A DNA stretch of 64,000 nt from Rhodospirillum centenum SW (GTDB lineage Bacteria > Pseudomonadota > Alphaproteobacteria > Azospirillales > Azospirillaceae): NCBI RefSeq assembly GCF_000016185.1, contig NC_011420.2:2705001-2769000 (forward strand). The letters are read 5' to 3'. The notes beneath the pieces were generated by a model that was not told the origin of the DNA, searched no databases, and saw nothing but the letters and a program-made list of their open reading frames with translations. Both the position numbers and the translations under genes were made by a program. This document shows, in pieces, positions 1 through 64,000 of the stretch (positions are counted from its first letter, which is position 1; the number at the start of each line of letters is the position of its first letter).

Positions 1-738
1 ACGGGGTCGTAACATTTTCTCCAAACGCCCGGTCCGGCGGGCTTTTCCGGGTCCCGGCCCGCACCCCGCCGGCGCCCCCCGGCGCGAAGCAACACAGGGG
101 AACCGGGCAGGCCGCCTGGACCCCGAGCCGATGGCCGGCCGTGCGATCGAGAGGGACGGACGCGGAGGACAGAGGGCGGAAGGCGGAAGGCGGAGGACGG
201 CGGAGAGGAGTGCCTGCAGGCGGAACCGCGCGGCGAGGGCGCACGCGGGAGCGCGGTGCGCGCGCGTGCATGTGTGCGAGGGTGCCTGGAAGAGGGGCAG
301 GGAAAGGGGGGCACGATACGGCAGCCCCCCCTGGCCGCCGCACGAGCGGACCGACTCAGCCGCCCTGCCCCACTCCAGCCTCCCCCCCCCGAGCGGGCGG
401 GGGAAGAGCCACCCCGCCGGCCATCCTCCCACCCGATCGGGTGGTGCAAATCCTTGCCGGATGCGCGAAAACCGACCGGAACAGGCGTTCCGGCCCGGAT
501 GTACGAACTATGTTCCCATTGACAGTGTTAATCCTGACACGCAAGGTTCGGAAACATTTGCCACAGGCGCCCTTTCCGGAGCGTCTGTGACCGGGTGGGG
601 CCGGGAACCGGGAGACCGGGTTGCCCGAAACCTGGGGCGGGACAGGGGAGTCCCGCGAGGAAGACGTCACCGGGCGGGGACATTCCCGGCCGGTTCGCAC
701 TGTCCGAGTGGGGGGACGATGACCATGGAGATCGAGCT
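1..738. other. non-coding stretch, no supported gene
   Basis: No reading frame here looks like a protein: the open frames are low-complexity Arg/Gly/Pro shadows of GC-rich DNA. It holds a purine-rich, imperfectly repeated patch around 170-210 (GGCGGAAGGC-type units). It also holds a slightly more AT-rich segment near 505-560 in which TTGACA at 519-524 could be a -35 element for the downstream peptidase gene. No convincing -10 follows, so the promoter is only a suggestion. Confidence 0.5.
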
Positions 739-2181
739 TTGCTGAGCCGGGGCGCCGTCACGGTGGCTGTCGCCGCCGCGATCGGTGGTCTGGCCCTGGC
801 TGCGACCCTGATCCCGAGCCGCACACCGCAGACGGAGACCGCGGTCGCGGATTCCGCCGGTGCCGGAGAGATGGCCCTGGCCGCCAAGGCCCTTGCCAAG
901 GCCCTGCCCGTCCCGCCCGACATCGACGCCCAGCAGGGCCTGGCGCTGGCCGGCGACGCCTGGGGCGACAACGAGGCGGTGGATGACCCGATCGAGCGCC
1001 GCCTGATCAGCCTGCGCCCCGGCGACACGCTGATGCAGATTCTGCTCAGGCAGGAGGTCCCCAAGGAGCACGCGCACGAGCTGGTGTCGGCCCTGCGCTC
1101 CGTCTACAACCCGCAGCGGCTGAAGAGCGGGCAGGAGATCGCCTTCCTGTTCGACCGCTCCGAGGGCGACGGCCGCTTCGTCGGGATCGAGTTCCAGCCG
1201 GCGGTCGAACGCTCCGTCTCCGTCAGCTTCGACGGCGTGCGGTTCCAGGCGGCCGAGGTGGCCAAGCCGCTCCAGCACCGGCTGTTCGCCGTGCGCGGCA
1301 CCATCGATTCGAGTCTCGCCCAGGCCGCCAGCGAGGCGGGCGTGCCGATCGCCGTCCAGTCGATCCTGATCAACAAGATGTTCAACTATGATGTCGACTG
1401 GCAGCGCGACATCCAGCCCGGCGACCGTTTCGAGGTTCTGTACGAGCTGCTGACGACGGAGACGGGCGAGATCGCGCGGGTCGGCAAGGTCAGCTACGCG
1501 GCGCTCACGCTGTCCGGCAAGCGCCGGGAACTGTTCCTGTTCGAGGATGCGGACGGCCGCCCCGACTACTTCACCCGCAAGGGCGAATCGGTGCGCAAGG
1601 CCCTGCTCCGGACCCCGGTGGACGGGGCCAAGCTGACCTCCGGCTTCGGCATGCGGATGCACCCGCTGCTGGGCTACAGCAAGATGCACAAGGGGGTGGA
1701 TTTCGGTGCCCCCACCGGCACCCCGATCTACGCCGCCGGCGACGGCGTGATCGAGGAGATCGGGGCCAAGGGAGCCTACGGCAACTACATCCGCATCCGG
1801 CACAACCGCGAGATCGCCACGGCCTATGCCCACCTGTCGCGTTTCGGCAGCGGTGCGCGGCGCGGCAGCCGGGTCTCCCAGGGCGAGGTGATCGGCTATG
1901 TCGGCACGACCGGCCGTTCCACCGGCCCGCACCTGCACTACGAGGTGATGCGCGGCGGCAAGCAGGTCAACCCGCTGTCGGTGGATCTGCCGACCGGACG
2001 CATCCTGGCCGGAAAGGAGCTGAAGAAGTTCCTGGCCGTGGCCGCAGAGCTGGAGCGCACCTTCACCGAGGAGCTGCAAGGCACCGAGGAGATGAAAGGC
2101 GGTGTCGATCTCCTGACCGTGAGCGGCAGCAGCCAACGCCCGGCCTCCCGCGGCGCATGCAGCAAGGCACCGGGCTGCTGA
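739..2181 (+). CDS. M23 family metallopeptidase (murein endopeptidase, MepM-like)
   Basis: A 480-residue exported or membrane-anchored peptidoglycan endopeptidase that should cut peptide cross-links in the periplasm. The N-terminus is a hydrophobic Ala/Leu/Val segment (about residues 5-25). An OapA/LysM-like region (RPGDTLMQILLRQEV) follows, then a C-terminal LytM/M23 domain. The zinc ligands are visible as HKGVD (H317, D321) and HLH (H398, H400). I chose TTG at 739 because GGAG lies 8 bases upstream and it starts directly at the signal segment; a GTG at 595 would add 48 residues of Gly/Pro-rich low-complexity sequence. An 8-codon frame (719-745, ATG to TGA) overlaps this start and might couple translation. 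A strong hairpin follows the gene. The family is secure; the bond cleaved is inferred. Confidence 0.88.
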   Translation: MLSRGAVTVAVAAAIGGLALAATLIPSRTPQTETAVADSAGAGEMALAAKALAKALPVPPDIDAQQGLALAGDAWGDNEAVDDPIERRLISLRPGDTLMQILLRQEVPKEHAHELVSALRSVYNPQRLKSGQEIAFLFDRSEGDGRFVGIEFQPAVERSVSVSFDGVRFQAAEVAKPLQHRLFAVRGTIDSSLAQAASEAGVPIAVQSILINKMFNYDVDWQRDIQPGDRFEVLYELLTTETGEIARVGKVSYAALTLSGKRRELFLFEDADGRPDYFTRKGESVRKALLRTPVDGAKLTSGFGMRMHPLLGYSKMHKGVDFGAPTGTPIYAAGDGVIEEIGAKGAYGNYIRIRHNREIATAYAHLSRFGSGARRGSRVSQGEVIGYVGTTGRSTGPHLHYEVMRGGKQVNPLSVDLPTGRILAGKELKKFLAVAAELERTFTEELQGTEEMKGGVDLLTVSGSSQRPASRGACSKAPGC

Positions 2182-2216
2182 GCCTTCCGCCGAGCCCTCC
2201 GCCCCCTGTCCTCTGC

Positions 2217-2250
2217 AACGGCCGGTCTCCCACGACCGGCCGTTTCCGTT
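2217..2250 (+). terminator. Rho-independent-type hairpin after M23 gene
   Basis: A perfect 11-bp stem (AACGGCCGGTC, 2217-2227, with its complement at 2234-2244) around a 6-base loop, followed by TCCGTT. It lies in the 82-base gap between the peptidase and the rhomboid gene, so it probably ends or reduces read-through from the peptidase. Confidence 0.65.
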
Positions 2251-2263
2251 CGGGGAGCCATGG

Positions 2264-2968
2264 ATGATCCCGCTCAGGACCGATGTCCCTGTCCGCCGAC
2301 GCCCGCGGGTCGTCTGGACCCTGCTGGCGGTCAACACGCTGGTGTTCCTCTGGCAGACGACCCTGGGGCCGCGGCAGTCCTTCCTGCTGGCGGTGCACTG
2401 GGCGCTGGTGCCGCGGCGCTATTCCGACCCCGCCTGGGCCCTGGCTGTGGGGCTGGACCCGGCGAACCAGTGGCCGCTGCTGACCAACACCTTCCTGCAC
2501 GGCGGCTGGCTGCACCTGATCGCCAACATGTGGACGCTCTGGCTGTTCGGCGCGGCCGTGGAGGACCGCATGGGCCATCTCCGGTTCGCCCTGTTCTATG
2601 TCCTGTGCGGGGTGCTGGCGAGCTGGGCCCACATGGCCGCCTATCCGACGAGCGAGGTGCCGGCGCTGGGTGCCTCGGGCGCCATCGCGGCCGTTCTGGG
2701 CGCCCACATCACGCTGCATCCGCGCTCGCGGGTGCTGCTGCTGGTGCCGATTCTCTTCATCCCCCTGATCCTGCCGGTGACGACCTGGGCCTATGCCGCC
2801 GTCTGGTTCGGTCTGCAGGTGCTGCAGGGAGCCGGCGACCTGCTGATGCCCGAGATGGGCGGCGGCATCGCCTGGTGGGCGCATATCGGGGGATTCGTCG
2901 CCGGGCTGGCGGTCGTGCGCTTCCTGGCCCCGCCCGACCCGCCGGACCCGTCCGCCCGCCGGCCGTAG
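2264..2968 (+). CDS. rhomboid family intramembrane serine protease
   Basis: A 234-residue polytopic membrane protein of the S54 family, which cleaves transmembrane substrates within the bilayer. Family marks are visible in order. First comes a loop and helix with HGGWLHLIANMWTLWLFG. Next is the nucleophile motif GASG with S138. Last is the general-base helix AHIGGFVAGL with H207, giving the Ser-His dyad. The central region has six hydrophobic helices, matching the basic bacterial rhomboid core, and no soluble domain is added. The ATG at 2264 follows a GGGGAG ribosome site. It converges on clpB, with a shared hairpin between them. Substrates cannot be inferred. Confidence 0.88.
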   Translation: MIPLRTDVPVRRRPRVVWTLLAVNTLVFLWQTTLGPRQSFLLAVHWALVPRRYSDPAWALAVGLDPANQWPLLTNTFLHGGWLHLIANMWTLWLFGAAVEDRMGHLRFALFYVLCGVLASWAHMAAYPTSEVPALGASGAIAAVLGAHITLHPRSRVLLLVPILFIPLILPVTTWAYAAVWFGLQVLQGAGDLLMPEMGGGIAWWAHIGGFVAGLAVVRFLAPPDPPDPSARRP

Positions 2969-2991
2969 CGGGCGGAGCGTCCGGAGAGAAG

Positions 2992-3040
2992 GACCCCGCG
3001 GCCGGGAACCGGCGGACCGGCTCCCGGGACCGCGGGGGTC
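2992..3040. terminator. hairpin between convergent rhomboid and clpB genes
   Basis: GACCCCGCGG at 2992-3001 pairs with CCGCGGGGGTC at 3030-3040 (one bulged base) and extends inward through CCGGGA/TCCCGG. It is placed between two convergent stop codons and could serve both strands. There is no T-tract, so the assignment rests on position and stem strength. Confidence 0.5.
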
Positions 3041-3046
3041 ACCGGG

Positions 3047-5692
<2,646 letters not shown>

Positions 5693-5910
5693 GGGACCTT
5701 CACTCCCTCGGCTAGCGGCCGGATCAGCGTCCCGCATGGGCCCGCCCCGGCCATGATCCACGTCAAAGTGCGATCCTGGGGATGCATCGGGAGATGTGGG
5801 ACGCCCCGGCCGGCCGCGCAAGGGAGCGGACGGGAAGCGCGGGGCGCATCCGAAGGTCCCGGCGGCCCCCGCGTTGACAGGACCGGACCGCACGGCCATA
5901 AGCTTGGGGC

Positions 5911-6717
5911 ATGTCGCAGACGTCCGGCCCGGCGCGCATCGCCGCCATCCATTATTATCCGGTCAAGGGCCTGTCGGCCCAGTCGCTGCCGGCGGTGACG
6001 CTGGCCCCGGGGATGGGCCTGCCCCACGACCGGCGCTTCGCCATCCTGCACGGGGCCAGCAGCTACGACCCCGAGGACCCGGTCTGGCGGCCGAAGACGA
6101 ACTATCTGACGCTGATGCGGGACGAGAAGCTGGCCACGCTGGAGGCCCGCTACGACCCCGACACCTGCATGCTGGTGCTGAACCGCGCCGGCAAGCCGGT
6201 GGCACGCGGGCGGATCGACACGGCCACGGGCCGGCTGCTGATCGACCAGTTCCTGGCCGCCTACATGAAGGGCAGCGCCGCCCCGGGTCCCTACAAGCTG
6301 ATCGATTCGCCGCCGCCCGCGGCCGGGGCGCCGCACGGGCACATGTTCTCCGACATCCAGGACAGGGCGGTGTCGCTGATCAACCTCGCCAGCGTCCACG
6401 ACCTGGAGCGGGTGACCCAGCGGCCGGTGAACCCGCTGCGCTTCCGCGGCAACCTGCACCTGGAAGGGCTGGAGCCCTGGGCCGAGGCGGCCTGGGTGGG
6501 GCGGCGGGTCCGCGTCGGCACGGCCCTGCTCGAGGTGTTCAAGACCATCACCCGCTGCGCCGCGACCGAGGTGGACCCGGAGACGGGGGAGCGCGACCTG
6601 CCGGTGGTGAAGTCGCTGCAACGGGGCTTCGGCCACGTCACCTGCGGCATCTATGCCCGCGTCCTGGCGGGCGGCATGGTGACGGTGGGCGACACGATCG
6701 GGCCGGTCGAGGCCTGA
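5911..6717 (+). CDS. MOSC domain-containing protein
   Basis: A 268-residue protein with the two-part architecture of MOSC oxidoreductases: an N-terminal MOSC_N beta-barrel ([14 protein letters not shown] near residue 15) and a C-terminal MOSC domain. The conserved cysteine is in the [19 protein letters not shown] segment near residue 215. Proteins of this build bind molybdenum cofactor or use sulfur chemistry (YcbX/mARC-like); the substrate is unknown here. It is an isolated plus-strand gene between two minus-strand genes, divergent from clpB and convergent with the DUF4167 gene. Confidence 0.85.
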
Positions 6718-6747
6718 TCCGGGGACTCGTACCGGCGAAGCCCCAGA

Positions 6748-6779
6748 CTGGCGAGACGTGACACTGGCGAAACGTGACC
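6748..6779. repeat. 16-bp tandem duplication downstream of MOSC gene
   Basis: Two adjacent 16-base copies (6748-6763 and 6764-6779) of CTGGCGARACGTGACM, differing at two positions, lying 30 bases past the MOSC stop codon. This is one of several 15/16-bp tandem duplications in the window. Confidence 0.8.
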
Positions 6780-6790
6780 CGCCGCGCCGG

Positions 6791-6811
6791 GCGGCGGCCG
6801 GATGCCGCCGC
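6791..6811. terminator. GC hairpin between convergent genes
   Basis: GCGGCGGC (6791-6798), loop CGGAT, GCCGCCGC (6804-6811), between the stops of the MOSC gene (plus) and the DUF4167 gene (minus). No T-tract; a possible shared terminator. Confidence 0.4.
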
Positions 6812-6823
6812 CGCGGGGAAGGG

Positions 6824-7225
6824 TCAGGCCGTCATCGGCTCGCGGTCGTCCTCGCCGCCCTCGGCATCGTCGCCATCGTCGTCACCGTCGTCCATGCCGT
6901 TGCCCTGGGCATGGCCGTTGCCGTCGCCACGGGCACCGCCCTGGCGCTGGCGGCTCTCCTGCTCGTTGATCTGGCAGATGATCCGGTAATAGTGCTCGGC
7001 GTGCTGGAGATAGTTCTCCGCCGCGACGCGGTCCCCCGAGGCCTGCGCATCGCGGGCCAGGGCCTGGTACTTCTCATAGATCTGGAAGGCATTGCCCCGG
7101 ATGCGCACATCCGGGCCGTTGCTGTCGAACGTCTGGTGACGCAGCGGTACGTTCTGACGGCGGCCCTGGTTGTTGTTGTTACCACCCCGGCCGCGCGAAC
7201 GCCTCGAGTTCGGTCCCTGTCTCAT
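6824..7225 (-). CDS. DUF4167 family protein
   Basis: A 133-residue protein of the alphaproteobacterial DUF4167 family, function unknown. The N-terminal third is basic and rich in Arg, Gly and Asn (MRQGPNSRRSRGRGGNNNN), which suggests nucleic-acid binding. The conserved core follows, with FDSNGPDVRIRGNAFQIYEKY, AARDAQASGDRVAAENYLQH and AEHYYRI. The C-terminus is acidic and low complexity (Asp/Gly/Glu), as often seen in the family. It lies downstream of prmC on the same strand, the usual location in this class, so a link to translation is an inference from context only. Confidence 0.88.
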   Translation of the reverse strand: MRQGPNSRRSRGRGGNNNNQGRRQNVPLRHQTFDSNGPDVRIRGNAFQIYEKYQALARDAQASGDRVAAENYLQHAEHYYRIICQINEQESRQRQGGARGDGNGHAQGNGMDDGDDDGDDAEGGEDDREPMTA

Positions 7226-7462
7226 TCGGATTTTGCTCTAGCCCCAGAAGTTGGCTGCCCTCCGGACATCGCCTGCGCATTCCGCTTCAGGCCATCGGCG
7301 CCGCCGTTACCGGCTTCCGCCCCCTGCCCCTGTCCGGGAGTCGTGACGCAGGACCGCGCCGGAGCGCCGGAGTCCGCGTGTGGCTGCGACCCTAAACGCA
7401 GCAGGGCGCCATTCCAACAGGTTTTTTCGCGTACAATGAAACGTCATTCCGGGAAAACGGCA

Positions 7463-8341
7463 CTATTCCGAGGTGATGGCCGGGGTGGGAGCAGCCTGCG
7501 CGATGGCGGCCCGGTCGCGCCCGGCAAGGTCGCGTACCGTCCCGACGGGGCCCAGCCCCGCCGCTTCCAGCAGTGCGGCCACCGCCGACGCCTGGTCGGC
7601 CCCGTGCTCCAGCACGGCCAGCCCGCCGGGCAGCAGCAGCCGCGGCAGCTCCGCCGCGATGGCGCGGTAGCAGTCCAGCCCGTCCGCGCCGCCCGCCAGC
7701 GCCCGGCGCGGTTCGTGCCGGGCCACCTCCGGCTCCAGCCCGTCGATCTCATCGTCGGGGATGTAGGGCGGGTTGCCGACGACGACGTCGAAGCGGGCGG
7801 CCTCCCCCAGTGCCGCGGCCCAGCTTCCGGCCAGGAAGCGGGCGCGGCCGGACAGGCCCAGCCGGCGGGCGTTCAGGGCGGCGGTGGCCGCCGCCGCCGG
7901 GCTGAGATCGACGCCCAGCCCCGTCGCCCGCGGATATTCGCTGAGCAGGGCCAGCAGGATGGCGCCGCTGCCGGTGCCGAGGTCGAGCAGGCGCAGCGGC
8001 GCCGTGCGGTCGGGCCGACGGCGCAGCACGGCCTCCACCACCGTCTCGGTATCCGGGCGGGGGATCAGCGTGTCCGGCGCCAGGGTCAGGTCCAGGCCCC
8101 AGAACTCCCAGCTTCCCAGCAGGCGTTGCAGCGGCTCGCGCGCGGCGCGGCGGGCCACCAGGGCGGCGAAGCGGGACGCGGCAGCGGCCTCGGGGCTGTC
8201 GGTGCCGTGCCGGCGCAGCGCGGCGCGCGGCAGGCCGAAGGCGGCCTCGGCCAGATACTCGGCATCCAGGCGCGGGCTGTCCACCCCCGCCGCCGCCAGC
8301 CGGGCCGCGGCCTCGCGCAGCAGGTCGGACAGCGTCGCCAT
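7463..8341 (-). CDS. prmC: peptide chain release factor N5-glutamine methyltransferase PrmC
   Basis: A 292-residue SAM-dependent enzyme that methylates the glutamine of the GGQ motif in release factors, raising termination efficiency. The N-terminal helical domain (about 1-80) binds the release factor. The Rossmann domain shows LLDLGTGSGAILLALL (SAM site), and the catalytic NPPYIPDDE motif contacts the glutamine. The start ATG lies 5 bases after the prfA stop, so the two are surely co-transcribed, pairing enzyme with substrate. Sequence after AIAQAA at the C-terminus is a short non-conserved tail. Confidence 0.95.
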   Translation of the reverse strand: MATLSDLLREAAARLAAAGVDSPRLDAEYLAEAAFGLPRAALRRHGTDSPEAAAASRFAALVARRAAREPLQRLLGSWEFWGLDLTLAPDTLIPRPDTETVVEAVLRRRPDRTAPLRLLDLGTGSGAILLALLSEYPRATGLGVDLSPAAAATAALNARRLGLSGRARFLAGSWAAALGEAARFDVVVGNPPYIPDDEIDGLEPEVARHEPRRALAGGADGLDCYRAIAAELPRLLLPGGLAVLEHGADQASAVAALLEAAGLGPVGTVRDLAGRDRAAIAQAAPTPAITSE

Positions 8342-8346
8342 GGCCG

Positions 8347-9429
<1,083 letters not shown>

Positions 9430-9566
9430 CAGATCGCTGGTCGTGTCGGGGCGGTCCAAACCGCTGGATATAGGCGATCCGCGTATCCCGGTCACGGGTT
9501 AACACGCACGGCTTTACGGCCGCAGGGGCATGAGCGAGGATGGGGCATCAAGGAGCGTCCGCACCG

Positions 9567-9878
9567 ATGCCGCCCCGGTTCCGTCGGCATTTCCTGGTCA
9601 CCGACCCGTCTCGGATCGAGTTCGATCCGGACAAGAGCGATCGGACGTTCGTGAACCGCGGGTTCGACTTCGCCTTCGCCGCCCTGGTCTTCCGAGGGGA
9701 GATCCTGCGCCGCCGGGATACGCGCCGGCAGGACGAGGACGTATTCCAGGTGATCGGAGAGGCTTCCGGCGTCGTCCTGTTCGTGGTCTATACTCAGCGG
9801 CACGGCCGCATCCGCATCATTTCCGCCCGCGCGGCAACCCGGGACGAGGCCCGCCTGTACCATGAGCGATCCGGTTAG
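9567..9878 (+). CDS. BrnT-like toxin (DUF497)
   Basis: About 103 residues resembling BrnT, an RNase-fold toxin that cleaves RNA and is neutralised by BrnA. Family marks seen: IEFDPDKSDRTFVNRGFDF (usually FEWDPAKA..NLRKHGVSF), then LVFRGEIL, VVLFVVYTQRHGRIRIISARAATRDEARLYHE. The normally conserved Lys-His before GVSF reads Asn-Arg here, so the sequence is somewhat divergent. I prefer the ATG at 9567, which has AAGGAG 11 bases upstream, over the ATG at 9540, which lacks properly spaced ribosome binding sequence. Its 3' end overlaps the next gene by 17 bases, the usual toxin-first arrangement. Confidence 0.75.
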   Translation: MPPRFRRHFLVTDPSRIEFDPDKSDRTFVNRGFDFAFAALVFRGEILRRRDTRRQDEDVFQVIGEASGVVLFVVYTQRHGRIRIISARAATRDEARLYHERSG

Positions 9879-10065
9879 GACTTCTGCCCCCCCCAGGGTG
9901 GACATGTCGCGCCTGCGCCAGGGGCCGAGCGCAGCGGACCTCCAGGACATTCCGCCGACCAGCGCCGCGGACTGGGAGGATGCGGAGTTGCTCGTCCCCG
10001 TCGATCCGGAGACCTGGAAGGATTTCCTGGCATTCCGGGAGAACCGCCGCCGGTCGAGCCGCTGA
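9862..10065 (+). CDS. BrnA-like antitoxin candidate
   Basis: A 67-residue protein whose start lies inside the end of the BrnT-like gene, giving a translationally coupled pair. BrnA antitoxins bind the toxin through an N-terminal region and DNA through a C-terminal ribbon-helix-helix. Here a middle segment DIPPTSAADWEDAELLVPVDPETWKDFLAF looks like the linker, beta-strand and first helix of that class, ending in a basic tail (RENRRRSSR). It is shorter than typical BrnA (about 80-100 residues), so the DNA-binding unit may be reduced. The assignment rests largely on position. Confidence 0.6.
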   Translation: MSDPVRTSAPPRVDMSRLRQGPSAADLQDIPPTSAADWEDAELLVPVDPETWKDFLAFRENRRRSSR

Positions 10066-10140
10066 CCGGTCGGCACACGGTCCTGACAGCCGACCGCCAG
10101 GACAGCCGACCACGGTCAAGGACCCGGCCGACCCGGCGCG

Positions 10141-10563
10141 TCACGCCCCCTGGCAGGCCGCGATCTGGCTCGGCACCGGGCGGCAGTGGCGGGTCAGGTT
10201 GCCGGGCATGACGACCTGCCGGTCCATGTAGACCGTGTGCGGCGTCCAGCCGGGGGCGCCGTAATCCTCCCGCATCGCCGGCGTGGGGGCATCGCTGCAC
10301 AGGATCAGGAACTCGTGGCCGCGCCCGTCGTCATCGGTGGCGACGCCGACCATCTCGCCGCAACCGCGCACGCCGCGGGAGACGATGACGCGGCCGACCC
10401 GGAGGTCGTCCTGCGGGGAGAGCGGGCCGATGGCGCGCGCGGTGATCGCCCGCACCCGCTCCCCGGCCTCATCCTCCCCGCCGCAGCCGGCCAGCAGCGG
10501 CAGGACCAGCGCCAGCGCCGCCAGGGCGCCGGCGCGCGCGACGACGGGCCTACTCCGCCGCAA
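10141..10563 (-). CDS. hypothetical lipoprotein
   Basis: A 140-residue protein with a lipoprotein signal: Arg-rich start, hydrophobic stretch and lipobox LLAGC with C27. The mature part contains three further cysteines ([21 protein letters not shown], near the end ACQGA). I do not recognise a family. The start lies 14 bases inside the 3' end of ispG on the same strand, so it is probably translated from the same message. A role in the cell envelope is all that can be said. Confidence 0.7.
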
Positions 10564-11683
10564 CGGCGGCCTCGTCCTTCTTCGCCGCCTCGATCTCGGC
10601 GGCCTTCTGCTCGACCAGCCCGACCAGATGCTCGACGATGCCTTCGTCCTTCAGCCGGTGCGCCGGCACGCCGCCGAGATAGACCTGGTGGGTGCCCTTG
10701 CCGCCGCCGGTGAAGCCGATGTCGGTCATCGTCGCCTCACCCGGGCCGTTCACGACGCAGCCGATGACGCTGACCGTCAGCGGCGTCGTGATGTGGGACA
10801 GCCGCTCCTCCAGCACCTCCACGGTCTTGATCACGTCGAAGCGCTGCCGGGCGCAGGACGGGCAGGAGATGACGGTGACGCCGCGGCGGCGCAGGCCGAG
10901 GCTCTTCAGCATCTCATAGGCGACCTTCACCTCTTCCACCGGGTCGGCGGAGAGCGAGACGCGGATCGTGTCGCCGATGCCCGACCAGAGCAGCATGCCC
11001 AGGCCGATGGAGGACTTCACGGTGCCGGCGCGCAGGCCGCCGGCCTCGGTGATGCCGATGTGCAGGGGATAGTCGCAGGCTTCCGCCAGCCCCTGATAGG
11101 CGGCGACGGCCAGGAACACGTCCGACGCCTTGACGCTGATCTTGAAGTTCCGGAAGTCGTGGTCCTCCAGGATGCGCGCATGGTCCATCGCGCTCTCCAC
11201 CAGCGCCTCCGGGCAGGGCTCGCCGTACTTCTCCAGCAGGCTCTGCTCCAGGCTGCCGGCGTTCACGCCGATGCGGATGGAGCAGCCATGGTCCTTCGCG
11301 GCCTTCACCACCTCGGCCACGCGGTCGGCGCTGCCGATGTTGCCCGGATTGATCCGCAGGCAGGAGGCGCCGGCCTCCGCCGCCTCGATGGCGCGGCGGT
11401 AATGGAAATGGATGTCGGCGACGATCGGGATGCGCGCCGCCTTCACGATCTCCTTCAGCGCCTCCGTGCTCTCCTGGTCGGGGCAGGAGACGCGGACGAT
11501 GTCGGCTCCGGCCTCCTCGACCCGGCGGATCTGCTCGATGGTCGCCTTGGCGTCGGCGGTGACCGTGTTGGTCATGGTCTGGACGCTGATCGGCGCGTCG
11601 CCGCCGACGGGCATCGTGCCGACCATGATCTGGCGGCTCTTGCGGCGCTGGATCTGGCGCCAGGGTCGGATGGCAGCGGTCAT
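10550..11683 (-). CDS. ispG: flavodoxin-dependent 4-hydroxy-3-methylbut-2-enyl-diphosphate synthase
   Basis: A 377-residue [4Fe-4S] enzyme of the MEP pathway, converting MEcPP to HMBPP for isoprenoid (quinone, carotenoid) synthesis. The N-terminal TIM barrel begins with the typical [25 protein letters not shown]. The C-terminal cluster ligands are visible in [12 protein letters not shown] and [12 protein letters not shown]. Length matches the short bacterial form. It lies 195 bases downstream of the rodZ-like gene on the same strand, an arrangement found in many proteobacteria (rodZ-ispG). Confidence 0.96.
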
Positions 11684-11878
11684 GGCTCGATCGGGTCCGG
11701 TTTCCGGTTGCAGCCCCGGGACGCGGCGTCACGGGGGACGAACGACTGCCCCGCAGAGCGGCTCACCGCCCCCGCGGGGGTGAAGAGAAAGTGCGGCCGA
11801 TGCGCACCGGGATCAAGGGCGCAAACCAGCGCGGCACCCCCGCGCGCCGGCATCACCCGCCGCGCGCCGCCGGCCGCG

Positions 11879-13120
11879 TCACCGCTGCGCGCGCCCGGCC
11901 AGATCCTGGGGCGTCAGGCGGATGTCGCGCATCACCTGGGCGCGGCCGCCGAGCGGCGGCAGATCCTGCCCGTCCAGGCTGACGACAAGGCCGCCGGCGT
12001 TACCCGTGTTCATCACCAGCCCCGGCACGTCCGGGGCGCGGAAACTGTCGCCCGGGCGCAGCACGCGCGACGCCCAGAGGGTGCCCTTGCCGTCGCGCAC
12101 CTGGATCCAGCTGTCCTCCGTGGCGCGGACGACGACGCGGACGGTCCCGTCGGTCTGGCCGAAGACGCGGCCCGGCGGCGGCGCGGCCGGGGGCGGGGAC
12201 GGTGCGGCCGAGGCCGCCGGTTCCTGCTGGGCCTCGGCGACCTCGGCCGGGGCCTCGGGCTCCTCCGCGGCGGAGGGCGGTACGGCGGGGCTGCCCAGAT
12301 CGGGAAGCTGGGGCACCTCGCTCTCCTCCGCCTCGCCCTGCGGTTCGGCCGGCGCGGCGGCCGTGGTCTGGCCGGGGACGGAAGACGGGGCGGTCTGCGG
12401 ACCGGCAGGCGCCGGCTGGACGGAGGGAGACTGGCCAGAGGGAGACTGCGCGGAGGGAGGCTGGGCCGGGGCGGACTGGTCCACGGAGGCGCCGACCTCC
12501 GGCGCCGTCGGCTGCGACTGCCCGACCAGCGCCTCGACCTGCCCGGGCGGCAGCACGGCCGCCGGGGCGGGGCTCTCTTCCGGGGCCGAGTCGCCGTAGA
12601 TCAGGCCGGCCAGCCGGTCGGGCAGGGCCGGCACCATGTCCGACAGGCTGCGGTCGGAAGCCGACAGCATGTACCAGCCGCCATAGACCACCAGCCCGGC
12701 CAGCAGGGCGATCAGGATCAGCGCACCGCCAGGGACCCGGCTTTCGTTCGCAGGTTCAGGGAAATAGAGTTCGGCCGGCGGCGGCGCCCCTGCCGTATCC
12801 TCCTTGTAGCGGCGCAGGACGGGGCCGGGCTCCAGCTCCATGGCCGTGGCGTAGCTGCGCAGGAAGCCGGTGACATAGGCCTGGCCGGGCAGATCGGCCC
12901 AGCGCCCCTGCTCGATCGCCTCCAGATAGTTGAGGCGGATGCGCAGCATCTCGGAGAGCTGCGGCAGGTCGTAGCCAAGCTCCAGGCGGCGCTGCCGCAG
13001 CAGCTCGCCGACATGGCGGATGTCATGGCGGGGGGCCGGACCCGGTTCGGGGGAGCCCTGCCCGGCCTGTGCCGGATCACCCTCGATCACGTCGAAATAC
13101 CTGCGCTTCTGTTCGGGCAT
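11879..13120 (-). CDS. RodZ-like protein with N-terminal HTH, one TM helix and DUF4115
   Basis: A 413-residue bitopic protein. Residues 33-105 form an HTH_25 domain (VGELLRQRRLELGYDLPQLSE...IRLNYLEAIEQGRW). One transmembrane helix follows (about 131-151). A long Pro/Ala/Gln/Ser-rich periplasmic linker comes next, then a C-terminal DUF4115 domain (VRVVVRATEDSWIQVRD ... LVVSLDGQDLPPLG). RodZ links MreB to the wall synthesis machinery and sets rod shape; the same domain order supports that role. The linker includes an in-frame 15-bp triplication (QSPSG-type pentads). I chose the ATG at 13120 over an upstream start that only adds 10 residues. Confidence 0.85.
   Translation of the reverse strand: MPEQKRRYFDVIEGDPAQAGQGSPEPGPAPRHDIRHVGELLRQRRLELGYDLPQLSEMLRIRLNYLEAIEQGRWADLPGQAYVTGFLRSYATAMELEPGPVLRRYKEDTAGAPPPAELYFPEPANESRVPGGALILIALLAGLVVYGGWYMLSASDRSLSDMVPALPDRLAGLIYGDSAPEESPAPAAVLPPGQVEALVGQSQPTAPEVGASVDQSAPAQPPSAQSPSGQSPSVQPAPAGPQTAPSSVPGQTTAAAPAEPQGEAEESEVPQLPDLGSPAVPPSAAEEPEAPAEVAEAQQEPAASAAPSPPPAAPPPGRVFGQTDGTVRVVVRATEDSWIQVRDGKGTLWASRVLRPGDSFRAPDVPGLVMNTGNAGGLVVSLDGQDLPPLGGRAQVMRDIRLTPQDLAGRAQR
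12421..12465. repeat. 15-bp triplication inside rodZ-like gene
   Basis: Three consecutive 15-base units (12421-12435, 12436-12450, 12451-12465) of the form CGGAGGGAGACTGGC. They encode Ser/Pro/Gln-rich pentads in the periplasmic linker. The unit is a multiple of three, so the frame is kept. Confidence 0.85.
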
Positions 13121-13353
13121 GGGTCCCGCCGGCACTGTCTGGCACAGCACCCGTCAGGAGTGCTGCACGCCTATGGCGCTACACGTCCACGGCGCTGCCC
13201 TGTCGGGCATCGCACGCACCGGCCCTGCTGCACCGACTGGCACCTCCGGCCGGGGTCGTGCCTGCGCCCTGTCCCTCACGTCGCTCGTCCGGTTTCTTAG
13301 CAACCGGCGGACGGACTCGCAACGGCGGAGGGCCCCCGCGGGGTCCCGTCACC

Positions 13354-15651
13354 TTAAACTTTCACGCCATGGTCACGCGCATAGGCCCTGAGCTTCGGGC
13401 GCAGGCTGTGGTCGCTGCCGTCCAGCAGCCTGTCCAGATAAGCGGCGACACGCCGCAGCTCCAGCGAGCGCAGCATCCCTTTCACCTCACCGAAGGCCGG
13501 CGGCGCCAGCGACAGGGTGCGGAAGCCCAGCCCCACCAGCGCCATGGCGTCCAGCGGCCGGCTGGCCATCTCGCCGCAGAGCGACAGCGGCACGCCGGCC
13601 GCGTCGCAGGCCCGCACCAGATCGCGCAGCAGCCGCAGCATGGGCGGCGACAGCACGTCGTAGCGGTTGTTCAGGATCGGGTTGCCGCGGTCGCAGGCGA
13701 ACAGGTACTGCAGCAGGTCGTTGGACCCGACCGACAGGAAATCCACGCGCGGCAGCAGGGCCGGCAACTGGAACAGCAGCGACGGCACCTCCACCATCAC
13801 GCCCACCAGCAGGCGGGCGGGCGGCGTGCCGCCGTCGGCCCGCAGCCGCGCCAGTTCCAGGTCCAGCACGCGGCGGGCCCGGTCCAGCTCGGCCACCTCG
13901 GCCACCATGGGGAACATCAGCCGCAGTTCGCGCCCCGCCGCCGCCCGCAGCATGGCGCGGAGCTGCTTGCGCAGCATGGCCGGCCGGTCCAGCCCGATGC
14001 GGATGGCCCGCCAGCCCAGCGCCGGGTTCTCCTCCGACAGGTCGGGGAAGTAGGGCAGCGTCTTGTCGCCGCCGACATCCAGGGTGCGGAAGACGACCGG
14101 CCGGTCCCCGGCGGCGTCCAGAACCTTGGCGTAGGACTCCTGCTGGGCCGCGACCTCCGGATAGGAGGCGCGGACCATGAAGGGGATTTCGGTGCGGTAG
14201 AGGCCGATGCCGTCCGCCCCGGTGGCGTGCAGGTGCGGCAGGTCGATGTGCAGCCCGCAGTTCAGCATGAGCTGCACCGCCACCCCGTCGCGCGTGACGG
14301 CGGGCAGGTCGCGCAGGGCGGCGAACTCGCGCTGGCGCTGCTCGCGGGCCAGCAGGCTCTTGCTGAAGGCGTCCTGGATGTCCTCCGCCGGACGGACGAA
14401 GACCTGGCCGTTGTCGCCGTCCACGATCAGGTAGTCCAGCGGCTCCACCCGCCCCAGCACCTCGTGGCACTGGCCGACGACGGGAATGTCCATGGCCCGG
14501 GCGACGATGGAGACATGGCTGTTGCTGGAGCCTTCCTCCAGCACCAGCCCCTTCAGCCGGCGGCGGTCGTAGTCCAGCAGTTCGGCCGGCCCCAGATTGC
14601 GGGCGACCAGCACGAACTCGTCCGGCAGGGTGCCGCCCTGCACGTCGTCGCCGCGGCCGGCCAGATGCTGGAGCAGGCGGTTGGTGACGTCGTCCAGGTC
14701 CAGCAGACGGTCGCGGATGTAGGGGTCGGCGGCCTGCGACATGCGGGCGCGGTTGTCGTTCTGCACCCGCTGCACCGCCGCCTCGGCCGTCAGGCCGGAG
14801 CGGATCGCCTCGCGGATGCGGCTCAGCCAGCCGCGGTCGTTGGCGAACATGCGGTAGGTCTGCATGATCTCGGCATGCTCGCCGTCGCGCTCGCCCAGGG
14901 CGATCAGGATCTGGTCGATGGCCAGATGCATGCCGTCCACCGCCTCCTGGAGGCGGCGCAGCTCGTGCTCGGGATCGTCTGCCACCATCTGCCGGATGGT
15001 GAGCTGCGGCCGGTGCAGCACGGCCAGCCCCATGCCGACGCCGCGGTTCAGGCTGGTGCCGTCCAGGCGGGAGGGCAGCAGGATCAGGTCGTCCGCGACC
15101 GACAGTTCCCGCCCGTCCACCAGTTCGCCGGCGGCGACCAGTTCGGCCACCACCATGGCGACGGTCTGGAGCGTCTCCACCTCCTGCTCGTCATAGTCGC
15201 GGCGGTCGGTGTGCTGGATCGCCAGCACGCCGCGCACGCGGCCGCCGCGCAGGATGGGCACGGCCATGAAGCTGTTGAACGGGTCCTCGCCCGTTTCCGG
15301 GCGGTAGGCGAAGTTGGGATGCGTCGGCGCGTTGCCCAGGGCGATCGGCCGGGCGTGCGCCGCCACGTCGCCGACCAGCCCCTCGCCCACCCGCAGGCGG
15401 GTGCGGTGGACGGCCGAGGGGTTCAGGCCGATGGTGGCGAACAGCTCCAGCACCTCGCCCGCCCGCATGACGTAGCAGGAGCAGACGTCGGCGCCCATCT
15501 CGTGCGCGATGGTCTTGACGATCTTGTCGAGGCGGTCCTGCGCCGTGCCGCTGCCGGCCATGACGTCGCGCAGACGCGCCAGCAACCGGCGTCCGGCGGC
15601 GGCCAGGTCCGGAGCGTGGCGCGGTCCCACGGTTCCCAGCGGAAGCGTCAT
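13354..15651 (-). CDS. ptsP: phosphoenolpyruvate-protein phosphotransferase PtsP (EI-Ntr)
   Basis: A 765-residue enzyme I of the nitrogen-type PTS, passing phosphate from PEP to NPr and on to EIIA-Ntr in the cytosol. An N-terminal GAF domain (about 20-175) is followed by the EI N-terminal region. The phospho-histidine lies in EEGSSNSHVSIVARAMDIPVVG, and the PEP-utilising barrel follows (DGIGLYRTEIPFM, LDVGGDKTLPYFP, VGVMVEVPSLL, FLSVGSNDLLQYLFACDR, LSLCGEMASRP). The GAF domain binds glutamine and 2-oxoglutarate signals in related proteins. It stands alone, separated from the next gene by 259 bases without recognisable coding. Confidence 0.96.
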   Translation of the reverse strand: MTLPLGTVGPRHAPDLAAAGRRLLARLRDVMAGSGTAQDRLDKIVKTIAHEMGADVCSCYVMRAGEVLELFATIGLNPSAVHRTRLRVGEGLVGDVAAHARPIALGNAPTHPNFAYRPETGEDPFNSFMAVPILRGGRVRGVLAIQHTDRRDYDEQEVETLQTVAMVVAELVAAGELVDGRELSVADDLILLPSRLDGTSLNRGVGMGLAVLHRPQLTIRQMVADDPEHELRRLQEAVDGMHLAIDQILIALGERDGEHAEIMQTYRMFANDRGWLSRIREAIRSGLTAEAAVQRVQNDNRARMSQAADPYIRDRLLDLDDVTNRLLQHLAGRGDDVQGGTLPDEFVLVARNLGPAELLDYDRRRLKGLVLEEGSSNSHVSIVARAMDIPVVGQCHEVLGRVEPLDYLIVDGDNGQVFVRPAEDIQDAFSKSLLAREQRQREFAALRDLPAVTRDGVAVQLMLNCGLHIDLPHLHATGADGIGLYRTEIPFMVRASYPEVAAQQESYAKVLDAAGDRPVVFRTLDVGGDKTLPYFPDLSEENPALGWRAIRIGLDRPAMLRKQLRAMLRAAAGRELRLMFPMVAEVAELDRARRVLDLELARLRADGGTPPARLLVGVMVEVPSLLFQLPALLPRVDFLSVGSNDLLQYLFACDRGNPILNNRYDVLSPPMLRLLRDLVRACDAAGVPLSLCGEMASRPLDAMALVGLGFRTLSLAPPAFGEVKGMLRSLELRRVAAYLDRLLDGSDHSLRPKLRAYARDHGVKV

Positions 15652-15910
15652 CTCGATCCTGGTCCCTGTCGGCCGGACAAGCCGGACCCTTGCCTCTCGC
15701 GTTGCTCGGACGGCGCATCATCGCACGGACCGCTGCCGCTGCCCATGCCGGAACGCCCCCTTCCCCGCGGCCCCCGCCCCGCCGGTTCTATAGGCCGCGC
15801 GGCCGGAGCGGAAGGGGGTAAAGGGATGCCCCGCCCGCCGACACCCTGCCGGAGCGGGGGCCGGGCGGCCGGTCGCCGCCCGGTGAGGGAGGCCGCGCGG
15901 TACGGGCGCG

Positions 15911-16939
15911 CTATTCGGAGGCGGGGTCGCGGCGGCGCAGGGCGGCGAGGGCCTGGTCGACCAGGTCGGCGATGATCTCGGCCGTGGGCTGCTCCCGCGT
16001 CACCATGCCGACCGACTGGCCCGCCATCAGCGAGCCGGTCTCCACATCGCCCTCGACCACGGCGCGGCGCAGGGCGCCGGCCCAGAAATGCTCGATCTCG
16101 AGCTGGGCCTCCTTCTGGTCCAGCTCGCCGCGGTCGAAGCGCGCGATCACCTCGTGCTGCTTCTCCTGGAACCGGCGGGTGCCCTCGTTCTGCAGGGCGC
16201 GCACGGGGATCACGGGGAAGCGGGTGTCCACCGCGCTGGAGAGCACGGCGTCGCGCGCACCGGCCCGGATGAAGGCCTGCTTGAAGCGGGGATGCGCCCG
16301 GCATTCCGTGGCGCAGACGAAGCGGGTGCCGAGCTGCACCCCGGCCGCCCCCATCTCCAGATAGCTCAGGATGGCCTCGCCGCGGCCGATGCCGCCGGCG
16401 ACGAAGACGGGAACCTCGTGCCCCACCTCCGGCAGGATCTCCTGCGCCAGCACCGAGGTGCTGACCGGGCCGATATGGCCGCCGGCCTCCGCCCCCTCGA
16501 TCACCAGGGCGTCCACGCCGCTGCGGATCAGCTTCTTCGCCAGCACCAGGGCCGGGGCGAAGCACATCACCCGCGCCCCGCCCTCCTTCAGCGTCCGGAT
16601 GGCGCCGCCCGGCGGCAGGCCGCCGGCCAGCACGACATGCCCGACCTTCTCCTCCAGGCAGACGCGCATCAGCGCGTCGAGCTGCGGGTGCAGCGTGATC
16701 AGGTTGACGCCGAACGGCCGGTCCGTGAGCGCGCGGGTGCCGCGGATCTCCTCCCGCAGCACCTCGGGCGGCATGGAACCCGAGGCGATGACGCCGAAGC
16801 CGCCCGCGTTGGAGATGGCGGAGACGAGGGTGCGCTCGGACACCCAGGCCATGGCGCCGCCCATCACGGCGACGTCGCTGCCCAGGAACTCCCGACCGCG
16901 CTGCCAGAGCCGGTCCAGATGCTGGCGATGCGCCGTCAT
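15911..16939 (-). CDS. NAD(P)H-dependent flavin oxidoreductase (nitronate monooxygenase family)
   Basis: A 342-residue FMN-binding TIM-barrel protein of the 2-nitropropane dioxygenase/nitronate monooxygenase family. Typical segments are visible: MGGAMAWVSERTLVSAISNAGGFGVIASGSM near the start, IEGAEAGGHIGP, PVFVAGGIGRGEAILSYLEMGAAGVQLGTRFV. These form the FMN site and the barrel. The class oxidises nitronates, but many members act on unknown substrates. It is followed by ptsP and preceded by lysC on the same strand, with no functional link obvious. Confidence 0.87.
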   Translation of the reverse strand: MTAHRQHLDRLWQRGREFLGSDVAVMGGAMAWVSERTLVSAISNAGGFGVIASGSMPPEVLREEIRGTRALTDRPFGVNLITLHPQLDALMRVCLEEKVGHVVLAGGLPPGGAIRTLKEGGARVMCFAPALVLAKKLIRSGVDALVIEGAEAGGHIGPVSTSVLAQEILPEVGHEVPVFVAGGIGRGEAILSYLEMGAAGVQLGTRFVCATECRAHPRFKQAFIRAGARDAVLSSAVDTRFPVIPVRALQNEGTRRFQEKQHEVIARFDRGELDQKEAQLEIEHFWAGALRRAVVEGDVETGSLMAGQSVGMVTREQPTAEIIADLVDQALAALRRRDPASE

Positions 16940-17009
16940 CGCGGCCCCCCGGTATGCGGAAGGGCCGGGCGGGCGGCGGCTCGGGCCGCGGTCACGGATA
17001 CCGGCATGG

Positions 17010-18245
17010 TCACGCCTGGTCCAGGCCGTAGACGGTGTGCAGGGCGCGCAGGGCCAGCTCGGTGTACTCCTCGGCCACCAGGACGCTGACCTTGATCTCG
17101 CTGGTCGAGATGACCTGGATGTTGATGCCGCGGTCGGCCAGCGCCTTGAACATGCGCTGCGCCACGCCGGCGTGGCTGCGCATGCCGACGCCGATGACGC
17201 TGATCTTCACGACGTCGCTGTCGGCGACGATGCGGCGGTAGGACAGTTCGTCCTTCGCCTTCTCCAGCACCTGCACGGCGCGGTCCAGATCGGCCTTGCC
17301 CACGGTGAAGGTCATGTCGGTGGTGGTGCCGTCCTCCGACACGTTCTGCACGATCATGTCCACGTTGATGGCCGCGTCGGCGAGCGGCCCGAAGATGCGG
17401 GCGGCCACGCCGGGGCGGTCGGCGACCCCGACCAGGGTGACCTTCGCTTCGTCGCGGCTGTAGGCGATGCCGCTGACCAGTTCCTGTTCCACGATTTCGT
17501 CCTCGTCAACGACCAGTGTTCCCGGCAGGTCGCTGCCGGGGGCCTCCTCGAAGGTGGAGAGCACCTGCACCCGCACCCGGTGTTTCATCGCCATCTCGAC
17601 CGACCGGGTCTGCAGTACCTTGGCGCCCAGGCTCGCCATCTCCAGCATCTCCTCGTAGGTGATGCGGGAGAGCTTGCGGGCCTTCGCCACGATGCGCGGG
17701 TCGGTGGTGTAGACGCCGTCCACGTCGGTGTAGATGTCGCAACGCTCCGCGCCCAGTGCTGCGGCCAGCGCCACCGCCGAGGTGTCGGAACCGCCGCGGC
17801 CCAGCGTGCTGATCCGGTTGCGGTGGGACACGCCCTGGAAGCCGGCGACCACCGCGACCTCGCCGGTCTTCATGCGGCGGTCGATCTCGGTGGTGTCGAT
17901 CCGTTCGATCCGCGCCTTGGCGTGCACGTCGTCGGTCAGGATCGGGATCTGCCAGCCCTGCCAGGAGCGGGCGGTGATGCCCAGATCCTGCAGTGCGATC
18001 GCCAGCAGACCGCTGGTCACCTGCTCGCCCGAAGCGACCACCGCGTCGTACTCGCGCGCATCGTAGATGCGGCTGATGCTGCGGCAGTATTCCACGAGCT
18101 GGTTCGTCACGCCGGACATGGCGGAAACGACGACGGCCACCTCGTGCCCGGCATCGACCTCCTGCTTCACCTTGCGGGCGACGTTGCGGATGCGTTCGAT
18201 GTCGCCGACCGAGGTGCCGCCGAATTTGAGGACGAGTCGCGCCAT
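17010..18245 (-). CDS. lysC: aspartate kinase
   Basis: A 411-residue enzyme that phosphorylates aspartate, the first step towards Lys, Met, Thr and diaminopimelate. The kinase domain starts MARLVLKFGGTSVGDIERI and contains GRGGSDTSAVALAAALGAERCDIYTDVDGVYTTDPR. Two ACT domains occupy about residues 265-411 (VTLVGVADRPGVAARIFGPLADAAINVDMI; VSVIGVGMRSHAGVAQ-like). This layout usually gives feedback inhibition by lysine and/or threonine. The start is fixed by the KFGGTS motif at residue 7. It is divergent from ubiG. Confidence 0.96.
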   Translation of the reverse strand: MARLVLKFGGTSVGDIERIRNVARKVKQEVDAGHEVAVVVSAMSGVTNQLVEYCRSISRIYDAREYDAVVASGEQVTSGLLAIALQDLGITARSWQGWQIPILTDDVHAKARIERIDTTEIDRRMKTGEVAVVAGFQGVSHRNRISTLGRGGSDTSAVALAAALGAERCDIYTDVDGVYTTDPRIVAKARKLSRITYEEMLEMASLGAKVLQTRSVEMAMKHRVRVQVLSTFEEAPGSDLPGTLVVDEDEIVEQELVSGIAYSRDEAKVTLVGVADRPGVAARIFGPLADAAINVDMIVQNVSEDGTTTDMTFTVGKADLDRAVQVLEKAKDELSYRRIVADSDVVKISVIGVGMRSHAGVAQRMFKALADRGINIQVISTSEIKVSVLVAEEYTELALRALHTVYGLDQA

Positions 18246-18599
18246 AATCTGTCCGCCGAAGGTCCTGACCGCCGAAGCGCCTGTCCAGGGGACCCGCGAC
18301 GCCGGGCCGCATTGGGCCGGCACCGGGGGCCGTGGTCCGATCGGGCCGCCGCGGCGACCCGGTTCCGTGCGGAACCGGACGGGCGCCCGGCCCCCGCCCC
18401 CGGAACGGATGAAGTTGGCGCGCGGAAGCCGCGCCAGCCTTGCCGTCAAGGGGCGGGCTATCCATACTCGCTTGGCCGGGGTGGCGCAAGCCGGGCCCGG
18501 ACCGGCGGGCATCCCTGCCAAATCTTGTTGCCACCCTGGAAGGATGCCGCCATGAAACGGCCCATCCGACGCCCCCCGTTGAACGTGAGGATTCCCCCG
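18246..18599. other. divergent lysC/ubiG spacer
   Basis: This 350-base gap contains the presumed start sites of two divergent genes. A plausible plus-strand promoter lies at 18440-18468. The 18280-18420 part is rich in short GC inverted repeats but shows no clear riboswitch; I looked for a lysine-riboswitch-like architecture upstream of lysC and could not recognise one. Confidence 0.5.
18440..18468 (+). promoter_or_regulatory. possible sigma-70-type promoter for ubiG
   Basis: TTGCCG (18440-18445) and CATACT (18463-18468) are separated by 17 bases, about 130 bases upstream of the ubiG start. Match to consensus is partial. Confidence 0.35.
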
Positions 18600-19391
18600 A
18601 TGAACGCCGCGGCCAACGCGCCCCGCTCCACCCCCGGTTCCGGTGCGACCCCCGGTCCCCGCACCACCGTGGACCCCGGCGAGGTCGAGCGATTCTCCGC
18701 CATGGCGGCGGAATGGTGGGACCCGCGCGGCAAGTTCAGCCCGCTGCACAAGTTCAACCCGGTGCGTCTGGCCTATATCCGCGACGCCCTGTGCGACCGC
18801 TGGGGCCGCGATCCCATGGCGGAGCGCCCGCTGGAGGGCATCCGCATCCTGGACGTGGGCTGCGGCGGCGGCCTGATCGCCGAGCCGCTGGCCCGGCTGG
18901 GGGCGGAGGTGGTCGGCATCGACGCCTCCGAACGCAACGTGAAGACGGCCGCCACCCACGCGCTGGAGACCGGCACGACGGTGGACTACCGCGTCGGCAC
19001 GGCGGAGGCCCTGGCCGCGACGGGCGAGCGTTTCGACGTGGTGCTGGCGCTGGAGATCGTGGAGCACGTCGCCGACGTGGATCTGCTGCTGACCGCCATC
19101 ACCACCCTGACGAAGCAGGACGGCCTGCTGTTCATGGCGACCGTCAACCGCACGGCGAAGTCCTTCGTCATGGCGATCGTCGGCGCCGAGTACGTGCTGC
19201 GCTGGCTGCCGCGGGGCACGCATGACTGGCGCAAGTTCATCCGCCCGTCGGAGCTGGCGACCGGCCTGCGCCAGCTCGGCTTCGGCATCAAGAACCTGAC
19301 CGGGCTGATCTACAACCCGATGACGGACCGCTTCTCGCTCGCGGAGCGCGACGTGGACGTGAACTACATGCTGTATGCCGCGCGGGACTGA
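18600..19391 (+). CDS. ubiG: ubiquinone biosynthesis O-methyltransferase UbiG
   Basis: A 263-residue SAM methyltransferase that carries out both O-methylations of the ubiquinone ring. The conserved N-terminal stretch VDPGEVERFSAMAAEWWDPRGKFSPLHKFNPVRL identifies UbiG. The SAM motif is ILDVGCGGGLIAEPLARLGAEVVGIDAS, and the HDWRKFIRPSEL segment is typical. Two starts are possible: ATG 18600 (GAGG 9 bases upstream) and ATG 18552 (GGAAGGA 7 bases upstream), the latter adding 16 Arg/Pro-rich residues; the conserved core begins after both. A single gene, divergent from lysC. Confidence 0.95.
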   Translation: MNAAANAPRSTPGSGATPGPRTTVDPGEVERFSAMAAEWWDPRGKFSPLHKFNPVRLAYIRDALCDRWGRDPMAERPLEGIRILDVGCGGGLIAEPLARLGAEVVGIDASERNVKTAATHALETGTTVDYRVGTAEALAATGERFDVVLALEIVEHVADVDLLLTAITTLTKQDGLLFMATVNRTAKSFVMAIVGAEYVLRWLPRGTHDWRKFIRPSELATGLRQLGFGIKNLTGLIYNPMTDRFSLAERDVDVNYMLYAARD

Positions 19392-19454
19392 TGGCCTGTT
19401 CCCGCTCCCGTGGTAGAGTAACGCGCTTCTGCTGACGGGAACGCCACGACGACC

Positions 19455-21293
19455 ATGGACGCCCAGCCCCCCCGGCCGGCTCTGCCCGGAACCCGCCCGG
19501 CATCGGGGTCCGCCGCGGCACAGGCCGCCGGCGCGACCCCCGCCGCGCACGGGACGGCGGGTCCGGACGGGAAGAGCGGGCCGGACGGGGTGGCGGGCCG
19601 GGACGGGAAGGACAGCCTGTCGGCAACCACCCTGGTCGGCGTGGCGGCGGGCGTGGTGCTGCTGTTCGTGCTGGCGATCCTGCTGCTGGTCGCGCGCGAG
19701 GACCGGCGGGAGATGGTCGCCCATGCCGGCCGGCTGGCCGCCAACACCGCCCTGCTGCTGGCGGAGCAGGCCGGACAGCTTGTCGCCGCCAGCGAGGTGG
19801 TGCTGGACGAGGCCGCCGCTCTGGCCGGCCCGCCCGACGCACCGATCCCGGACACCCTGGATGTCCATCGGGAACTGCGCCGGCTGGTCGCCACCTGGGA
19901 CCATGCGAACTCCGTCTACCTGATGGATGCCGGCGGCCGCAGTGTCGTCAGCAGCCGCGAATTCCCCATGCGGGTCTTCGAAGTGCCCGAACGGCATTAC
20001 CTGCAGGTCCAGCACCGGCGGACCGTGGCGGGAGAACCCCCGCTGATGGTCCTGGACCGGGTGGAGAACAGCATCTTCACCGGCGGCAACCTCCTGATCC
20101 TGACCAAGCCGCTGCCGGCACCGACGGGCATCTTCCGCGGCGTGGCCGGACTGGCCGTGGCGGAGGAGTTCTTCCGGAATTTCTACCAGCAGGTGGATGT
20201 CGGCTTCGGGCTGGCCATCCTGCTGCTGGGCGCGGACCGGCAGGTGCTGGTGCGGCATGTCCAGGGCGCCGATGCGGGAGCGGAAGAGAGAACGGCCCCG
20301 GAAGAGAGCCCGGCGCCGCCGGCCCCGCCGCCCGGCGGCATGCTGCGCCTGTCCACGCCCGGCGAGGGCGACCGCCTCTATGCCGAGGCCCCGGTCCGCG
20401 GCCGCGACCTGCGCGTCATGGTCGGGCTGGACGCCACGGCGCTGGAGACGCGCTGGCGGGAGCGGCTGCGCGTCTATCTGCTGATCGCCGCCATCGCCGC
20501 CACGGGCGTGGCGGGGCTGGGCCTCTTGGCGCTGCGCTGGGCGCGGCGCGAAGCAGAGGCGCGCGACCGGCTGGAGGAAGCCAACCACCTGCTGGAACAG
20601 CGTGTCGGCGAGCGCACGGCCGAACTGTCCGAAAGCAATGCGGAGCTGGAACTGGCGCTGAAGGACAGGGAGGTGCTGTTCCGCGAGGTCCACCACCGGG
20701 TGAAGAACAACCTCCAGCTCGTCTCCAGCCTGCTGCGGCTCCAGGCCATGCGACTGCCGGCGGAGCTGCGCCAGGGCTTCGAGGACAGCCTGTCCCGCAT
20801 CCAGTCCATGAGTCTGGTCCACGAACTGCTGTACCGCACCAACCAGCCCTCACGGGTGGATTTCGCGGACTATCTGCGCCGGCTGGCGCCGACCCTGGCC
20901 GAGTGCTTCCTGCCCGACCCCGACCGGATCGCCATCGAGGTGGCGGCGGAACCGCTGGAACTGGAACTGGACACCGCCATCCCGCTGGGCCTGCTGGCCG
21001 GGGAGCTGATCACCAACGCCCTGAAGCACGCCTTTCCCGACGGCCGCGCCGGCTGCCTCACGGTCCGGCTGGAGCGCGGGACAGAGGGCGACGGGGTGCT
21101 GCTGACCATCGCCGACGACGGCGTCGGGCTGGCGCCCGGGCCGGCGGACACCCGCGCGGACGGCGGCGGGCTCGGCATGGTGCTGGTGCAGTCGCTGGCC
21201 GCCCAGGTGCAGGCCACGCTTTCGACCCGGCCCGGCGCGCCCGGCACGCGCCACCACGTCCTGCTGCCCGGGGCCGTAACGACCAGGGACTGA
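19455..21293 (+). CDS. membrane sensor histidine kinase, HisKA_2/HWE-like
   Basis: A 612-residue orphan sensor. A low-complexity Pro/Ala/Gly head with GPDGK-type repeats (about residues 36-52) precedes transmembrane helix 1 (57-80). A periplasmic sensor region of about 250 residues (PDC/dCache-like) is followed by helix 2 (about 337-360), a coiled coil with [20 protein letters not shown], then the H-box [21 protein letters not shown] (H413/H414). The ATPase part includes [10 protein letters not shown] and IADDGVGL. The H-box and the absence of a classical F-box place it with the HisKA_2 family, often used in general stress or light responses. No response regulator gene adjoins it, so its partner is unknown. 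Confidence 0.88.
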
Positions 21294-21379
21294 CCGCGCC
21301 CCCCGCCCGGCCGTGGCCGGGGACGTTCCGCGCCGTCCGCTGTTGCAGGCCCGGCAACGGCAAAGGACGGAGGAGCGGC

Positions 21380-22567
21380 ATGAAGGCCCTGTGCTGGCAC
21401 GGCAAGGAGGATGTCCGGGTGGAGCGGGTGCCCGATCCCCGTATCGCGGAACCCGGCGACATCATCGTCAAGGTCACCTCCACCGCCATCTGCGGGTCCG
21501 ACCTGCACCTCTATGACGGCTACATCCCGACCATGCGCCAGGGCGACATCCTGGGGCACGAATTCATGGGCGAGGTGGTGGAGACCGGCCGCGAGGTGAA
21601 GACCCTCAAGGTCGGCGACCGGGTGATCGTGCCCTTCACCATCGCCTGCGGCGGCTGCTTCTTCTGCAACCGCCAGCTCTGGTCGCTGTGCGACAACAGC
21701 AATCCCAACGCCGGGGTGGCGGAGACGATCTTCGGAAAGTCGCCCTCGGCGCTGTTCGGCTATTCCTTCCTGATGGGCGGTTTCGCCGGCGGACAGGCGG
21801 AATATGTCCGCGTGCCCTATGCCGATGTCGGGCCGATGAAGATCCCGCATGTCCGCGACGGCGGACCGGAAGACGACAAGGTCCTGTTCCTGACCGACAT
21901 CTTCCCCACCGGCTGGATGGCGGCGGAGAACTGCGCGATCCAGGACGGCGACGTGGTCGCCGTCTGGGGCTGCGGCCCGGTCGGCCAGTTCGCCATCCGC
22001 AGCGCGCAGTTGCAGGGCGCGGCCAGGGTGGTCGCCATCGACCGCGTGCCGGAACGGCTGCGGCTGGCCGCCGAGGCGGGGGCGGAGACGATCGACTTCG
22101 ACCGCAACGACGTGCGCGCCCGCCTGGACGAGCTGACCGGCGGCCGCGGCCCGGATTCCTGCATCAACGCGGTGGGGATCGAGGCGCACGGAACGGGCAG
22201 CGTGGATGCCGTGCTGGACCGCGCCAAGACGGCCGTGGGCCTCGCCACCGACCGCGGGCATGTGCTGCGCCAGGCGATCATGGCCTGCCGCAAGGGCGGC
22301 ACCATCTCCATCCCCGGGGTCTATGCCGGGGTGCTGGACAAGGTGCCGTTCGGCGCCGCCTTCGCCAAGGGCCTGAACTTCCGCATGGGTCAGACGCACA
22401 TGATGCGCTACATGCGGCCGCTGCTGGAACGGATCGAGAAGGGGGAGATCGACCCCTCCTTCCTGATCACCCACCGGCTGAGCCTGGAGGACGGGCCGGG
22501 GGCGTACCGCACCTTCCGCGACAAGCAGGACGGCTGCATCAAGGTGGTGATGCGGCCGGGCGGCTGA
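21380..22567 (+). CDS. zinc-dependent alcohol dehydrogenase, glutathione-independent formaldehyde dehydrogenase-like
   Basis: A 395-residue medium-chain dehydrogenase. The GroES-like part carries the catalytic zinc ligands ([22 protein letters not shown]), and the structural zinc cysteines lie in [15 protein letters not shown]. The Rossmann part has [16 protein letters not shown]. The long insert ([42 protein letters not shown]) is characteristic of the glutathione-independent formaldehyde dehydrogenase/YjmD-like branch. The aldehyde or alcohol oxidised here cannot be read from sequence. AGGAG lies 5 bases before the ATG. Its stop is 12 bases from the stop of the convergent pentapeptide gene. 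Confidence 0.9.
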
Positions 22568-22579
22568 GCCGGCGGGAAC

Positions 22580-23728
22580 TCACGCTGCCGGTGCCGCCGA
22601 GCCCGGCAGGACGGTGGCGCCGGCCAGCCCGTCGGGGTCGAGCACGGCGCCGTCGAACTGGCAGTGCTCGAACCGGGCGTCGGTGAGCCGGGTCCGCAGC
22701 ATGCCCCCCGTTGCCAGCGGCAGGCCGGACAGATCCGCCGTCTCGAAGCTGCTGTACATCGCCTCGGCCCCCGTCAGGTTGGCGCCGCGCAGGTCCGCCC
22801 CCGACAGGTCGGTGTAGTGCAGCTTCGCCCCGGACAGGTCGGCAGCGGCCAGTTTCGCGTGCGCCAGCTTCGTCCCGGTCAGGTCGGCACCGCGGAAGGA
22901 GATGGCAGACAGCTCCCGCCCGCGCAGATCCACGCCCTTCAGCGAGCGCCCGGCGAAGTCGGCACGGCGGCCGGCCTTGCCGCGCGCCTCCACCCAGTCC
23001 TCGTGCCCGGCGGCGATGGCCTCCACCTCCTTCAGATTGCTCAGATGCTCCTCGAAGGCGGGCAGGCCGCGGAACATGCGGCGGGTCGTGTCGTCCAGAT
23101 CGAAGACCGCCCCCGCGACTTCGGCCCCGAAGACGTTGGCGCCGTTCAGATGCGCCCCCAGCAGAACGCTGCCGCTGAGGTCGGAGCCGGAGAGGTCGGC
23201 CCCGCGCAGGTCGGCGTTGCGGAGGTTCGCCCCGACCAGCTTCACGTTGCGCATCACCGCCCCCTCCAGGGTCGCGTCCTGCAGATTGCAGTGCGACAGG
23301 TCGGAGCGGTACTCCCGCGCCACCAGGTCGGGCGTGCCCGGCCGGGCGCCGGCCCGGTGGATGGCGACGGAGCCGACCCGCAGGTCCGATCCGTCCAGCC
23401 GGACGTCCTGGAGGTCCGCCTTGTAGAAGCGCACCCCGCGCAGGATGGCGCGGGACAGGTCGCAATGGCGCAGATTGGCCGACAGGAACAGGCTGTTGGA
23501 CAGGTCCGCCTCATGGAAGCGGCAGTTCTCCAGCACCGCATGCGACAGGTTGCAGGCGAACAGCGTGGCGCGCGACAGGTCGAAGCCGCGGAGACGCAGC
23601 CCGCTGAGATTGCTCAGCCGCAGTTCCAGACGTGTGCCCCCGCGGCCGCGGAGATAGAGGCTGTGCAGCGCGAAGGGCCTGGTGAGGTCGGCGGCGGCGG
23701 ACCCGCCGGAAGCCTGAGAGGGCAGCAT
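22580..23728 (-). CDS. pentapeptide repeat protein
   Basis: A 382-residue protein made mainly of A(D/N)LXX pentapeptides, which fold into a right-handed quadrilateral beta-helix. Two repeat blocks (about 40-200 and 255-365) are separated by a non-repeat segment near 205-255 (TTRRMFRGLPAFEEHLSNLKEVEAIAAGHEDWVEARGKAG). That segment may form a hinge or dimer contact. No signal peptide or membrane helix is seen, so it is probably cytosolic. Some members mimic DNA and protect gyrase, but nothing here proves that role. Confidence 0.85.
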   Translation of the reverse strand: MLPSQASGGSAAADLTRPFALHSLYLRGRGGTRLELRLSNLSGLRLRGFDLSRATLFACNLSHAVLENCRFHEADLSNSLFLSANLRHCDLSRAILRGVRFYKADLQDVRLDGSDLRVGSVAIHRAGARPGTPDLVAREYRSDLSHCNLQDATLEGAVMRNVKLVGANLRNADLRGADLSGSDLSGSVLLGAHLNGANVFGAEVAGAVFDLDDTTRRMFRGLPAFEEHLSNLKEVEAIAAGHEDWVEARGKAGRRADFAGRSLKGVDLRGRELSAISFRGADLTGTKLAHAKLAAADLSGAKLHYTDLSGADLRGANLTGAEAMYSSFETADLSGLPLATGGMLRTRLTDARFEHCQFDGAVLDPDGLAGATVLPGSAAPAA

Positions 23729-23954
23729 GGTGGATATGGACCGACGACTGTCATGCGGACGTCATATCGGAAAGTCATACGTCCGGATGCCGGCACCGAT
23801 ACAGGACCGAAATGCGCGCAGGCCGCCATGACGCACCCCCGTATGGACAGGCGATCCCGATGCATCGACCGGATACGAACGGATAGATGGTCCCGGGCGT
23901 GCCGCGGCCCCACCCTTGGAAGACCTGCGCCCCGCGCCCGACGATCCCCGCATC

Positions 23955-24314
23955 ATGGCCCGCCACCGATCGACCCGGCTCCAGATCTCCCAGCTTCCCT
24001 TCGTCGCCCTGCGCGGCGACGGACGGCTGGGATTCTGGGTCGTGCCGGAGCCCGGCCCCGGGAACGCGACCGATCCGCGTCTTCTGGGCCGCACCTATGC
24101 CGGCTGGTTCCTGCTGTTCGAGGAAGCGAACGGCGCCGCGGCGGCCGACGATCTGCTGACCCGCATCGGCCGCGAGATGCCGTCGGCCCGGCCGGAGGTG
24201 GATGCCGCCTTCCAGGCGGCGCTCGCCGACCGCGCCGCACCGCGCCCGGACGGCCCGGGGGCCGCGGCGGTCAGAGCACCGCCAGATGGAAGTGGTAGGA
24301 CAGCAGGTCCTTGA
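23955..24314 (+). CDS. hypothetical protein, about 119 aa
   Basis: A small protein of no recognised family. The core reads RLQISQLPFVALRGDGRLGFWVVPEPGPGNATDPRLLGRTYAGWFLLFEEAN, which has balanced composition, unlike the Arg/Pro-rich shadow frames around it. A predicted helix (AADDLLTRIGREM) follows, then a low-complexity tail. The last 44 bases overlap, on the opposite strand, the end of the DUF294 gene. It is divergent from the pentapeptide gene. ATG 23955 is preferred to a TTG at 23916. It is real in my view, but the evidence is composition only. Confidence 0.55.
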   Translation: MARHRSTRLQISQLPFVALRGDGRLGFWVVPEPGPGNATDPRLLGRTYAGWFLLFEEANGAAAADDLLTRIGREMPSARPEVDAAFQAALADRAAPRPDGPGAAAVRAPPDGSGRTAGP

Positions 24315-25473
24315 ACCGCCGGACACTGCGCAGGGCGTCGCGCAGCGCGTCCCGGTCGGCGGCGGACAGCCGGGCCGGGGTCACCAGAGTGTCCGGCACC
24401 GCCCCGACGCCCACACGGCCATCCGCCCGGCCATCCTCCCGGCCGTCCCCCTGGGTGTCCACCGGGGCGTCCCCCTCCAGCCGGGTCCGCAGCCGCAGTC
24501 CGACCAGGACGTCGAAGGCCCGCCGCAGCTCCGCCGCGGTCACCCCGTCCAGCTTCCCCGCCTCGACCAGCAGTCCGATCCGGTCCAGCGTGTTGGTGGC
24601 GCCCTCCAGCCGCGCCTCCAGCGCCAGCGAGCGGACGCCGTGGACGATGGGAAAGATACCGCCCTTCTTGAGATCGAGCCGGCCCCTGTGCTCCCCGCCC
24701 TCGGTCACCAGATGACCGAACCAGCCGAGCGGCGTGTCGAACTGCAGGGCGATGCGCGCGAACTGCCAGAGAAAGGGCGTGTGGCCGCGGATCAGCTCCA
24801 GCAGCACGGCCCGGGTGCGGGCCAGCAGCGCCGCGTCGCCCGCCACGGCGGCAGCGTCGGCGAAGATGGCGACGGCCATGATGCCGTCCTCCCCCGGGCT
24901 GCGCACCCAGTGGCGGACGGCGTCCTGCCACTGGCGCTCCGTCATCACCCAGGCCGGATTGGTGACCATGACCCGCCCCGGACAGGGCGGCCAGCCCAGC
25001 CGGGCCAGCCCGGCGGAGAAGGCCGCCAGCCGCCCGGGCAGATCCGGCCAGTCGGCCCCGTCGGGGAGGATCAGCCCGTTGTCCTGGTCGGTCTTGAGGA
25101 TCTGCTCGGCGCGCCCCTCGCTGCCCATGACGATCAGACAGCAGGACCGCGCCTGCTCGGGCGTCAGGACCAGATGGTAGAGCCGCTCCATCACCCGGTC
25201 GTTCAGGAGCGCCACGGCCCGGGACAGGGCCGCCACCGGGGTGCCGCTGGCCGCCAGGGTCCGAACCAGCCGGGCATGTCCGCCCCCCTCGGGCCCGCTC
25301 CCGCCGGAACCGCGCCCGTCCGCCCCGAGGGCGGCGGCGAGGTCGTCGAGGCTGGCGGCGGCGGCGACCCGGTCCAGCAGGTCCGGCGCGTGCGCCTCCA
25401 GCAGCGCCTGCGGAGACGGCGACCCGGCATCGCCTCCGCCCGGACCGTGCCGCCCGTCCTGCCGCATGGTCAT
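24271..25473 (-). CDS. DUF294 nucleotidyltransferase-like protein
   Basis: A 400-residue protein with an N-terminal DUF294 domain and C-terminal DUF294_C. The nucleotidyltransferase motif is clear as MGSEGRAEQILKTDQDNGLI (GS...TDQDN, near residue 115). It resembles the GlnD uridylyltransferase core. The N-terminal 75 residues are low complexity, where many relatives next to acetate permease genes carry cyclic-nucleotide and CBS domains; those are absent. It lies 157 bases downstream of actP on the same strand, and this association is common, suggesting control of acetate transport or metabolism. Substrate unknown. Confidence 0.85.
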   Translation of the reverse strand: MTMRQDGRHGPGGGDAGSPSPQALLEAHAPDLLDRVAAAASLDDLAAALGADGRGSGGSGPEGGGHARLVRTLAASGTPVAALSRAVALLNDRVMERLYHLVLTPEQARSCCLIVMGSEGRAEQILKTDQDNGLILPDGADWPDLPGRLAAFSAGLARLGWPPCPGRVMVTNPAWVMTERQWQDAVRHWVRSPGEDGIMAVAIFADAAAVAGDAALLARTRAVLLELIRGHTPFLWQFARIALQFDTPLGWFGHLVTEGGEHRGRLDLKKGGIFPIVHGVRSLALEARLEGATNTLDRIGLLVEAGKLDGVTAAELRRAFDVLVGLRLRTRLEGDAPVDTQGDGREDGRADGRVGVGAVPDTLVTPARLSAADRDALRDALRSVRRFKDLLSYHFHLAVL

Positions 25474-25542
25474 GGGTCCCCTCCGTCACAGCCGCGCCGG
25501 TCACGCGCCTGACGCCGGCCCGCCGGGGGGAGCCGGCGCCGA

Positions 25543-25617
25543 GGACAGGAAGCACGCGGGCGGAAGGGCGGGATTCCCGGCATCCGGCCGGAGACCCCGC
25601 CCGCCGCCCTCCTGTCC
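25543..25617 (-). terminator. long hairpin between actP and DUF294 gene
   Basis: GGACAGGA (25543-25550) pairs with TCCTGTCC (25610-25617), with a second inner pairing GCGGGCGG/CCGCCCGC. It sits just past the actP stop and may weaken transcription into the DUF294 gene. Confidence 0.45.
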
Positions 25618-25630
25618 GGGCCGCGCTCGC

Positions 25631-27370
25631 TCAGTGCGCCGCCGCCCCTTCCGCGCCCAGGCCCGTCTGCGAGCGGACGAACTGCGCCGCATAGGCCTGC
25701 TCCTCGGCCCGCGCCACCGCACTCCGGTCGGTCACCGAGAACAGCCAGGTGCCGAGGAAGGCCAGCGACATGGAGAACAGGGCCGGATTCTCATAGGGGA
25801 AGATCGGGGTGGCGTTGCCCAGCACCTTGACCCAGACGACCGGGCCCAGGATGACGCCGACCACCGCCGAAACCAGCCCCAGGAAGCCGCCGACGACGGC
25901 GCCCCGGGTGGTCAGCCGCGACCAGTACATGGAGAGCAGGATGATGGGGAAGTTCGCCGACGCCGCCACGGCGAAGGCGAGACCGACCATGTAGGCCACG
26001 TTCTGCTTTTCGAAGGTGATGCCCAGCAGGATGGCGACGATGCCCAGCGCCACCGTGGCGATCCGGGAGACGCGGATCTCGTCCCGCTCGTTGACCCGGC
26101 CGCGCCGGAACACGGAGGCATAGAGATCGTGGCTGACGGCGGAGGCGCCGGCCAGCGTCAGGCCCGACACCACGGCCAGGATGGTGGCGAAGGCCACGGC
26201 CGAGATGAAGCCCTTGAAGTAGTCGCCGCCCACCGCGTCGGACAGATGGATGGCCGCCATGTTGCCGCCGCCGATCAGCCCGCCGGCCGGGTCCACATAG
26301 GCCGGGTTGCCGGTCAGGTAGATGATGGCGCCGAAGCCGATGATGAAGGTCAGGATGTAGAAGTAGCCGATGAAGCCGGTGGCGTAGAACACCGACTTCC
26401 GCGCCTCCTTGGCGTCGGCCACGGTGAAGAAGCGCATCAGGATGTGCGGCAGTCCGGCCGTGCCGAACATCAGCGCCAGCCCCAGGCTGATGGCCGAGAC
26501 CGGGTCCTTGATCAGCGCCCCGGGCTCCATGATGGAGGTGCCCTTGGGATGCACCTCGACCGCCTTCTGGAACATGGCCTCGGGACTGAAGCCGAAGGCG
26601 AACAGCACGGCCACGGCCATGAAGGTGGCGCCGGACAGCAGCATCACCGCCTTGATGATCTGCACCCAGGTCGTCGCCAGCATGCCGCCGAAGGTGACAT
26701 AACCGATGATCAGCACACCGACCACCACCTCGGCCACCCAGTACTCCCAGCCGAACAGCAGCTTGATGAGCTGGCCCGCGCCGACCATCTGCGCGATCAG
26801 GTAGAAGGCCACGGTGACCAGCGAACCGCAGGCCGACAGCGTGCGCACCGGCGTCTGCTGCAGGCGGTAGCTGGCCACGTCGGCAAAGGTGTACTTGCCG
26901 AGGTTGCGGAGCTGTTCGGCGATCAGGAACAGGATGATCGGCCAGCCGACCAGCCAGCCGATCGAATAGATCAGCCCGTCGAAGCCCGAGGTGAAGACCA
27001 GCGCCGAAATGCCCAGGAAGCTGGCCGCCGACATGTAGTCGCCGGCGATGGCAAGGCCGTTCTGGAAGCCGGTGATGCCGCCGCCGGCGGCGTAGAAATC
27101 CTTGGCGGACTTGGTGCGCCGCGCGGCCCAGTAGGTCACGCCCAGGGTCAGGGCGACGAACACCAGGAACATGCTGATGGCATGCCAGTTGGTCGCCTGG
27201 AGTTCCGTCTGGCCGGCAATGGCATCGGCCAGGGCGGTGCCGGGCAGCAGCGCCGCCCCGACCAGGGCAGCGACGGTTCCGGCCGCAGCCCTGACCAGGG
27301 TCCCGGCCACGGCCGGAAGCGTGCGCGGACCCGTCCCGGCGGCCGCATGCATCATGGGGAGGGCGGGCAT
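25631..27370 (-). CDS. actP: cation/acetate symporter ActP
   Basis: A 579-residue sodium:solute symporter taking up acetate or other short carboxylates. A cleavable-looking leader (to ALADA, near residue 50) is followed by about 13 membrane helices. Typical ActP segments are [82 protein letters not shown] and the long periplasmic loop [29 protein letters not shown]. Its ATG overlaps the TGA of the DUF485 gene by one base (TGATG), so translation is coupled. Together with aceA/aceB elsewhere in the window it points to growth on acetate. Confidence 0.93.
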
Positions 27371-27675
27371 CAGACAGTGTCCTCGATGATCTGGCGGTTC
27401 AGCTCGTCAAACTCCGCGTTGGCACGGCGCACATAGATGCCGGTCAGCAGGAACGCCGTCACGATGATCAGGATGCCGATCGGAATGCCGACAGTGGTGA
27501 CGCCGCCCGCCAGCGAGGCGCCCAGCGCCTTCGGGGCGAAGGCCACCGCCAGGATGAAGGCGAAGTACATCGCCATGACGATAAGGGAGAGGATGAGGCC
27601 GAGACGGGTCCGCCTCGTGACAAGCTCCGCGAACTTCGGGTGCGAGCTTATCCTCTGGGTTGTATCCTGTTGCAT
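27370..27675 (-). CDS. DUF485 membrane protein (YjcH-like)
   Basis: A 101-residue protein with two membrane helices ([24 protein letters not shown] and [28 protein letters not shown]), preceded by [16 protein letters not shown]. The pairing with the acetate symporter is conserved in many bacteria, where DUF485 is thought to be a small partner subunit. ATG 27675 is used, and the stop overlaps the actP start. The upstream spacer contains an unusual AT-rich island. Confidence 0.92.
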
Positions 27676-28026
27676 GCTCCGCGCTTCTCCCTGATCGACC
27701 GCTCTGGCGCAGGGGAACCGAGTCCCCGGATGCGCCCACGGCCTGTTCTGCCACGGTGCATGGGGTTTTTGTCCAGCGCAACGGCTACGAAAGGAAGAAA
27801 GCCTGTCGAGGGTTTGATTTTTGTTTTTATTGCTTTTGTGTGCCGTCTGGAAAAATCTTGTTTCGCGCCGCGGCGCATCCGCGCACCGGACCCGGAAGGG
27901 GCGGTGCTTTTCGGAGCGGTCCGGCATCGGAAGAGGGGCGAATCGGTTCCCGCGTGCAAGCTCTGCGCGCGAGTCCGCGAAGAAAGCCCCCGGCCCCCGA
28001 AGGGGCAACCCGCGCCGGAACCGCCG
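27676..28026. promoter_or_regulatory. spacer with AT-rich island upstream of DUF485-actP
   Basis: This 351-base gap contains, at about 27805-27870, the most AT-rich stretch of the neighbourhood (runs such as TTTTTGTTTTTATTG on plus, so A-rich on minus). It lies 130-190 bases upstream of the DUF485 start and could be a promoter or UP-element region for the acetate operon. TTTTCC and AATAAA on the minus strand are 17 bases apart, a weak candidate. A sigma-54 site was tested and fails on spacing. Confidence 0.4.
27979..28006 (-). terminator. UUCG-capped hairpin downstream of DUF1178 gene
   Basis: On the minus strand GCCCC-TTCG-GGGGC (28006-27993) is followed by CCGGGGGCTTTCTT. It lies 20 bases after the DUF1178 stop. 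Short stem but tetraloop-capped. Confidence 0.45.
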
Positions 28027-28509
28027 TCAGGCGTCGTGACCGGGAACCCAGGGGATGCGGCTGACGGCGACGCCTTCCTCGCGCAGTTCCTCCGCCTCCT
28101 GCGGGCTGGCCTCACCATAGATGGCGCGGCTCTCCACCTCGCCGTAATGGATGCGGCGGGCTTCCTCGGCGAAACGCTCGCCGACATAGTCCGCATTGGC
28201 CTCGACATGCCGGCGCAGCTCGCGGAGCTGGCGCATCAGTTCGGCCATGGGGGCACTGGCCGGAGCCGGTGCCCCGCCGGCATCGGGGGCGGTTCCCGGT
28301 GCGGCTGCGGGCGCGGCTGTGGGCGCGGATGCCGCGCCGCGGCCCTTCGTGATGCTGGGCGCCATCGGCGCCTTGCTGACGCCGCGGTCCCCGCAGACCG
28401 GGCAGGAGATCTCGCCCGCGGCCGCCTGCTGATCGTAGACCGCCCCGCTGCGGAACCACCCGTCGAAGGAATGGCCGGCACTGCACTGAAGCTGGTAAAG
28501 GATCATCAT
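28027..28509 (-). CDS. DUF1178 family protein
   Basis: A 160-residue member of DUF1178, conserved in alpha- and betaproteobacteria, function unknown. The N-terminus MMILYQLQCSAGHSFDGWFRSGAVYDQQ and the CPVCGD pair form what looks like a small zinc ribbon. The C-terminal conserved block (LRELRRHVEANADYVGERFAEEARRIHYGE) ends IPWVPG. An Ala/Pro-rich linker lies between. It is divergent from the receptor kinase gene at 28789. Confidence 0.88.
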   Translation of the reverse strand: MMILYQLQCSAGHSFDGWFRSGAVYDQQAAAGEISCPVCGDRGVSKAPMAPSITKGRGAASAPTAAPAAAPGTAPDAGGAPAPASAPMAELMRQLRELRRHVEANADYVGERFAEEARRIHYGEVESRAIYGEASPQEAEELREEGVAVSRIPWVPGHDA

Positions 28510-28788
28510 CCCCTGCCCGCGGCCCGACCTGCCGGCCGCCCTGCAACCGTGGTGTCATATACGATCGCCCGGGGAATGCTCAATCCCGGCCGGCTGACGG
28601 AACAGCCTCCATCCGGTCAGGACCGGGGCCGCCGGACGCCCCCCCTATTGCTTCCGCCAGGGCGATCCTATGACCCTTGTCGGGTTGACGCCCTCCCATC
28701 GGTCTGCGACTGAACCGAATCCCTGAACCGTCCGGCCGGCCTTGAACTGCTCTGGCACGGATGCGCCAGTATTTCGGAGTACGGATCG

Positions 28789-30525
28789 ATGGATCTGTTT
28801 CGGCTGCTGTTCGATCCGGCGCCCTTCATGCCCCATGGCATGTGCCTTCTCTGGCATCCGGCCCTGATCTGGACGCATCTCGTCTCGGACCTCCTGACGG
28901 CTGCCGCCTATTTCACCATCCCGGCCGCGCTGGTCTATTTCGTCCGCCGCCGCACCGACATCGTGTTCGGCTGGATCTTCGTGCTGTTCAGCCTGTTCAT
29001 CTTCGCCTGCGGCACCACCCACCTGTTCGGCGCCATCACCCTCTGGTATCCGTCCTACGTGCTGGAGGGGGCGGTGAAGGCCGTCACGGCCCTGGCATCG
29101 GTGGCGACCGCCATCGTCATCTGGCCGCTGCTGCCGCGCGCGCTGGCCCTGCCCAGCCCGGCCCAGCTCCGCCTCATCAACACGGCGCTGAGCGCCGAGG
29201 TGGAGGAGCGGATGCGCGCCGAGCGCGCCGTGCGCGAGGCCAACGCCCGGCTGGAGGAGCGCGTGGCCGCCCGCACGGCGGAGCTGGCCGCCGCCAACGA
29301 GGCCCTGCGCGAGGCGAACGAGACGCTGGAACGCCGGGTCGCGGAGCGCACCGCCGAACTGGAATCCGTCGTCCGCGCGCTGCGGGAGAGCGAGGCCCGC
29401 TACGCCGGCATCGTGCAGCATGCGGCAGACGCCATCTTCGTCGTGGATGTCGGCAGCGACGGCAGCTTCCGCTATGCCGCCGTGAACCCCGCCCTGGTGC
29501 GGGAAACCGGCCTGACCGAGGCGGTCCTGATCGGGCGCACCCCGGAGGAAGCGCTGGGCGGGGATTACGGCGCCGAGGTGGCCGGCTGGTTCGCCGCCTG
29601 CGCCGAGGCCCGGGCGCCGCGCCAGATGGAGCATGTCGTCGAGCGCAACGGCAGCCGCACCGTCTGGCTGACGGCCCTGGTTCCGGTGTTCGATCCGGAG
29701 ACCGGGCGGGTGATCCAGCTTGTCGGTACCGCGCGTAACCTCACCGAATACCGCCAGCTCCAGGAGGAACTGGCGCAGGCGGCGAAGCTGGCCACCCTGG
29801 GCACCATGGCGGCCGGCGTGGCGCACGAGGTCAGCCAGCCGCTGAACGCCATCCGCATCACCGCCACCGACTGCGCCCTGCTGCTGGACGAGGAGGGGCC
29901 GCCCGACCTGGACTATCTGCGCAGCGGCCTCGCCACCATCCGCGACCAGTCGGCCCGGATGGGCGGGATCGTGGACCAGATGCGCCAGTTCGGCCGCCGC
30001 GCCCCGGAGCGGCCCCAGCGCTTCGATCCGGCGGAACCGCTGCGCCGGGCCGCGGGGCTGCTGGAGCGCCACTTCGCCAGCGCCGATATCAGCCTCTGCC
30101 TGGAGATCGAGGAGCCGCTGCCGGCAGTGACAGGCCATGCGGTGAAGCTGGAACAGGTGGTGCTGAACCTGCTGACCAACGCCCGCGACGCCATCGAGGA
30201 GGCGCGGGCGCACCCGGCACCGGACAGCGCCGACTCCCCCCCGCCGGGCCGCATCGGGCTGCATGCCGCCGCCGCCCCGGGCCGCACCGCGGTGACGATT
30301 TCGGTGGAGGATGACGGCGCCGGCTTGCCCGCCGGGATGGCCGACCGCATCTTCGATCCGTTCTTCACCACCAAGGCGTCGGAGAAGGGAATGGGGCTGG
30401 GCCTGTCCATCTGCGCCAGCATCGTCGCCGCCATGGGGGGCCGGATCGAGGCGGTCCCGCAGCCGCGCGGCACCCGCTTCGTCGTCACCCTGCCCGTGCC
30501 GGCAGCCCTGGAGAGTGCGGCATGA
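28789..30525 (+). CDS. ethylene-receptor-like sensor histidine kinase with PAS domain
   Basis: A 578-residue membrane kinase. Three N-terminal helices (about 28-115) resemble the ethylene-binding domain of plant ETR1. D34, Y41, I44, P45, C74 and H78 each sit exactly nine residues after ETR1 D25, Y32, I35, P36, C65 and H69, the copper/ethylene site residues as I recall them (SDLLTAAAYFTIP; FACGTTHL). A coiled coil with two RVAxRTAEL-type heptad blocks follows (about 140-200), then a PAS domain (about 202-325), the H-box GVAHEVSQPLNAI (H346) and a full ATPase (LLTNARDAIEEA, EDDGAGLP, GMGLGLSI). GGAG lies 9 bases before the ATG. The stop overlaps the next gene, a response regulator (ATGA). Ethylene binding is inferred, not shown. 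Confidence 0.9.
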   Translation: MDLFRLLFDPAPFMPHGMCLLWHPALIWTHLVSDLLTAAAYFTIPAALVYFVRRRTDIVFGWIFVLFSLFIFACGTTHLFGAITLWYPSYVLEGAVKAVTALASVATAIVIWPLLPRALALPSPAQLRLINTALSAEVEERMRAERAVREANARLEERVAARTAELAAANEALREANETLERRVAERTAELESVVRALRESEARYAGIVQHAADAIFVVDVGSDGSFRYAAVNPALVRETGLTEAVLIGRTPEEALGGDYGAEVAGWFAACAEARAPRQMEHVVERNGSRTVWLTALVPVFDPETGRVIQLVGTARNLTEYRQLQEELAQAAKLATLGTMAAGVAHEVSQPLNAIRITATDCALLLDEEGPPDLDYLRSGLATIRDQSARMGGIVDQMRQFGRRAPERPQRFDPAEPLRRAAGLLERHFASADISLCLEIEEPLPAVTGHAVKLEQVVLNLLTNARDAIEEARAHPAPDSADSPPPGRIGLHAAAAPGRTAVTISVEDDGAGLPAGMADRIFDPFFTTKASEKGMGLGLSICASIVAAMGGRIEAVPQPRGTRFVVTLPVPAALESAA

Positions 30526-30938
30526 TCGGAATCGACAGCATGACCGGCGACAGTCCCGCAACGACGGACAACGCCATGGAGCCCCACATCCTGGTGGTGG
30601 ACGACGAGGTCGTCGCCACCATGGCGCTGGAGCGTTTCCTGGAGCGCCGGGGCTTCCGCGTCACCACCGCCTTCGACGGGCGGCAGGCGCTGGACGCCCA
30701 TGCCCGCGACGCGGCCGACGTGGTGGTCACGGACATGCGCATGCCCCGGCTGGGCGGTCGGGAGCTGATCCAGGCCCTGCGCGGGCCACAGCCGGAGCTG
30801 CCGGTGGTGGTGGTCACGGGCTTTCTCTCCAGCGACGACGAGGCCGCCGCCCTGGTCGGGCCGCACACGGCGGTGATGACCAAGCCGCTGGACCCCGAGG
30901 CGCTGCTGCGCACCCTGAAGGGGCTGCTGGGCAGGTAG
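30522..30938 (+). CDS. single-domain response regulator
   Basis: A 138-residue receiver without an output domain. The acidic pocket is D27/D28, the phospho-acceptor is D71 (VVVTDMRMP), and the switch residues are T99 and K121 (MTKPLD). A 20-residue N-terminal extension precedes the domain; an internal ATG at 30576 would remove it. The start overlaps the stop of the ethylene-receptor-like kinase by four bases, so it is very likely its phospho-acceptor. A receiver alone acts by protein contact or as a phosphate relay to a further protein. Confidence 0.92.
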   Translation: MIGIDSMTGDSPATTDNAMEPHILVVDDEVVATMALERFLERRGFRVTTAFDGRQALDAHARDAADVVVTDMRMPRLGGRELIQALRGPQPELPVVVVTGFLSSDDEAAALVGPHTAVMTKPLDPEALLRTLKGLLGR

Positions 30939-30982
30939 GGGCCGGCGGGCCGGGGGCACCGGCCCGGGTTCAGGGGCCGGGT

Positions 30983-31807
30983 TCAGGGACCCGCGAAACC
31001 GCGGTCGTGGCCGAGAGCCGGCACCATGCGCCGCGCCTCGTCCACCTCGGCGAGATCCAGGTCGGCGACGGCGAAGCCCGGCTCCTCCCCCGCATCGGCC
31101 AGCACCTCCCCCCAGGGCCCCACGATCAGGGCATGGCCGTAGGTGCGGCGGCCCTCGTCATGGCTGCCGGTCTGCGCCGGGGCCAGCACGAAGGCGCCGG
31201 TCTCGATGGCGCGGGCGCGCAGCAGCACATGCCAGTGGGCGCGGCCCGTGGGTACGGTGAAGGCGGCCGGCACCGTGACCAGCCGCGCCCCGCCCTTGGC
31301 CAGCGCTCGGAAAAGATAGGCGAAGCGGACATCGTAGCAGATGGTCAGCCCCAGCCCGCCCCAGGGGGTGGGGGCGATGACCGCGCGGTCCCCCGGCCGG
31401 TAGGTGGCGCTCTCCCGGTAGCTCTCGCCGCCCGGCAGGTCCACGTCGAACATGTGGATCTTGTCGTAGCGGGCGACGACGGCGCCGGCCGGGTCCACCA
31501 CGAAGGCGCGGTTGGCGACACGGCCGTCCTCCAGCAGGCAGGCCAGCGTCCCCGTCATCAGCCAGGCCCCCGTCTCCCGCGCCAGATCCTGGAAGAAGGG
31601 CAGGCCGGGATGCTCGGCCTCGGGCCTGGCGCGGGCCAGCACCTTCTGCCGGCCCTGCACCATCATGGCGACGTTCTCCGGCAGGCAGATCAGCTCCGCC
31701 CCGGCGTCGCGGGCGCGGCGGACCAGGGTGCCGGCCGCCTCCAGGTTGGGGCCGATCTCGGGGCCGGCATTGACCTGCACCACGGCGGCACGGAGAGTTG
31801 CGGTCAT
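30983..31807 (-). CDS. carbon-nitrogen hydrolase (Nit1/deaminated glutathione amidase-like)
   Basis: A 274-residue nitrilase-superfamily amidase. The Glu-Lys-Cys triad is visible: E in ELICLPENVAMM, K in VVARYDKIHMFDVDLP, C in LGLTICYDVRFAYLFRAL. The IHMFDVDLPGG segment is typical of the Nit1 branch, which repairs deaminated glutathione. That substrate fits the glutaredoxin gene immediately upstream but is inferred. The start ATG 31807 follows AAGGAC; a longer frame upstream is non-conserved. Confidence 0.9.
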   Translation of the reverse strand: MTATLRAAVVQVNAGPEIGPNLEAAGTLVRRARDAGAELICLPENVAMMVQGRQKVLARARPEAEHPGLPFFQDLARETGAWLMTGTLACLLEDGRVANRAFVVDPAGAVVARYDKIHMFDVDLPGGESYRESATYRPGDRAVIAPTPWGGLGLTICYDVRFAYLFRALAKGGARLVTVPAAFTVPTGRAHWHVLLRARAIETGAFVLAPAQTGSHDEGRRTYGHALIVGPWGEVLADAGEEPGFAVADLDLAEVDEARRMVPALGHDRGFAGP

Positions 31808-31916
31808 GGTCCTTCTGTCCTTGCAGTGAACCCGGGCAGTGAGGCCCCGCCGGACAGTGAGGCCCCTGCCCGGCGCTGGCGGGTCGTGCGGGGAAACGGG
31901 AAGAACGGTCCGGGGA

Positions 31917-32180
31917 TCAGCCGGCGAGCCCCAGGAGGGGGTCCAGCCGCCCCTCCCGGTCCAGGGCGTGGATGTCGTCACAGCCGCCCAGGCCGCGGTC
32001 GTCCACGAAAACCTGCGGCACCGTGGTGCGGCCCTCGGCGCGGCGGGTCATCTCCGCCCGGCGGCCGGGCTGCTCCATCACGTCGATCTCCTCATAGGCG
32101 ACACCCTTGGCGTCCAGCAGGCGCTTGGCGCGGACGCAATAGGGGCAGAAGGGGCTGGTGTAGATCTCGACCTTGGGCAT
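31917..32180 (-). CDS. grxC: glutaredoxin 3
   Basis: An 87-residue dithiol glutaredoxin, reducing disulfides and glutathionylated proteins with glutathione. The active site CPYC occupies residues 12-15 after MPKVEIYTSPF. The cis-Pro motif TVPQVFVDD and the GGCDDIHALD helix complete the glutathione site. It precedes the nitrilase gene (spacing 109) and follows comF on the same strand; this order is common in alphaproteobacteria. Confidence 0.95.
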   Translation of the reverse strand: MPKVEIYTSPFCPYCVRAKRLLDAKGVAYEEIDVMEQPGRRAEMTRRAEGRTTVPQVFVDDRGLGGCDDIHALDREGRLDPLLGLAG

Positions 32181-32280
32181 GGCGGAACGGCGTGCGGTGG
32201 GAGGGACCCCCACTATGACCGCCCCGCCCCGCCCCGCCAACCCCCGCCGGGCAGGCCCGGACGGGTGGGGGCGGCCCCCC

Positions 32281-33072
32281 TCACGACACGTCCACCGGCC
32301 GGACCACGCGGGCCAGTGTCAGCACGTCCACGCGGGCGGCGCCGGCGCGTTTCAGGACGCGGGCGCATTCCTCCACCGTGGCGCCGGTGGTGAAGACATC
32401 GTCCAGCAGCACGATGCGGGCGCCGCGCACCCGGTCGCGGCAGGCCGCGCGCACGGCGAAGGCGCCGGCGACGTTGCGGGCGCGGCCGCGGCGCGACAGC
32501 CCGCCCTGGCTGGGCGTGCGGCGCCGGCGCAGCAGCAGGTCGGGGCAGGCCGGCAGGCCGCTGCGGCGGGCCACGGCCAGGGCCAGCAGCGCCGCCTGGT
32601 TGTAGCGGCGGGCGAACAGGCGCCAGCGGTGCAGCGGCACGGCCGCGACCAGATCGGCATCCGCCAGCAGCTCCGCCCCGGCCCGCGCCAGCCAGGCGCC
32701 GAAGCCCTCGGCCACGTCGGTGCGGTCGGCATGCTTGAAGGCCAGGACCAGACCGCGGCTGCCCTCGTCGTACACCAGGGCGGAGCGGCAGCGGTCGAAG
32801 CGCGGCGGGGCGGCGATGCAGGCCCCGCACAGGCTGCGGTCCGGCGCGGCGTAGTCGAACGGCCGGCCGCAGCAGGCGCAGAGCGGCGGGCCGATGAAGG
32901 TGACCCGGCTCCAGCAGGCCGGGCAGAGCGTCCCCGGCGCCTCCACATCCGTCCCGCAGGCGAGGCAACGCGGCGGCAGCAGCAGGTTCAGCGCCCGGCC
33001 GCGCCAGTCGCGCAGGACGCGCACCGCCTGTCGCCATCGCTGCCCTACGGTCGTATCGCCTGCGGTCTCCAT
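32281..33072 (-). CDS. ComF family phosphoribosyltransferase-like protein
   Basis: A 263-residue ComF/GntX-type protein. The N-terminal zinc-finger cysteines appear as CLACGTDVEAPGTLCPACWSRV and LCACCGRPF...LCGACIA. The C-terminal phosphoribosyltransferase fold shows the PRPP loop ARIVLLDDVFTTGATVEECARVL. ComF is needed for DNA uptake in competent bacteria; in other species its role is unclear. Located upstream of grxC. Confidence 0.92.
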   Translation of the reverse strand: METAGDTTVGQRWRQAVRVLRDWRGRALNLLLPPRCLACGTDVEAPGTLCPACWSRVTFIGPPLCACCGRPFDYAAPDRSLCGACIAAPPRFDRCRSALVYDEGSRGLVLAFKHADRTDVAEGFGAWLARAGAELLADADLVAAVPLHRWRLFARRYNQAALLALAVARRSGLPACPDLLLRRRRTPSQGGLSRRGRARNVAGAFAVRAACRDRVRGARIVLLDDVFTTGATVEECARVLKRAGAARVDVLTLARVVRPVDVS

Positions 33073-33283
33073 GCCGTCAGGGTAGCAGAAGCCGCCGGCC
33101 GGGGCGAGCCGCGCCGTGGGACGCTGGCGGCGGAAACAGCGGCCGCGGACGGTGGCGGGGGTTGTCCCGCGCCGCCGACGGTTATACCAACGCCCCGGAA
33201 CCGGACCTTGGAACCGGACCGCGGCGCCGGGCCGGGACGCCGGACCGGAACGCCGGACCGCGGGTGGGAAGGAGACGCCGAGG
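33073..33283. other. spacer with repeated GGAACCGGACC units
   Basis: A 211-base divergent gap. The part 33197-33260 is built from four diverged copies of a roughly 13-base unit (GGAACCGGACC / GGACGCCGGACC), directly in front of the methyltransferase ribosome site GGGAAGGAG. A tandem expansion without coding potential. Confidence 0.5.
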
Positions 33284-34213
33284 ATGCCCGACGCCGATAC
33301 GATGACCGTGTTCGACCGGCGGATCGTCCGCCGCCACCGGGACCGGGCGGCCCCCGATCTGGGCCTGCACGACTTTCTGCTGACGGAGGTGGCGCAGCGT
33401 CTGGCGGAACGGCTGGACGGGCTGCGCCGGCAGTTCCCTCTGGTCCTGGACCTGGGCTGTCACGGCGGCGAAATGGCCCCGGTCCTGAAGGGCCGTTCCG
33501 GTATCGAAACGATCATCCATGCCGACCTGTCGCCGGCCATGGCGCGGCTGGCGGCAACGCGGACGGGCGGACCCGCCCTGGCCGCGGACGAGGAGTTCCT
33601 GCCGCTGGCGCCGGCCAGCCTGGATCTGGTGGTCAGCAACCTGTCCCTGCACTGGGTCAACGACCTGCCCGGCGCGTTGCTCCAGATCCGCCGCGCGCTG
33701 CGGCCGGACGGGCTGTTCCTGGCCGCCATGCTGGGCGGCGACACGCTGATCGAGCTGCGCCGGGCGCTGCTGGAGGCAGAGGCGGAGACGGCGGGCGGCG
33801 TCAGCCCGCGGGTCAGCCCCATGGCCGGGCTGCGCGACGCCGCGGGCCTGTTGCAGCGGGCCGGCTTCGCCCTGCCGGTGGCGGACAGCGACACGCTGAC
33901 GGTCTCCTATCCCGACCCGCTGCGCCTGATCCGCGACCTGCGCGGCATGGGCGAGACGAACGCCGTGCTGGACCGGCTGAAGCGGCCGACCCGGCCGGCC
34001 GTGCTGGCCCGCGCGCTGGACCGTTACGGCGAGCTGTTCCGGGAGCCGGACGGCACCGTGCCGGCGACCTTCCAGGTGCTGTACCTGGCCGGCTGGGCGC
34101 CCGATCCGGGCGTGCAGCAGCAGCCGGCCCGCCGCGGCAGCGCCGACGCCCGGCTGGCCGACGCCCTGCGGACGGAGGAGATCGGCACCGGCGTCAGGCC
34201 GGACGGGACCTGA
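33284..34213 (+). CDS. class I SAM methyltransferase, NDUFAF5/BioC-like
   Basis: A 309-residue methyltransferase. It begins MTVFDRRIVRRHRDRAAPDLGLHDFLLTEVAQRLAERL, the start pattern of the NDUFAF5 family, which in mitochondria hydroxylates/modifies a complex I subunit. The SAM pocket is LVLDLGCHGGEMAPVL and DLSPAMARLA; SNLSLHWVNDLPGAL follows. In alphaproteobacteria this gene commonly sits beside comF, as here (divergent). The exact substrate is uncertain, and BioC-type function is the main alternative. Confidence 0.88.
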   Translation: MPDADTMTVFDRRIVRRHRDRAAPDLGLHDFLLTEVAQRLAERLDGLRRQFPLVLDLGCHGGEMAPVLKGRSGIETIIHADLSPAMARLAATRTGGPALAADEEFLPLAPASLDLVVSNLSLHWVNDLPGALLQIRRALRPDGLFLAAMLGGDTLIELRRALLEAEAETAGGVSPRVSPMAGLRDAAGLLQRAGFALPVADSDTLTVSYPDPLRLIRDLRGMGETNAVLDRLKRPTRPAVLARALDRYGELFREPDGTVPATFQVLYLAGWAPDPGVQQQPARRGSADARLADALRTEEIGTGVRPDGT

Positions 34214-34240
34214 CGGGGCAGCACGACGACAGGGGCGGCA

Positions 34241-34696
34241 CTACAGCAGGTCGCGCAGCATCGCCACCAGCGGCAGGTCGGCCGGCGGCATCGGATAGTC
34301 GCGCATCCGCGCCGGCCGCACCCAGGCCAGCGCCTGCCCCTCCTGCGGCGTCGGCTCGCCCTTCCAGACGCGGCAGGCATAGAGCGGCATCAGCAGGTGG
34401 AAGCCGTCATAGCGGTGGCTGGCGAAGGTCAGCGGGGCGAGACAGCTCGACGCCGTGTCGATGCCCAGCTCCTCCCGCAGCTCGCGGACCAGGGCCTGCT
34501 CCGGCGTCTCGCCCTCGTGCACCTTGCCGCCGGGGAACTCCCAGAGCCCGGCGAGCGACTTGCCGGGCGGGCGCTGGGCCAGCAGCACGCGGCCGTCCAC
34601 GTCCACCAGGGCGGCGGCGACGACCAGCACCGTGCGGACCGGCGGCAGCGACCGCACCTCCTCCTGCCAGCAGGGGGTATCGCCCTCAGCGGCCAT
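34241..34696 (-). CDS. mutT: Nudix hydrolase MutT (8-oxo-dGTP diphosphatase)
   Basis: A 151-residue Nudix enzyme. The Nudix box is complete: GGKVHEGETPEQALVRELREELGI, with the REXXEE core. The preceding LLAQRPPGKSLAGLWEFPGG matches MutT, which removes oxidised dGTP. The start overlaps the end of the GNAT gene by 11 bases; argJ, GNAT and mutT form one minus-strand operon seen in other alphaproteobacteria. Confidence 0.93.
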   Translation of the reverse strand: MAAEGDTPCWQEEVRSLPPVRTVLVVAAALVDVDGRVLLAQRPPGKSLAGLWEFPGGKVHEGETPEQALVRELREELGIDTASSCLAPLTFASHRYDGFHLLMPLYACRVWKGEPTPQEGQALAWVRPARMRDYPMPPADLPLVAMLRDLL

Positions 34697-35300
34697 GCAT
34701 CCTCTCCCATTCCGTCCGCGTGATCCGCCACAGATTGGCCGGCCCCGGCGGGCCGCGCAGCCCGCGGTCGTGCGCCGGATCGACCCGTTCCAGCATCAGC
34801 CCGGCCTTGGCCAGCACCCGGTTGGAGGCGGTGTTGCCCGGCTCCGCCGCCGCCCGCACCGCGATCAGGCCGAGGTCGCGGAAGCCGGCCGCCACGAGGG
34901 CCGAGGCCATCTCCGTGCCGTAGCCGCGGCCCCAGACCTCCGGCGCCAGCCAGTAGCCCAGCTCCGCCTCCGGTGCGTCGGCCCGGCTGCGGACCAGACT
35001 GACGGCACCGACGATGCGGTCGCCCCCGCGCGGCAGCGCCACCCGGTGCAGCAGGGTGCCCGCCGCGCCCGCGGTGGTGCAGACACGCAGCCAGGCGCGG
35101 GCGTCGGCCTCGGTATAGGGATGCGGCACCCGGATCAGCCAGCGCGCCACCTCCGGGCGGCCGACACCGTCGATCAGCGCCGGCAGGTCCGCCTCGACGA
35201 GCGGCCGCAGCGACAGCCGCGCCGTCTCCAGCACGCCGGCAGGCCCGAGGGGAGGCCCCCCTTGGGAAGAGCCGCCTGCGGACGGGCCGGGCGCGCCCAC
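34686..35300 (-). CDS. GNAT family N-acetyltransferase (RimJ/RimL-like)
   Basis: A 204-residue acetyltransferase of the Acetyltransf_3 class. Marks: LETARLSLRPLVEADLPAL at the start of the domain, GYWLAPEVWGRGYGTEMASALVAAGF (acetyl-CoA loop) and GNTASNRVLAKAGL. The family acetylates protein N-termini or small molecules; substrate unknown. It begins 4 bases past the argJ stop and overlaps mutT, so all three are co-translated. The first 22 residues are low complexity, so a later start is possible. Confidence 0.9.
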   Translation of the reverse strand: MGAPGPSAGGSSQGGPPLGPAGVLETARLSLRPLVEADLPALIDGVGRPEVARWLIRVPHPYTEADARAWLRVCTTAGAAGTLLHRVALPRGGDRIVGAVSLVRSRADAPEAELGYWLAPEVWGRGYGTEMASALVAAGFRDLGLIAVRAAAEPGNTASNRVLAKAGLMLERVDPAHDRGLRGPPGPANLWRITRTEWERMHGR

Positions 35301-35304
35301 CCCG

Positions 35305-36549
35305 TCAGCTCCGGTAGCTGCCGTTGATGTCGATGTAGCCGTGGGTCAGGTCGCAGGTCCAGACCGTGGCCTCGCCCTGGCCGACGCCCAGGTCGATGTC
35401 GATCCCGATCTCCGTGCCCTTCATGTGGGCGGCGACCGGCGCCTCGTCGTAGCCGGGCACCTCCATGCCGTCGCGGCAGATCGGAACGCCGCCGATGGCG
35501 ATGACCAGCCGGTCGCGCTCGGCCCGCTCGCCGGCGCGGCCGACGGCGGCGACGATGCGGCCCCAGTTGGCGTCCTCGCCGGCCACGGCGGTCTTCACCA
35601 GCGGCGAGTTGGCGACCGTCAGCGCCACCCGCTTGGCCGCCGCATGGCTCTCCGCCCCGGTGACGCGCAGGGTGACGAACTTGGTCGCCCCCTCGCCGTC
35701 GCGCACGATCTGCTGCGCGAGGTCGAGGCAGACCGCCTCCAGCGCCGCGCGGAACCCGTCCAGGCGCGGGTCGCTGGCCTCGGTCACCGGGGCATGGGCG
35801 GCCTTGCCGGTGGCGGCCAGGATCACCGTGTCGGAGGTGGAAGTGTCGCCGTCCACCGTGATGGAGTTGAAGCTCCGCTCCGTCGCCCGCGCCAGCAGGC
35901 GCTGCAACGCCGCCGGAGCGATGGCCGCGTCGGTGAAGAGGAAGCCCAGCATCGTCGCCATGTCGGGCGCGATCATGCCGCTGCCCTTGGCGAAGCCGGC
36001 CACGGTCACCGGCACCCCGTCGATCTCCGCCACGGCGAAGGCGCCCTTGGGGAAGGTGTCGGTGGTCATGATGGCGCGCGCCGCCGTCTCCCAGGCGCCG
36101 CCCTGCGCCGGCCCCAGCGTCGGCCAGATCGCCGGCAGGTGGCGGGCGATCAGGTCGGCCGGCATGGGCTGGCCGATCACGCCGGTGGAGGCGGTGAACA
36201 CCTCCGACGGGTCGCAGCCCGCGAGCCGGGCCGCCGCCGCGACGGTGGCGTCCACGAACGCCTCCCCGGCCTTGCCGGTGAAGGCGTTGGAGTTGCCGGC
36301 ATTGACCACCAGCGCGCGGATGCTGCCGCCGGCCAGCGAGCGCCGGCAGCGGTGGACCGGCGCCGAGGCGGTGAGCGAACGGGTCAGCACGCCGGCCACG
36401 GTCGTGCCCGGTTCGAACAGGGCGACCATGGTCTCGTCCCGCGGGGTCTTGTAGCGGATGCCACATCGCCCGGCGGCCAGACGGACCCCCGCCACGGGGG
36501 GAAGCTGCGGAAAGGAAGCGGGCGCCAGCGGCGAAACCTTGGACGACAT
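35305..36549 (-). CDS. argJ: bifunctional ornithine acetyltransferase/N-acetylglutamate synthase
   Basis: A 414-residue enzyme that recycles the acetyl group in arginine synthesis, moving it from N-acetylornithine to glutamate. It is made as a precursor cleaved autocatalytically before the threonine of the TASTGVIGQPM motif, giving alpha and beta chains. Other marks: VVNAGNSNAFTGKAG, GFAKGSGMIAPDMATML, CDLTHGYIDINGSYRS at the C-terminus. Length is normal. It is the first gene of the argJ-GNAT-mutT operon, placed downstream of the parvulin gene and separated from it by a strong terminator. Confidence 0.96.
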   Translation of the reverse strand: MSSKVSPLAPASFPQLPPVAGVRLAAGRCGIRYKTPRDETMVALFEPGTTVAGVLTRSLTASAPVHRCRRSLAGGSIRALVVNAGNSNAFTGKAGEAFVDATVAAAARLAGCDPSEVFTASTGVIGQPMPADLIARHLPAIWPTLGPAQGGAWETAARAIMTTDTFPKGAFAVAEIDGVPVTVAGFAKGSGMIAPDMATMLGFLFTDAAIAPAALQRLLARATERSFNSITVDGDTSTSDTVILAATGKAAHAPVTEASDPRLDGFRAALEAVCLDLAQQIVRDGEGATKFVTLRVTGAESHAAAKRVALTVANSPLVKTAVAGEDANWGRIVAAVGRAGERAERDRLVIAIGGVPICRDGMEVPGYDEAPVAAHMKGTEIGIDIDLGVGQGEATVWTCDLTHGYIDINGSYRS

Positions 36550-36705
36550 GGAACGGCTCCGATCTCGGGAAGCGCGGCCATGAAGCCGATGGGGCGGGAG
36601 GAGGTCAAGGGCCGGGTGCCCCGCCACGGCCCGGAACCCCGACGCCCGGCGCATGCCGGCGCTGACACAGGCGCAGGCCGGCAGGCGTCCGGTGCCGCTG
36701 GAACC

Positions 36706-36745
36706 GGAAAAGAAAAGGGCGGGCGCGGTCGCCCGCGTCCGCCCT
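36706..36745 (-). terminator. Rho-independent terminator after parvulin gene
   Basis: Two 13-base arms (36716-36728 and 36733-36745, one mismatch) around loop TCGC. On the minus strand they are followed by TTTTCTTTT (36716-36708). A classical intrinsic terminator for the gene at 36798. Confidence 0.8.
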
Positions 36746-36797
36746 GTCGTCTCTGTCAGCCTGGGGCCTGTCAGCCCGAAGACCGTCAGCCTCTGGC

Positions 36798-37745
36798 CTA
36801 CTTGCCGTCCTTGCCGGCCGGCTTGGCCGCACCGTTGCCGGCGGGCGGGGCCGGCGGCGGCGGCATCGGGCCGCCGTCGATGCCGAACATCTCCACCTTC
36901 GCCTGCTTGCGCAGCCCTTCCACCACGTCGCCGGCGATGTCCTGCGCCACCACCTGACGCAGCTCCGGCGCCGCCTCCTCATAGGTCGGCGGGGTCTGCT
37001 TGCGCTTGTCCTCGACCTTGATGACGTGCCAGCCGAACTGCGTCTCCACCGGGGTCTGGCTGACATCGCCCGGCTTCATGGCGAAGGCTGCCTTGGCGAA
37101 GGGTTCCACCATCTGGTCCTTGGTGAAGTAGCCCAGATCGCCCTGCTGCTGCGCGGCGGCGGTGTCGATCTTCTGATCCGCGGCCAGCTTGTTGAAGTCG
37201 GCGCCGCCCTTGATCTGCTTGATCAGGGCCTCGGCCTCTTCCTTGGTCTGGACCAGGATGTGGCGGGCGCGCACCTCATCCTGCGGCGGATTCTCCTTCA
37301 GCCACTCGTCGAACTTCTTCTTGACCAGGGCGTCGGACATCTTCGCGTCGATGGCCTTCTTCAGGAACGCCTCCTGGACGAATCGCTCCTCAGCGGCCTT
37401 CAGGCGCTGCTTCACCTCGGTGGTGTCCTGGAGCTTGTCCTTGAAGCCGGCCTGGGTCACCAGATGGGCGTTGACCACCTGCTCCAGCACGGCCGGGTAG
37501 ACCATGGGGAGCGGAAGCTGCTGCACCTGCGGCGGGAGCTGCTGCAACGCGGCCAGCACCTCGGTCCGGCGGATCTCCTTGCCGTTGACGCGGGCGACGA
37601 CCGGGTTGTCGTCAGCCTGTCCGGCGGGGGCCTGGGCGGCCGGCTTCGCCTCCTGGGCAAGGAGGGGGCTCTGGCCCATCGCCACCGTCGCCACGGTGCC
37701 CAGTGCCGCGGCGGCGATCGCGGCGCGCACCTTCTTCGAAATCAT
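36798..37745 (-). CDS. periplasmic peptidylprolyl isomerase (parvulin/SurA-like)
   Basis: A 315-residue exported folding helper. A signal peptide (cleavage near AMGQS or LLAQEA) is followed by a SurA_N-like helical region (VVARVNGKEIRRTEVLAALQQLPPQ). The parvulin domain occupies about 155-255: ARHILVQTKEEAEAL, GGDLGYFTKDQMVEPFAKAAFAMKPGDVS, FGWHVIKVED. The C-terminal tail is Pro/Gly-rich. It assists outer-membrane or secreted proteins in the periplasm. Divergent from secA, a neighbourhood conserved in alphaproteobacteria and functionally logical, export and folding side by side. Confidence 0.92.
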   Translation of the reverse strand: MISKKVRAAIAAAALGTVATVAMGQSPLLAQEAKPAAQAPAGQADDNPVVARVNGKEIRRTEVLAALQQLPPQVQQLPLPMVYPAVLEQVVNAHLVTQAGFKDKLQDTTEVKQRLKAAEERFVQEAFLKKAIDAKMSDALVKKKFDEWLKENPPQDEVRARHILVQTKEEAEALIKQIKGGADFNKLAADQKIDTAAAQQQGDLGYFTKDQMVEPFAKAAFAMKPGDVSQTPVETQFGWHVIKVEDKRKQTPPTYEEAAPELRQVVAQDIAGDVVEGLRKQAKVEMFGIDGGPMPPPPAPPAGNGAAKPAGKDGK

Positions 37746-38070
37746 GCCTTGGCGTTCCTTCGCGCGAGTTCTTGCTGACCAACCGGGTTGACGGACGCCC
37801 GGGTCGCGCCCGGGATGCGCGCCAGCGGTTAAAGCATGCCGGCCCGCCCCGGGCAAGCGGCGGCACCGGGCAGCGGCATCAAGGCAATTGGAAAATGGCG
37901 CGATCATGGTATGGTCCGCGCCCGTACCGTCCCCCCCCTGCCGCCCGGCCGCCGGGGTGCTGTCTCGCGTGTTGGCCGGGCGCGCGTTGACCGGGACGGC
38001 GCGCGGTCCCATGTGACAGCCTCGCGCGGCCGGTCCCGTGCGCAGCGTCTTCAAGAGTCCCGAGGTCTTC
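37746..38070. other. divergent parvulin/secA spacer
   Basis: A 325-base gap with a candidate secA promoter at 37888-37915. A GTG at 38038 in frame with secA has no good ribosome site. I see no SecM-like upstream gene. Confidence 0.45.
37888..37915 (+). promoter_or_regulatory. candidate secA promoter
   Basis: TTGGAA (37888-37893) and TATGGT (37910-37915) separated by 16 bases, in a local AT-richer stretch, about 155 bases before the secA ATG. Confidence 0.45.
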
Positions 38071-40815
<2,745 letters not shown>

Positions 40816-40827
<12 letters not shown>

Positions 40828-40870
40828 CGGCGCGCCAGAGGTCAAGGTCAGGCGCGCTGACAGGCGCGCC
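40816..40870. repeat. duplicated secA 3' end
   Basis: CAGGCGCGCTGAC followed by GGCGCGCC occurs at 40816-40836, including the secA stop codon, and again with one inserted base at 40849-40870. A 33-base offset direct repeat that copies the end of the gene. Confidence 0.7.
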
Positions 40871-40889
40871 CGGGACCGGGCAGGAAACA

Positions 40890-40929
40890 CGAAGGGCCGG
40901 AGCAGCGATGCTCCGGCCCTTCGTATTTC
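40890..40929. terminator. strong terminator after secA
   Basis: A perfect 15-bp stem (40890-40904 with 40909-40923) with a GCGA loop and then TATTTCGG. It lies between the convergent secA and HepT-like genes, so it may serve both strands. Confidence 0.8.
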
Positions 40930-40953
40930 GGGGTTCTGCACATCCCTCCCGCG

Positions 40954-41310
40954 CTATCCGTCCGGGTCGGGGCGGGGCTCCCGCAGCGCGGCCTCGATCA
41001 CGCCCGCCAGCGCCGCCAGCCTGGACGTGGCGATCTCCCAGATGATCGCCGGCTCGACATGGTGGTATTCGTGCCGGAGATGGTTCCCGATCGCGGCGAT
41101 CGCCTTCCAGGGGATTTCCGGATGGCGCGCCTTGACATCGGCCGGGACATGGCGGCTCGATTCCGAGATGATCTCCAGGCCCCGTTCGACGGCACGCTGC
41201 ATCTGCCAACTGGCGGTGTAGCCTGCAAGGTCCACCCCGGCCACGGTGTCCTGAACGCCCCTGATCGCGTCGCGGATATCGAGCAGCCGGAGATGACCGG
41301 ATCGCGGCAT
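40954..41310 (-). CDS. HepT-like toxin (DUF86)
   Basis: A 118-residue HEPN-fold protein of the HepT/DUF86 group, RNases kept inactive by the MntA partner, which adds AMP to a tyrosine. The segment IPWKAIAAIGNHLRHEYHHVEPAIIWEI is characteristic. In the canonical RX4-6HXY catalytic motif the His and Tyr (HEY) are present, but the Arg position is Gly (GNHLRHEY), so this belongs to the variant subfamily where an Arg directly precedes the His. Its ATG overlaps the stop of the nucleotidyltransferase gene (TGATG). Confidence 0.85.
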   Translation of the reverse strand: MPRSGHLRLLDIRDAIRGVQDTVAGVDLAGYTASWQMQRAVERGLEIISESSRHVPADVKARHPEIPWKAIAAIGNHLRHEYHHVEPAIIWEIATSRLAALAGVIEAALREPRPDPDG

Positions 41311-41606
41311 CAGAAGACCCGTCTGGCCTCCCGCAGGATGGCGGGAGCGAGCACCGGGTGCAGGCCGCCCCGGGTTGTCAGGTCCGCGCGGCGCCCCAGC
41401 ACCGTTTCCAGGTGCTGCTCGATCTCGATCAGGTCGATCAGGGAGAAACCGGCACCGGGCCGATAGTCCAGGAACAGGTCCACATCGCTGTCCGGCCCCG
41501 CCTCGTCCCTCGCGGTGGACCCGAAAAGATAGAGCGCCGCCACGCCGCGCCGCCGCAACGGCACAGCTTCCTTCCGGAGGAGGCGCAGCGCGGTTTCCCT
41601 GTCCAT
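41310..41606 (-). CDS. MntA-like minimal nucleotidyltransferase antitoxin
   Basis: A 98-residue protein with the minimal nucleotidyltransferase motif GSTARDEAGPDSDVD (GSX10DXD) near residue 30. In the MntA-HepT system this enzyme AMPylates the toxin and so neutralises it. It is the first gene of the pair, with the toxin directly following by a one-base overlap. The normal order and length support the assignment. Confidence 0.87.
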   Translation of the reverse strand: MDRETALRLLRKEAVPLRRRGVAALYLFGSTARDEAGPDSDVDLFLDYRPGAGFSLIDLIEIEQHLETVLGRRADLTTRGGLHPVLAPAILREARRVF

Positions 41607-41649
41607 GCGGACAGGATAAGGCAGCCGGCCGGCCCCTTCAACCGGGGGC

Positions 41650-42603
<954 letters not shown>

Positions 42604-42744
42604 CGGTCGGGAGTGGTAGGGGGACCAAGGCGCGGTGCTTACCACAGCCCACCCCCCGGTGCCAGAACGGAGTGTGCCGCAGCCGCATCGGCCGACCTGC
42701 GTCGCGTTGCCCGCTTCCCGCTTGCGGCGGAGGCGGCAGGGGGA

Positions 42745-43398
42745 TCAGAGGAAGGGCAGCAGCCGCAGCAGCCGGCCCAGCGCCGGGAAGTCCTCGGCCA
42801 GCCGTTCCAGCCCCGGCACGACCAGGGCGCCCACGACGGCGGCGAGCGTGCCCGCCGCAACCAGCCCGACCAGCAGCCAGGGCCGGGGCGACGGCGAGCC
42901 CAGGGCCTCCGCCGGGCCGGCCGGCCCGCCATCCGCGGCCGTGCCCCGGATGGCCGTGCCCCGGATGGCCGTACCATAGGCGATCTGCGCCACCATGCCG
43001 GTGCCCAGCCGCACATCCGTCAGCCGCACGCCCAGCACGGCCGTGGCCCCCCGGGCGTGCGCCGCCTCGCGCAGGCGCAGCAGCACCTCGCGCCGGGTGC
43101 GGTCGGCCAGCCGGTGGCGCACCGCGACCCGGCCGCCGATCAGCCGGCGGACCAGCACCTGGAGCTGGCCCAGGGGGGAGGGCGACAGGGTGACGCAGGC
43201 CGAGACGAGTCCCAGCTCCTCCGGCCGGTCGCCGCCGGCCGCCCCGTCGGCGAAGAGGCCGACCGTCCAGGCGTCGCTGCGGGTGGCGAGACGGCGGTAC
43301 TGGCGCAGCTCGATCGCCGCCCCGACCGCCAGCAGCGGCAGGGCGAGCGCCAGCGCGATGAGGGCGGCGGTCAGGAAATCAAGCGACGGAATCGGCAT
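42745..43398 (-). CDS. membrane-anchored YbjQ-type (DUF74) protein
   Basis: A 217-residue protein with an N-terminal helix (LDFLTAALIALALALPLLAVGAAI), a YbjQ-like core (RREVLLRLREAAHARGATAVLGVRLTDVRLGTGMVAQIAYGTAI) and a second helix near the C-terminus (WLLVGLVAAGTLAAVVGALVVP). YbjQ proteins form pentamers and have unknown function. An exact in-frame 15-bp duplication gives RGTAIRGTAIRGTA. Its start overlaps the next gene by 20 bases, so the two are coupled and probably interact. Confidence 0.75.
   Translation of the reverse strand: MPIPSLDFLTAALIALALALPLLAVGAAIELRQYRRLATRSDAWTVGLFADGAAGGDRPEELGLVSACVTLSPSPLGQLQVLVRRLIGGRVAVRHRLADRTRREVLLRLREAAHARGATAVLGVRLTDVRLGTGMVAQIAYGTAIRGTAIRGTAADGGPAGPAEALGSPSPRPWLLVGLVAAGTLAAVVGALVVPGLERLAEDFPALGRLLRLLPFL
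42941..42970. repeat. exact 15-bp tandem duplication inside YbjQ-type gene
   Basis: GTGCCCCGGATGGCC occurs twice in a row (42941-42955, 42956-42970), encoding the repeated pentad RGTAI on the minus strand. Confidence 0.9.
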
Positions 43399-43732
43399 GG
43401 GCCGCGCCCTGCGCGGCCGGCTCCACCACCACGGCGGTGCCGTAGACCAGGATCTCGGCAGCACCGTCGGCGATGGAGGTGGAGCCGAAGCGCATCCCCA
43501 CCACGGCGTTCGCCCCGGCCTGCCGCGCCGCGATCTGGAGGCGCTCCACCGCTTCGGCCCGGGCCTCGTTCAGCAGCTCGGTGTAGCCGACCAGCTCGCC
43601 CCCCACGAGGGTCTTCAGCCCGGCCATCAGGTCGCGGCCGAGATGCTTGGAGCGGACCGTGGAGCCCTGGACGAGGCCGAGCTGGCGCACGATGCGGAAG
43701 CCGGTGAGGTGGTCGAGGGTGGTGAGATGCAT
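43379..43732 (-). CDS. YbjQ family protein (DUF74)
   Basis: A 117-residue stand-alone YbjQ domain: VRQLGLVQGSTVRSKHLGRDLMAGLKTLVGGELVGYTELLNEARAEAVERLQIAARQAGANAVVGMRFGSTSI. The conserved GANAVVGMRF strand is clear. Function unknown. It overlaps the start of the membrane-anchored YbjQ-type gene by 20 bases, giving a soluble plus membrane-bound pair. Confidence 0.9.
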   Translation of the reverse strand: MHLTTLDHLTGFRIVRQLGLVQGSTVRSKHLGRDLMAGLKTLVGGELVGYTELLNEARAEAVERLQIAARQAGANAVVGMRFGSTSIADGAAEILVYGTAVVVEPAAQGAAHADSVA

Positions 43733-43770
43733 GGTCCTGGCCCGCTGACCCTTTCGCGTGGGGATCGAGC

Positions 43771-44451
43771 TTACCGGCGGGTGCCGGTGGCGGCAACGGG
43801 CGGCGGCGACATGCCCCGGTCGGAACCGGCAGGGTCGCCGCCGACGGGGCCGGTATCTGCGGGGGCCTTATCTGCGGGGCCGGCATCGGGGCCGGTGTAG
43901 AACTCCGGCCAGCGCTGCTTCACCACCGGCCCGTCGCTGGCGAAGGCGTGGCAGGTGTTCAGCAGCGGCGGGCGCCGGGGCGGCGCGGACCCGGCCCCCG
44001 CCGGCCGGTCCGGCGCCAGCCGGGAGAGATAGGGATAGATGGTCTGGAAGGCGGTAGTGGCGACGGGACCCAGCAGCTCGACCAGATGGGTGCAGCCCTT
44101 GACCCCGCCCAGCCGCTCCTTCACCGCCTGGGTCCAGCCGCTGGCGATGCGCAGCCCGACCAGCCGCTGGAAACTGGGGACGATGGCGGGACAGACCTCG
44201 AACGGGCTGGCGTCGGTGGTCACCTCCACCGCCCGGACCTGCATCCCGTCGTCCACGGTCAGCCGCACCCACATCTCATGCACCGGCATTCCCGGCTCCA
44301 GCCGGCCGCGCCAGGCGTTGTCGAAGGCGTAGCTCTTGGTATCGACCAGATGGCCCTCGATGTCCCACAGCCCGTCCGCCCGGCGGTAGCCGCGGCAGGT
44401 GACGGTGCGGGTGTGGACGGGCTCGCGCTCGGCAGGCGGGGACAGCGGCAT
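43771..44451 (-). CDS. DUF2889 family protein
   Basis: A 226-residue member of DUF2889, function unknown. Recognisable core: VHTRTVTCRGYRRADGLWDIEGHLVDTKSYAF, then HEMWVRLTVDDGMQVRAVE, CPAIVPSFQRLVGLRI and GGVKGCTHLVELLGPVATTAFQTIYPYLSR. Two conserved Cys and several His suggest metal or cofactor binding. The C-terminal 50 residues are low complexity. Same strand as the YbjQ pair, 38 bases upstream of it. Confidence 0.87.
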   Translation of the reverse strand: MPLSPPAEREPVHTRTVTCRGYRRADGLWDIEGHLVDTKSYAFDNAWRGRLEPGMPVHEMWVRLTVDDGMQVRAVEVTTDASPFEVCPAIVPSFQRLVGLRIASGWTQAVKERLGGVKGCTHLVELLGPVATTAFQTIYPYLSRLAPDRPAGAGSAPPRRPPLLNTCHAFASDGPVVKQRWPEFYTGPDAGPADKAPADTGPVGGDPAGSDRGMSPPPVAATGTRR

Positions 44452-44574
44452 CGGGGCTCACCGGATTGCGGGAGCAGTCAATATCGGCGGCCCGCCCGGA
44501 CCGGGCAAGCGGGCGGCCGCGGCCCGTCCGCGCGCGACCGCTCCGCGGATGCCGTGGTCAGGGGCCGCGCCCGG

Positions 44575-45930
44575 TCACGCCCGTTCGGCCGGCGGGGTGG
44601 AAGCGGCCGGCGAAGCCGGCGGGGGAAGCGGCCGCGGCGGCGCCACCGGCGGCAGGTGCGGGCGCAGATGCTCGGGCGGGGTGATGCGCAGCGCCGTGAT
44701 CTGATGGCGCTGCCGGCGCAGGATCTCGAACTTGAAACCGTGGAAGCTGAAGGCCTGCCCGACCTCGGGGATGCGCCGCGCCTCGTAGAGCACGAGGCCG
44801 GCGATGGTGGAGGCCTGCTCGTCCGGCAGGCCCCATTCGAACTCCCGGTTCAGGTCGCGGATCGTCACCCAGCCGTCCACGATGTAGGTGCCGTTGGGCT
44901 GCGGCCGCACGCCGGCCACGGCCACGTCCAGCTCGTCGGTGATGTCGCCGACGATCTCCTCCAGGATGTCCTCCAGGGTGACGATGCCCATCAGGCTGCC
45001 GTACTCGTCCACCACCAGGGCGAAGTGCTCCCGCCGCTGGCGGAACGCCTGGAGCTGGTCGAACAGGGTGGTGGTGTCGGGGATGAACCAGGCCGTGGCG
45101 GCGATGGCCTTCACGTCGATTCCGCCGGCCGCCCCGCCGCGGTTGCGCAGCTCCCGCAGCAGCGCCTTGACGTGCAGGACGCCGACGATGTTGTCGGGGT
45201 TGCCCTCCCACAGGGGCACACGGGTGAAGGGGCATTCCAGCACCTCCTCCGCGATGCGCTCGGCCGGCTGGCTGGCGTCCACCATCACCAGGTTGCGCCG
45301 GTGGGTCATGATCTCCAGCACCTCGACATCGGCGAGGTCGAGGATGGAGCGCAGCATGGCGCGCTCGTGCCGCACCTCCTCCTCCGGGCCGCGGTGCAGC
45401 TCGATGTAGCCGCGCAGCTCGTCCGCATGGTCGCCGACCGTGACATTCTGCACGTCGGCGCCCAGGGCCCGCAGCACCAGCCGCACGATCGCCGTGACCG
45501 CCAGCGTCACCGGGGCCAGCAGCCGGACGACGAGGCGCAGCGTCGGCGCCACGGCCAGGGCGGCACGGTCGGCATAGTGCAGCGCATAGGTCTTCGGCAG
45601 CACCTCGGAGAAGATCAGGATCAGCAGGGTCATGGCCAGGGTGGCCACGGCCACCCCCGCCTCCCCCACCAGCACGATCAGCACCGAGGTGGCGAGCGAG
45701 GAGGCCAGGATGTTGACGAGGTTGTTGCCCAGCAGGATGGCGCCGATCAGCCGGTCCTTGTGCTCGCGCAGGTCCTGCACCATGCGGGCGCGGCGGTCGC
45801 CTTCCTGCGCCAACTGGTGCAGCCGGGCGCGCGAAGCGGCGGTGAGCGCCGTCTCCGACCCCGAGAAGAAGGCGGAGAGCACCAGCAGCACGAGGATGCC
45901 GGCAACGGTGAGCCAGAGCGTCAGGTCCAT
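44575..45930 (-). CDS. HlyC/CorC family transporter with CBS domains
   Basis: A 451-residue membrane protein of the CNNM/CorC family, linked to magnesium or cobalt export. The DUF21 membrane part covers about 1-185 (SAFFSGSETALTAASRARLHQLA; GNNLVNILASSLATSVL; IFSEVLPKTYALHYAD). Two CBS domains (about 205-330) are followed by the CorC_HlyC domain (PNGTYIVDGWVTIRDLNREFEWGLPD). An Ala/Pro-rich tail ends the protein. It follows aroK-aroB on the same strand, an arrangement conserved in alphaproteobacteria. Confidence 0.92.
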   Translation of the reverse strand: MDLTLWLTVAGILVLLVLSAFFSGSETALTAASRARLHQLAQEGDRRARMVQDLREHKDRLIGAILLGNNLVNILASSLATSVLIVLVGEAGVAVATLAMTLLILIFSEVLPKTYALHYADRAALAVAPTLRLVVRLLAPVTLAVTAIVRLVLRALGADVQNVTVGDHADELRGYIELHRGPEEEVRHERAMLRSILDLADVEVLEIMTHRRNLVMVDASQPAERIAEEVLECPFTRVPLWEGNPDNIVGVLHVKALLRELRNRGGAAGGIDVKAIAATAWFIPDTTTLFDQLQAFRQRREHFALVVDEYGSLMGIVTLEDILEEIVGDITDELDVAVAGVRPQPNGTYIVDGWVTIRDLNREFEWGLPDEQASTIAGLVLYEARRIPEVGQAFSFHGFKFEILRRQRHQITALRITPPEHLRPHLPPVAPPRPLPPPASPAASTPPAERA

Positions 45931-46116
45931 GGGGCCCCTTCACGGCGGTGACGGCGGAACGGCGGCGCCACTATCGCGGAGACGCGCGGGAAAGGAAACG
46001 CCGGACGGACGGCAGGGCCGCCGCCGACCGGACACGGCGGCGCGGGCCTATCTGAGGGTGATCGGGAACGACCCGGACGCCGTGCGCCGGGCGCTGGCCG
46101 CGGAATAGGTCCCGCC

Positions 46117-47301
46117 CTACCCGGCCAGACTCTCCGCCAGCACGGCGGCGACGTCGGCCTGGGCCACGTCCCGGCAGCGGAAGGCGCGGCCGATGCCGCG
46201 GGCCAGGATGAAGGTCAGGCGGCCATCCTTCACCTTCTTGTCCTTCGCCATGTGGGCGAGCAGGCGGGCGGGGCTCCAGTCGCCGCCGGGCAGGGCGGCC
46301 CGGAGCGGGGCCGCCGTCACCGGCAGCCCGGCGGCCGCCAGATGGTCGCGCAGGCGCCGGGCATCCGCCGCCGGGCAGAGCCCCATCCGCACCGACAGGT
46401 CGAAGGCCATCACCATGCCGATGGCGACGGCCTCCCCGTGCAGTAGCGCGCTGCCGTAGCCGGCCTCCGCCTCCAGCGCATGGCCGAAGCTGTGGCCCAG
46501 GTTCAGCAGCTCGCGCAGGCCGCTTTCCGTCTCGTCCGCCGCCACGATGGCGGCCTTGGCCTCGCAGCTCACGCGGATGGCGTGGGCGCGCGCCGCCGCG
46601 TCGCCGTCCAGCACGGCCGGCCCGTGCGCCTCCAGCCAGTCGAAGAAGTCCGGCCGGTCGATCATCCCGTACTTCACCACCTCGGCATAGCCGGCCAGCA
46701 GTTCCCGCCGCGGCAGGGTGTCGAGCGCGGCCGTGTCGGCCAGCACCAGCCGGGGCTGGTGGAAGGCGCCGATCAGGTTCTTGCCGTGGCGGGAGTTCAC
46801 CCCCGTCTTGCCGCCGACCGAACTGTCCACCTGCGCCAGCAGCGTGGTCGGCACCTGCACGAAGTCGATGCCGCGCAGCGCGATGGCGGCGGCGAAACCG
46901 CCCAGATCGCCGACGACGCCGCCGCCCAGCGCCACCAGGACGGAACGGCGCTCGATGCCGCGGGCCAGCAGCCCGTCCATCACCTCGGACAGCCGGCCCA
47001 TCTCCTTGGTCGCCTCGCCCGCCGGCACCACGAGAGGCTCCGCCACCGCGGCCCCGGCGGCGGCGAGCCCGTCCAGCAGGGGGCGGAGATGGTGCCCGGC
47101 GACGGTCGCGTCGGTCAGCACCAGGAGCGGCCGGCCGGGCAGCCGGTCCGCGATGAGGCGCCCCGCCCGGGCGATCAGGCCGGGGCCGATCAGGATGTCG
47201 TAGCTGCGCGCGCCGAGATCCACCCGCACGGTGGCCGTGCCGCCCGTCGCCGTGCCGTCTTCCGCCCTGCCGTCCGCCGCCTTGCCGTCCGTCGTCGTCA
47301 T
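46117..47301 (-). CDS. aroB: 3-dehydroquinate synthase
   Basis: A 394-residue NAD- and zinc-dependent enzyme making the first ring of the shikimate pathway from DAHP. Marks: [44 protein letters not shown] and [30 protein letters not shown], with the zinc-binding Glu and His residues. The N-terminus has a repeated Asp-Gly-Lys/Arg/Thr-Ala pentad array from a 15-bp triplication. ATG 47301 overlaps the aroK stop by four bases (ATGA). Confidence 0.96.
47248..47292. repeat. 15-bp triplication at the 5' end of aroB
   Basis: Units 47248-47262, 47263-47277 and 47278-47292 follow CGCCNTGCCGTCYNC. They encode the pentads [10 protein letters not shown] and EDGTA at the N-terminus of AroB, outside the conserved fold. 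Confidence 0.85.
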
Positions 47302-47894
47302 GCGTCCCGTCCCCGACCGTCCGTCTGCACCGCGCCGTCCGCCGGCACGGCCGCCGCCGCGAGATGGTGGCGCAGCGCCGCCAGCACCCGCTCGGCCGTC
47401 TCCTCCGGCGGGCGCTCGTCGCTGTCCACGGTGATGTCCGCCTCGGCATAGACGGGATAGCGCTGCGCCATCAGGGCCGCCAGGATGTCGCGCGGGTTGC
47501 CCTGCTTCAGCAGCGGCCGGTTGTCGCGCCGGCCGGTGCGCGCCACCAGCAGGTCCAGCGGCGCGCGCAGCCAGACCGACAGGCCGCGCTCGCGGATCAG
47601 GGCGCGCGTCTCCGGGTGCATGAAGGCGCCGCCGCCGGTGGAGAGCACCCGGACCTGTCCTTCCAGCAGGCGCGCGATCACGCGCCGCTCGCCGTCGCGG
47701 AACTGGGCCTCGCCGAAGCGGTCGAAGATTTCCTGGATGGTGCAACCGGCGGCCGATTCGATCTCATGGTCGGCATCGACGAAGGGCAGGTGCAGCTTGG
47801 CCGCCAGCCGCTTGCCGATGCTGGTCTTGCCCGCCCCCATCAGGCCGACGAGCACGAGGGTCCGGGGCGGGACGAAGGCAGGATGCTGCGCCAT
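47298..47894 (-). CDS. aroK: shikimate kinase
   Basis: A 198-residue kinase phosphorylating shikimate, step five of the pathway. P-loop [15 protein letters not shown] near residue 17; shikimate-binding DADHEIE and [13 protein letters not shown]; lid region RRDNRPLL. I chose ATG 47894 because it opens just before the conserved [10 protein letters not shown]; the frame continues upstream without conserved sequence. Operon aroK-aroB with four-base overlap. Confidence 0.95.
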
Positions 47895-48169
47895 GCCCTC
47901 AGCCCTCCCGCCGGGCGCCGCCGGAGGTGGCGTTGCCACGCCGGAAGGCGGACGGTAGAGTGCGGGCGGGGCGAGGCATGCGGCGTCTCTCCGGTCGGGC
48001 TGCCAGGTCCGGGCTTCGGGCTCCGGTCGGGGCCGCCGCGGAACCGCCACGGTCCCGGTCCAGGATGGCACCCCGGCTGCGATCCTTAAGCACCCGGCCG
48101 CGTTCTGTCCATCCCCGCGGCCGGGGTCCCCCGCACCGGGAACGGTGTCCGCGACCAACGTACCGAGTC
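47895..48169. other. divergent aroK spacer
   Basis: A 275-base gap between the divergent aroK and small membrane protein genes, presumably with both promoters. No strong promoter or repeat was recognised. Confidence 0.4.
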
Positions 48170-48310
48170 ATGAGCAAGCTGATCCAGATCCTCGTGCTGC
48201 TGCTGCTGATCCTCGTCATCGGCGGTGTCGTCTTCCTTGCGACCTGGGACATGCCGCCGCCCGCGGCGCCGGTCGAACGGGTGATCCCCAATGAACGCTT
48301 CGGCGGCTGA
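48170..48310 (+). CDS. small single-helix membrane protein, 46 aa
   Basis: MSKLIQILVLLLLILVIGG followed by VVFLATWDMPPPAAPVERVIP: one strong transmembrane helix and a short periplasmic Pro-rich tail. The composition, sharp helix and overlap (20 bases) with the next gene indicate a real gene rather than a shadow frame. Small proteins of this type occur next to a large exported protein and xerD in related genomes, as I recall. Function unknown; it may assist the neighbour at the membrane. Confidence 0.7.
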   Translation: MSKLIQILVLLLLILVIGGVVFLATWDMPPPAAPVERVIPNERFGG

Positions 48311-50138
48311 GCCCCCCGCCCCCCGCGCCCGCCGGCTGGCCGCCCTGCTGCTGGCCGGGGCTGTCGCCCTGCCCGCCGCCCTGGCACTGCCCGCTGCCGC
48401 CGCGGCCCAGGTGCCGGCATCCCGGCCGCCGCCGACCGGCGGGCCGATGCGGCTGGGACCGCCGCCCCAGGGGGACAGCTTCTTCCGCCCCCCCCTGCCG
48501 GAGCCGGGACCGGAGGTGTCCGTCGGCCGCGCCCCCGCGGGCATCGAGGTGGAGACGCTGGGCACCCTGTCGGCCGATGCCGGCGGCACGCTGGACCCCG
48601 CGTCGGGCGGGCTGCCCGCCGACCTCTGGTCCGCGACCCCGCGGGCCGCGGTGGAGCGGCTGCTGACCGGGCTGCCGGACCGCATGGCCTCGGGCGCCGC
48701 GCGCGACCTGACCCGCCGGCTGCTGCTGAGCCGCGCCGTGCCGCCCCGGGGCGAGGGCGGGCCGCGCGGCCTGACCGCGCTGCGGCTGGAGGCGCTGGCC
48801 CGCACGGGCGACGCCGCCGCGGCGGCCGCCCTGGCCGATGCCGCCCCCGCCGCCCTGGAGGATGAGGACGCTGCCCGCGCCTGGATGCTGACCCAGCTCC
48901 TGGCCGGCGACGCCGCGGCCGCCGAGGCTGCCTGTACCAAGGCGCCGGACCTGCTGGCCCGCTTCCGCCATCCGGAATGGCAGAAGGTGCAGATCGCCTG
49001 CCAGGTCCGCGCCGGGCAGGCGGGCGGCGTGACCCTGGGGATCGACCTGCTGCGCGAGCAGGGGGAGAAGGACGACCTGTTCTTCCGCCTTGCCGAAGGG
49101 GCAGCGGCCGGGACCAAGGCGCCCGTGAAGGGCATCGCCCAGCCGACGCTGCCGCAGCTCGCCCTGATCCGCGCCGCGGGGCGCGGCTTCGCCGGCGAGG
49201 TGACGGTGGACAGCCCCGCCGCCCTGGCCGCGGTGGCCCAGGCGACGGACACGCCCCTGGCCGTGCGGCTGGCGGCAGCGGAGCGGGCGGCGGTGTTGGG
49301 CACCCTGTCCGGCCGCGATCTCGCCCAGGTCTACCGGGCGGTGAAGGTGACGCCGGAGGACCTGAAGGACCCGGTGTCCGCCGCCGGCCGGCGCAAGGGC
49401 GCGGAGGCGCGGGCGCTGCTGGTCCGCGCCCTGGAGGGAGAACCGGCCCCCGCCGACCGGCCCGCCCTGCTGGCCCGGGCGGTGGCGGCCGGCGACGTGG
49501 CCCTGCTGTCGGGCGGCTATGGCGATCTGCTGATGCAGCAGGTCGGGCTGCTGCCGCCCACGGCCGCCGCCCTGGCCGCGGCCCCGGCGGCGGCGCGGCT
49601 GGCCCTGGTGCAGGGCCGCCCCGATCTGGCCCGGCCCTGGGTCGATCTGGTGCGCGCCGAGGCCGCTTCCGGCAGGCCGGCGTCCCGGGCCGCCTGGGCG
49701 CTGCTCTGGCCGCTGGCCGCCATCAACGGCCTGTCCGCGCCGGGGGAGATGGAGCTTGACGGCTGGCTGGACCTGTTCGGTGTGGAGGCGGATGCCACCG
49801 CCCGGCGTCAGGCCGGGGCCGTGCTGACCCTGCTGGTGGCCTCGGGCGTGCCGGTCGATCCGGCCCGGCGGCTGCGCACCCTGCCCGCCCCCGGCGACCC
49901 GCCGGAGCGGGGTGCGCTGCCCGACCCGACGCTGTGGTACGGGCTGGAGGCCGCGGCCGCGGAGCGCCGGCCCGGGGAGGCGGCGCTGCTGGCGCTGCAC
50001 CTGCTGGGCACGGACGGGCCGGCGGGCGTGCCGCCCCTGGTCGCCACCCATGCCGCCCTGCACCTGTCGGGAGCGGGGCTGGGCGAGGCCGGGCGGCGGG
50101 TCGCCACAGAGGCCGCCCTGGCGCTGCTGGGACCGTGA
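48291..50138 (+). CDS. exported helical hypothetical protein
   Basis: A 615-residue protein with a signal peptide (LAALLLAGAVALPAALALPAAAAAQV). The rest is Ala/Leu-rich helical, with recurrent LLxxGDxAAAxAL-type segments suggesting a solenoid of tetratricopeptide-like helical hairpins. No catalytic motif is visible. The start overlaps the 46-residue membrane protein, and the stop overlaps or abuts xerD, so three genes form one transcript. Role unknown; a periplasmic scaffold is a reasonable guess. Confidence 0.75.
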   Translation: MNASAAEPPAPRARRLAALLLAGAVALPAALALPAAAAAQVPASRPPPTGGPMRLGPPPQGDSFFRPPLPEPGPEVSVGRAPAGIEVETLGTLSADAGGTLDPASGGLPADLWSATPRAAVERLLTGLPDRMASGAARDLTRRLLLSRAVPPRGEGGPRGLTALRLEALARTGDAAAAAALADAAPAALEDEDAARAWMLTQLLAGDAAAAEAACTKAPDLLARFRHPEWQKVQIACQVRAGQAGGVTLGIDLLREQGEKDDLFFRLAEGAAAGTKAPVKGIAQPTLPQLALIRAAGRGFAGEVTVDSPAALAAVAQATDTPLAVRLAAAERAAVLGTLSGRDLAQVYRAVKVTPEDLKDPVSAAGRRKGAEARALLVRALEGEPAPADRPALLARAVAAGDVALLSGGYGDLLMQQVGLLPPTAAALAAAPAAARLALVQGRPDLARPWVDLVRAEAASGRPASRAAWALLWPLAAINGLSAPGEMELDGWLDLFGVEADATARRQAGAVLTLLVASGVPVDPARRLRTLPAPGDPPERGALPDPTLWYGLEAAAAERRPGEAALLALHLLGTDGPAGVPPLVATHAALHLSGAGLGEAGRRVATEAALALLGP

Positions 50139-50143
50139 CCGCC

Positions 50144-51136
50144 ATGGCGGGCGCCGGCAAGCCCCGTCCCGGCCGGCCGAAGGCGCCGCCGCGGCCGCTG
50201 CCGCCCGGGGTGGACGCCTTCCTGGACATGCTGGTGGCCGAGCGCGGCGCCGCCGCCAACACGCGTGACGCCTATGCCCGCGACCTGCGCGACGTCGCCG
50301 CCTTCCTGGCGGCCCGGCGCGGGGGCACGGCGCTCGACCGGGCCTCCACCGACGATCTGCGCGCCTATCTGGAGCATCTGCACCGGGATACCGGCAAGAC
50401 GCCCTCGGCCGGGCGGACGGTGGCGCGGCGGCTGTCGGCACTGCGCCAGTACTACCGTTTCCTGGTGTCGGAGGGGCTGCGGGCGGAGGACCCGGCCGCC
50501 GTGCTGGACGGGCCGAAACCGGGCCGTTCCCTGCCGAAGATCCTGACGGAGGCGGATGTCGCCCTGCTGCTGGAGGGGGCGGCCCGGCGCGGCGGGCCGG
50601 AGGGGCGACGGCTGACGGCCCTGCTGGAACTGCTCTACGCCACCGGCCTGCGCGTCTCGGAACTGGTGGGCCTGCCGCTGGCGGCGCTGACCCGCGACGG
50701 CCGCGCGCTGGTGGTGCGCGGCAAGGGCGGCAAGGAACGGATGGTGCCGCTGTCGCAGCCGGCCAAGGAGGCGCTGGCCGCCTGCCTGCCCGACCGGCCC
50801 TACTTCATGGTGCCGGGGCGGGAGGCGCGGCAGCAGGGGCTGCTGTTCCCCTCGCGCAGCGCCGCCGGCGTGCTGACCCGGCAGCGCTTCGGGCAGTTGA
50901 TGAAGGAGCTGGCGCTGGAGGTCGGGCTGGACCCGGGCAAGGTCAGCCCGCACGTCCTGCGCCACTGCTTCGCCACCCACCTGCTGGACCACGGCGCCGA
51001 CCTGCGCAGCGTTCAGAAGATGCTGGGCCATGCCGACATCGGCACGACCCAGATCTACACCCACGTCGCCGGCGACCGCCTGCGCCGCACGGTGGAGACG
51101 CACCACCCGCTGGCGAAGCGGCGCGGAAGCGGCTGA
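50144..51136 (+). CDS. xerD: tyrosine recombinase XerD
   Basis: A 330-residue site-specific recombinase that resolves chromosome dimers at dif with XerC and FtsK. N-terminal SAM-like domain (VDAFLDMLVAERGAAANTRDAYARDLRD). Catalytic residues are visible: R in LLYATGLRVSELVGL, K in GKGGKERMVPL, HVLRH, H/W region LGHADIGTTQIYTHV with the tyrosine nucleophile. ATG 50144 and a GTG at 50135 (overlapping the previous stop as GTGA) are both in frame. Housekeeping rather than phage: length and motifs match XerD. Confidence 0.93.
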   Translation: MAGAGKPRPGRPKAPPRPLPPGVDAFLDMLVAERGAAANTRDAYARDLRDVAAFLAARRGGTALDRASTDDLRAYLEHLHRDTGKTPSAGRTVARRLSALRQYYRFLVSEGLRAEDPAAVLDGPKPGRSLPKILTEADVALLLEGAARRGGPEGRRLTALLELLYATGLRVSELVGLPLAALTRDGRALVVRGKGGKERMVPLSQPAKEALAACLPDRPYFMVPGREARQQGLLFPSRSAAGVLTRQRFGQLMKELALEVGLDPGKVSPHVLRHCFATHLLDHGADLRSVQKMLGHADIGTTQIYTHVAGDRLRRTVETHHPLAKRRGSG

Positions 51137-51209
51137 GTGCGATGCTGGCGGACTGCGCGCCGGACGGGTATAAGCCCGGCCGGTTGCAGCAAACGTGACG
51201 GCGTGCCCG

Positions 51210-51860
51210 ATGTCCACGGTCCATCTGGTTCCCGACGATCTACGGGATCTCTACCACGTCAAAGAATGGCGGAACGCGACCGGGGTCCTGGCCACGGCCT
51301 GCCCGCAGGAATGGGCCGAGATCATGGAGGTCCTGCGGTCCTTCCGGCTGCACCGTTCGGACGTGGTGGCGCCGGGGAAGAACCGCTCCCCCATCTCCCG
51401 CGGCATGGACGAAGCGTTCCGGGCCCGCGGATGGGTGGAGAAGAAGTTCGAAACGTCGATCAGGATCGATTCGGTCGAGTATGTGAGCCCGACCCACAAG
51501 GTGGACTGCGTCAAGGGACGGGTCGCGCTGGAGGTGGAATGGAACAACAAGGATCCGTTCTACGACCGAGACCTGAACAATTTCCGCCTTCTGTTCGACC
51601 TGCGGGCGATTGATGTCGGCGTCATCGTCACGCGGTCGAGCGAGCTTCAGCGGATCTTCGACGCCCTGGGCAAGGGCAGTTCCTACGGCAACTCCACGAC
51701 CCATCACGAGAAGCTGTGGCCCCGGCTGGATGGTGGCGGCGGCGGAGGCTGCCCCGTGCTGACCTTCGCCATTACCCCGAAACTCTGGGTGGATGACGGC
51801 GACGACGCGCCGGGGTCCCCCGCCGGCGGCGGAGTGGAGACGCTATTCGGCGGCCGCTAG
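51210..51860 (+). CDS. BglII/BstYI-family type II restriction endonuclease
   Basis: A 216-residue nuclease. The active-site stretch is HKVDCVKGRVALEVEWNNKDPFYDRDLNNFRLLFD: D99, then E108-V-E110. BglII uses Asp84, Glu93 and Gln95 (as I recall), with the same nine-residue and two-residue spacings, so the fold is well supported; position 110 is Glu, as in BamHI. Recognition of an RGATCY/AGATCT-like site would be the family expectation, not a finding. GC content falls to roughly 52-63% in parts, well below the neighbours, suggesting transfer. It converges on the methylase gene with an 18-base overlap. ATG 51210 is preferred; a start at 51195 adds five residues. Confidence 0.85.
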   Translation: MSTVHLVPDDLRDLYHVKEWRNATGVLATACPQEWAEIMEVLRSFRLHRSDVVAPGKNRSPISRGMDEAFRARGWVEKKFETSIRIDSVEYVSPTHKVDCVKGRVALEVEWNNKDPFYDRDLNNFRLLFDLRAIDVGVIVTRSSELQRIFDALGKGSSYGNSTTHHEKLWPRLDGGGGGGCPVLTFAITPKLWVDDGDDAPGSPAGGGVETLFGGR

Positions 51861-52502
51861 CCGGCGGTCGGCCGCGGAATTGTGCGAATAGGTGGTCCAG
51901 GTCGGCTCGTAACTCTCATCGGCCTGATTGCCCCAGACGCTCCAGTTCGGGCGGGTGCCCCGCGCGAACAGTTCGAGGTAGGGGCCAGGACTGCACGATT
52001 CGATGAGGCCGTACTGTTCGTCGGGCTTGCGGGAATGCTCGCGCTTGCGCGTCCCGATGTAGTTGACCTGGGTCCGGCCGGCATCAAGGGTGCGGGCATT
52101 CCGGCCCCGGACCCCGAACAGGATGAGTTCGGTCACGTTCCTGAAATAGAAACCGACGCCACGGCCGTCCGACCCCCCGTCCTTCCGGATCTTGTGCCAG
52201 ACGATGTTGGATTTGTACTCGAACCCCCAGGCGCGGAGGACCTGGATGCCCTCGGGCAGGAGCGCGTTCGGCACCCAGAGATAGAGATGAGCCGTGGGGG
52301 CGACGATCCGCTGCACGGGCAGGGCGCAGATCCCGTCCAGTGTCATGGTGCCGTACCGGGACAGCCGTCGATGCTCCGGCGCCATTTTCCCGGTCCGGTT
52401 CGTGAAGCGCCACGGCGGGTCCGCGAGCACGGTGCTGAACGTCCGCCCCGCGGCGAACGCCAGCAGGTCCCTGCCCGGATCAATGGCCGCTTCACCCGTC
52501 AT
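51843..52502 (-). CDS. MT-A70 family DNA adenine methyltransferase
   Basis: A 219-residue methylase with the MT-A70 catalytic motif DPPW at residues 28-31 (STVLADPPWRFTNRTGKM). LYLWVPNALLPEGIQVLRAWGFEYKSNIVWHK and ELFARGTRPNWSVWGNQ follow, the latter the SAM-site end of a circularly permuted Rossmann fold. Family members make N6-methyladenine. Next to a BglII-like nuclease it should be the protective partner. The start at ATG 52502 lies about 200 bases from tmk, with a symmetric operator-like region upstream. A GTG at 52547 would add 15 residues. Confidence 0.88.
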   Translation of the reverse strand: MTGEAAIDPGRDLLAFAAGRTFSTVLADPPWRFTNRTGKMAPEHRRLSRYGTMTLDGICALPVQRIVAPTAHLYLWVPNALLPEGIQVLRAWGFEYKSNIVWHKIRKDGGSDGRGVGFYFRNVTELILFGVRGRNARTLDAGRTQVNYIGTRKREHSRKPDEQYGLIESCSPGPYLELFARGTRPNWSVWGNQADESYEPTWTTYSHNSAADRRLAAAE

Positions 52503-52552
52503 AAAAACCGCCTCCTGACTTCCCGCCCCAGATGATGGAGGCGACACGCGCG

Positions 52553-52625
52553 GATGACACTACATGCGGATGGCGACCGCAAGCGCGCCGAAGTCATGCC
52601 CGCATGTCATGTCACAGATCATGAC
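52553..52625. promoter_or_regulatory. nested inverted repeats upstream of methylase gene
   Basis: GATGACACTACATGCGG (52553-52569) is largely complementary to CCCGCATGTCATGTCAC (52599-52615). A second, overlapping dyad pairs GTCATG (52593-52598) with CATGAC (52620-52625). The arrangement looks like operator sites for a regulator, placed 50-120 bases upstream of the methylase start. No C-protein gene is present in the window. Confidence 0.45.
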
Positions 52626-52715
52626 GCCCCGGCCGGGCCGGTGAACCACCCGGAATAGTAAGGCCGGAACGGAACATTGCAAGAACATTCTGGCCGGTAA
52701 CGATCGCGTCTGCCG

Positions 52716-53378
52716 CTACGGCAGCAGGGCCGCGACGACCTCGGCGGCGAGGTCGGCGGGGGGGCGCAGGGTACCGTCGCGGACGGGGTGCAGCACGATC
52801 CAGCGCCCCAGCACGCCGCGCGCCGCCAGATCGTGGTAGGTGGCCAGCACCCGCGCCTGGAGCGCGCGGTTCGCCTCCAGCGCGTCGAACGCCTTGTCCG
52901 TGTAGTCGCGCCCGCCCTTGCGGCGGATCAGGTCGGCCGCCGCCGTCTCCGGCGTTGCCACCAGCACCGTGGCGTCCGGCACGGGCAGGCCGTAGAGCCC
53001 CGTCTCCAGCGACAGGATCCAGGCCTCCAGCCCCGGCCCCTCCGCCGCGGGGGCGCGGGCGCGCTGGTAGGCGATGTTGGAGGCGATCCAGCGGTCGATC
53101 AGCACGACGTCGTGGCCCGCGCGCAGCCCGGCCAGCAGGCCGCGGCTTTCGAAACGGTCCAGCGCGTACCAGGCGGCGGCCTCGCGCGGGTCGATCCGGG
53201 CCAGCTCCTCCGGCCCCAGATTCAGCAGATCCTGCACCCCGCGCGCGGCACGGGTGCGGCCGTACTGCGGGAAGGAGGTGGCCGAACAGGTCAGGCCGCG
53301 CTCGGCCAGCAGCGTGGCGACGGCGTCGGTCAGCGTCCGCTTGCCGGCACCGTCGATGCCTTCAATGGCGATCAACAT
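52716..53378 (-). CDS. tmk: dTMP kinase (thymidylate kinase), actinobacterial-like type
   Basis: A 220-residue P-loop kinase converting dTMP to dTDP. P-loop GIDGAGKRT lies at residues 7-15; LIDRWIASNIAYQRARAP is the DRY-like motif with thymidine contacts; a lid region RRKGGRDYTDKAFDALEANRAL follows. The MLIAIEGIDGAGKRTL start and the SNIAYQ segment are closer, by eye, to the mycobacterial type than to the E. coli/alphaproteobacterial Tmk. So this may be a second, acquired copy. The start codon lies in a 16-bp triplication. Confidence 0.85.
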   Translation of the reverse strand: MLIAIEGIDGAGKRTLTDAVATLLAERGLTCSATSFPQYGRTRAARGVQDLLNLGPEELARIDPREAAAWYALDRFESRGLLAGLRAGHDVVLIDRWIASNIAYQRARAPAAEGPGLEAWILSLETGLYGLPVPDATVLVATPETAAADLIRRKGGRDYTDKAFDALEANRALQARVLATYHDLAARGVLGRWIVLHPVRDGTLRPPADLAAEVVAALLP

Positions 53379-53416
53379 GGGGGGCGATCAGCATGGGGAA
53401 CGATCAGCATGGGAAA
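53369..53416. repeat. 16-bp triplication covering the tmk start codon
   Basis: Three units (53369-53384, 53385-53400, 53401-53416) beginning CGATCARCATGGG. On the minus strand each unit supplies an ATG-YTG-ATCG start-like sequence, in three different frames because the unit is 16 bases. Confidence 0.9.
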
Positions 53417-53514
53417 ACCGGCTTGAAAGGACGTCCGGTCCGGCAGGGTCCGGAAGCGGACGCCCAGGAATGGCGGCTCCGCCGCGGGATGGCAAGCCGG
53501 AAGGACGGTCCGTG

Positions 53515-54165
53515 TCAGCCGGGGCCGGTCGGGGCGGCCGTCTCCGGATCGCTGTCCGGTTCCAGGCCCAGCCCCTCGTAGAGGCGGGCGAGCGGCAGGT
53601 CCAGCCCCGCCGTCTCCAGCCGCAGCACCGCCCCCTCCCCCGCCAGCACGGCGGGCGCGGGCGGCCAGCCGCCATCGGGGGCGCGGCGGTGCAGTTCCGC
53701 CCGCACGGCCCGGCTGTCCAGGAACAGGATCTCCCGCACGGTCGGCAGGGCGGCGAACAGGTGCAGCTTGGCCCGCTGCTCCCGCTCCTGGCCGGGGGAG
53801 AGGATCTCCACGATCAGCACCGGCGCCTCGACCCAGGGCGGCGCGGTCGGTCCCGTCTCCTCGCAGGTGACCGCAAGGTCAGCGACACGGTAATTGTGCT
53901 CCGGGTCCAGCCGGGTACGGATGCCCGCCTCCGTCACCGGCTCGCAACGGGTGCCGTCGCGGGCATTGCGACGGTCCAGCGCCTGGCCCAGCGCACGGGC
54001 CAGCCTGGACTGTAGCCGGCCATGGACCTGATGCGGCGAGGCCTGGGAGACCGGCGCGCCGTCGATCAGCTCCCAGCGGCGGCCGGGGGCGAGCGGGGCC
54101 GCGAGGAATTCCGCCACCGTCATGCGGGGCGGGTCGTGCCGGGGGCTGCGGGCGGGCGCGGCCAT
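53515..54165 (-). CDS. Uma2 family (DUF820) nuclease-like protein
   Basis: A 216-residue member of Uma2, a PD-(D/E)XK-fold family. It starts with RMTVAEFLAAPLAPGRRWELIDGAPV, shows YRVADLAVTCEETG and VEAPVLIVEILSPGQEREQRAKLHLFAALPTVREILFLDSR. The Asp in VADLAV and the EIL...K pattern are the likely catalytic residues. The function of these often multi-copy proteins is unclear. A 15-bp triplication lies just upstream of the start. Confidence 0.85.
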   Translation of the reverse strand: MAAPARSPRHDPPRMTVAEFLAAPLAPGRRWELIDGAPVSQASPHQVHGRLQSRLARALGQALDRRNARDGTRCEPVTEAGIRTRLDPEHNYRVADLAVTCEETGPTAPPWVEAPVLIVEILSPGQEREQRAKLHLFAALPTVREILFLDSRAVRAELHRRAPDGGWPPAPAVLAGEGAVLRLETAGLDLPLARLYEGLGLEPDSDPETAAPTGPG

Positions 54166-54178
54166 GGGCGTCTCCGGG

Positions 54179-54223
54179 CAAGCGTCTCGGGGCCAAGCGT
54201 CACGGGGCCAAGCGTCACGGGGG
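54179..54223. repeat. 15-bp triplication upstream of Uma2 gene
   Basis: CAAGCGTCWCGGGGC is repeated at 54179-54193, 54194-54208 and 54209-54223, nearly exact, 14 bases before the Uma2 start codon (minus strand). Confidence 0.9.
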
Positions 54224-54279
54224 CAGGCATCTCCGCGGTCCGTGATCCTACCATGCGGCGGCCGGGGGACCCAAGAGCG

Positions 54280-55722
54280 TCAGACCTCGCCCACCGCCAC
54301 GTAGCTGCTGAGGCCGCGGATGTTCTCGTCCACCTCCAGCCGGTGGTTCAGCGGCGGGAAGGCGCGCTGGGTGCAGTCCAGCCGGGGGCAGAGGCGGCAG
54401 TTGACGCCGATCGGCGTCGCCGCCGCCTTGTTGTGCAGGTCCACCCCGTCGGCATAGACGAGCTGGCCGGCATGGGCGATGTCGGTGCCCAGCGCGATGG
54501 CGAACTGCCGGGCCGGGTTCTTCCAGCCGCCGCCGGCCTTCACCACGCGCCGCGAGACGGAGAAGTAGACGGTCCCGTCGGCGAGCTGCGCGAGCTGGGT
54601 CTGGATCGCGCCCGGCATGCGGAAGGCGTCATGCACGTTCCAGCGCGGGCAGGCGCTGCCGAAGCGGGCGAAGTGGAAGGCGGGCAGGGCGCTGAACCGC
54701 TTGGAGATGTTGCCGGCATTGTCGATGCGCAGGAAGAAGAAGGGCACGCCCTTCGCCCCCGGCCGTTGCAGGGTCGTCAGCCGGTGCGCCACCTGTTCGA
54801 AGCTGGCGACGAAGCGGTGCATCAGGATTTCCAGGTCGTAGCGCAGCGCCTTCGCCGCCTCCAGGAAGCGGCCGTAGGGCATCATCACCGCCGCGGCGAA
54901 ATAGCTGGCCAGCCCGATCAGGGCCAGCCGCTTCGCCTCCTCGCTGGCGAAGGCGCCCTGCTCCACGATGCCGTCCAGCACGTCGCGGTGGCGCAGCAGG
55001 GCGAGCTGGGCGGCAAGCTGGAAGGTGCGCCCGGTCGGCGGCAGCATCTCCGAAACCAGCACCCGCTTGGAGTGCCGGTCGTAGCGCCGGACGGTGCCGC
55101 CCATCACCTCCACCGGCATCAGCTTCACCCGGACGCCGTGCCGCTTCTGGAGATGCGTCGCCAGACTGCCGTAGAGGTCGCCCGCATCCAGGTCGCCGTC
55201 GATCCACAGGCTCTCGGCCATGATCTCCAGATCGGGGAAATGGTTGGCATTGGCCTGGAAGAACTCCCCCACCTCCTCCTGCGGGAAGGCCTGCACGCTC
55301 TGGGTCTGGAGCTTGTCGCCGTCGGCCATGCTCTCGGCCAGGACCGAGAGGTCCTGCCGCGCCTCGCGGTAGGCGCGGTAGAGCTGCACCACCGCCTGCC
55401 CCAGGGTGGGGGCGACGGCCGCCAGCTCCTTCATGTCCTGGTTCTTGATGTCGCTGGTCTCGAACAGCGGATCGGCGAACACCTCCTTCAGCCCGGCGAC
55501 GAGGCGGGTCTCGTCCGTCTCGGCGAAGGTGGAGAGGTCCACGTCGTAGATCTGGCCGATCTTCAGCAGCAGCGGCACGGTCAGGGGCCGCTGGTTCGAT
55601 TCGATCAGGTTCAGATAGCTGGGGCTGATCCCCAGCTCGTCCGCCATCTGGGCCTGGGTCAGCTTCAGGTCGCGGCGCAGCCGGCGGACCTTGTGGCCCA
55701 GCATCGCTTTCTTCTCGGTCAT
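54280..55722 (-). CDS. ScfR/RamB-type short-chain acyl-CoA regulator
   Basis: A 480-residue transcription factor. An HTH_3 domain (LGHKVRRLRRDLKLTQAQMADELGISPSYLNLIESNQRPL) precedes an ImmA/IrrE-like peptidase-fold region (FQLAAQLALLRHRDVLDGIVEQGAFASEEAKRLALIGLASYFAAAVMMPYG) and the DUF2083 cysteine-bearing C-terminus (GVNCRLCPRLDCTQRAFPP). RamB regulates glyoxylate-shunt genes in Corynebacterium and mycobacteria; the divergent aceA here fits the same role. Start ATG 55722 opens MTEKKAMLG with GGGAG upstream; the frame continues far upstream without conservation. Confidence 0.92.
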   Translation of the reverse strand: MTEKKAMLGHKVRRLRRDLKLTQAQMADELGISPSYLNLIESNQRPLTVPLLLKIGQIYDVDLSTFAETDETRLVAGLKEVFADPLFETSDIKNQDMKELAAVAPTLGQAVVQLYRAYREARQDLSVLAESMADGDKLQTQSVQAFPQEEVGEFFQANANHFPDLEIMAESLWIDGDLDAGDLYGSLATHLQKRHGVRVKLMPVEVMGGTVRRYDRHSKRVLVSEMLPPTGRTFQLAAQLALLRHRDVLDGIVEQGAFASEEAKRLALIGLASYFAAAVMMPYGRFLEAAKALRYDLEILMHRFVASFEQVAHRLTTLQRPGAKGVPFFFLRIDNAGNISKRFSALPAFHFARFGSACPRWNVHDAFRMPGAIQTQLAQLADGTVYFSVSRRVVKAGGGWKNPARQFAIALGTDIAHAGQLVYADGVDLHNKAAATPIGVNCRLCPRLDCTQRAFPPLNHRLEVDENIRGLSSYVAVGEV

Positions 55723-55773
55723 GGCTCCCTCCCGGGGTCCGCCGCGGCGCCGGAGCGCAGCGATTCCAGGGGC

Positions 55774-55803
55774 TTGACTATTTACAGAATTTACAACTTT
55801 ACA
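55774..55803. promoter_or_regulatory. three TTTACA repeats, candidate regulator operator
   Basis: TTTACA occurs at 55781-55786, 55790-55795 and 55798-55803 (offsets 9 and 8), directly after TTGACTA. The closest end is 52 bases from the regulator start codon. Direct rather than inverted repeats; binding by the adjacent regulator is inferred. Confidence 0.5.
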
Positions 55804-55865
55804 GCCCGGATGTCCACAAGCGTGACCGCAACACAATTTTACGCCCCGGCCGGTACCGGAAAGAA

Positions 55866-55895
55866 TTGAACGCTTCCCCGCCGCCAGCCTTATTA
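55866..55895 (+). promoter_or_regulatory. candidate aceA promoter
   Basis: TTGAAC (55866-55871) and TTATTA (55890-55895) with an 18-base spacer, 185 bases before the aceA start. It leaves a long leader that contains the triplication. Confidence 0.5.
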
Positions 55896-55980
55896 CCGGG
55901 TGTGCGCCGCACCAATGGACCGCCGCTTCCTTCCGGGCCTGGAGGGGAACCGGCGGAGCGGCCGCCGACGACAGACGTAG

Positions 55981-56028
55981 CGGACCACAGACCCCGCGGA
56001 CCACTGAACCCGCGGCCCACTGAACCCG
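55981..56028. repeat. 16-bp triplication in the aceA leader
   Basis: Units 55981-55996, 55997-56012 and 56013-56028 follow CGGMCCACWGAMCCCG. They lie between the proposed promoter and the ribosome site. Confidence 0.9.
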
Positions 56029-56080
56029 CAACGGCACGAACGCGACGACAGCAACCGGACGACGGACAAGGAGTGAGATG

Positions 56081-57373
56081 ATGTCACCGCTCGACCACGG
56101 CGCCCCCGCCAAGGCCGACCTTGAGGCGATCCACGCGAAGCGCTGGGACGGCATCAAGCGCGACTACACGATGGAGGACGTCCGTCGCCTGTCGGGCTCC
56201 GTCAAGATCGAGTACACCCTGGCCGAGATGGGTGCGCGCCGCCTGTGGGAGCTGCTGCACACCCGCCCCTATGTCCATACGCTGGGCGCCTTCACCGGCA
56301 ATCAGGCGGTGCAGCATGTGAAGGCCGGCCTGGAAGCCATCTACCTGTCCGGCTGGCAGGTCGCCGCCGACGCCAATCTGGCCGGCCAGATGTATCCCGA
56401 CCAGAGCCTCTATCCGGCCAACTCGGTCCCGGCGGTGGTCAAGCGCATCAACAACGCGCTGCAGCGTGCCGACCAGATCCAGACGGCCGAGGGCAAGGGC
56501 GACACCCACTGGTTCGCGCCGATCATCGCCGACGCCGAGGCCGGCTTCGGCGGCCCGCTGAACGCCTTCGAGCTGATGAAGGCGATGATCGAGGCGGGCG
56601 CCGCCGGCGTCCACTTCGAGGACCAGCTCGCGTCGGAAAAGAAGTGCGGCCATCTGGGCGGCAAGGTGCTGATCCCGATCCAGCAGTTCATCCGCACGCT
56701 GAACGCCGCCCGCCTGGGCGCGGATGTCTGCGGCACCAGCACGCTGGTGATCGCCCGCACCGACGCCGAGTCGGCGCAGCTCATCACCTCCGACGTGGAT
56801 GAGCGCGACCATCCCTTCATCGACCGCAACGACCGCACGCCGGAAGGCTTCTTCCGGATCAAGAAGGGCGTGGGCGTCGATTACTGCATCGCCCGCGCGC
56901 TGGAGTACGCGCCCTATTCCGACCTGATGTGGTGGGAGACGTCCAAGCCGAACCTGGACGACGCCCGCCGCTTCGCGGAGGCCGTCCACAAGAAGTTCCC
57001 CGGCAAGATGCTGGCCTACAACTGCTCGCCCTCCTTCAACTGGAAGGCCAACCTGGACGACGCGACCATCGCCAAGTACCAGGCTGAGCTGGGCGCCATG
57101 GGCTACAAGTACCAGTTCGTCACGCTGGCCGGCTTCCACTCGCTGAACCTCGCCACCTTCGAACTGGCGAAGGGCTACAAGGAGCGCGGCATGGCCGCCT
57201 ACTCCGAGATGCAGCAGCGCGAGTTCGCGGCCGTGGAGAAGGGCTTCACCGCCGTGAAGCACCAGCGCGAGGTCGGCACCGGCTACTTCGACCAGGTCAG
57301 CCTGGCGATCTCCGGCGGCCTGTCCTCCACCACCGCCATGAAGGACTCGACCGAGACCGACCAGTTCCACTGA
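56081..57373 (+). CDS. aceA: isocitrate lyase
   Basis: A 430-residue enzyme splitting isocitrate into glyoxylate and succinate, first step of the glyoxylate shunt used on acetate and fatty acids. The signature KKCGHLGGK is intact with catalytic C189; [33 protein letters not shown] and NCSPSFNWK complete the active site. Two ATG codons are adjacent (56078, 56081); the second has AAGGAG at 7 bases and is preferred. Divergent from its likely regulator and followed by a small gene and malate synthase. Confidence 0.97.
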
Positions 57374-57428
57374 TCGCCTCCCTCCGGATGCCGCCGGCCG
57401 CGCTGAAGCGGACGGCGGTCCCGGAGCC

Positions 57429-57456
57429 GGCGGGGGTGCGCTGGACCGCCCCCGCC
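57429..57456 (+). terminator. GC hairpin after aceA
   Basis: GGCGGGGG (57429-57436) pairs with CCCCCGCC (57449-57456). No T-tract; it could attenuate transcription between aceA and aceB. Confidence 0.35.
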
Positions 57457-57650
57457 CCGTACCAAGGACCCCGCCACGGGGATTGCACCGGGACCGCCCC
57501 GTTCTGCTGAAGGGACGGACGCGGCGCCCGACCGGAAACCGGCGCACTGGATCGCCGTGGACCGGCAAGCCCCGTGCGGGTCGCTTCTCTTCCCTCCGAC
57601 CGGCCGGCGTCCGCAGCCGCGGGGGCCGGGAACCCAAGAAAGGTGGCGCG

Positions 57651-57836
57651 ATGGATCGCTACATTGCCGATGGTTCCAAAGGTAGGACTGAAACCGCCCG
57701 CCCGACGGCCCCGATGGACGGGCACCGGGCACGACCCGAACCCACGCCGTGGATGGCATTCTGCTCCGTCGGTGGCTTCGCCGCGGTGCTGACGCACTGG
57801 AAGGAGCCGGACCCCGCCCCGGCCGGCGGTCTCTAG
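57651..57836 (+). CDS. small hypothetical protein between aceA and aceB, 61 aa
   Basis: A 61-residue frame with AAAGG upstream of its ATG. The C-terminal half TPWMAFCSVGGFAAVLTHWKEPDPA looks like a short hydrophobic helix with flanking charged residues, unlike the Arg/Pro-rich shadows nearby. Function unknown. It lies in the aceA-aceB spacer on the same strand and may be co-expressed. Confidence 0.5.
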   Translation: MDRYIADGSKGRTETARPTAPMDGHRARPEPTPWMAFCSVGGFAAVLTHWKEPDPAPAGGL

Positions 57837-58191
57837 ACCCCGGCGCGGACCGCTCTCCCGGAGCCGCCCGTCCGGCGGCTGCCGGGAGGTCCATGCCCTC
57901 CGCCACCGGGCCGTCCGCCGGTTCCGGTCGGGCGGAGCGTTCGCCGTTCCCCGACCCGTCGCGCTTCCGCAGAACGAGCGCCTGCAGCACGACCGCCCGC
58001 AGCACGGCCGTCCCCTTCCCGCCTGCCGCCCCCGGCGGCCGGCGCATCCCGATCCGGGCTCGACAGCCAGGGCCGCAGCCGCCATATCGGCGGCAGCGCC
58101 GGCCGTCACCCGGCCCGATCCCGACCAGCCGCGGCACGACCGGACCGCGGACCGAACCAACCGGACAGAGACCACCAGGAGGATGTGAGCG
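57837..58191. other. aceB upstream spacer
   Basis: This 355-base gap carries no supported gene. It contains a 15-bp tandem pair (GCAGCACGACCGCCC at 57984-57998, a variant at 57999-58013) and a good ribosome site (AGGAGG, 58178-58183) before aceB. No clear promoter was seen. Confidence 0.5.
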
Positions 58192-59777
<1,586 letters not shown>

Positions 59778-59796
<19 letters not shown>

Positions 59797-59874
59797 GACG
59801 GCCGTCGCCGAAGGCGCGTGAGAAGATCGTCGCCGACGGCGCGTGAGACGGCTCCCGCCGACGGCGTATGAGCC
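59778..59874. repeat. 25-bp tandem repeat copying the aceB stop codon
   Basis: Units at 59778-59802, 59803-59827 and 59828-59852, and a partial fourth to about 59874. Each contains CGCCGAMGGCGCGTGAGA, that is the codons for AEGA and the TGA stop. The first unit is the end of aceB itself. Confidence 0.92.
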
Positions 59875-59883
59875 TGCACGGAC

Positions 59884-59914
59884 CCGCCCGTCCCGGACCC
59901 TCCGGGGCGGGCGG
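59884..59914. terminator. terminator between aceB and Mn-catalase
   Basis: CCGCCCGTCCCGGA (59884-59897) pairs with TCCGGGGCGGGCGG (59901-59914), one wobble, loop CCC. Placed between convergent genes; suited to both strands. Confidence 0.6.
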
Positions 59915-59942
59915 TGCCGTATCCAGGGAAGGCCGCGGGCCG

Positions 59943-60815
59943 TCAGGTGCCGGAGGGCACCGGCTTCGCCGGGGTGCCGTGCAGGCGGGGATCGACCTGA
60001 CCCAGCACCGGCGCCTCCCCCATCGGCCTGGGATCGGCGACATATTCCAGATCGCCGCGCCCGTCCGGCGCGCGGCCCCGGGCCCAGCGCCCCTGGGCGC
60101 TTTCCGTCCCCTCCGAGAAGTTCATGAACTGGTAGGCGACCTGCCCCAGCTCGCGCTCCTGCGGGAAGCTGGAGGGGCAGGGCGTCGATTCCAGCCCGTC
60201 GGCCTCCAGCTCCTGGATGGCGGCCAGCCACTGGTTCTGGTGCATGGTGTCGCGGGCGATCAGGAAGGACAGCAGGTCCCGCACGCCGTGATCCTCCGTC
60301 AACGCGTAGAGGCGGGTCGCCTGCAGGCGGCCCTGGCTCTCGGCCGTGACGTTGAAGCGGAAGTCGGCCAGCAGGTTGCCGCTGGAGACGATGTAGCGCG
60401 ACGACCAGGGATTGCCGTTGCTGTCCGACGGAGCCGCCCCGCCGCCGCTGACGATGGCGTGCTGCGGGTTCATGCCGGCCAGGATGACGTCCTCGACCCG
60501 ACTGCCGCCCAGCACGGCCCCGACGATGGAGTCCTTGGCGGCATCCTCCTGCGCCTCCACGGGCGAGCTTTCCAGCAGCCGTGCGACCATCGTCGCCAGC
60601 ATCTCGACATGGCCGATCTCCTCGGTGCCGATGTCCAGGATCATGTCGCGGTACTTGGCGGGGCCGCGGCAGTTCCAGCCCTGGAACAGGTAGCCGAGCA
60701 TGACCGACATCTCGCCCCACTGGCCGCCGATCAGCTCCTGGAGCTTGCGGGCATAGAGCGGGTCGGGCTTCGACGGCCGGGCGTGGTACTGAAGCCGGTT
60801 CTGGCGGATGAACAT
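59943..60815 (-). CDS. manganese catalase
   Basis: A 290-residue dimanganese catalase, breaking hydrogen peroxide to water and oxygen. The metal ligands match the Lactobacillus enzyme in spacing: E35 (GGQWGEMSVMLGYLFQ), E66 and H69 (TEEIGHVEML), E160 (NVTAESQGRLQ) and H193 (ARDTMHQNQWLAAI), the last two 33 residues apart as in the model (E148/H181, as I recall). Start ATG 60815 opens MFIRQNRLQYHARPSKPDP. Peroxide defence next to the glyoxylate shunt may be incidental. Confidence 0.93.
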   Translation of the reverse strand: MFIRQNRLQYHARPSKPDPLYARKLQELIGGQWGEMSVMLGYLFQGWNCRGPAKYRDMILDIGTEEIGHVEMLATMVARLLESSPVEAQEDAAKDSIVGAVLGGSRVEDVILAGMNPQHAIVSGGGAAPSDSNGNPWSSRYIVSSGNLLADFRFNVTAESQGRLQATRLYALTEDHGVRDLLSFLIARDTMHQNQWLAAIQELEADGLESTPCPSSFPQERELGQVAYQFMNFSEGTESAQGRWARGRAPDGRGDLEYVADPRPMGEAPVLGQVDPRLHGTPAKPVPSGT

Positions 60816-60984
60816 CGGGGCGGGCCTCCGTGCAGGGCGGCCGGCGGGATGCCGGGCGCGATCACCGATGCCGCACGCCCCGCATCGGCGGGCGCCCGGC
60901 ATCGGCGGAGGCAACAGCGCCCGGCCCGGCCGGTCACCCGGCGGGTCGCCGCTTTCCGGTGTTTCCCCCTGCAAAGACGGGGGG

Positions 60985-61005
60985 CCCCCCGCCCGAAGGC
61001 GGGGC
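60985..61005 (-). terminator. UUCG-capped terminator after PyrE-like gene
   Basis: On the minus strand CCCCGCC-TTCG-GGCGGGG (61004-60987) sits immediately past the stop, followed by a C/G run and then CTTTGC. Confidence 0.5.
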
Positions 61006-61007
61006 GG

Positions 61008-61712
61008 CTAGGCCCCGTCATCCTCCTCCACCCGGCGGCAGGTGGGGCACCAGCGGTCGGGGTTCCTGAGGAAGCGGTCGATCTCGTCCAGCGCGTCCTG
61101 CGGCAGGTAGGCGCCCTCCCGCGCCACCTCCAGCAGGTCCCACCAGGTCGCCAGCGCATGCAGCCGCACGCCCAGCGGCGACAGGTTCTCGTGGATGCGG
61201 TCGAAGACGCCGTACTGGAACAGCACGAACAGTTCCTGCACGTTCGCCCCGGCCTGCTGGAGCGGAGCGATCAGGCGCGCCTTGCGGTGGCCGTCGGTGG
61301 CGAGCTGTTCCACCAGCATCACCCGCCAGCCCCGCTCGACCCGGCTTTCCACCACCGACTTGTGCGGGTCGTCGCTGGGACCGCGGCGGACGAACAGCAG
61401 CGGCAGGTCCAGCCGGTCCGCGATCAGGGTGGCGAAGGGCACCCCCTGCCCCTCGGTGCAGGCGGCGATGGCGTCCAGCCCGTCGCCGCCGACATCCCGC
61501 TCGATCGCCTCCACCGCCAGATCGATCAGCCGGTTGCGCGGCCCCGGCCAGGCCAGCACACGGCGGGCGTCCACATGCAGGGGGCTTTCCACCCCCTCGC
61601 CGATCCTGAAGGTCGTGCCCGTGTCGAACCGCACCGCCCCGCAGTCCAGCAGCAGCCGGGCCGTGGCCAGGGCCTCCTTGCGCAGTTCCATGTCGGCATA
61701 GTCGGGAACCAT
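61008..61712 (-). CDS. orotate phosphoribosyltransferase-like protein, degenerate PRPP motif
   Basis: A 234-residue protein with a PyrE-like type I phosphoribosyltransferase fold (LLDCGAVRFDTGTTFRIGEGVESPLHVDARRVLAWPGPRN; IAACTEGQGVPFATLIADRLDLPLLFVRRGPSD). The PRPP-binding motif, normally VVEDVVTTGGS, reads MLVEQLATDGHRKA, losing the consecutive acidic pair and the T-G-G loop. A C-terminal CPTCRR near residue 225 may bind zinc. It probably no longer makes OMP; a regulatory or altered catalytic role is inferred. It lies upstream of the Mn-catalase and downstream of a flavin reductase on the same strand. Confidence 0.75.
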   Translation of the reverse strand: MVPDYADMELRKEALATARLLLDCGAVRFDTGTTFRIGEGVESPLHVDARRVLAWPGPRNRLIDLAVEAIERDVGGDGLDAIAACTEGQGVPFATLIADRLDLPLLFVRRGPSDDPHKSVVESRVERGWRVMLVEQLATDGHRKARLIAPLQQAGANVQELFVLFQYGVFDRIHENLSPLGVRLHALATWWDLLEVAREGAYLPQDALDEIDRFLRNPDRWCPTCRRVEEDDGA

Positions 61713-61800
61713 GGCGTGCCTCCCCCCCTGATGGTGTCGGTTTCACGTCCAAACCCACCCCAACAGTACCAGCACCCGCCCCGTGCCGGGGTGAGACAGA

Positions 61801-62454
61801 TCAATCCCCCGTTGAAGGGCCGACTTCTCCTTCCTTCGTCCGTTCGGGGTAGGTCATACGCTCCATCCGGAACAGGTCGCCCGTACGGGCGTACCAGCCG
61901 CTGCCATGCATGCGGGCGATCAGGCCCATCGCCTCTGTCCGGACATGGCGGCGGTCGGCATCGAAGAACTCGTCCCGGATGTGCAGCGAGACGATCCGGC
62001 CGATGTTCAGCGTGCCGCCGCCGCCCAGGTCCACCGCCTGCATCAGGCGGCATTCGAAGCTGGCCGGGCTTTCCGCGATCAGGGGCGGCCGCACGCACGC
62101 GGCGGGGACCGGGGTCAGCCCGGCCCGGCGCAGCTCGTCCTCCCCCGGCGGGAAGGGGATGGCACAGACGTTCATCGCCCCGGCCATCGCTTCGGAGACC
62201 AGATTGACGACGAACTCCCCCGTCTCCCGGATGTTGGCGCCGGTATCCTTGGGCCGGCCGTCGGCATGGCGTTCCGTGCCGATGACCAGGACCGGCGGGT
62301 CGCCGCCCATGACATTGAAGAAGCTGAAGGGGGCCGCGTTGACCCGGCCGGCCGCGTCCACCGTGGTGGTGAGCGCGATGGGCCGGGGCACGACGGCGCT
62401 GACCACCAGCCTGTAGCGGTCGCGCGGCGACAGGGTGTCGAGGTCGATCCGCAT
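61801..62454 (-). CDS. flavin reductase family protein
   Basis: A 217-residue FMN-binding split-barrel protein: VVSAVVPRPIALTTTVDAAGRVNAAPFSFFNVMGGDPPVLVIG, then TGANIRETGEFVVNLVSEAMAGAMNVCAIPFP and SPASFECRLMQ. Such proteins reduce flavin for partner monooxygenases or carry out related redox steps. It starts 37 bases after the enoyl-CoA hydratase stop on the same strand, suggesting co-transcription. Confidence 0.88.
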   Translation of the reverse strand: MRIDLDTLSPRDRYRLVVSAVVPRPIALTTTVDAAGRVNAAPFSFFNVMGGDPPVLVIGTERHADGRPKDTGANIRETGEFVVNLVSEAMAGAMNVCAIPFPPGEDELRRAGLTPVPAACVRPPLIAESPASFECRLMQAVDLGGGGTLNIGRIVSLHIRDEFFDADRRHVRTEAMGLIARMHGSGWYARTGDLFRMERMTYPERTKEGEVGPSTGD

Positions 62455-62491
62455 GGCAGGTCCCGGAGGGAGGGGGGAAGGGGGCGCCCCG

Positions 62492-63322
62492 TCAGCGGCC
62501 CTTGAAGGCAGGCCTGCGCTTCTCCAGGAAGGCGGCCATGCCCTCGCGGAAGTCGGCGGTGGCGACCAGCGTCAGCAGTTGCAGATAGACATGGTGGACA
62601 TGGTCCGGGAAGGTCTGGTTCTGGCCCATCCGCATCATGCGCTTGGACGCCTGCACGGCAAGCGGCGCGTTGTCCGCGATCTCCCGCGCCAGCGCCGCGA
62701 CGGCGGCGGGCAGGTCGGCATCCGGGACGACGCGGCCGACCAGCCCCAGCGCCTTCGCCTCCTCCGCCGGCAGGACGCGGCCGGTGAAGATCAGCTCGGC
62801 CGCCGTCTCCCAGCCGACCATGCGCGGCAGCAGCCAGGTGGAGCCGGACTCCGGCAGCACGCCGCGCCGGCAGAAGGCGGCGGACAGCTTGGCCGAGGCC
62901 GCCATCACCCGCAGGTCGCAGCCCAGCGCCAGATCCATGCCGTAGCCCGCCGCCGCCCCGTTCACGGCGCAGATCGTCGGCTTGTCCATGGCGTGCAGCA
63001 CCGTCGGCGGGCTGCGCGTGAGGTCGATGCTGGTGGGGGTGGCGGACGGGGCGACGGGACCGTCGCCCGCCTCGAACTGGAGCCCGGTGCGCAGGTCCAG
63101 CCCGGCGCAGAAGGCCCGGCCGCTGCCGGTCAGCACCACCACCCGCACCGCCGGGTCGCGGTCGGCCCGCAGCAGCAGCTCGGCCAGCCGGTCCAGCATG
63201 GGGCCGGAGATGGTGTTCATCCGGTCCGGCCGGTTCAGGGTGATGGTGGCGATGCCGTCCGCCTGGGCGTACAGCACCTCCTCCCCCGCGGCGGTATCCG
63301 CCCGCTCGGCCTCTGTCTTCAT
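62492..63322 (-). CDS. enoyl-CoA hydratase/isomerase family protein
   Basis: A 276-residue crotonase. Marks: ATITLNRPDRMNTIS, SGRAFCAGLDLRTG (oxyanion hole), KPTICAVNGAAAGYGMDLALGCDLRVMAASAKLSAAFCRRGVLPESGSTWLLPRMVG. The catalytic Glu of classical hydratases appears in GVLPESG. Substrate unknown; PaaG-like ring isomerase is possible. ATG 63322 is used because upstream sequence is non-conserved. Confidence 0.88.
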   Translation of the reverse strand: MKTEAERADTAAGEEVLYAQADGIATITLNRPDRMNTISGPMLDRLAELLLRADRDPAVRVVVLTGSGRAFCAGLDLRTGLQFEAGDGPVAPSATPTSIDLTRSPPTVLHAMDKPTICAVNGAAAGYGMDLALGCDLRVMAASAKLSAAFCRRGVLPESGSTWLLPRMVGWETAAELIFTGRVLPAEEAKALGLVGRVVPDADLPAAVAALAREIADNAPLAVQASKRMMRMGQNQTFPDHVHHVYLQLLTLVATADFREGMAAFLEKRRPAFKGR

Positions 63323-63454
63323 GGCTCGTCCTCCCGTCGCCTGTTGCCGTCGCCCGTCGCCGTAGCGCGATGCGGCGGCAGTGTCGCCAGGGCCGGGGCC
63401 GCGGGGCAAGGCGCACCACGGCCCTGCCCGCGGGCCGGTCAGCCGGCCGGCCAG

Positions 63455-64000
63455 TTACCCGGTCCGGGCGCCGCCCCGGGTCTCCGCCACGAGGCGGATG
63501 AGGGCGCGGGCGTCCGGCGGCGGCTGCCGCTCCACCCGCCGGTAGGCGCTGCCATCGACGGCGCGCATCATCATGCCGTAGTCGATCAGCTCCCGCCGCA
63601 GCAGCGCGTGGTCGCCGAAATCGTGGTTCGCCGCCAGCAGGGCGTTGACCTCCCGCTCCGCGAAGGTGCGGCGGGCCGGGATGCGCGACCACAGCACCCA
63701 GAGGCAGGGCTCCTGGTGGCTGAACTTCGACGGCCAGCGGGCGAGCCGGCCCTGCGGCCCGAAATAGCGCAGGAGCTGCGCCAGCCGGACCTGGTCCACC
63801 GTCGGCTCCGGCACCGGCGGGCGGGCCAGCCGGTCGCGCGCCGCGATCTGGGCGCGGTAGTGCTGGAAGTTGCGGTAGCCGGCGGAGCGCGCCAGCATGT
63901 TCAGCATCTCGCAATGGCCGGGCGGGCGTTCTGCCGCGCCGAGCTGGGCCCGCAGCGACTTCGCCACGGCGGAGATGTCATCGGCAAGGAAGGGTATGTC
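63455..64000 (-). CDS. DUF2087 family protein, partial at window edge
   Basis: At least 181 residues visible; the frame is open to the window edge (DIPFLADDISAVAKSLRAQLG), so the true start lies beyond 64000. N-terminal part has a glyoxalase-neighbour-like region (HCEMLNMLARSAGYRNFQHYRAQ). The C-terminal DUF2087 domain is clear: QGRLARWPSKFSHQEPCLWVLW, FAEREVNALLAANHDFGDHALLRRELIDYGMMMRAVDGSAYRRV. The domain often binds DNA or occurs with HTH domains; function unknown. Confidence 0.82.
   Translation of the reverse strand, partial: DIPFLADDISAVAKSLRAQLGAAERPPGHCEMLNMLARSAGYRNFQHYRAQIAARDRLARPPVPEPTVDQVRLAQLLRYFGPQGRLARWPSKFSHQEPCLWVLWSRIPARRTFAEREVNALLAANHDFGDHALLRRELIDYGMMMRAVDGSAYRRVERQPPPDARALIRLVAETRGGARTG

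Follow-up and report, generated by a model that had tools for sequence, protein, structure and literature searches.

The closest described system is the AzoEtr1/AzoRR-etr1 pair of Azospirillum brasilense Sp7, a related soil bacterium, reported in PLoS Genet in 2025 (PMC11819568). AzoEtr1 is a 525-aa protein with D35, C75, H79, and K98, and its gene overlaps, stop on start, the downstream gene of AzoRR-etr1, a 135-aa regulator with only a receiver (PMC11819568). AzoEtr1(1-130) produced in yeast binds ethylene; the affinity of this orthologue is high and an ethylene response was seen (PMC11819568). Ethylene lowers biofilm formation and root colonisation in A. brasilense, and the D35A or C75A mutants of AzoEtr1 do not restore biofilm formation (PMC11819568). 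For plant ETR1, residues C65, H69, I35, P36, and I62 have been named essential (PMC6586836), mutation of D25 or C65 abolishes binding, and K91 has been matched to K98 of AzoEtr1 (PMC11819568). The AtETR1 kinase is inhibited by ethylene, the evidence for SynEtr1 being indirect (PMC11819568). Here, we analysed a two-gene locus of Rhodospirillum centenum SW within a window of 64,000 nucleotides (NC_011420.2, positions 2,705,001 to 2,769,000).

Domain organisation of the kinase and its receiver partner

The open reading frames that the initial annotation had assigned to a kinase and a receiver were recovered at the same coordinates (Table 1). They overlap as it described: the TGA stop of the kinase (30523-30525) and the ATG start of the regulator (30522-30524) share the tetranucleotide ATGA at 30522-30525.

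Table 1. Features of the ethylene-receptor-like locus (positions in the window)
Feature	Position	Strand	Evidence
AzoEtr1-type ethylene-receptor histidine kinase, 578 aa	28789..30525	+	Pfam ETR1_N, PAS, HisKA, HATPase_c; AzoEtr1 42% identity, E 1e-138; tree
PHGxCxxW motif ahead of helix 1 (residues 15-22), predicted periplasmic	28831..28854	+	P15, H16, G17, C19, W22 invariant in alignment A1
Ethylene-binding domain, residues 26-121, three predicted transmembrane helices	28864..29151	+	D34, Y41, I44, P45, I71, C74, H78, K97
PAS domain, residues about 204-322	29400..29755	+	PAS_4 E 1e-11; PAS E 6e-6
HisKA + HATPase_c kinase core, residues 337-571, phospho-acceptor H346	29797..30501	+	Pfam; alignment
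Receiver-only response regulator, 138 aa, phospho-acceptor D71	30522..30938	+	Response_reg E 6e-23; 46% identity to AzoRR-etr1

The kinase is composed of ETR1_N, a coiled coil, PAS, and HisKA/HATPase, in that order, and other significant Pfam domains are absent. The ETR1_N match scored 130 bits (Pfam cut-off 27; E 3e-38), which excludes a chance match, and a genome-wide profile search found the domain as a single copy in R. centenum. The PAS domain and kinase core proposed earlier to follow the ethylene domain agree with the Pfam matches, and alignment points to H346 as the H-box histidine. The regulator consists of a receiver domain alone (Pfam), with an acidic pair D27/D28, phospho-acceptor D71, T99, and K121. 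Judged by residues, the two proteins could thus form a functional two-component pair, with H346 and HATPase_c in the kinase and D71, D27/D28, T99, and K121 in the regulator.

Structure prediction of the membrane region, suggested in the initial annotation, gave three helices (24-54, 61-83, and 90-119; mean pLDDT 84), and hydropathy agrees with three transmembrane helices. In the model, helix 1 would carry D34, Y41, I44, and P45, helix 2 would carry I71, C74, and H78, and helix 3 would carry K97. Inspection of the connecting loops showed a basic one after helix 1 (RRRTD) and a non-basic one after helix 2, which places the N-terminus of the kinase in the periplasm. Neither a sequence search nor a fold search found a solved structure for the ethylene-binding domain. 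In the linker (window about 29209-29385, residues about 141-199), two similar units were observed, LEERVAARTAEL and LERRVAERTAEL. A phage search, made with a phage origin in mind, gave no match to the pair.

The predicted copper/ethylene site is intact and conserved

All seven ethylene-binding residues of ETR1 are kept in the R. centenum kinase. D34, Y41, I44, P45, C74, and H78 lie at an offset of nine from ETR1, as the initial annotation had noted; I71, which it did not list, is the counterpart of ETR1 I62, the seventh essential residue, at the same offset. The full list of seven ETR1 residues essential for ethylene binding is reportedly that of Wang et al. 2006. The offset shifts after helix 2, where ETR1 K91 and AzoEtr1 K98 correspond to K97. 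We aligned the kinase with 40 Azospirillaceae homologues from several genera. The seven residues and K97 are conserved in 41 of the 41 sequences of this family alignment, barring one D-to-E and one I-to-V change, both in the same protein (L064). Cys74 and His78, whose retention in close homologues had been left to be checked, are kept in all 41 aligned sequences, and this check therefore does not refute the ethylene-receptor reading.

A His/Cys motif precedes helix 1

The Pfam ETR1_N domain does not cover residues 15-22 (PHGMCLLW). We examined 93 domains from distinct but related sequences, which were drawn by the Pfam profile and were therefore not selected on His16 or Cys19; cyanobacterial sequences, which came from a motif-based scan only, were left out of these statistics. 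His16 and Cys19 occur together in 79 of 80 domains with an intact D/C/H site versus 1 of 13 with a broken site; these counts are uncorrected for phylogeny, 6 of the 13 broken domains are unaligned over residues 15-17, and much of the sequence is lost in degenerate domains anyway. Other positions served as a partial control: W86 (11/12), F70 (11/13), and A101 (10/12) survive in the broken domains, where H16 is found in 2 and P15 in 1 of 7 aligned; G17 (5/7) and C19 (5/9) are intermediate. No prior account of the co-occurrence of H16/C19 with the copper site came up in our literature search. Our guess is that PHGxCxxW plays a role in copper handling; a His/Cys motif at the periplasmic end offers a concrete, mutable candidate for this in bacterial ethylene receptors.

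The pair belongs to the AzoEtr1 subfamily

Locus L057 encodes a 525-aa protein with D35, C75, H79, and K98 together with a 135-aa regulator, and we identified it as AzoEtr1 because the protein lengths and the residue numbering agree. Against it, the R. centenum kinase shows 42% identity over 571 columns (E 1e-138), and the regulator shows 46% identity to AzoRR-etr1 over 117 columns (E 7e-34). In a tree of 86 kinases, built by a quick method with SH-aLRT support only, the R. centenum kinase and AzoEtr1 share a clade of 29 rows with support of 100, comprising 28 Azospirillaceae members and one Siccirubricoccus. The sister of the R. centenum kinase is L052 (support 97). A receiver gene lies at the kinase stop in 28 of 28 Azospirillaceae loci of this clade, and in these loci kinase and receiver distances correlate with r = 0.97, largely reflecting shared ancestry. 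Azospirillaceae homologues without a paired receiver fall outside the clade in the tree; among the relatives beyond it, some show another receiver match, either adjacent or fused, and in many no receiver was detected. The R. centenum pair is an added member of the published AzoEtr1 subfamily, not a new kind, and the earlier reading as an ethylene-receptor-like kinase with a dedicated receiver has a characterised orthologue in AzoEtr1 (PMC11819568). We regard it as very likely that the pair is the orthologue of AzoEtr1/AzoRR-etr1 and works as a copper-dependent ethylene-sensing two-component system by the mechanism proposed below.

Distribution of ETR1_N proteins

Sampling at three taxonomic ranks found ETR1_N in 62 of 82 genomes of the order Azospirillales (all assigned to a single family), 28 of 385 of the class Alphaproteobacteria, and 23 of 299 of the phylum Pseudomonadota. 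A named scan added Bradyrhizobium, Methylobacterium, Sphingomonas, Nostoc, Microcoleus, and others. Within Azospirillaceae the domain is common, and it is scattered across Pseudomonadota and cyanobacteria; the rarity implied by the statement that such kinases are established in plants and Synechocystis is outdated.

Several other ETR1_N proteins were observed. L072 (G039) and L073 (G078) are additional ETR1_N proteins, each from a genome that has an AzoEtr1-type pair as well; they group with L062 in a separate clade and have no adjacent receiver. Six proteins of one genus, g11 (L065-L069 and L079), form another separate clade close to one of Rhizorhapis; most are open frames of about 720-745 aa that lack the paired receiver. 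L082 (G140), L085 (G213), and L089 (G316) are frames of 142-195 aa with an intact ethylene-binding domain, too short for a kinase; they are possibly stand-alone domains, and frameshifts in the sequences are also conceivable. In L102, L103, L105, L108, L242, L243, L246, L253, and others, the ETR1_N domain is degenerate and copper-site residues are lost in otherwise long open frames; these proteins probably sense something else. On a plasmid of Rhodovastum atsumiense (L110; NZ_OW485604.1 40028-52371, match 6001-6344), the ETR1_N sensor gene is flanked by integrase and transposase genes, which hints at its mobility.

Locus neighbourhood suggests an old position

On one side of the pair is a DUF1178 gene and on the other a nitrilase-family gene, each on the opposite strand. 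The order DUF1178-pair-nitrilase is shared by four genomes of the genus Skermanella, Skermanella aerolata (L054, L111) among them, with glutaredoxin, ComF, and methyltransferase genes further out, and DUF1178 also adjoins the pair in three genomes of two other genera (L043, L049, L052). A recent insertion of the pair between the nitrilase and DUF1178 genes was considered and rejected in view of these arrangements. The Azospirillum loci keep an actP-DUF485-DUF1178 string from which the pair is absent, and in the one Azospirillum interval inspected, a methyltransferase gene separates DUF1178 from the nitrilase gene. The pair of A. brasilense Sp 7 is located on plasmid p1 (NZ_CP012915.1). Together, these data suggest an old chromosomal position with later relocation in Azospirillum, the reverse course being the alternative. 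The neighbourhood common to Skermanella likewise suggests that the receptor is old in Azospirillaceae.

Host and possible sources of ethylene

R. centenum is a phototroph from hot-spring mud. Its genome (4,355,543 bases, one contig) contains nitrogenase- and chlorophyll-reductase-like gene clusters, and the genome paper makes no mention of ethylene. We considered production of its own ethylene by a methylthio-alkane-reductase-like enzyme and rejected it: the eight Oxidored_nitro genes of the genome fall into three clusters, best read (by clustering, not by a tree) as nifDKEN, bchNB, and bchYZ, which account for all eight and include no extra nitrogenase-like pair. No ethylene source specific to R. 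centenum was found among these genes. Photochemical ethylene from dissolved organics has been discussed for cyanobacteria (PMC6682694). The initial annotation had suggested sensing of plant or microbial ethylene; the plant half is the weaker one and finds no support in this genome, the size and gene content of which fit a hot-spring phototroph. Ethylene of microbial or photochemical origin is no less likely to be the signal and suits such a host better.

A broader scenario can be put forward only tentatively. The receptor might be older than plant association in the family and, in this phototroph, might read ethylene from neighbouring microbes or sunlit organics, tuning attachment, phototaxis, or encystment; in addition, the periplasmic His16/Cys19 element shared by bacterial ethylene domains, where plants have a disulphide, might help to load or hold copper. 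That a genetically tractable hot-spring phototroph has a probable ethylene receptor, and a partner dedicated to it, implies that bacterial ethylene sensing need not concern plants.

Proposed mechanism and alternative readings

From ETR1 and AzoEtr1, we infer that the three-helix N-terminal domain probably dimerises and would hold Cu(I) at C74 and H78, with D34 in a positioning role. Ethylene bound to the copper would shift helix 3 (K97), and this movement would pass through the coiled coil and PAS domain to alter autophosphorylation of H346, most likely by inhibition. Phosphate from H346 would be transferred to D71 of the co-translated receiver, again by comparison with ETR1 and AzoEtr1. Because it lacks an output domain, the receiver is expected to work by protein contact or phosphorelay competition and not directly on a promoter. 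The target could be surface attachment, biofilm, or motility; the analogy with AzoEtr1 would favour surface attachment and metabolism.

A domain that still binds copper might have a natural signal other than ethylene, such as copper availability, redox, or another small gas or alkene, with kinase-to-receiver output unchanged. Other ligands could act on a Cu(I) site, the hot-spring host has no evident plant partner, no ethylene-forming nitrogenase-like system of its own was found in the genome, and the extra conserved His/Cys motif might mean copper handling. Such a signal is nevertheless improbable, given that all seven residues identified by ethylene-binding mutagenesis are retained, beyond the copper ligands alone, and that high-affinity ethylene binding and an ethylene response are established for the orthologue AzoEtr1 (PMC11819568). 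It is much less probable still that the fold is vestigial and without ligand, leaving the kinase to be driven by its cytoplasmic PAS domain: degenerate ETR1_N domains do occur elsewhere, but the site is intact here and in 40 family homologues from several genera, with two conservative changes in one protein. Assignment of the three helices to an unrelated membrane sensor family, with a coincidental residue match, is refuted by the Pfam profile search (E 3e-38; 130 bits against 27, with no competing family over these residues) and by 54-55% identity to the ethylene-binding domain of AzoEtr1, and can be dismissed.

Comparison with known ethylene receptors

Among known systems, the R. centenum pair is closest to AzoEtr1/AzoRR-etr1, with which it shares domain order, the seven site residues, the helix-3 lysine, one receiver-only partner, the stop/start overlap, and the clade. 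The two kinases are 42% identical, and the linker of the R. centenum protein exceeds that of AzoEtr1 by about 57 residues, which may alter signal transmission. The AzoEtr1 pair resides on the p1 replicon of a root coloniser, whereas the R. centenum pair is chromosomal, beside DUF1178 and nitrilase genes, in a hot-spring phototroph. Synechocystis PCC 6803 offers a further parallel: its histidine kinase SynEtr1 carries an ethylene-binding domain and is associated with a response regulator, Slr1213 (PMC11819568). SynEtr1 doubles as a light receptor, and Slr1213 switches on csiR1 RNA transcription (PMC11819568). Unlike that system, the R. centenum kinase has a PAS domain and its receiver has no output domain. 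The kinase resembles Arabidopsis ETR1 in its copper/ethylene domain, which has three helices and the full set of seven essential residues. The plant ETR1 N-terminus forms intermolecular disulphides through residues 4 and 6 (PMC6586836), where the bacterial proteins carry PHGxCxxW instead, and signalling by plant receptors is largely independent of histidine kinase activity (PMC11819568).
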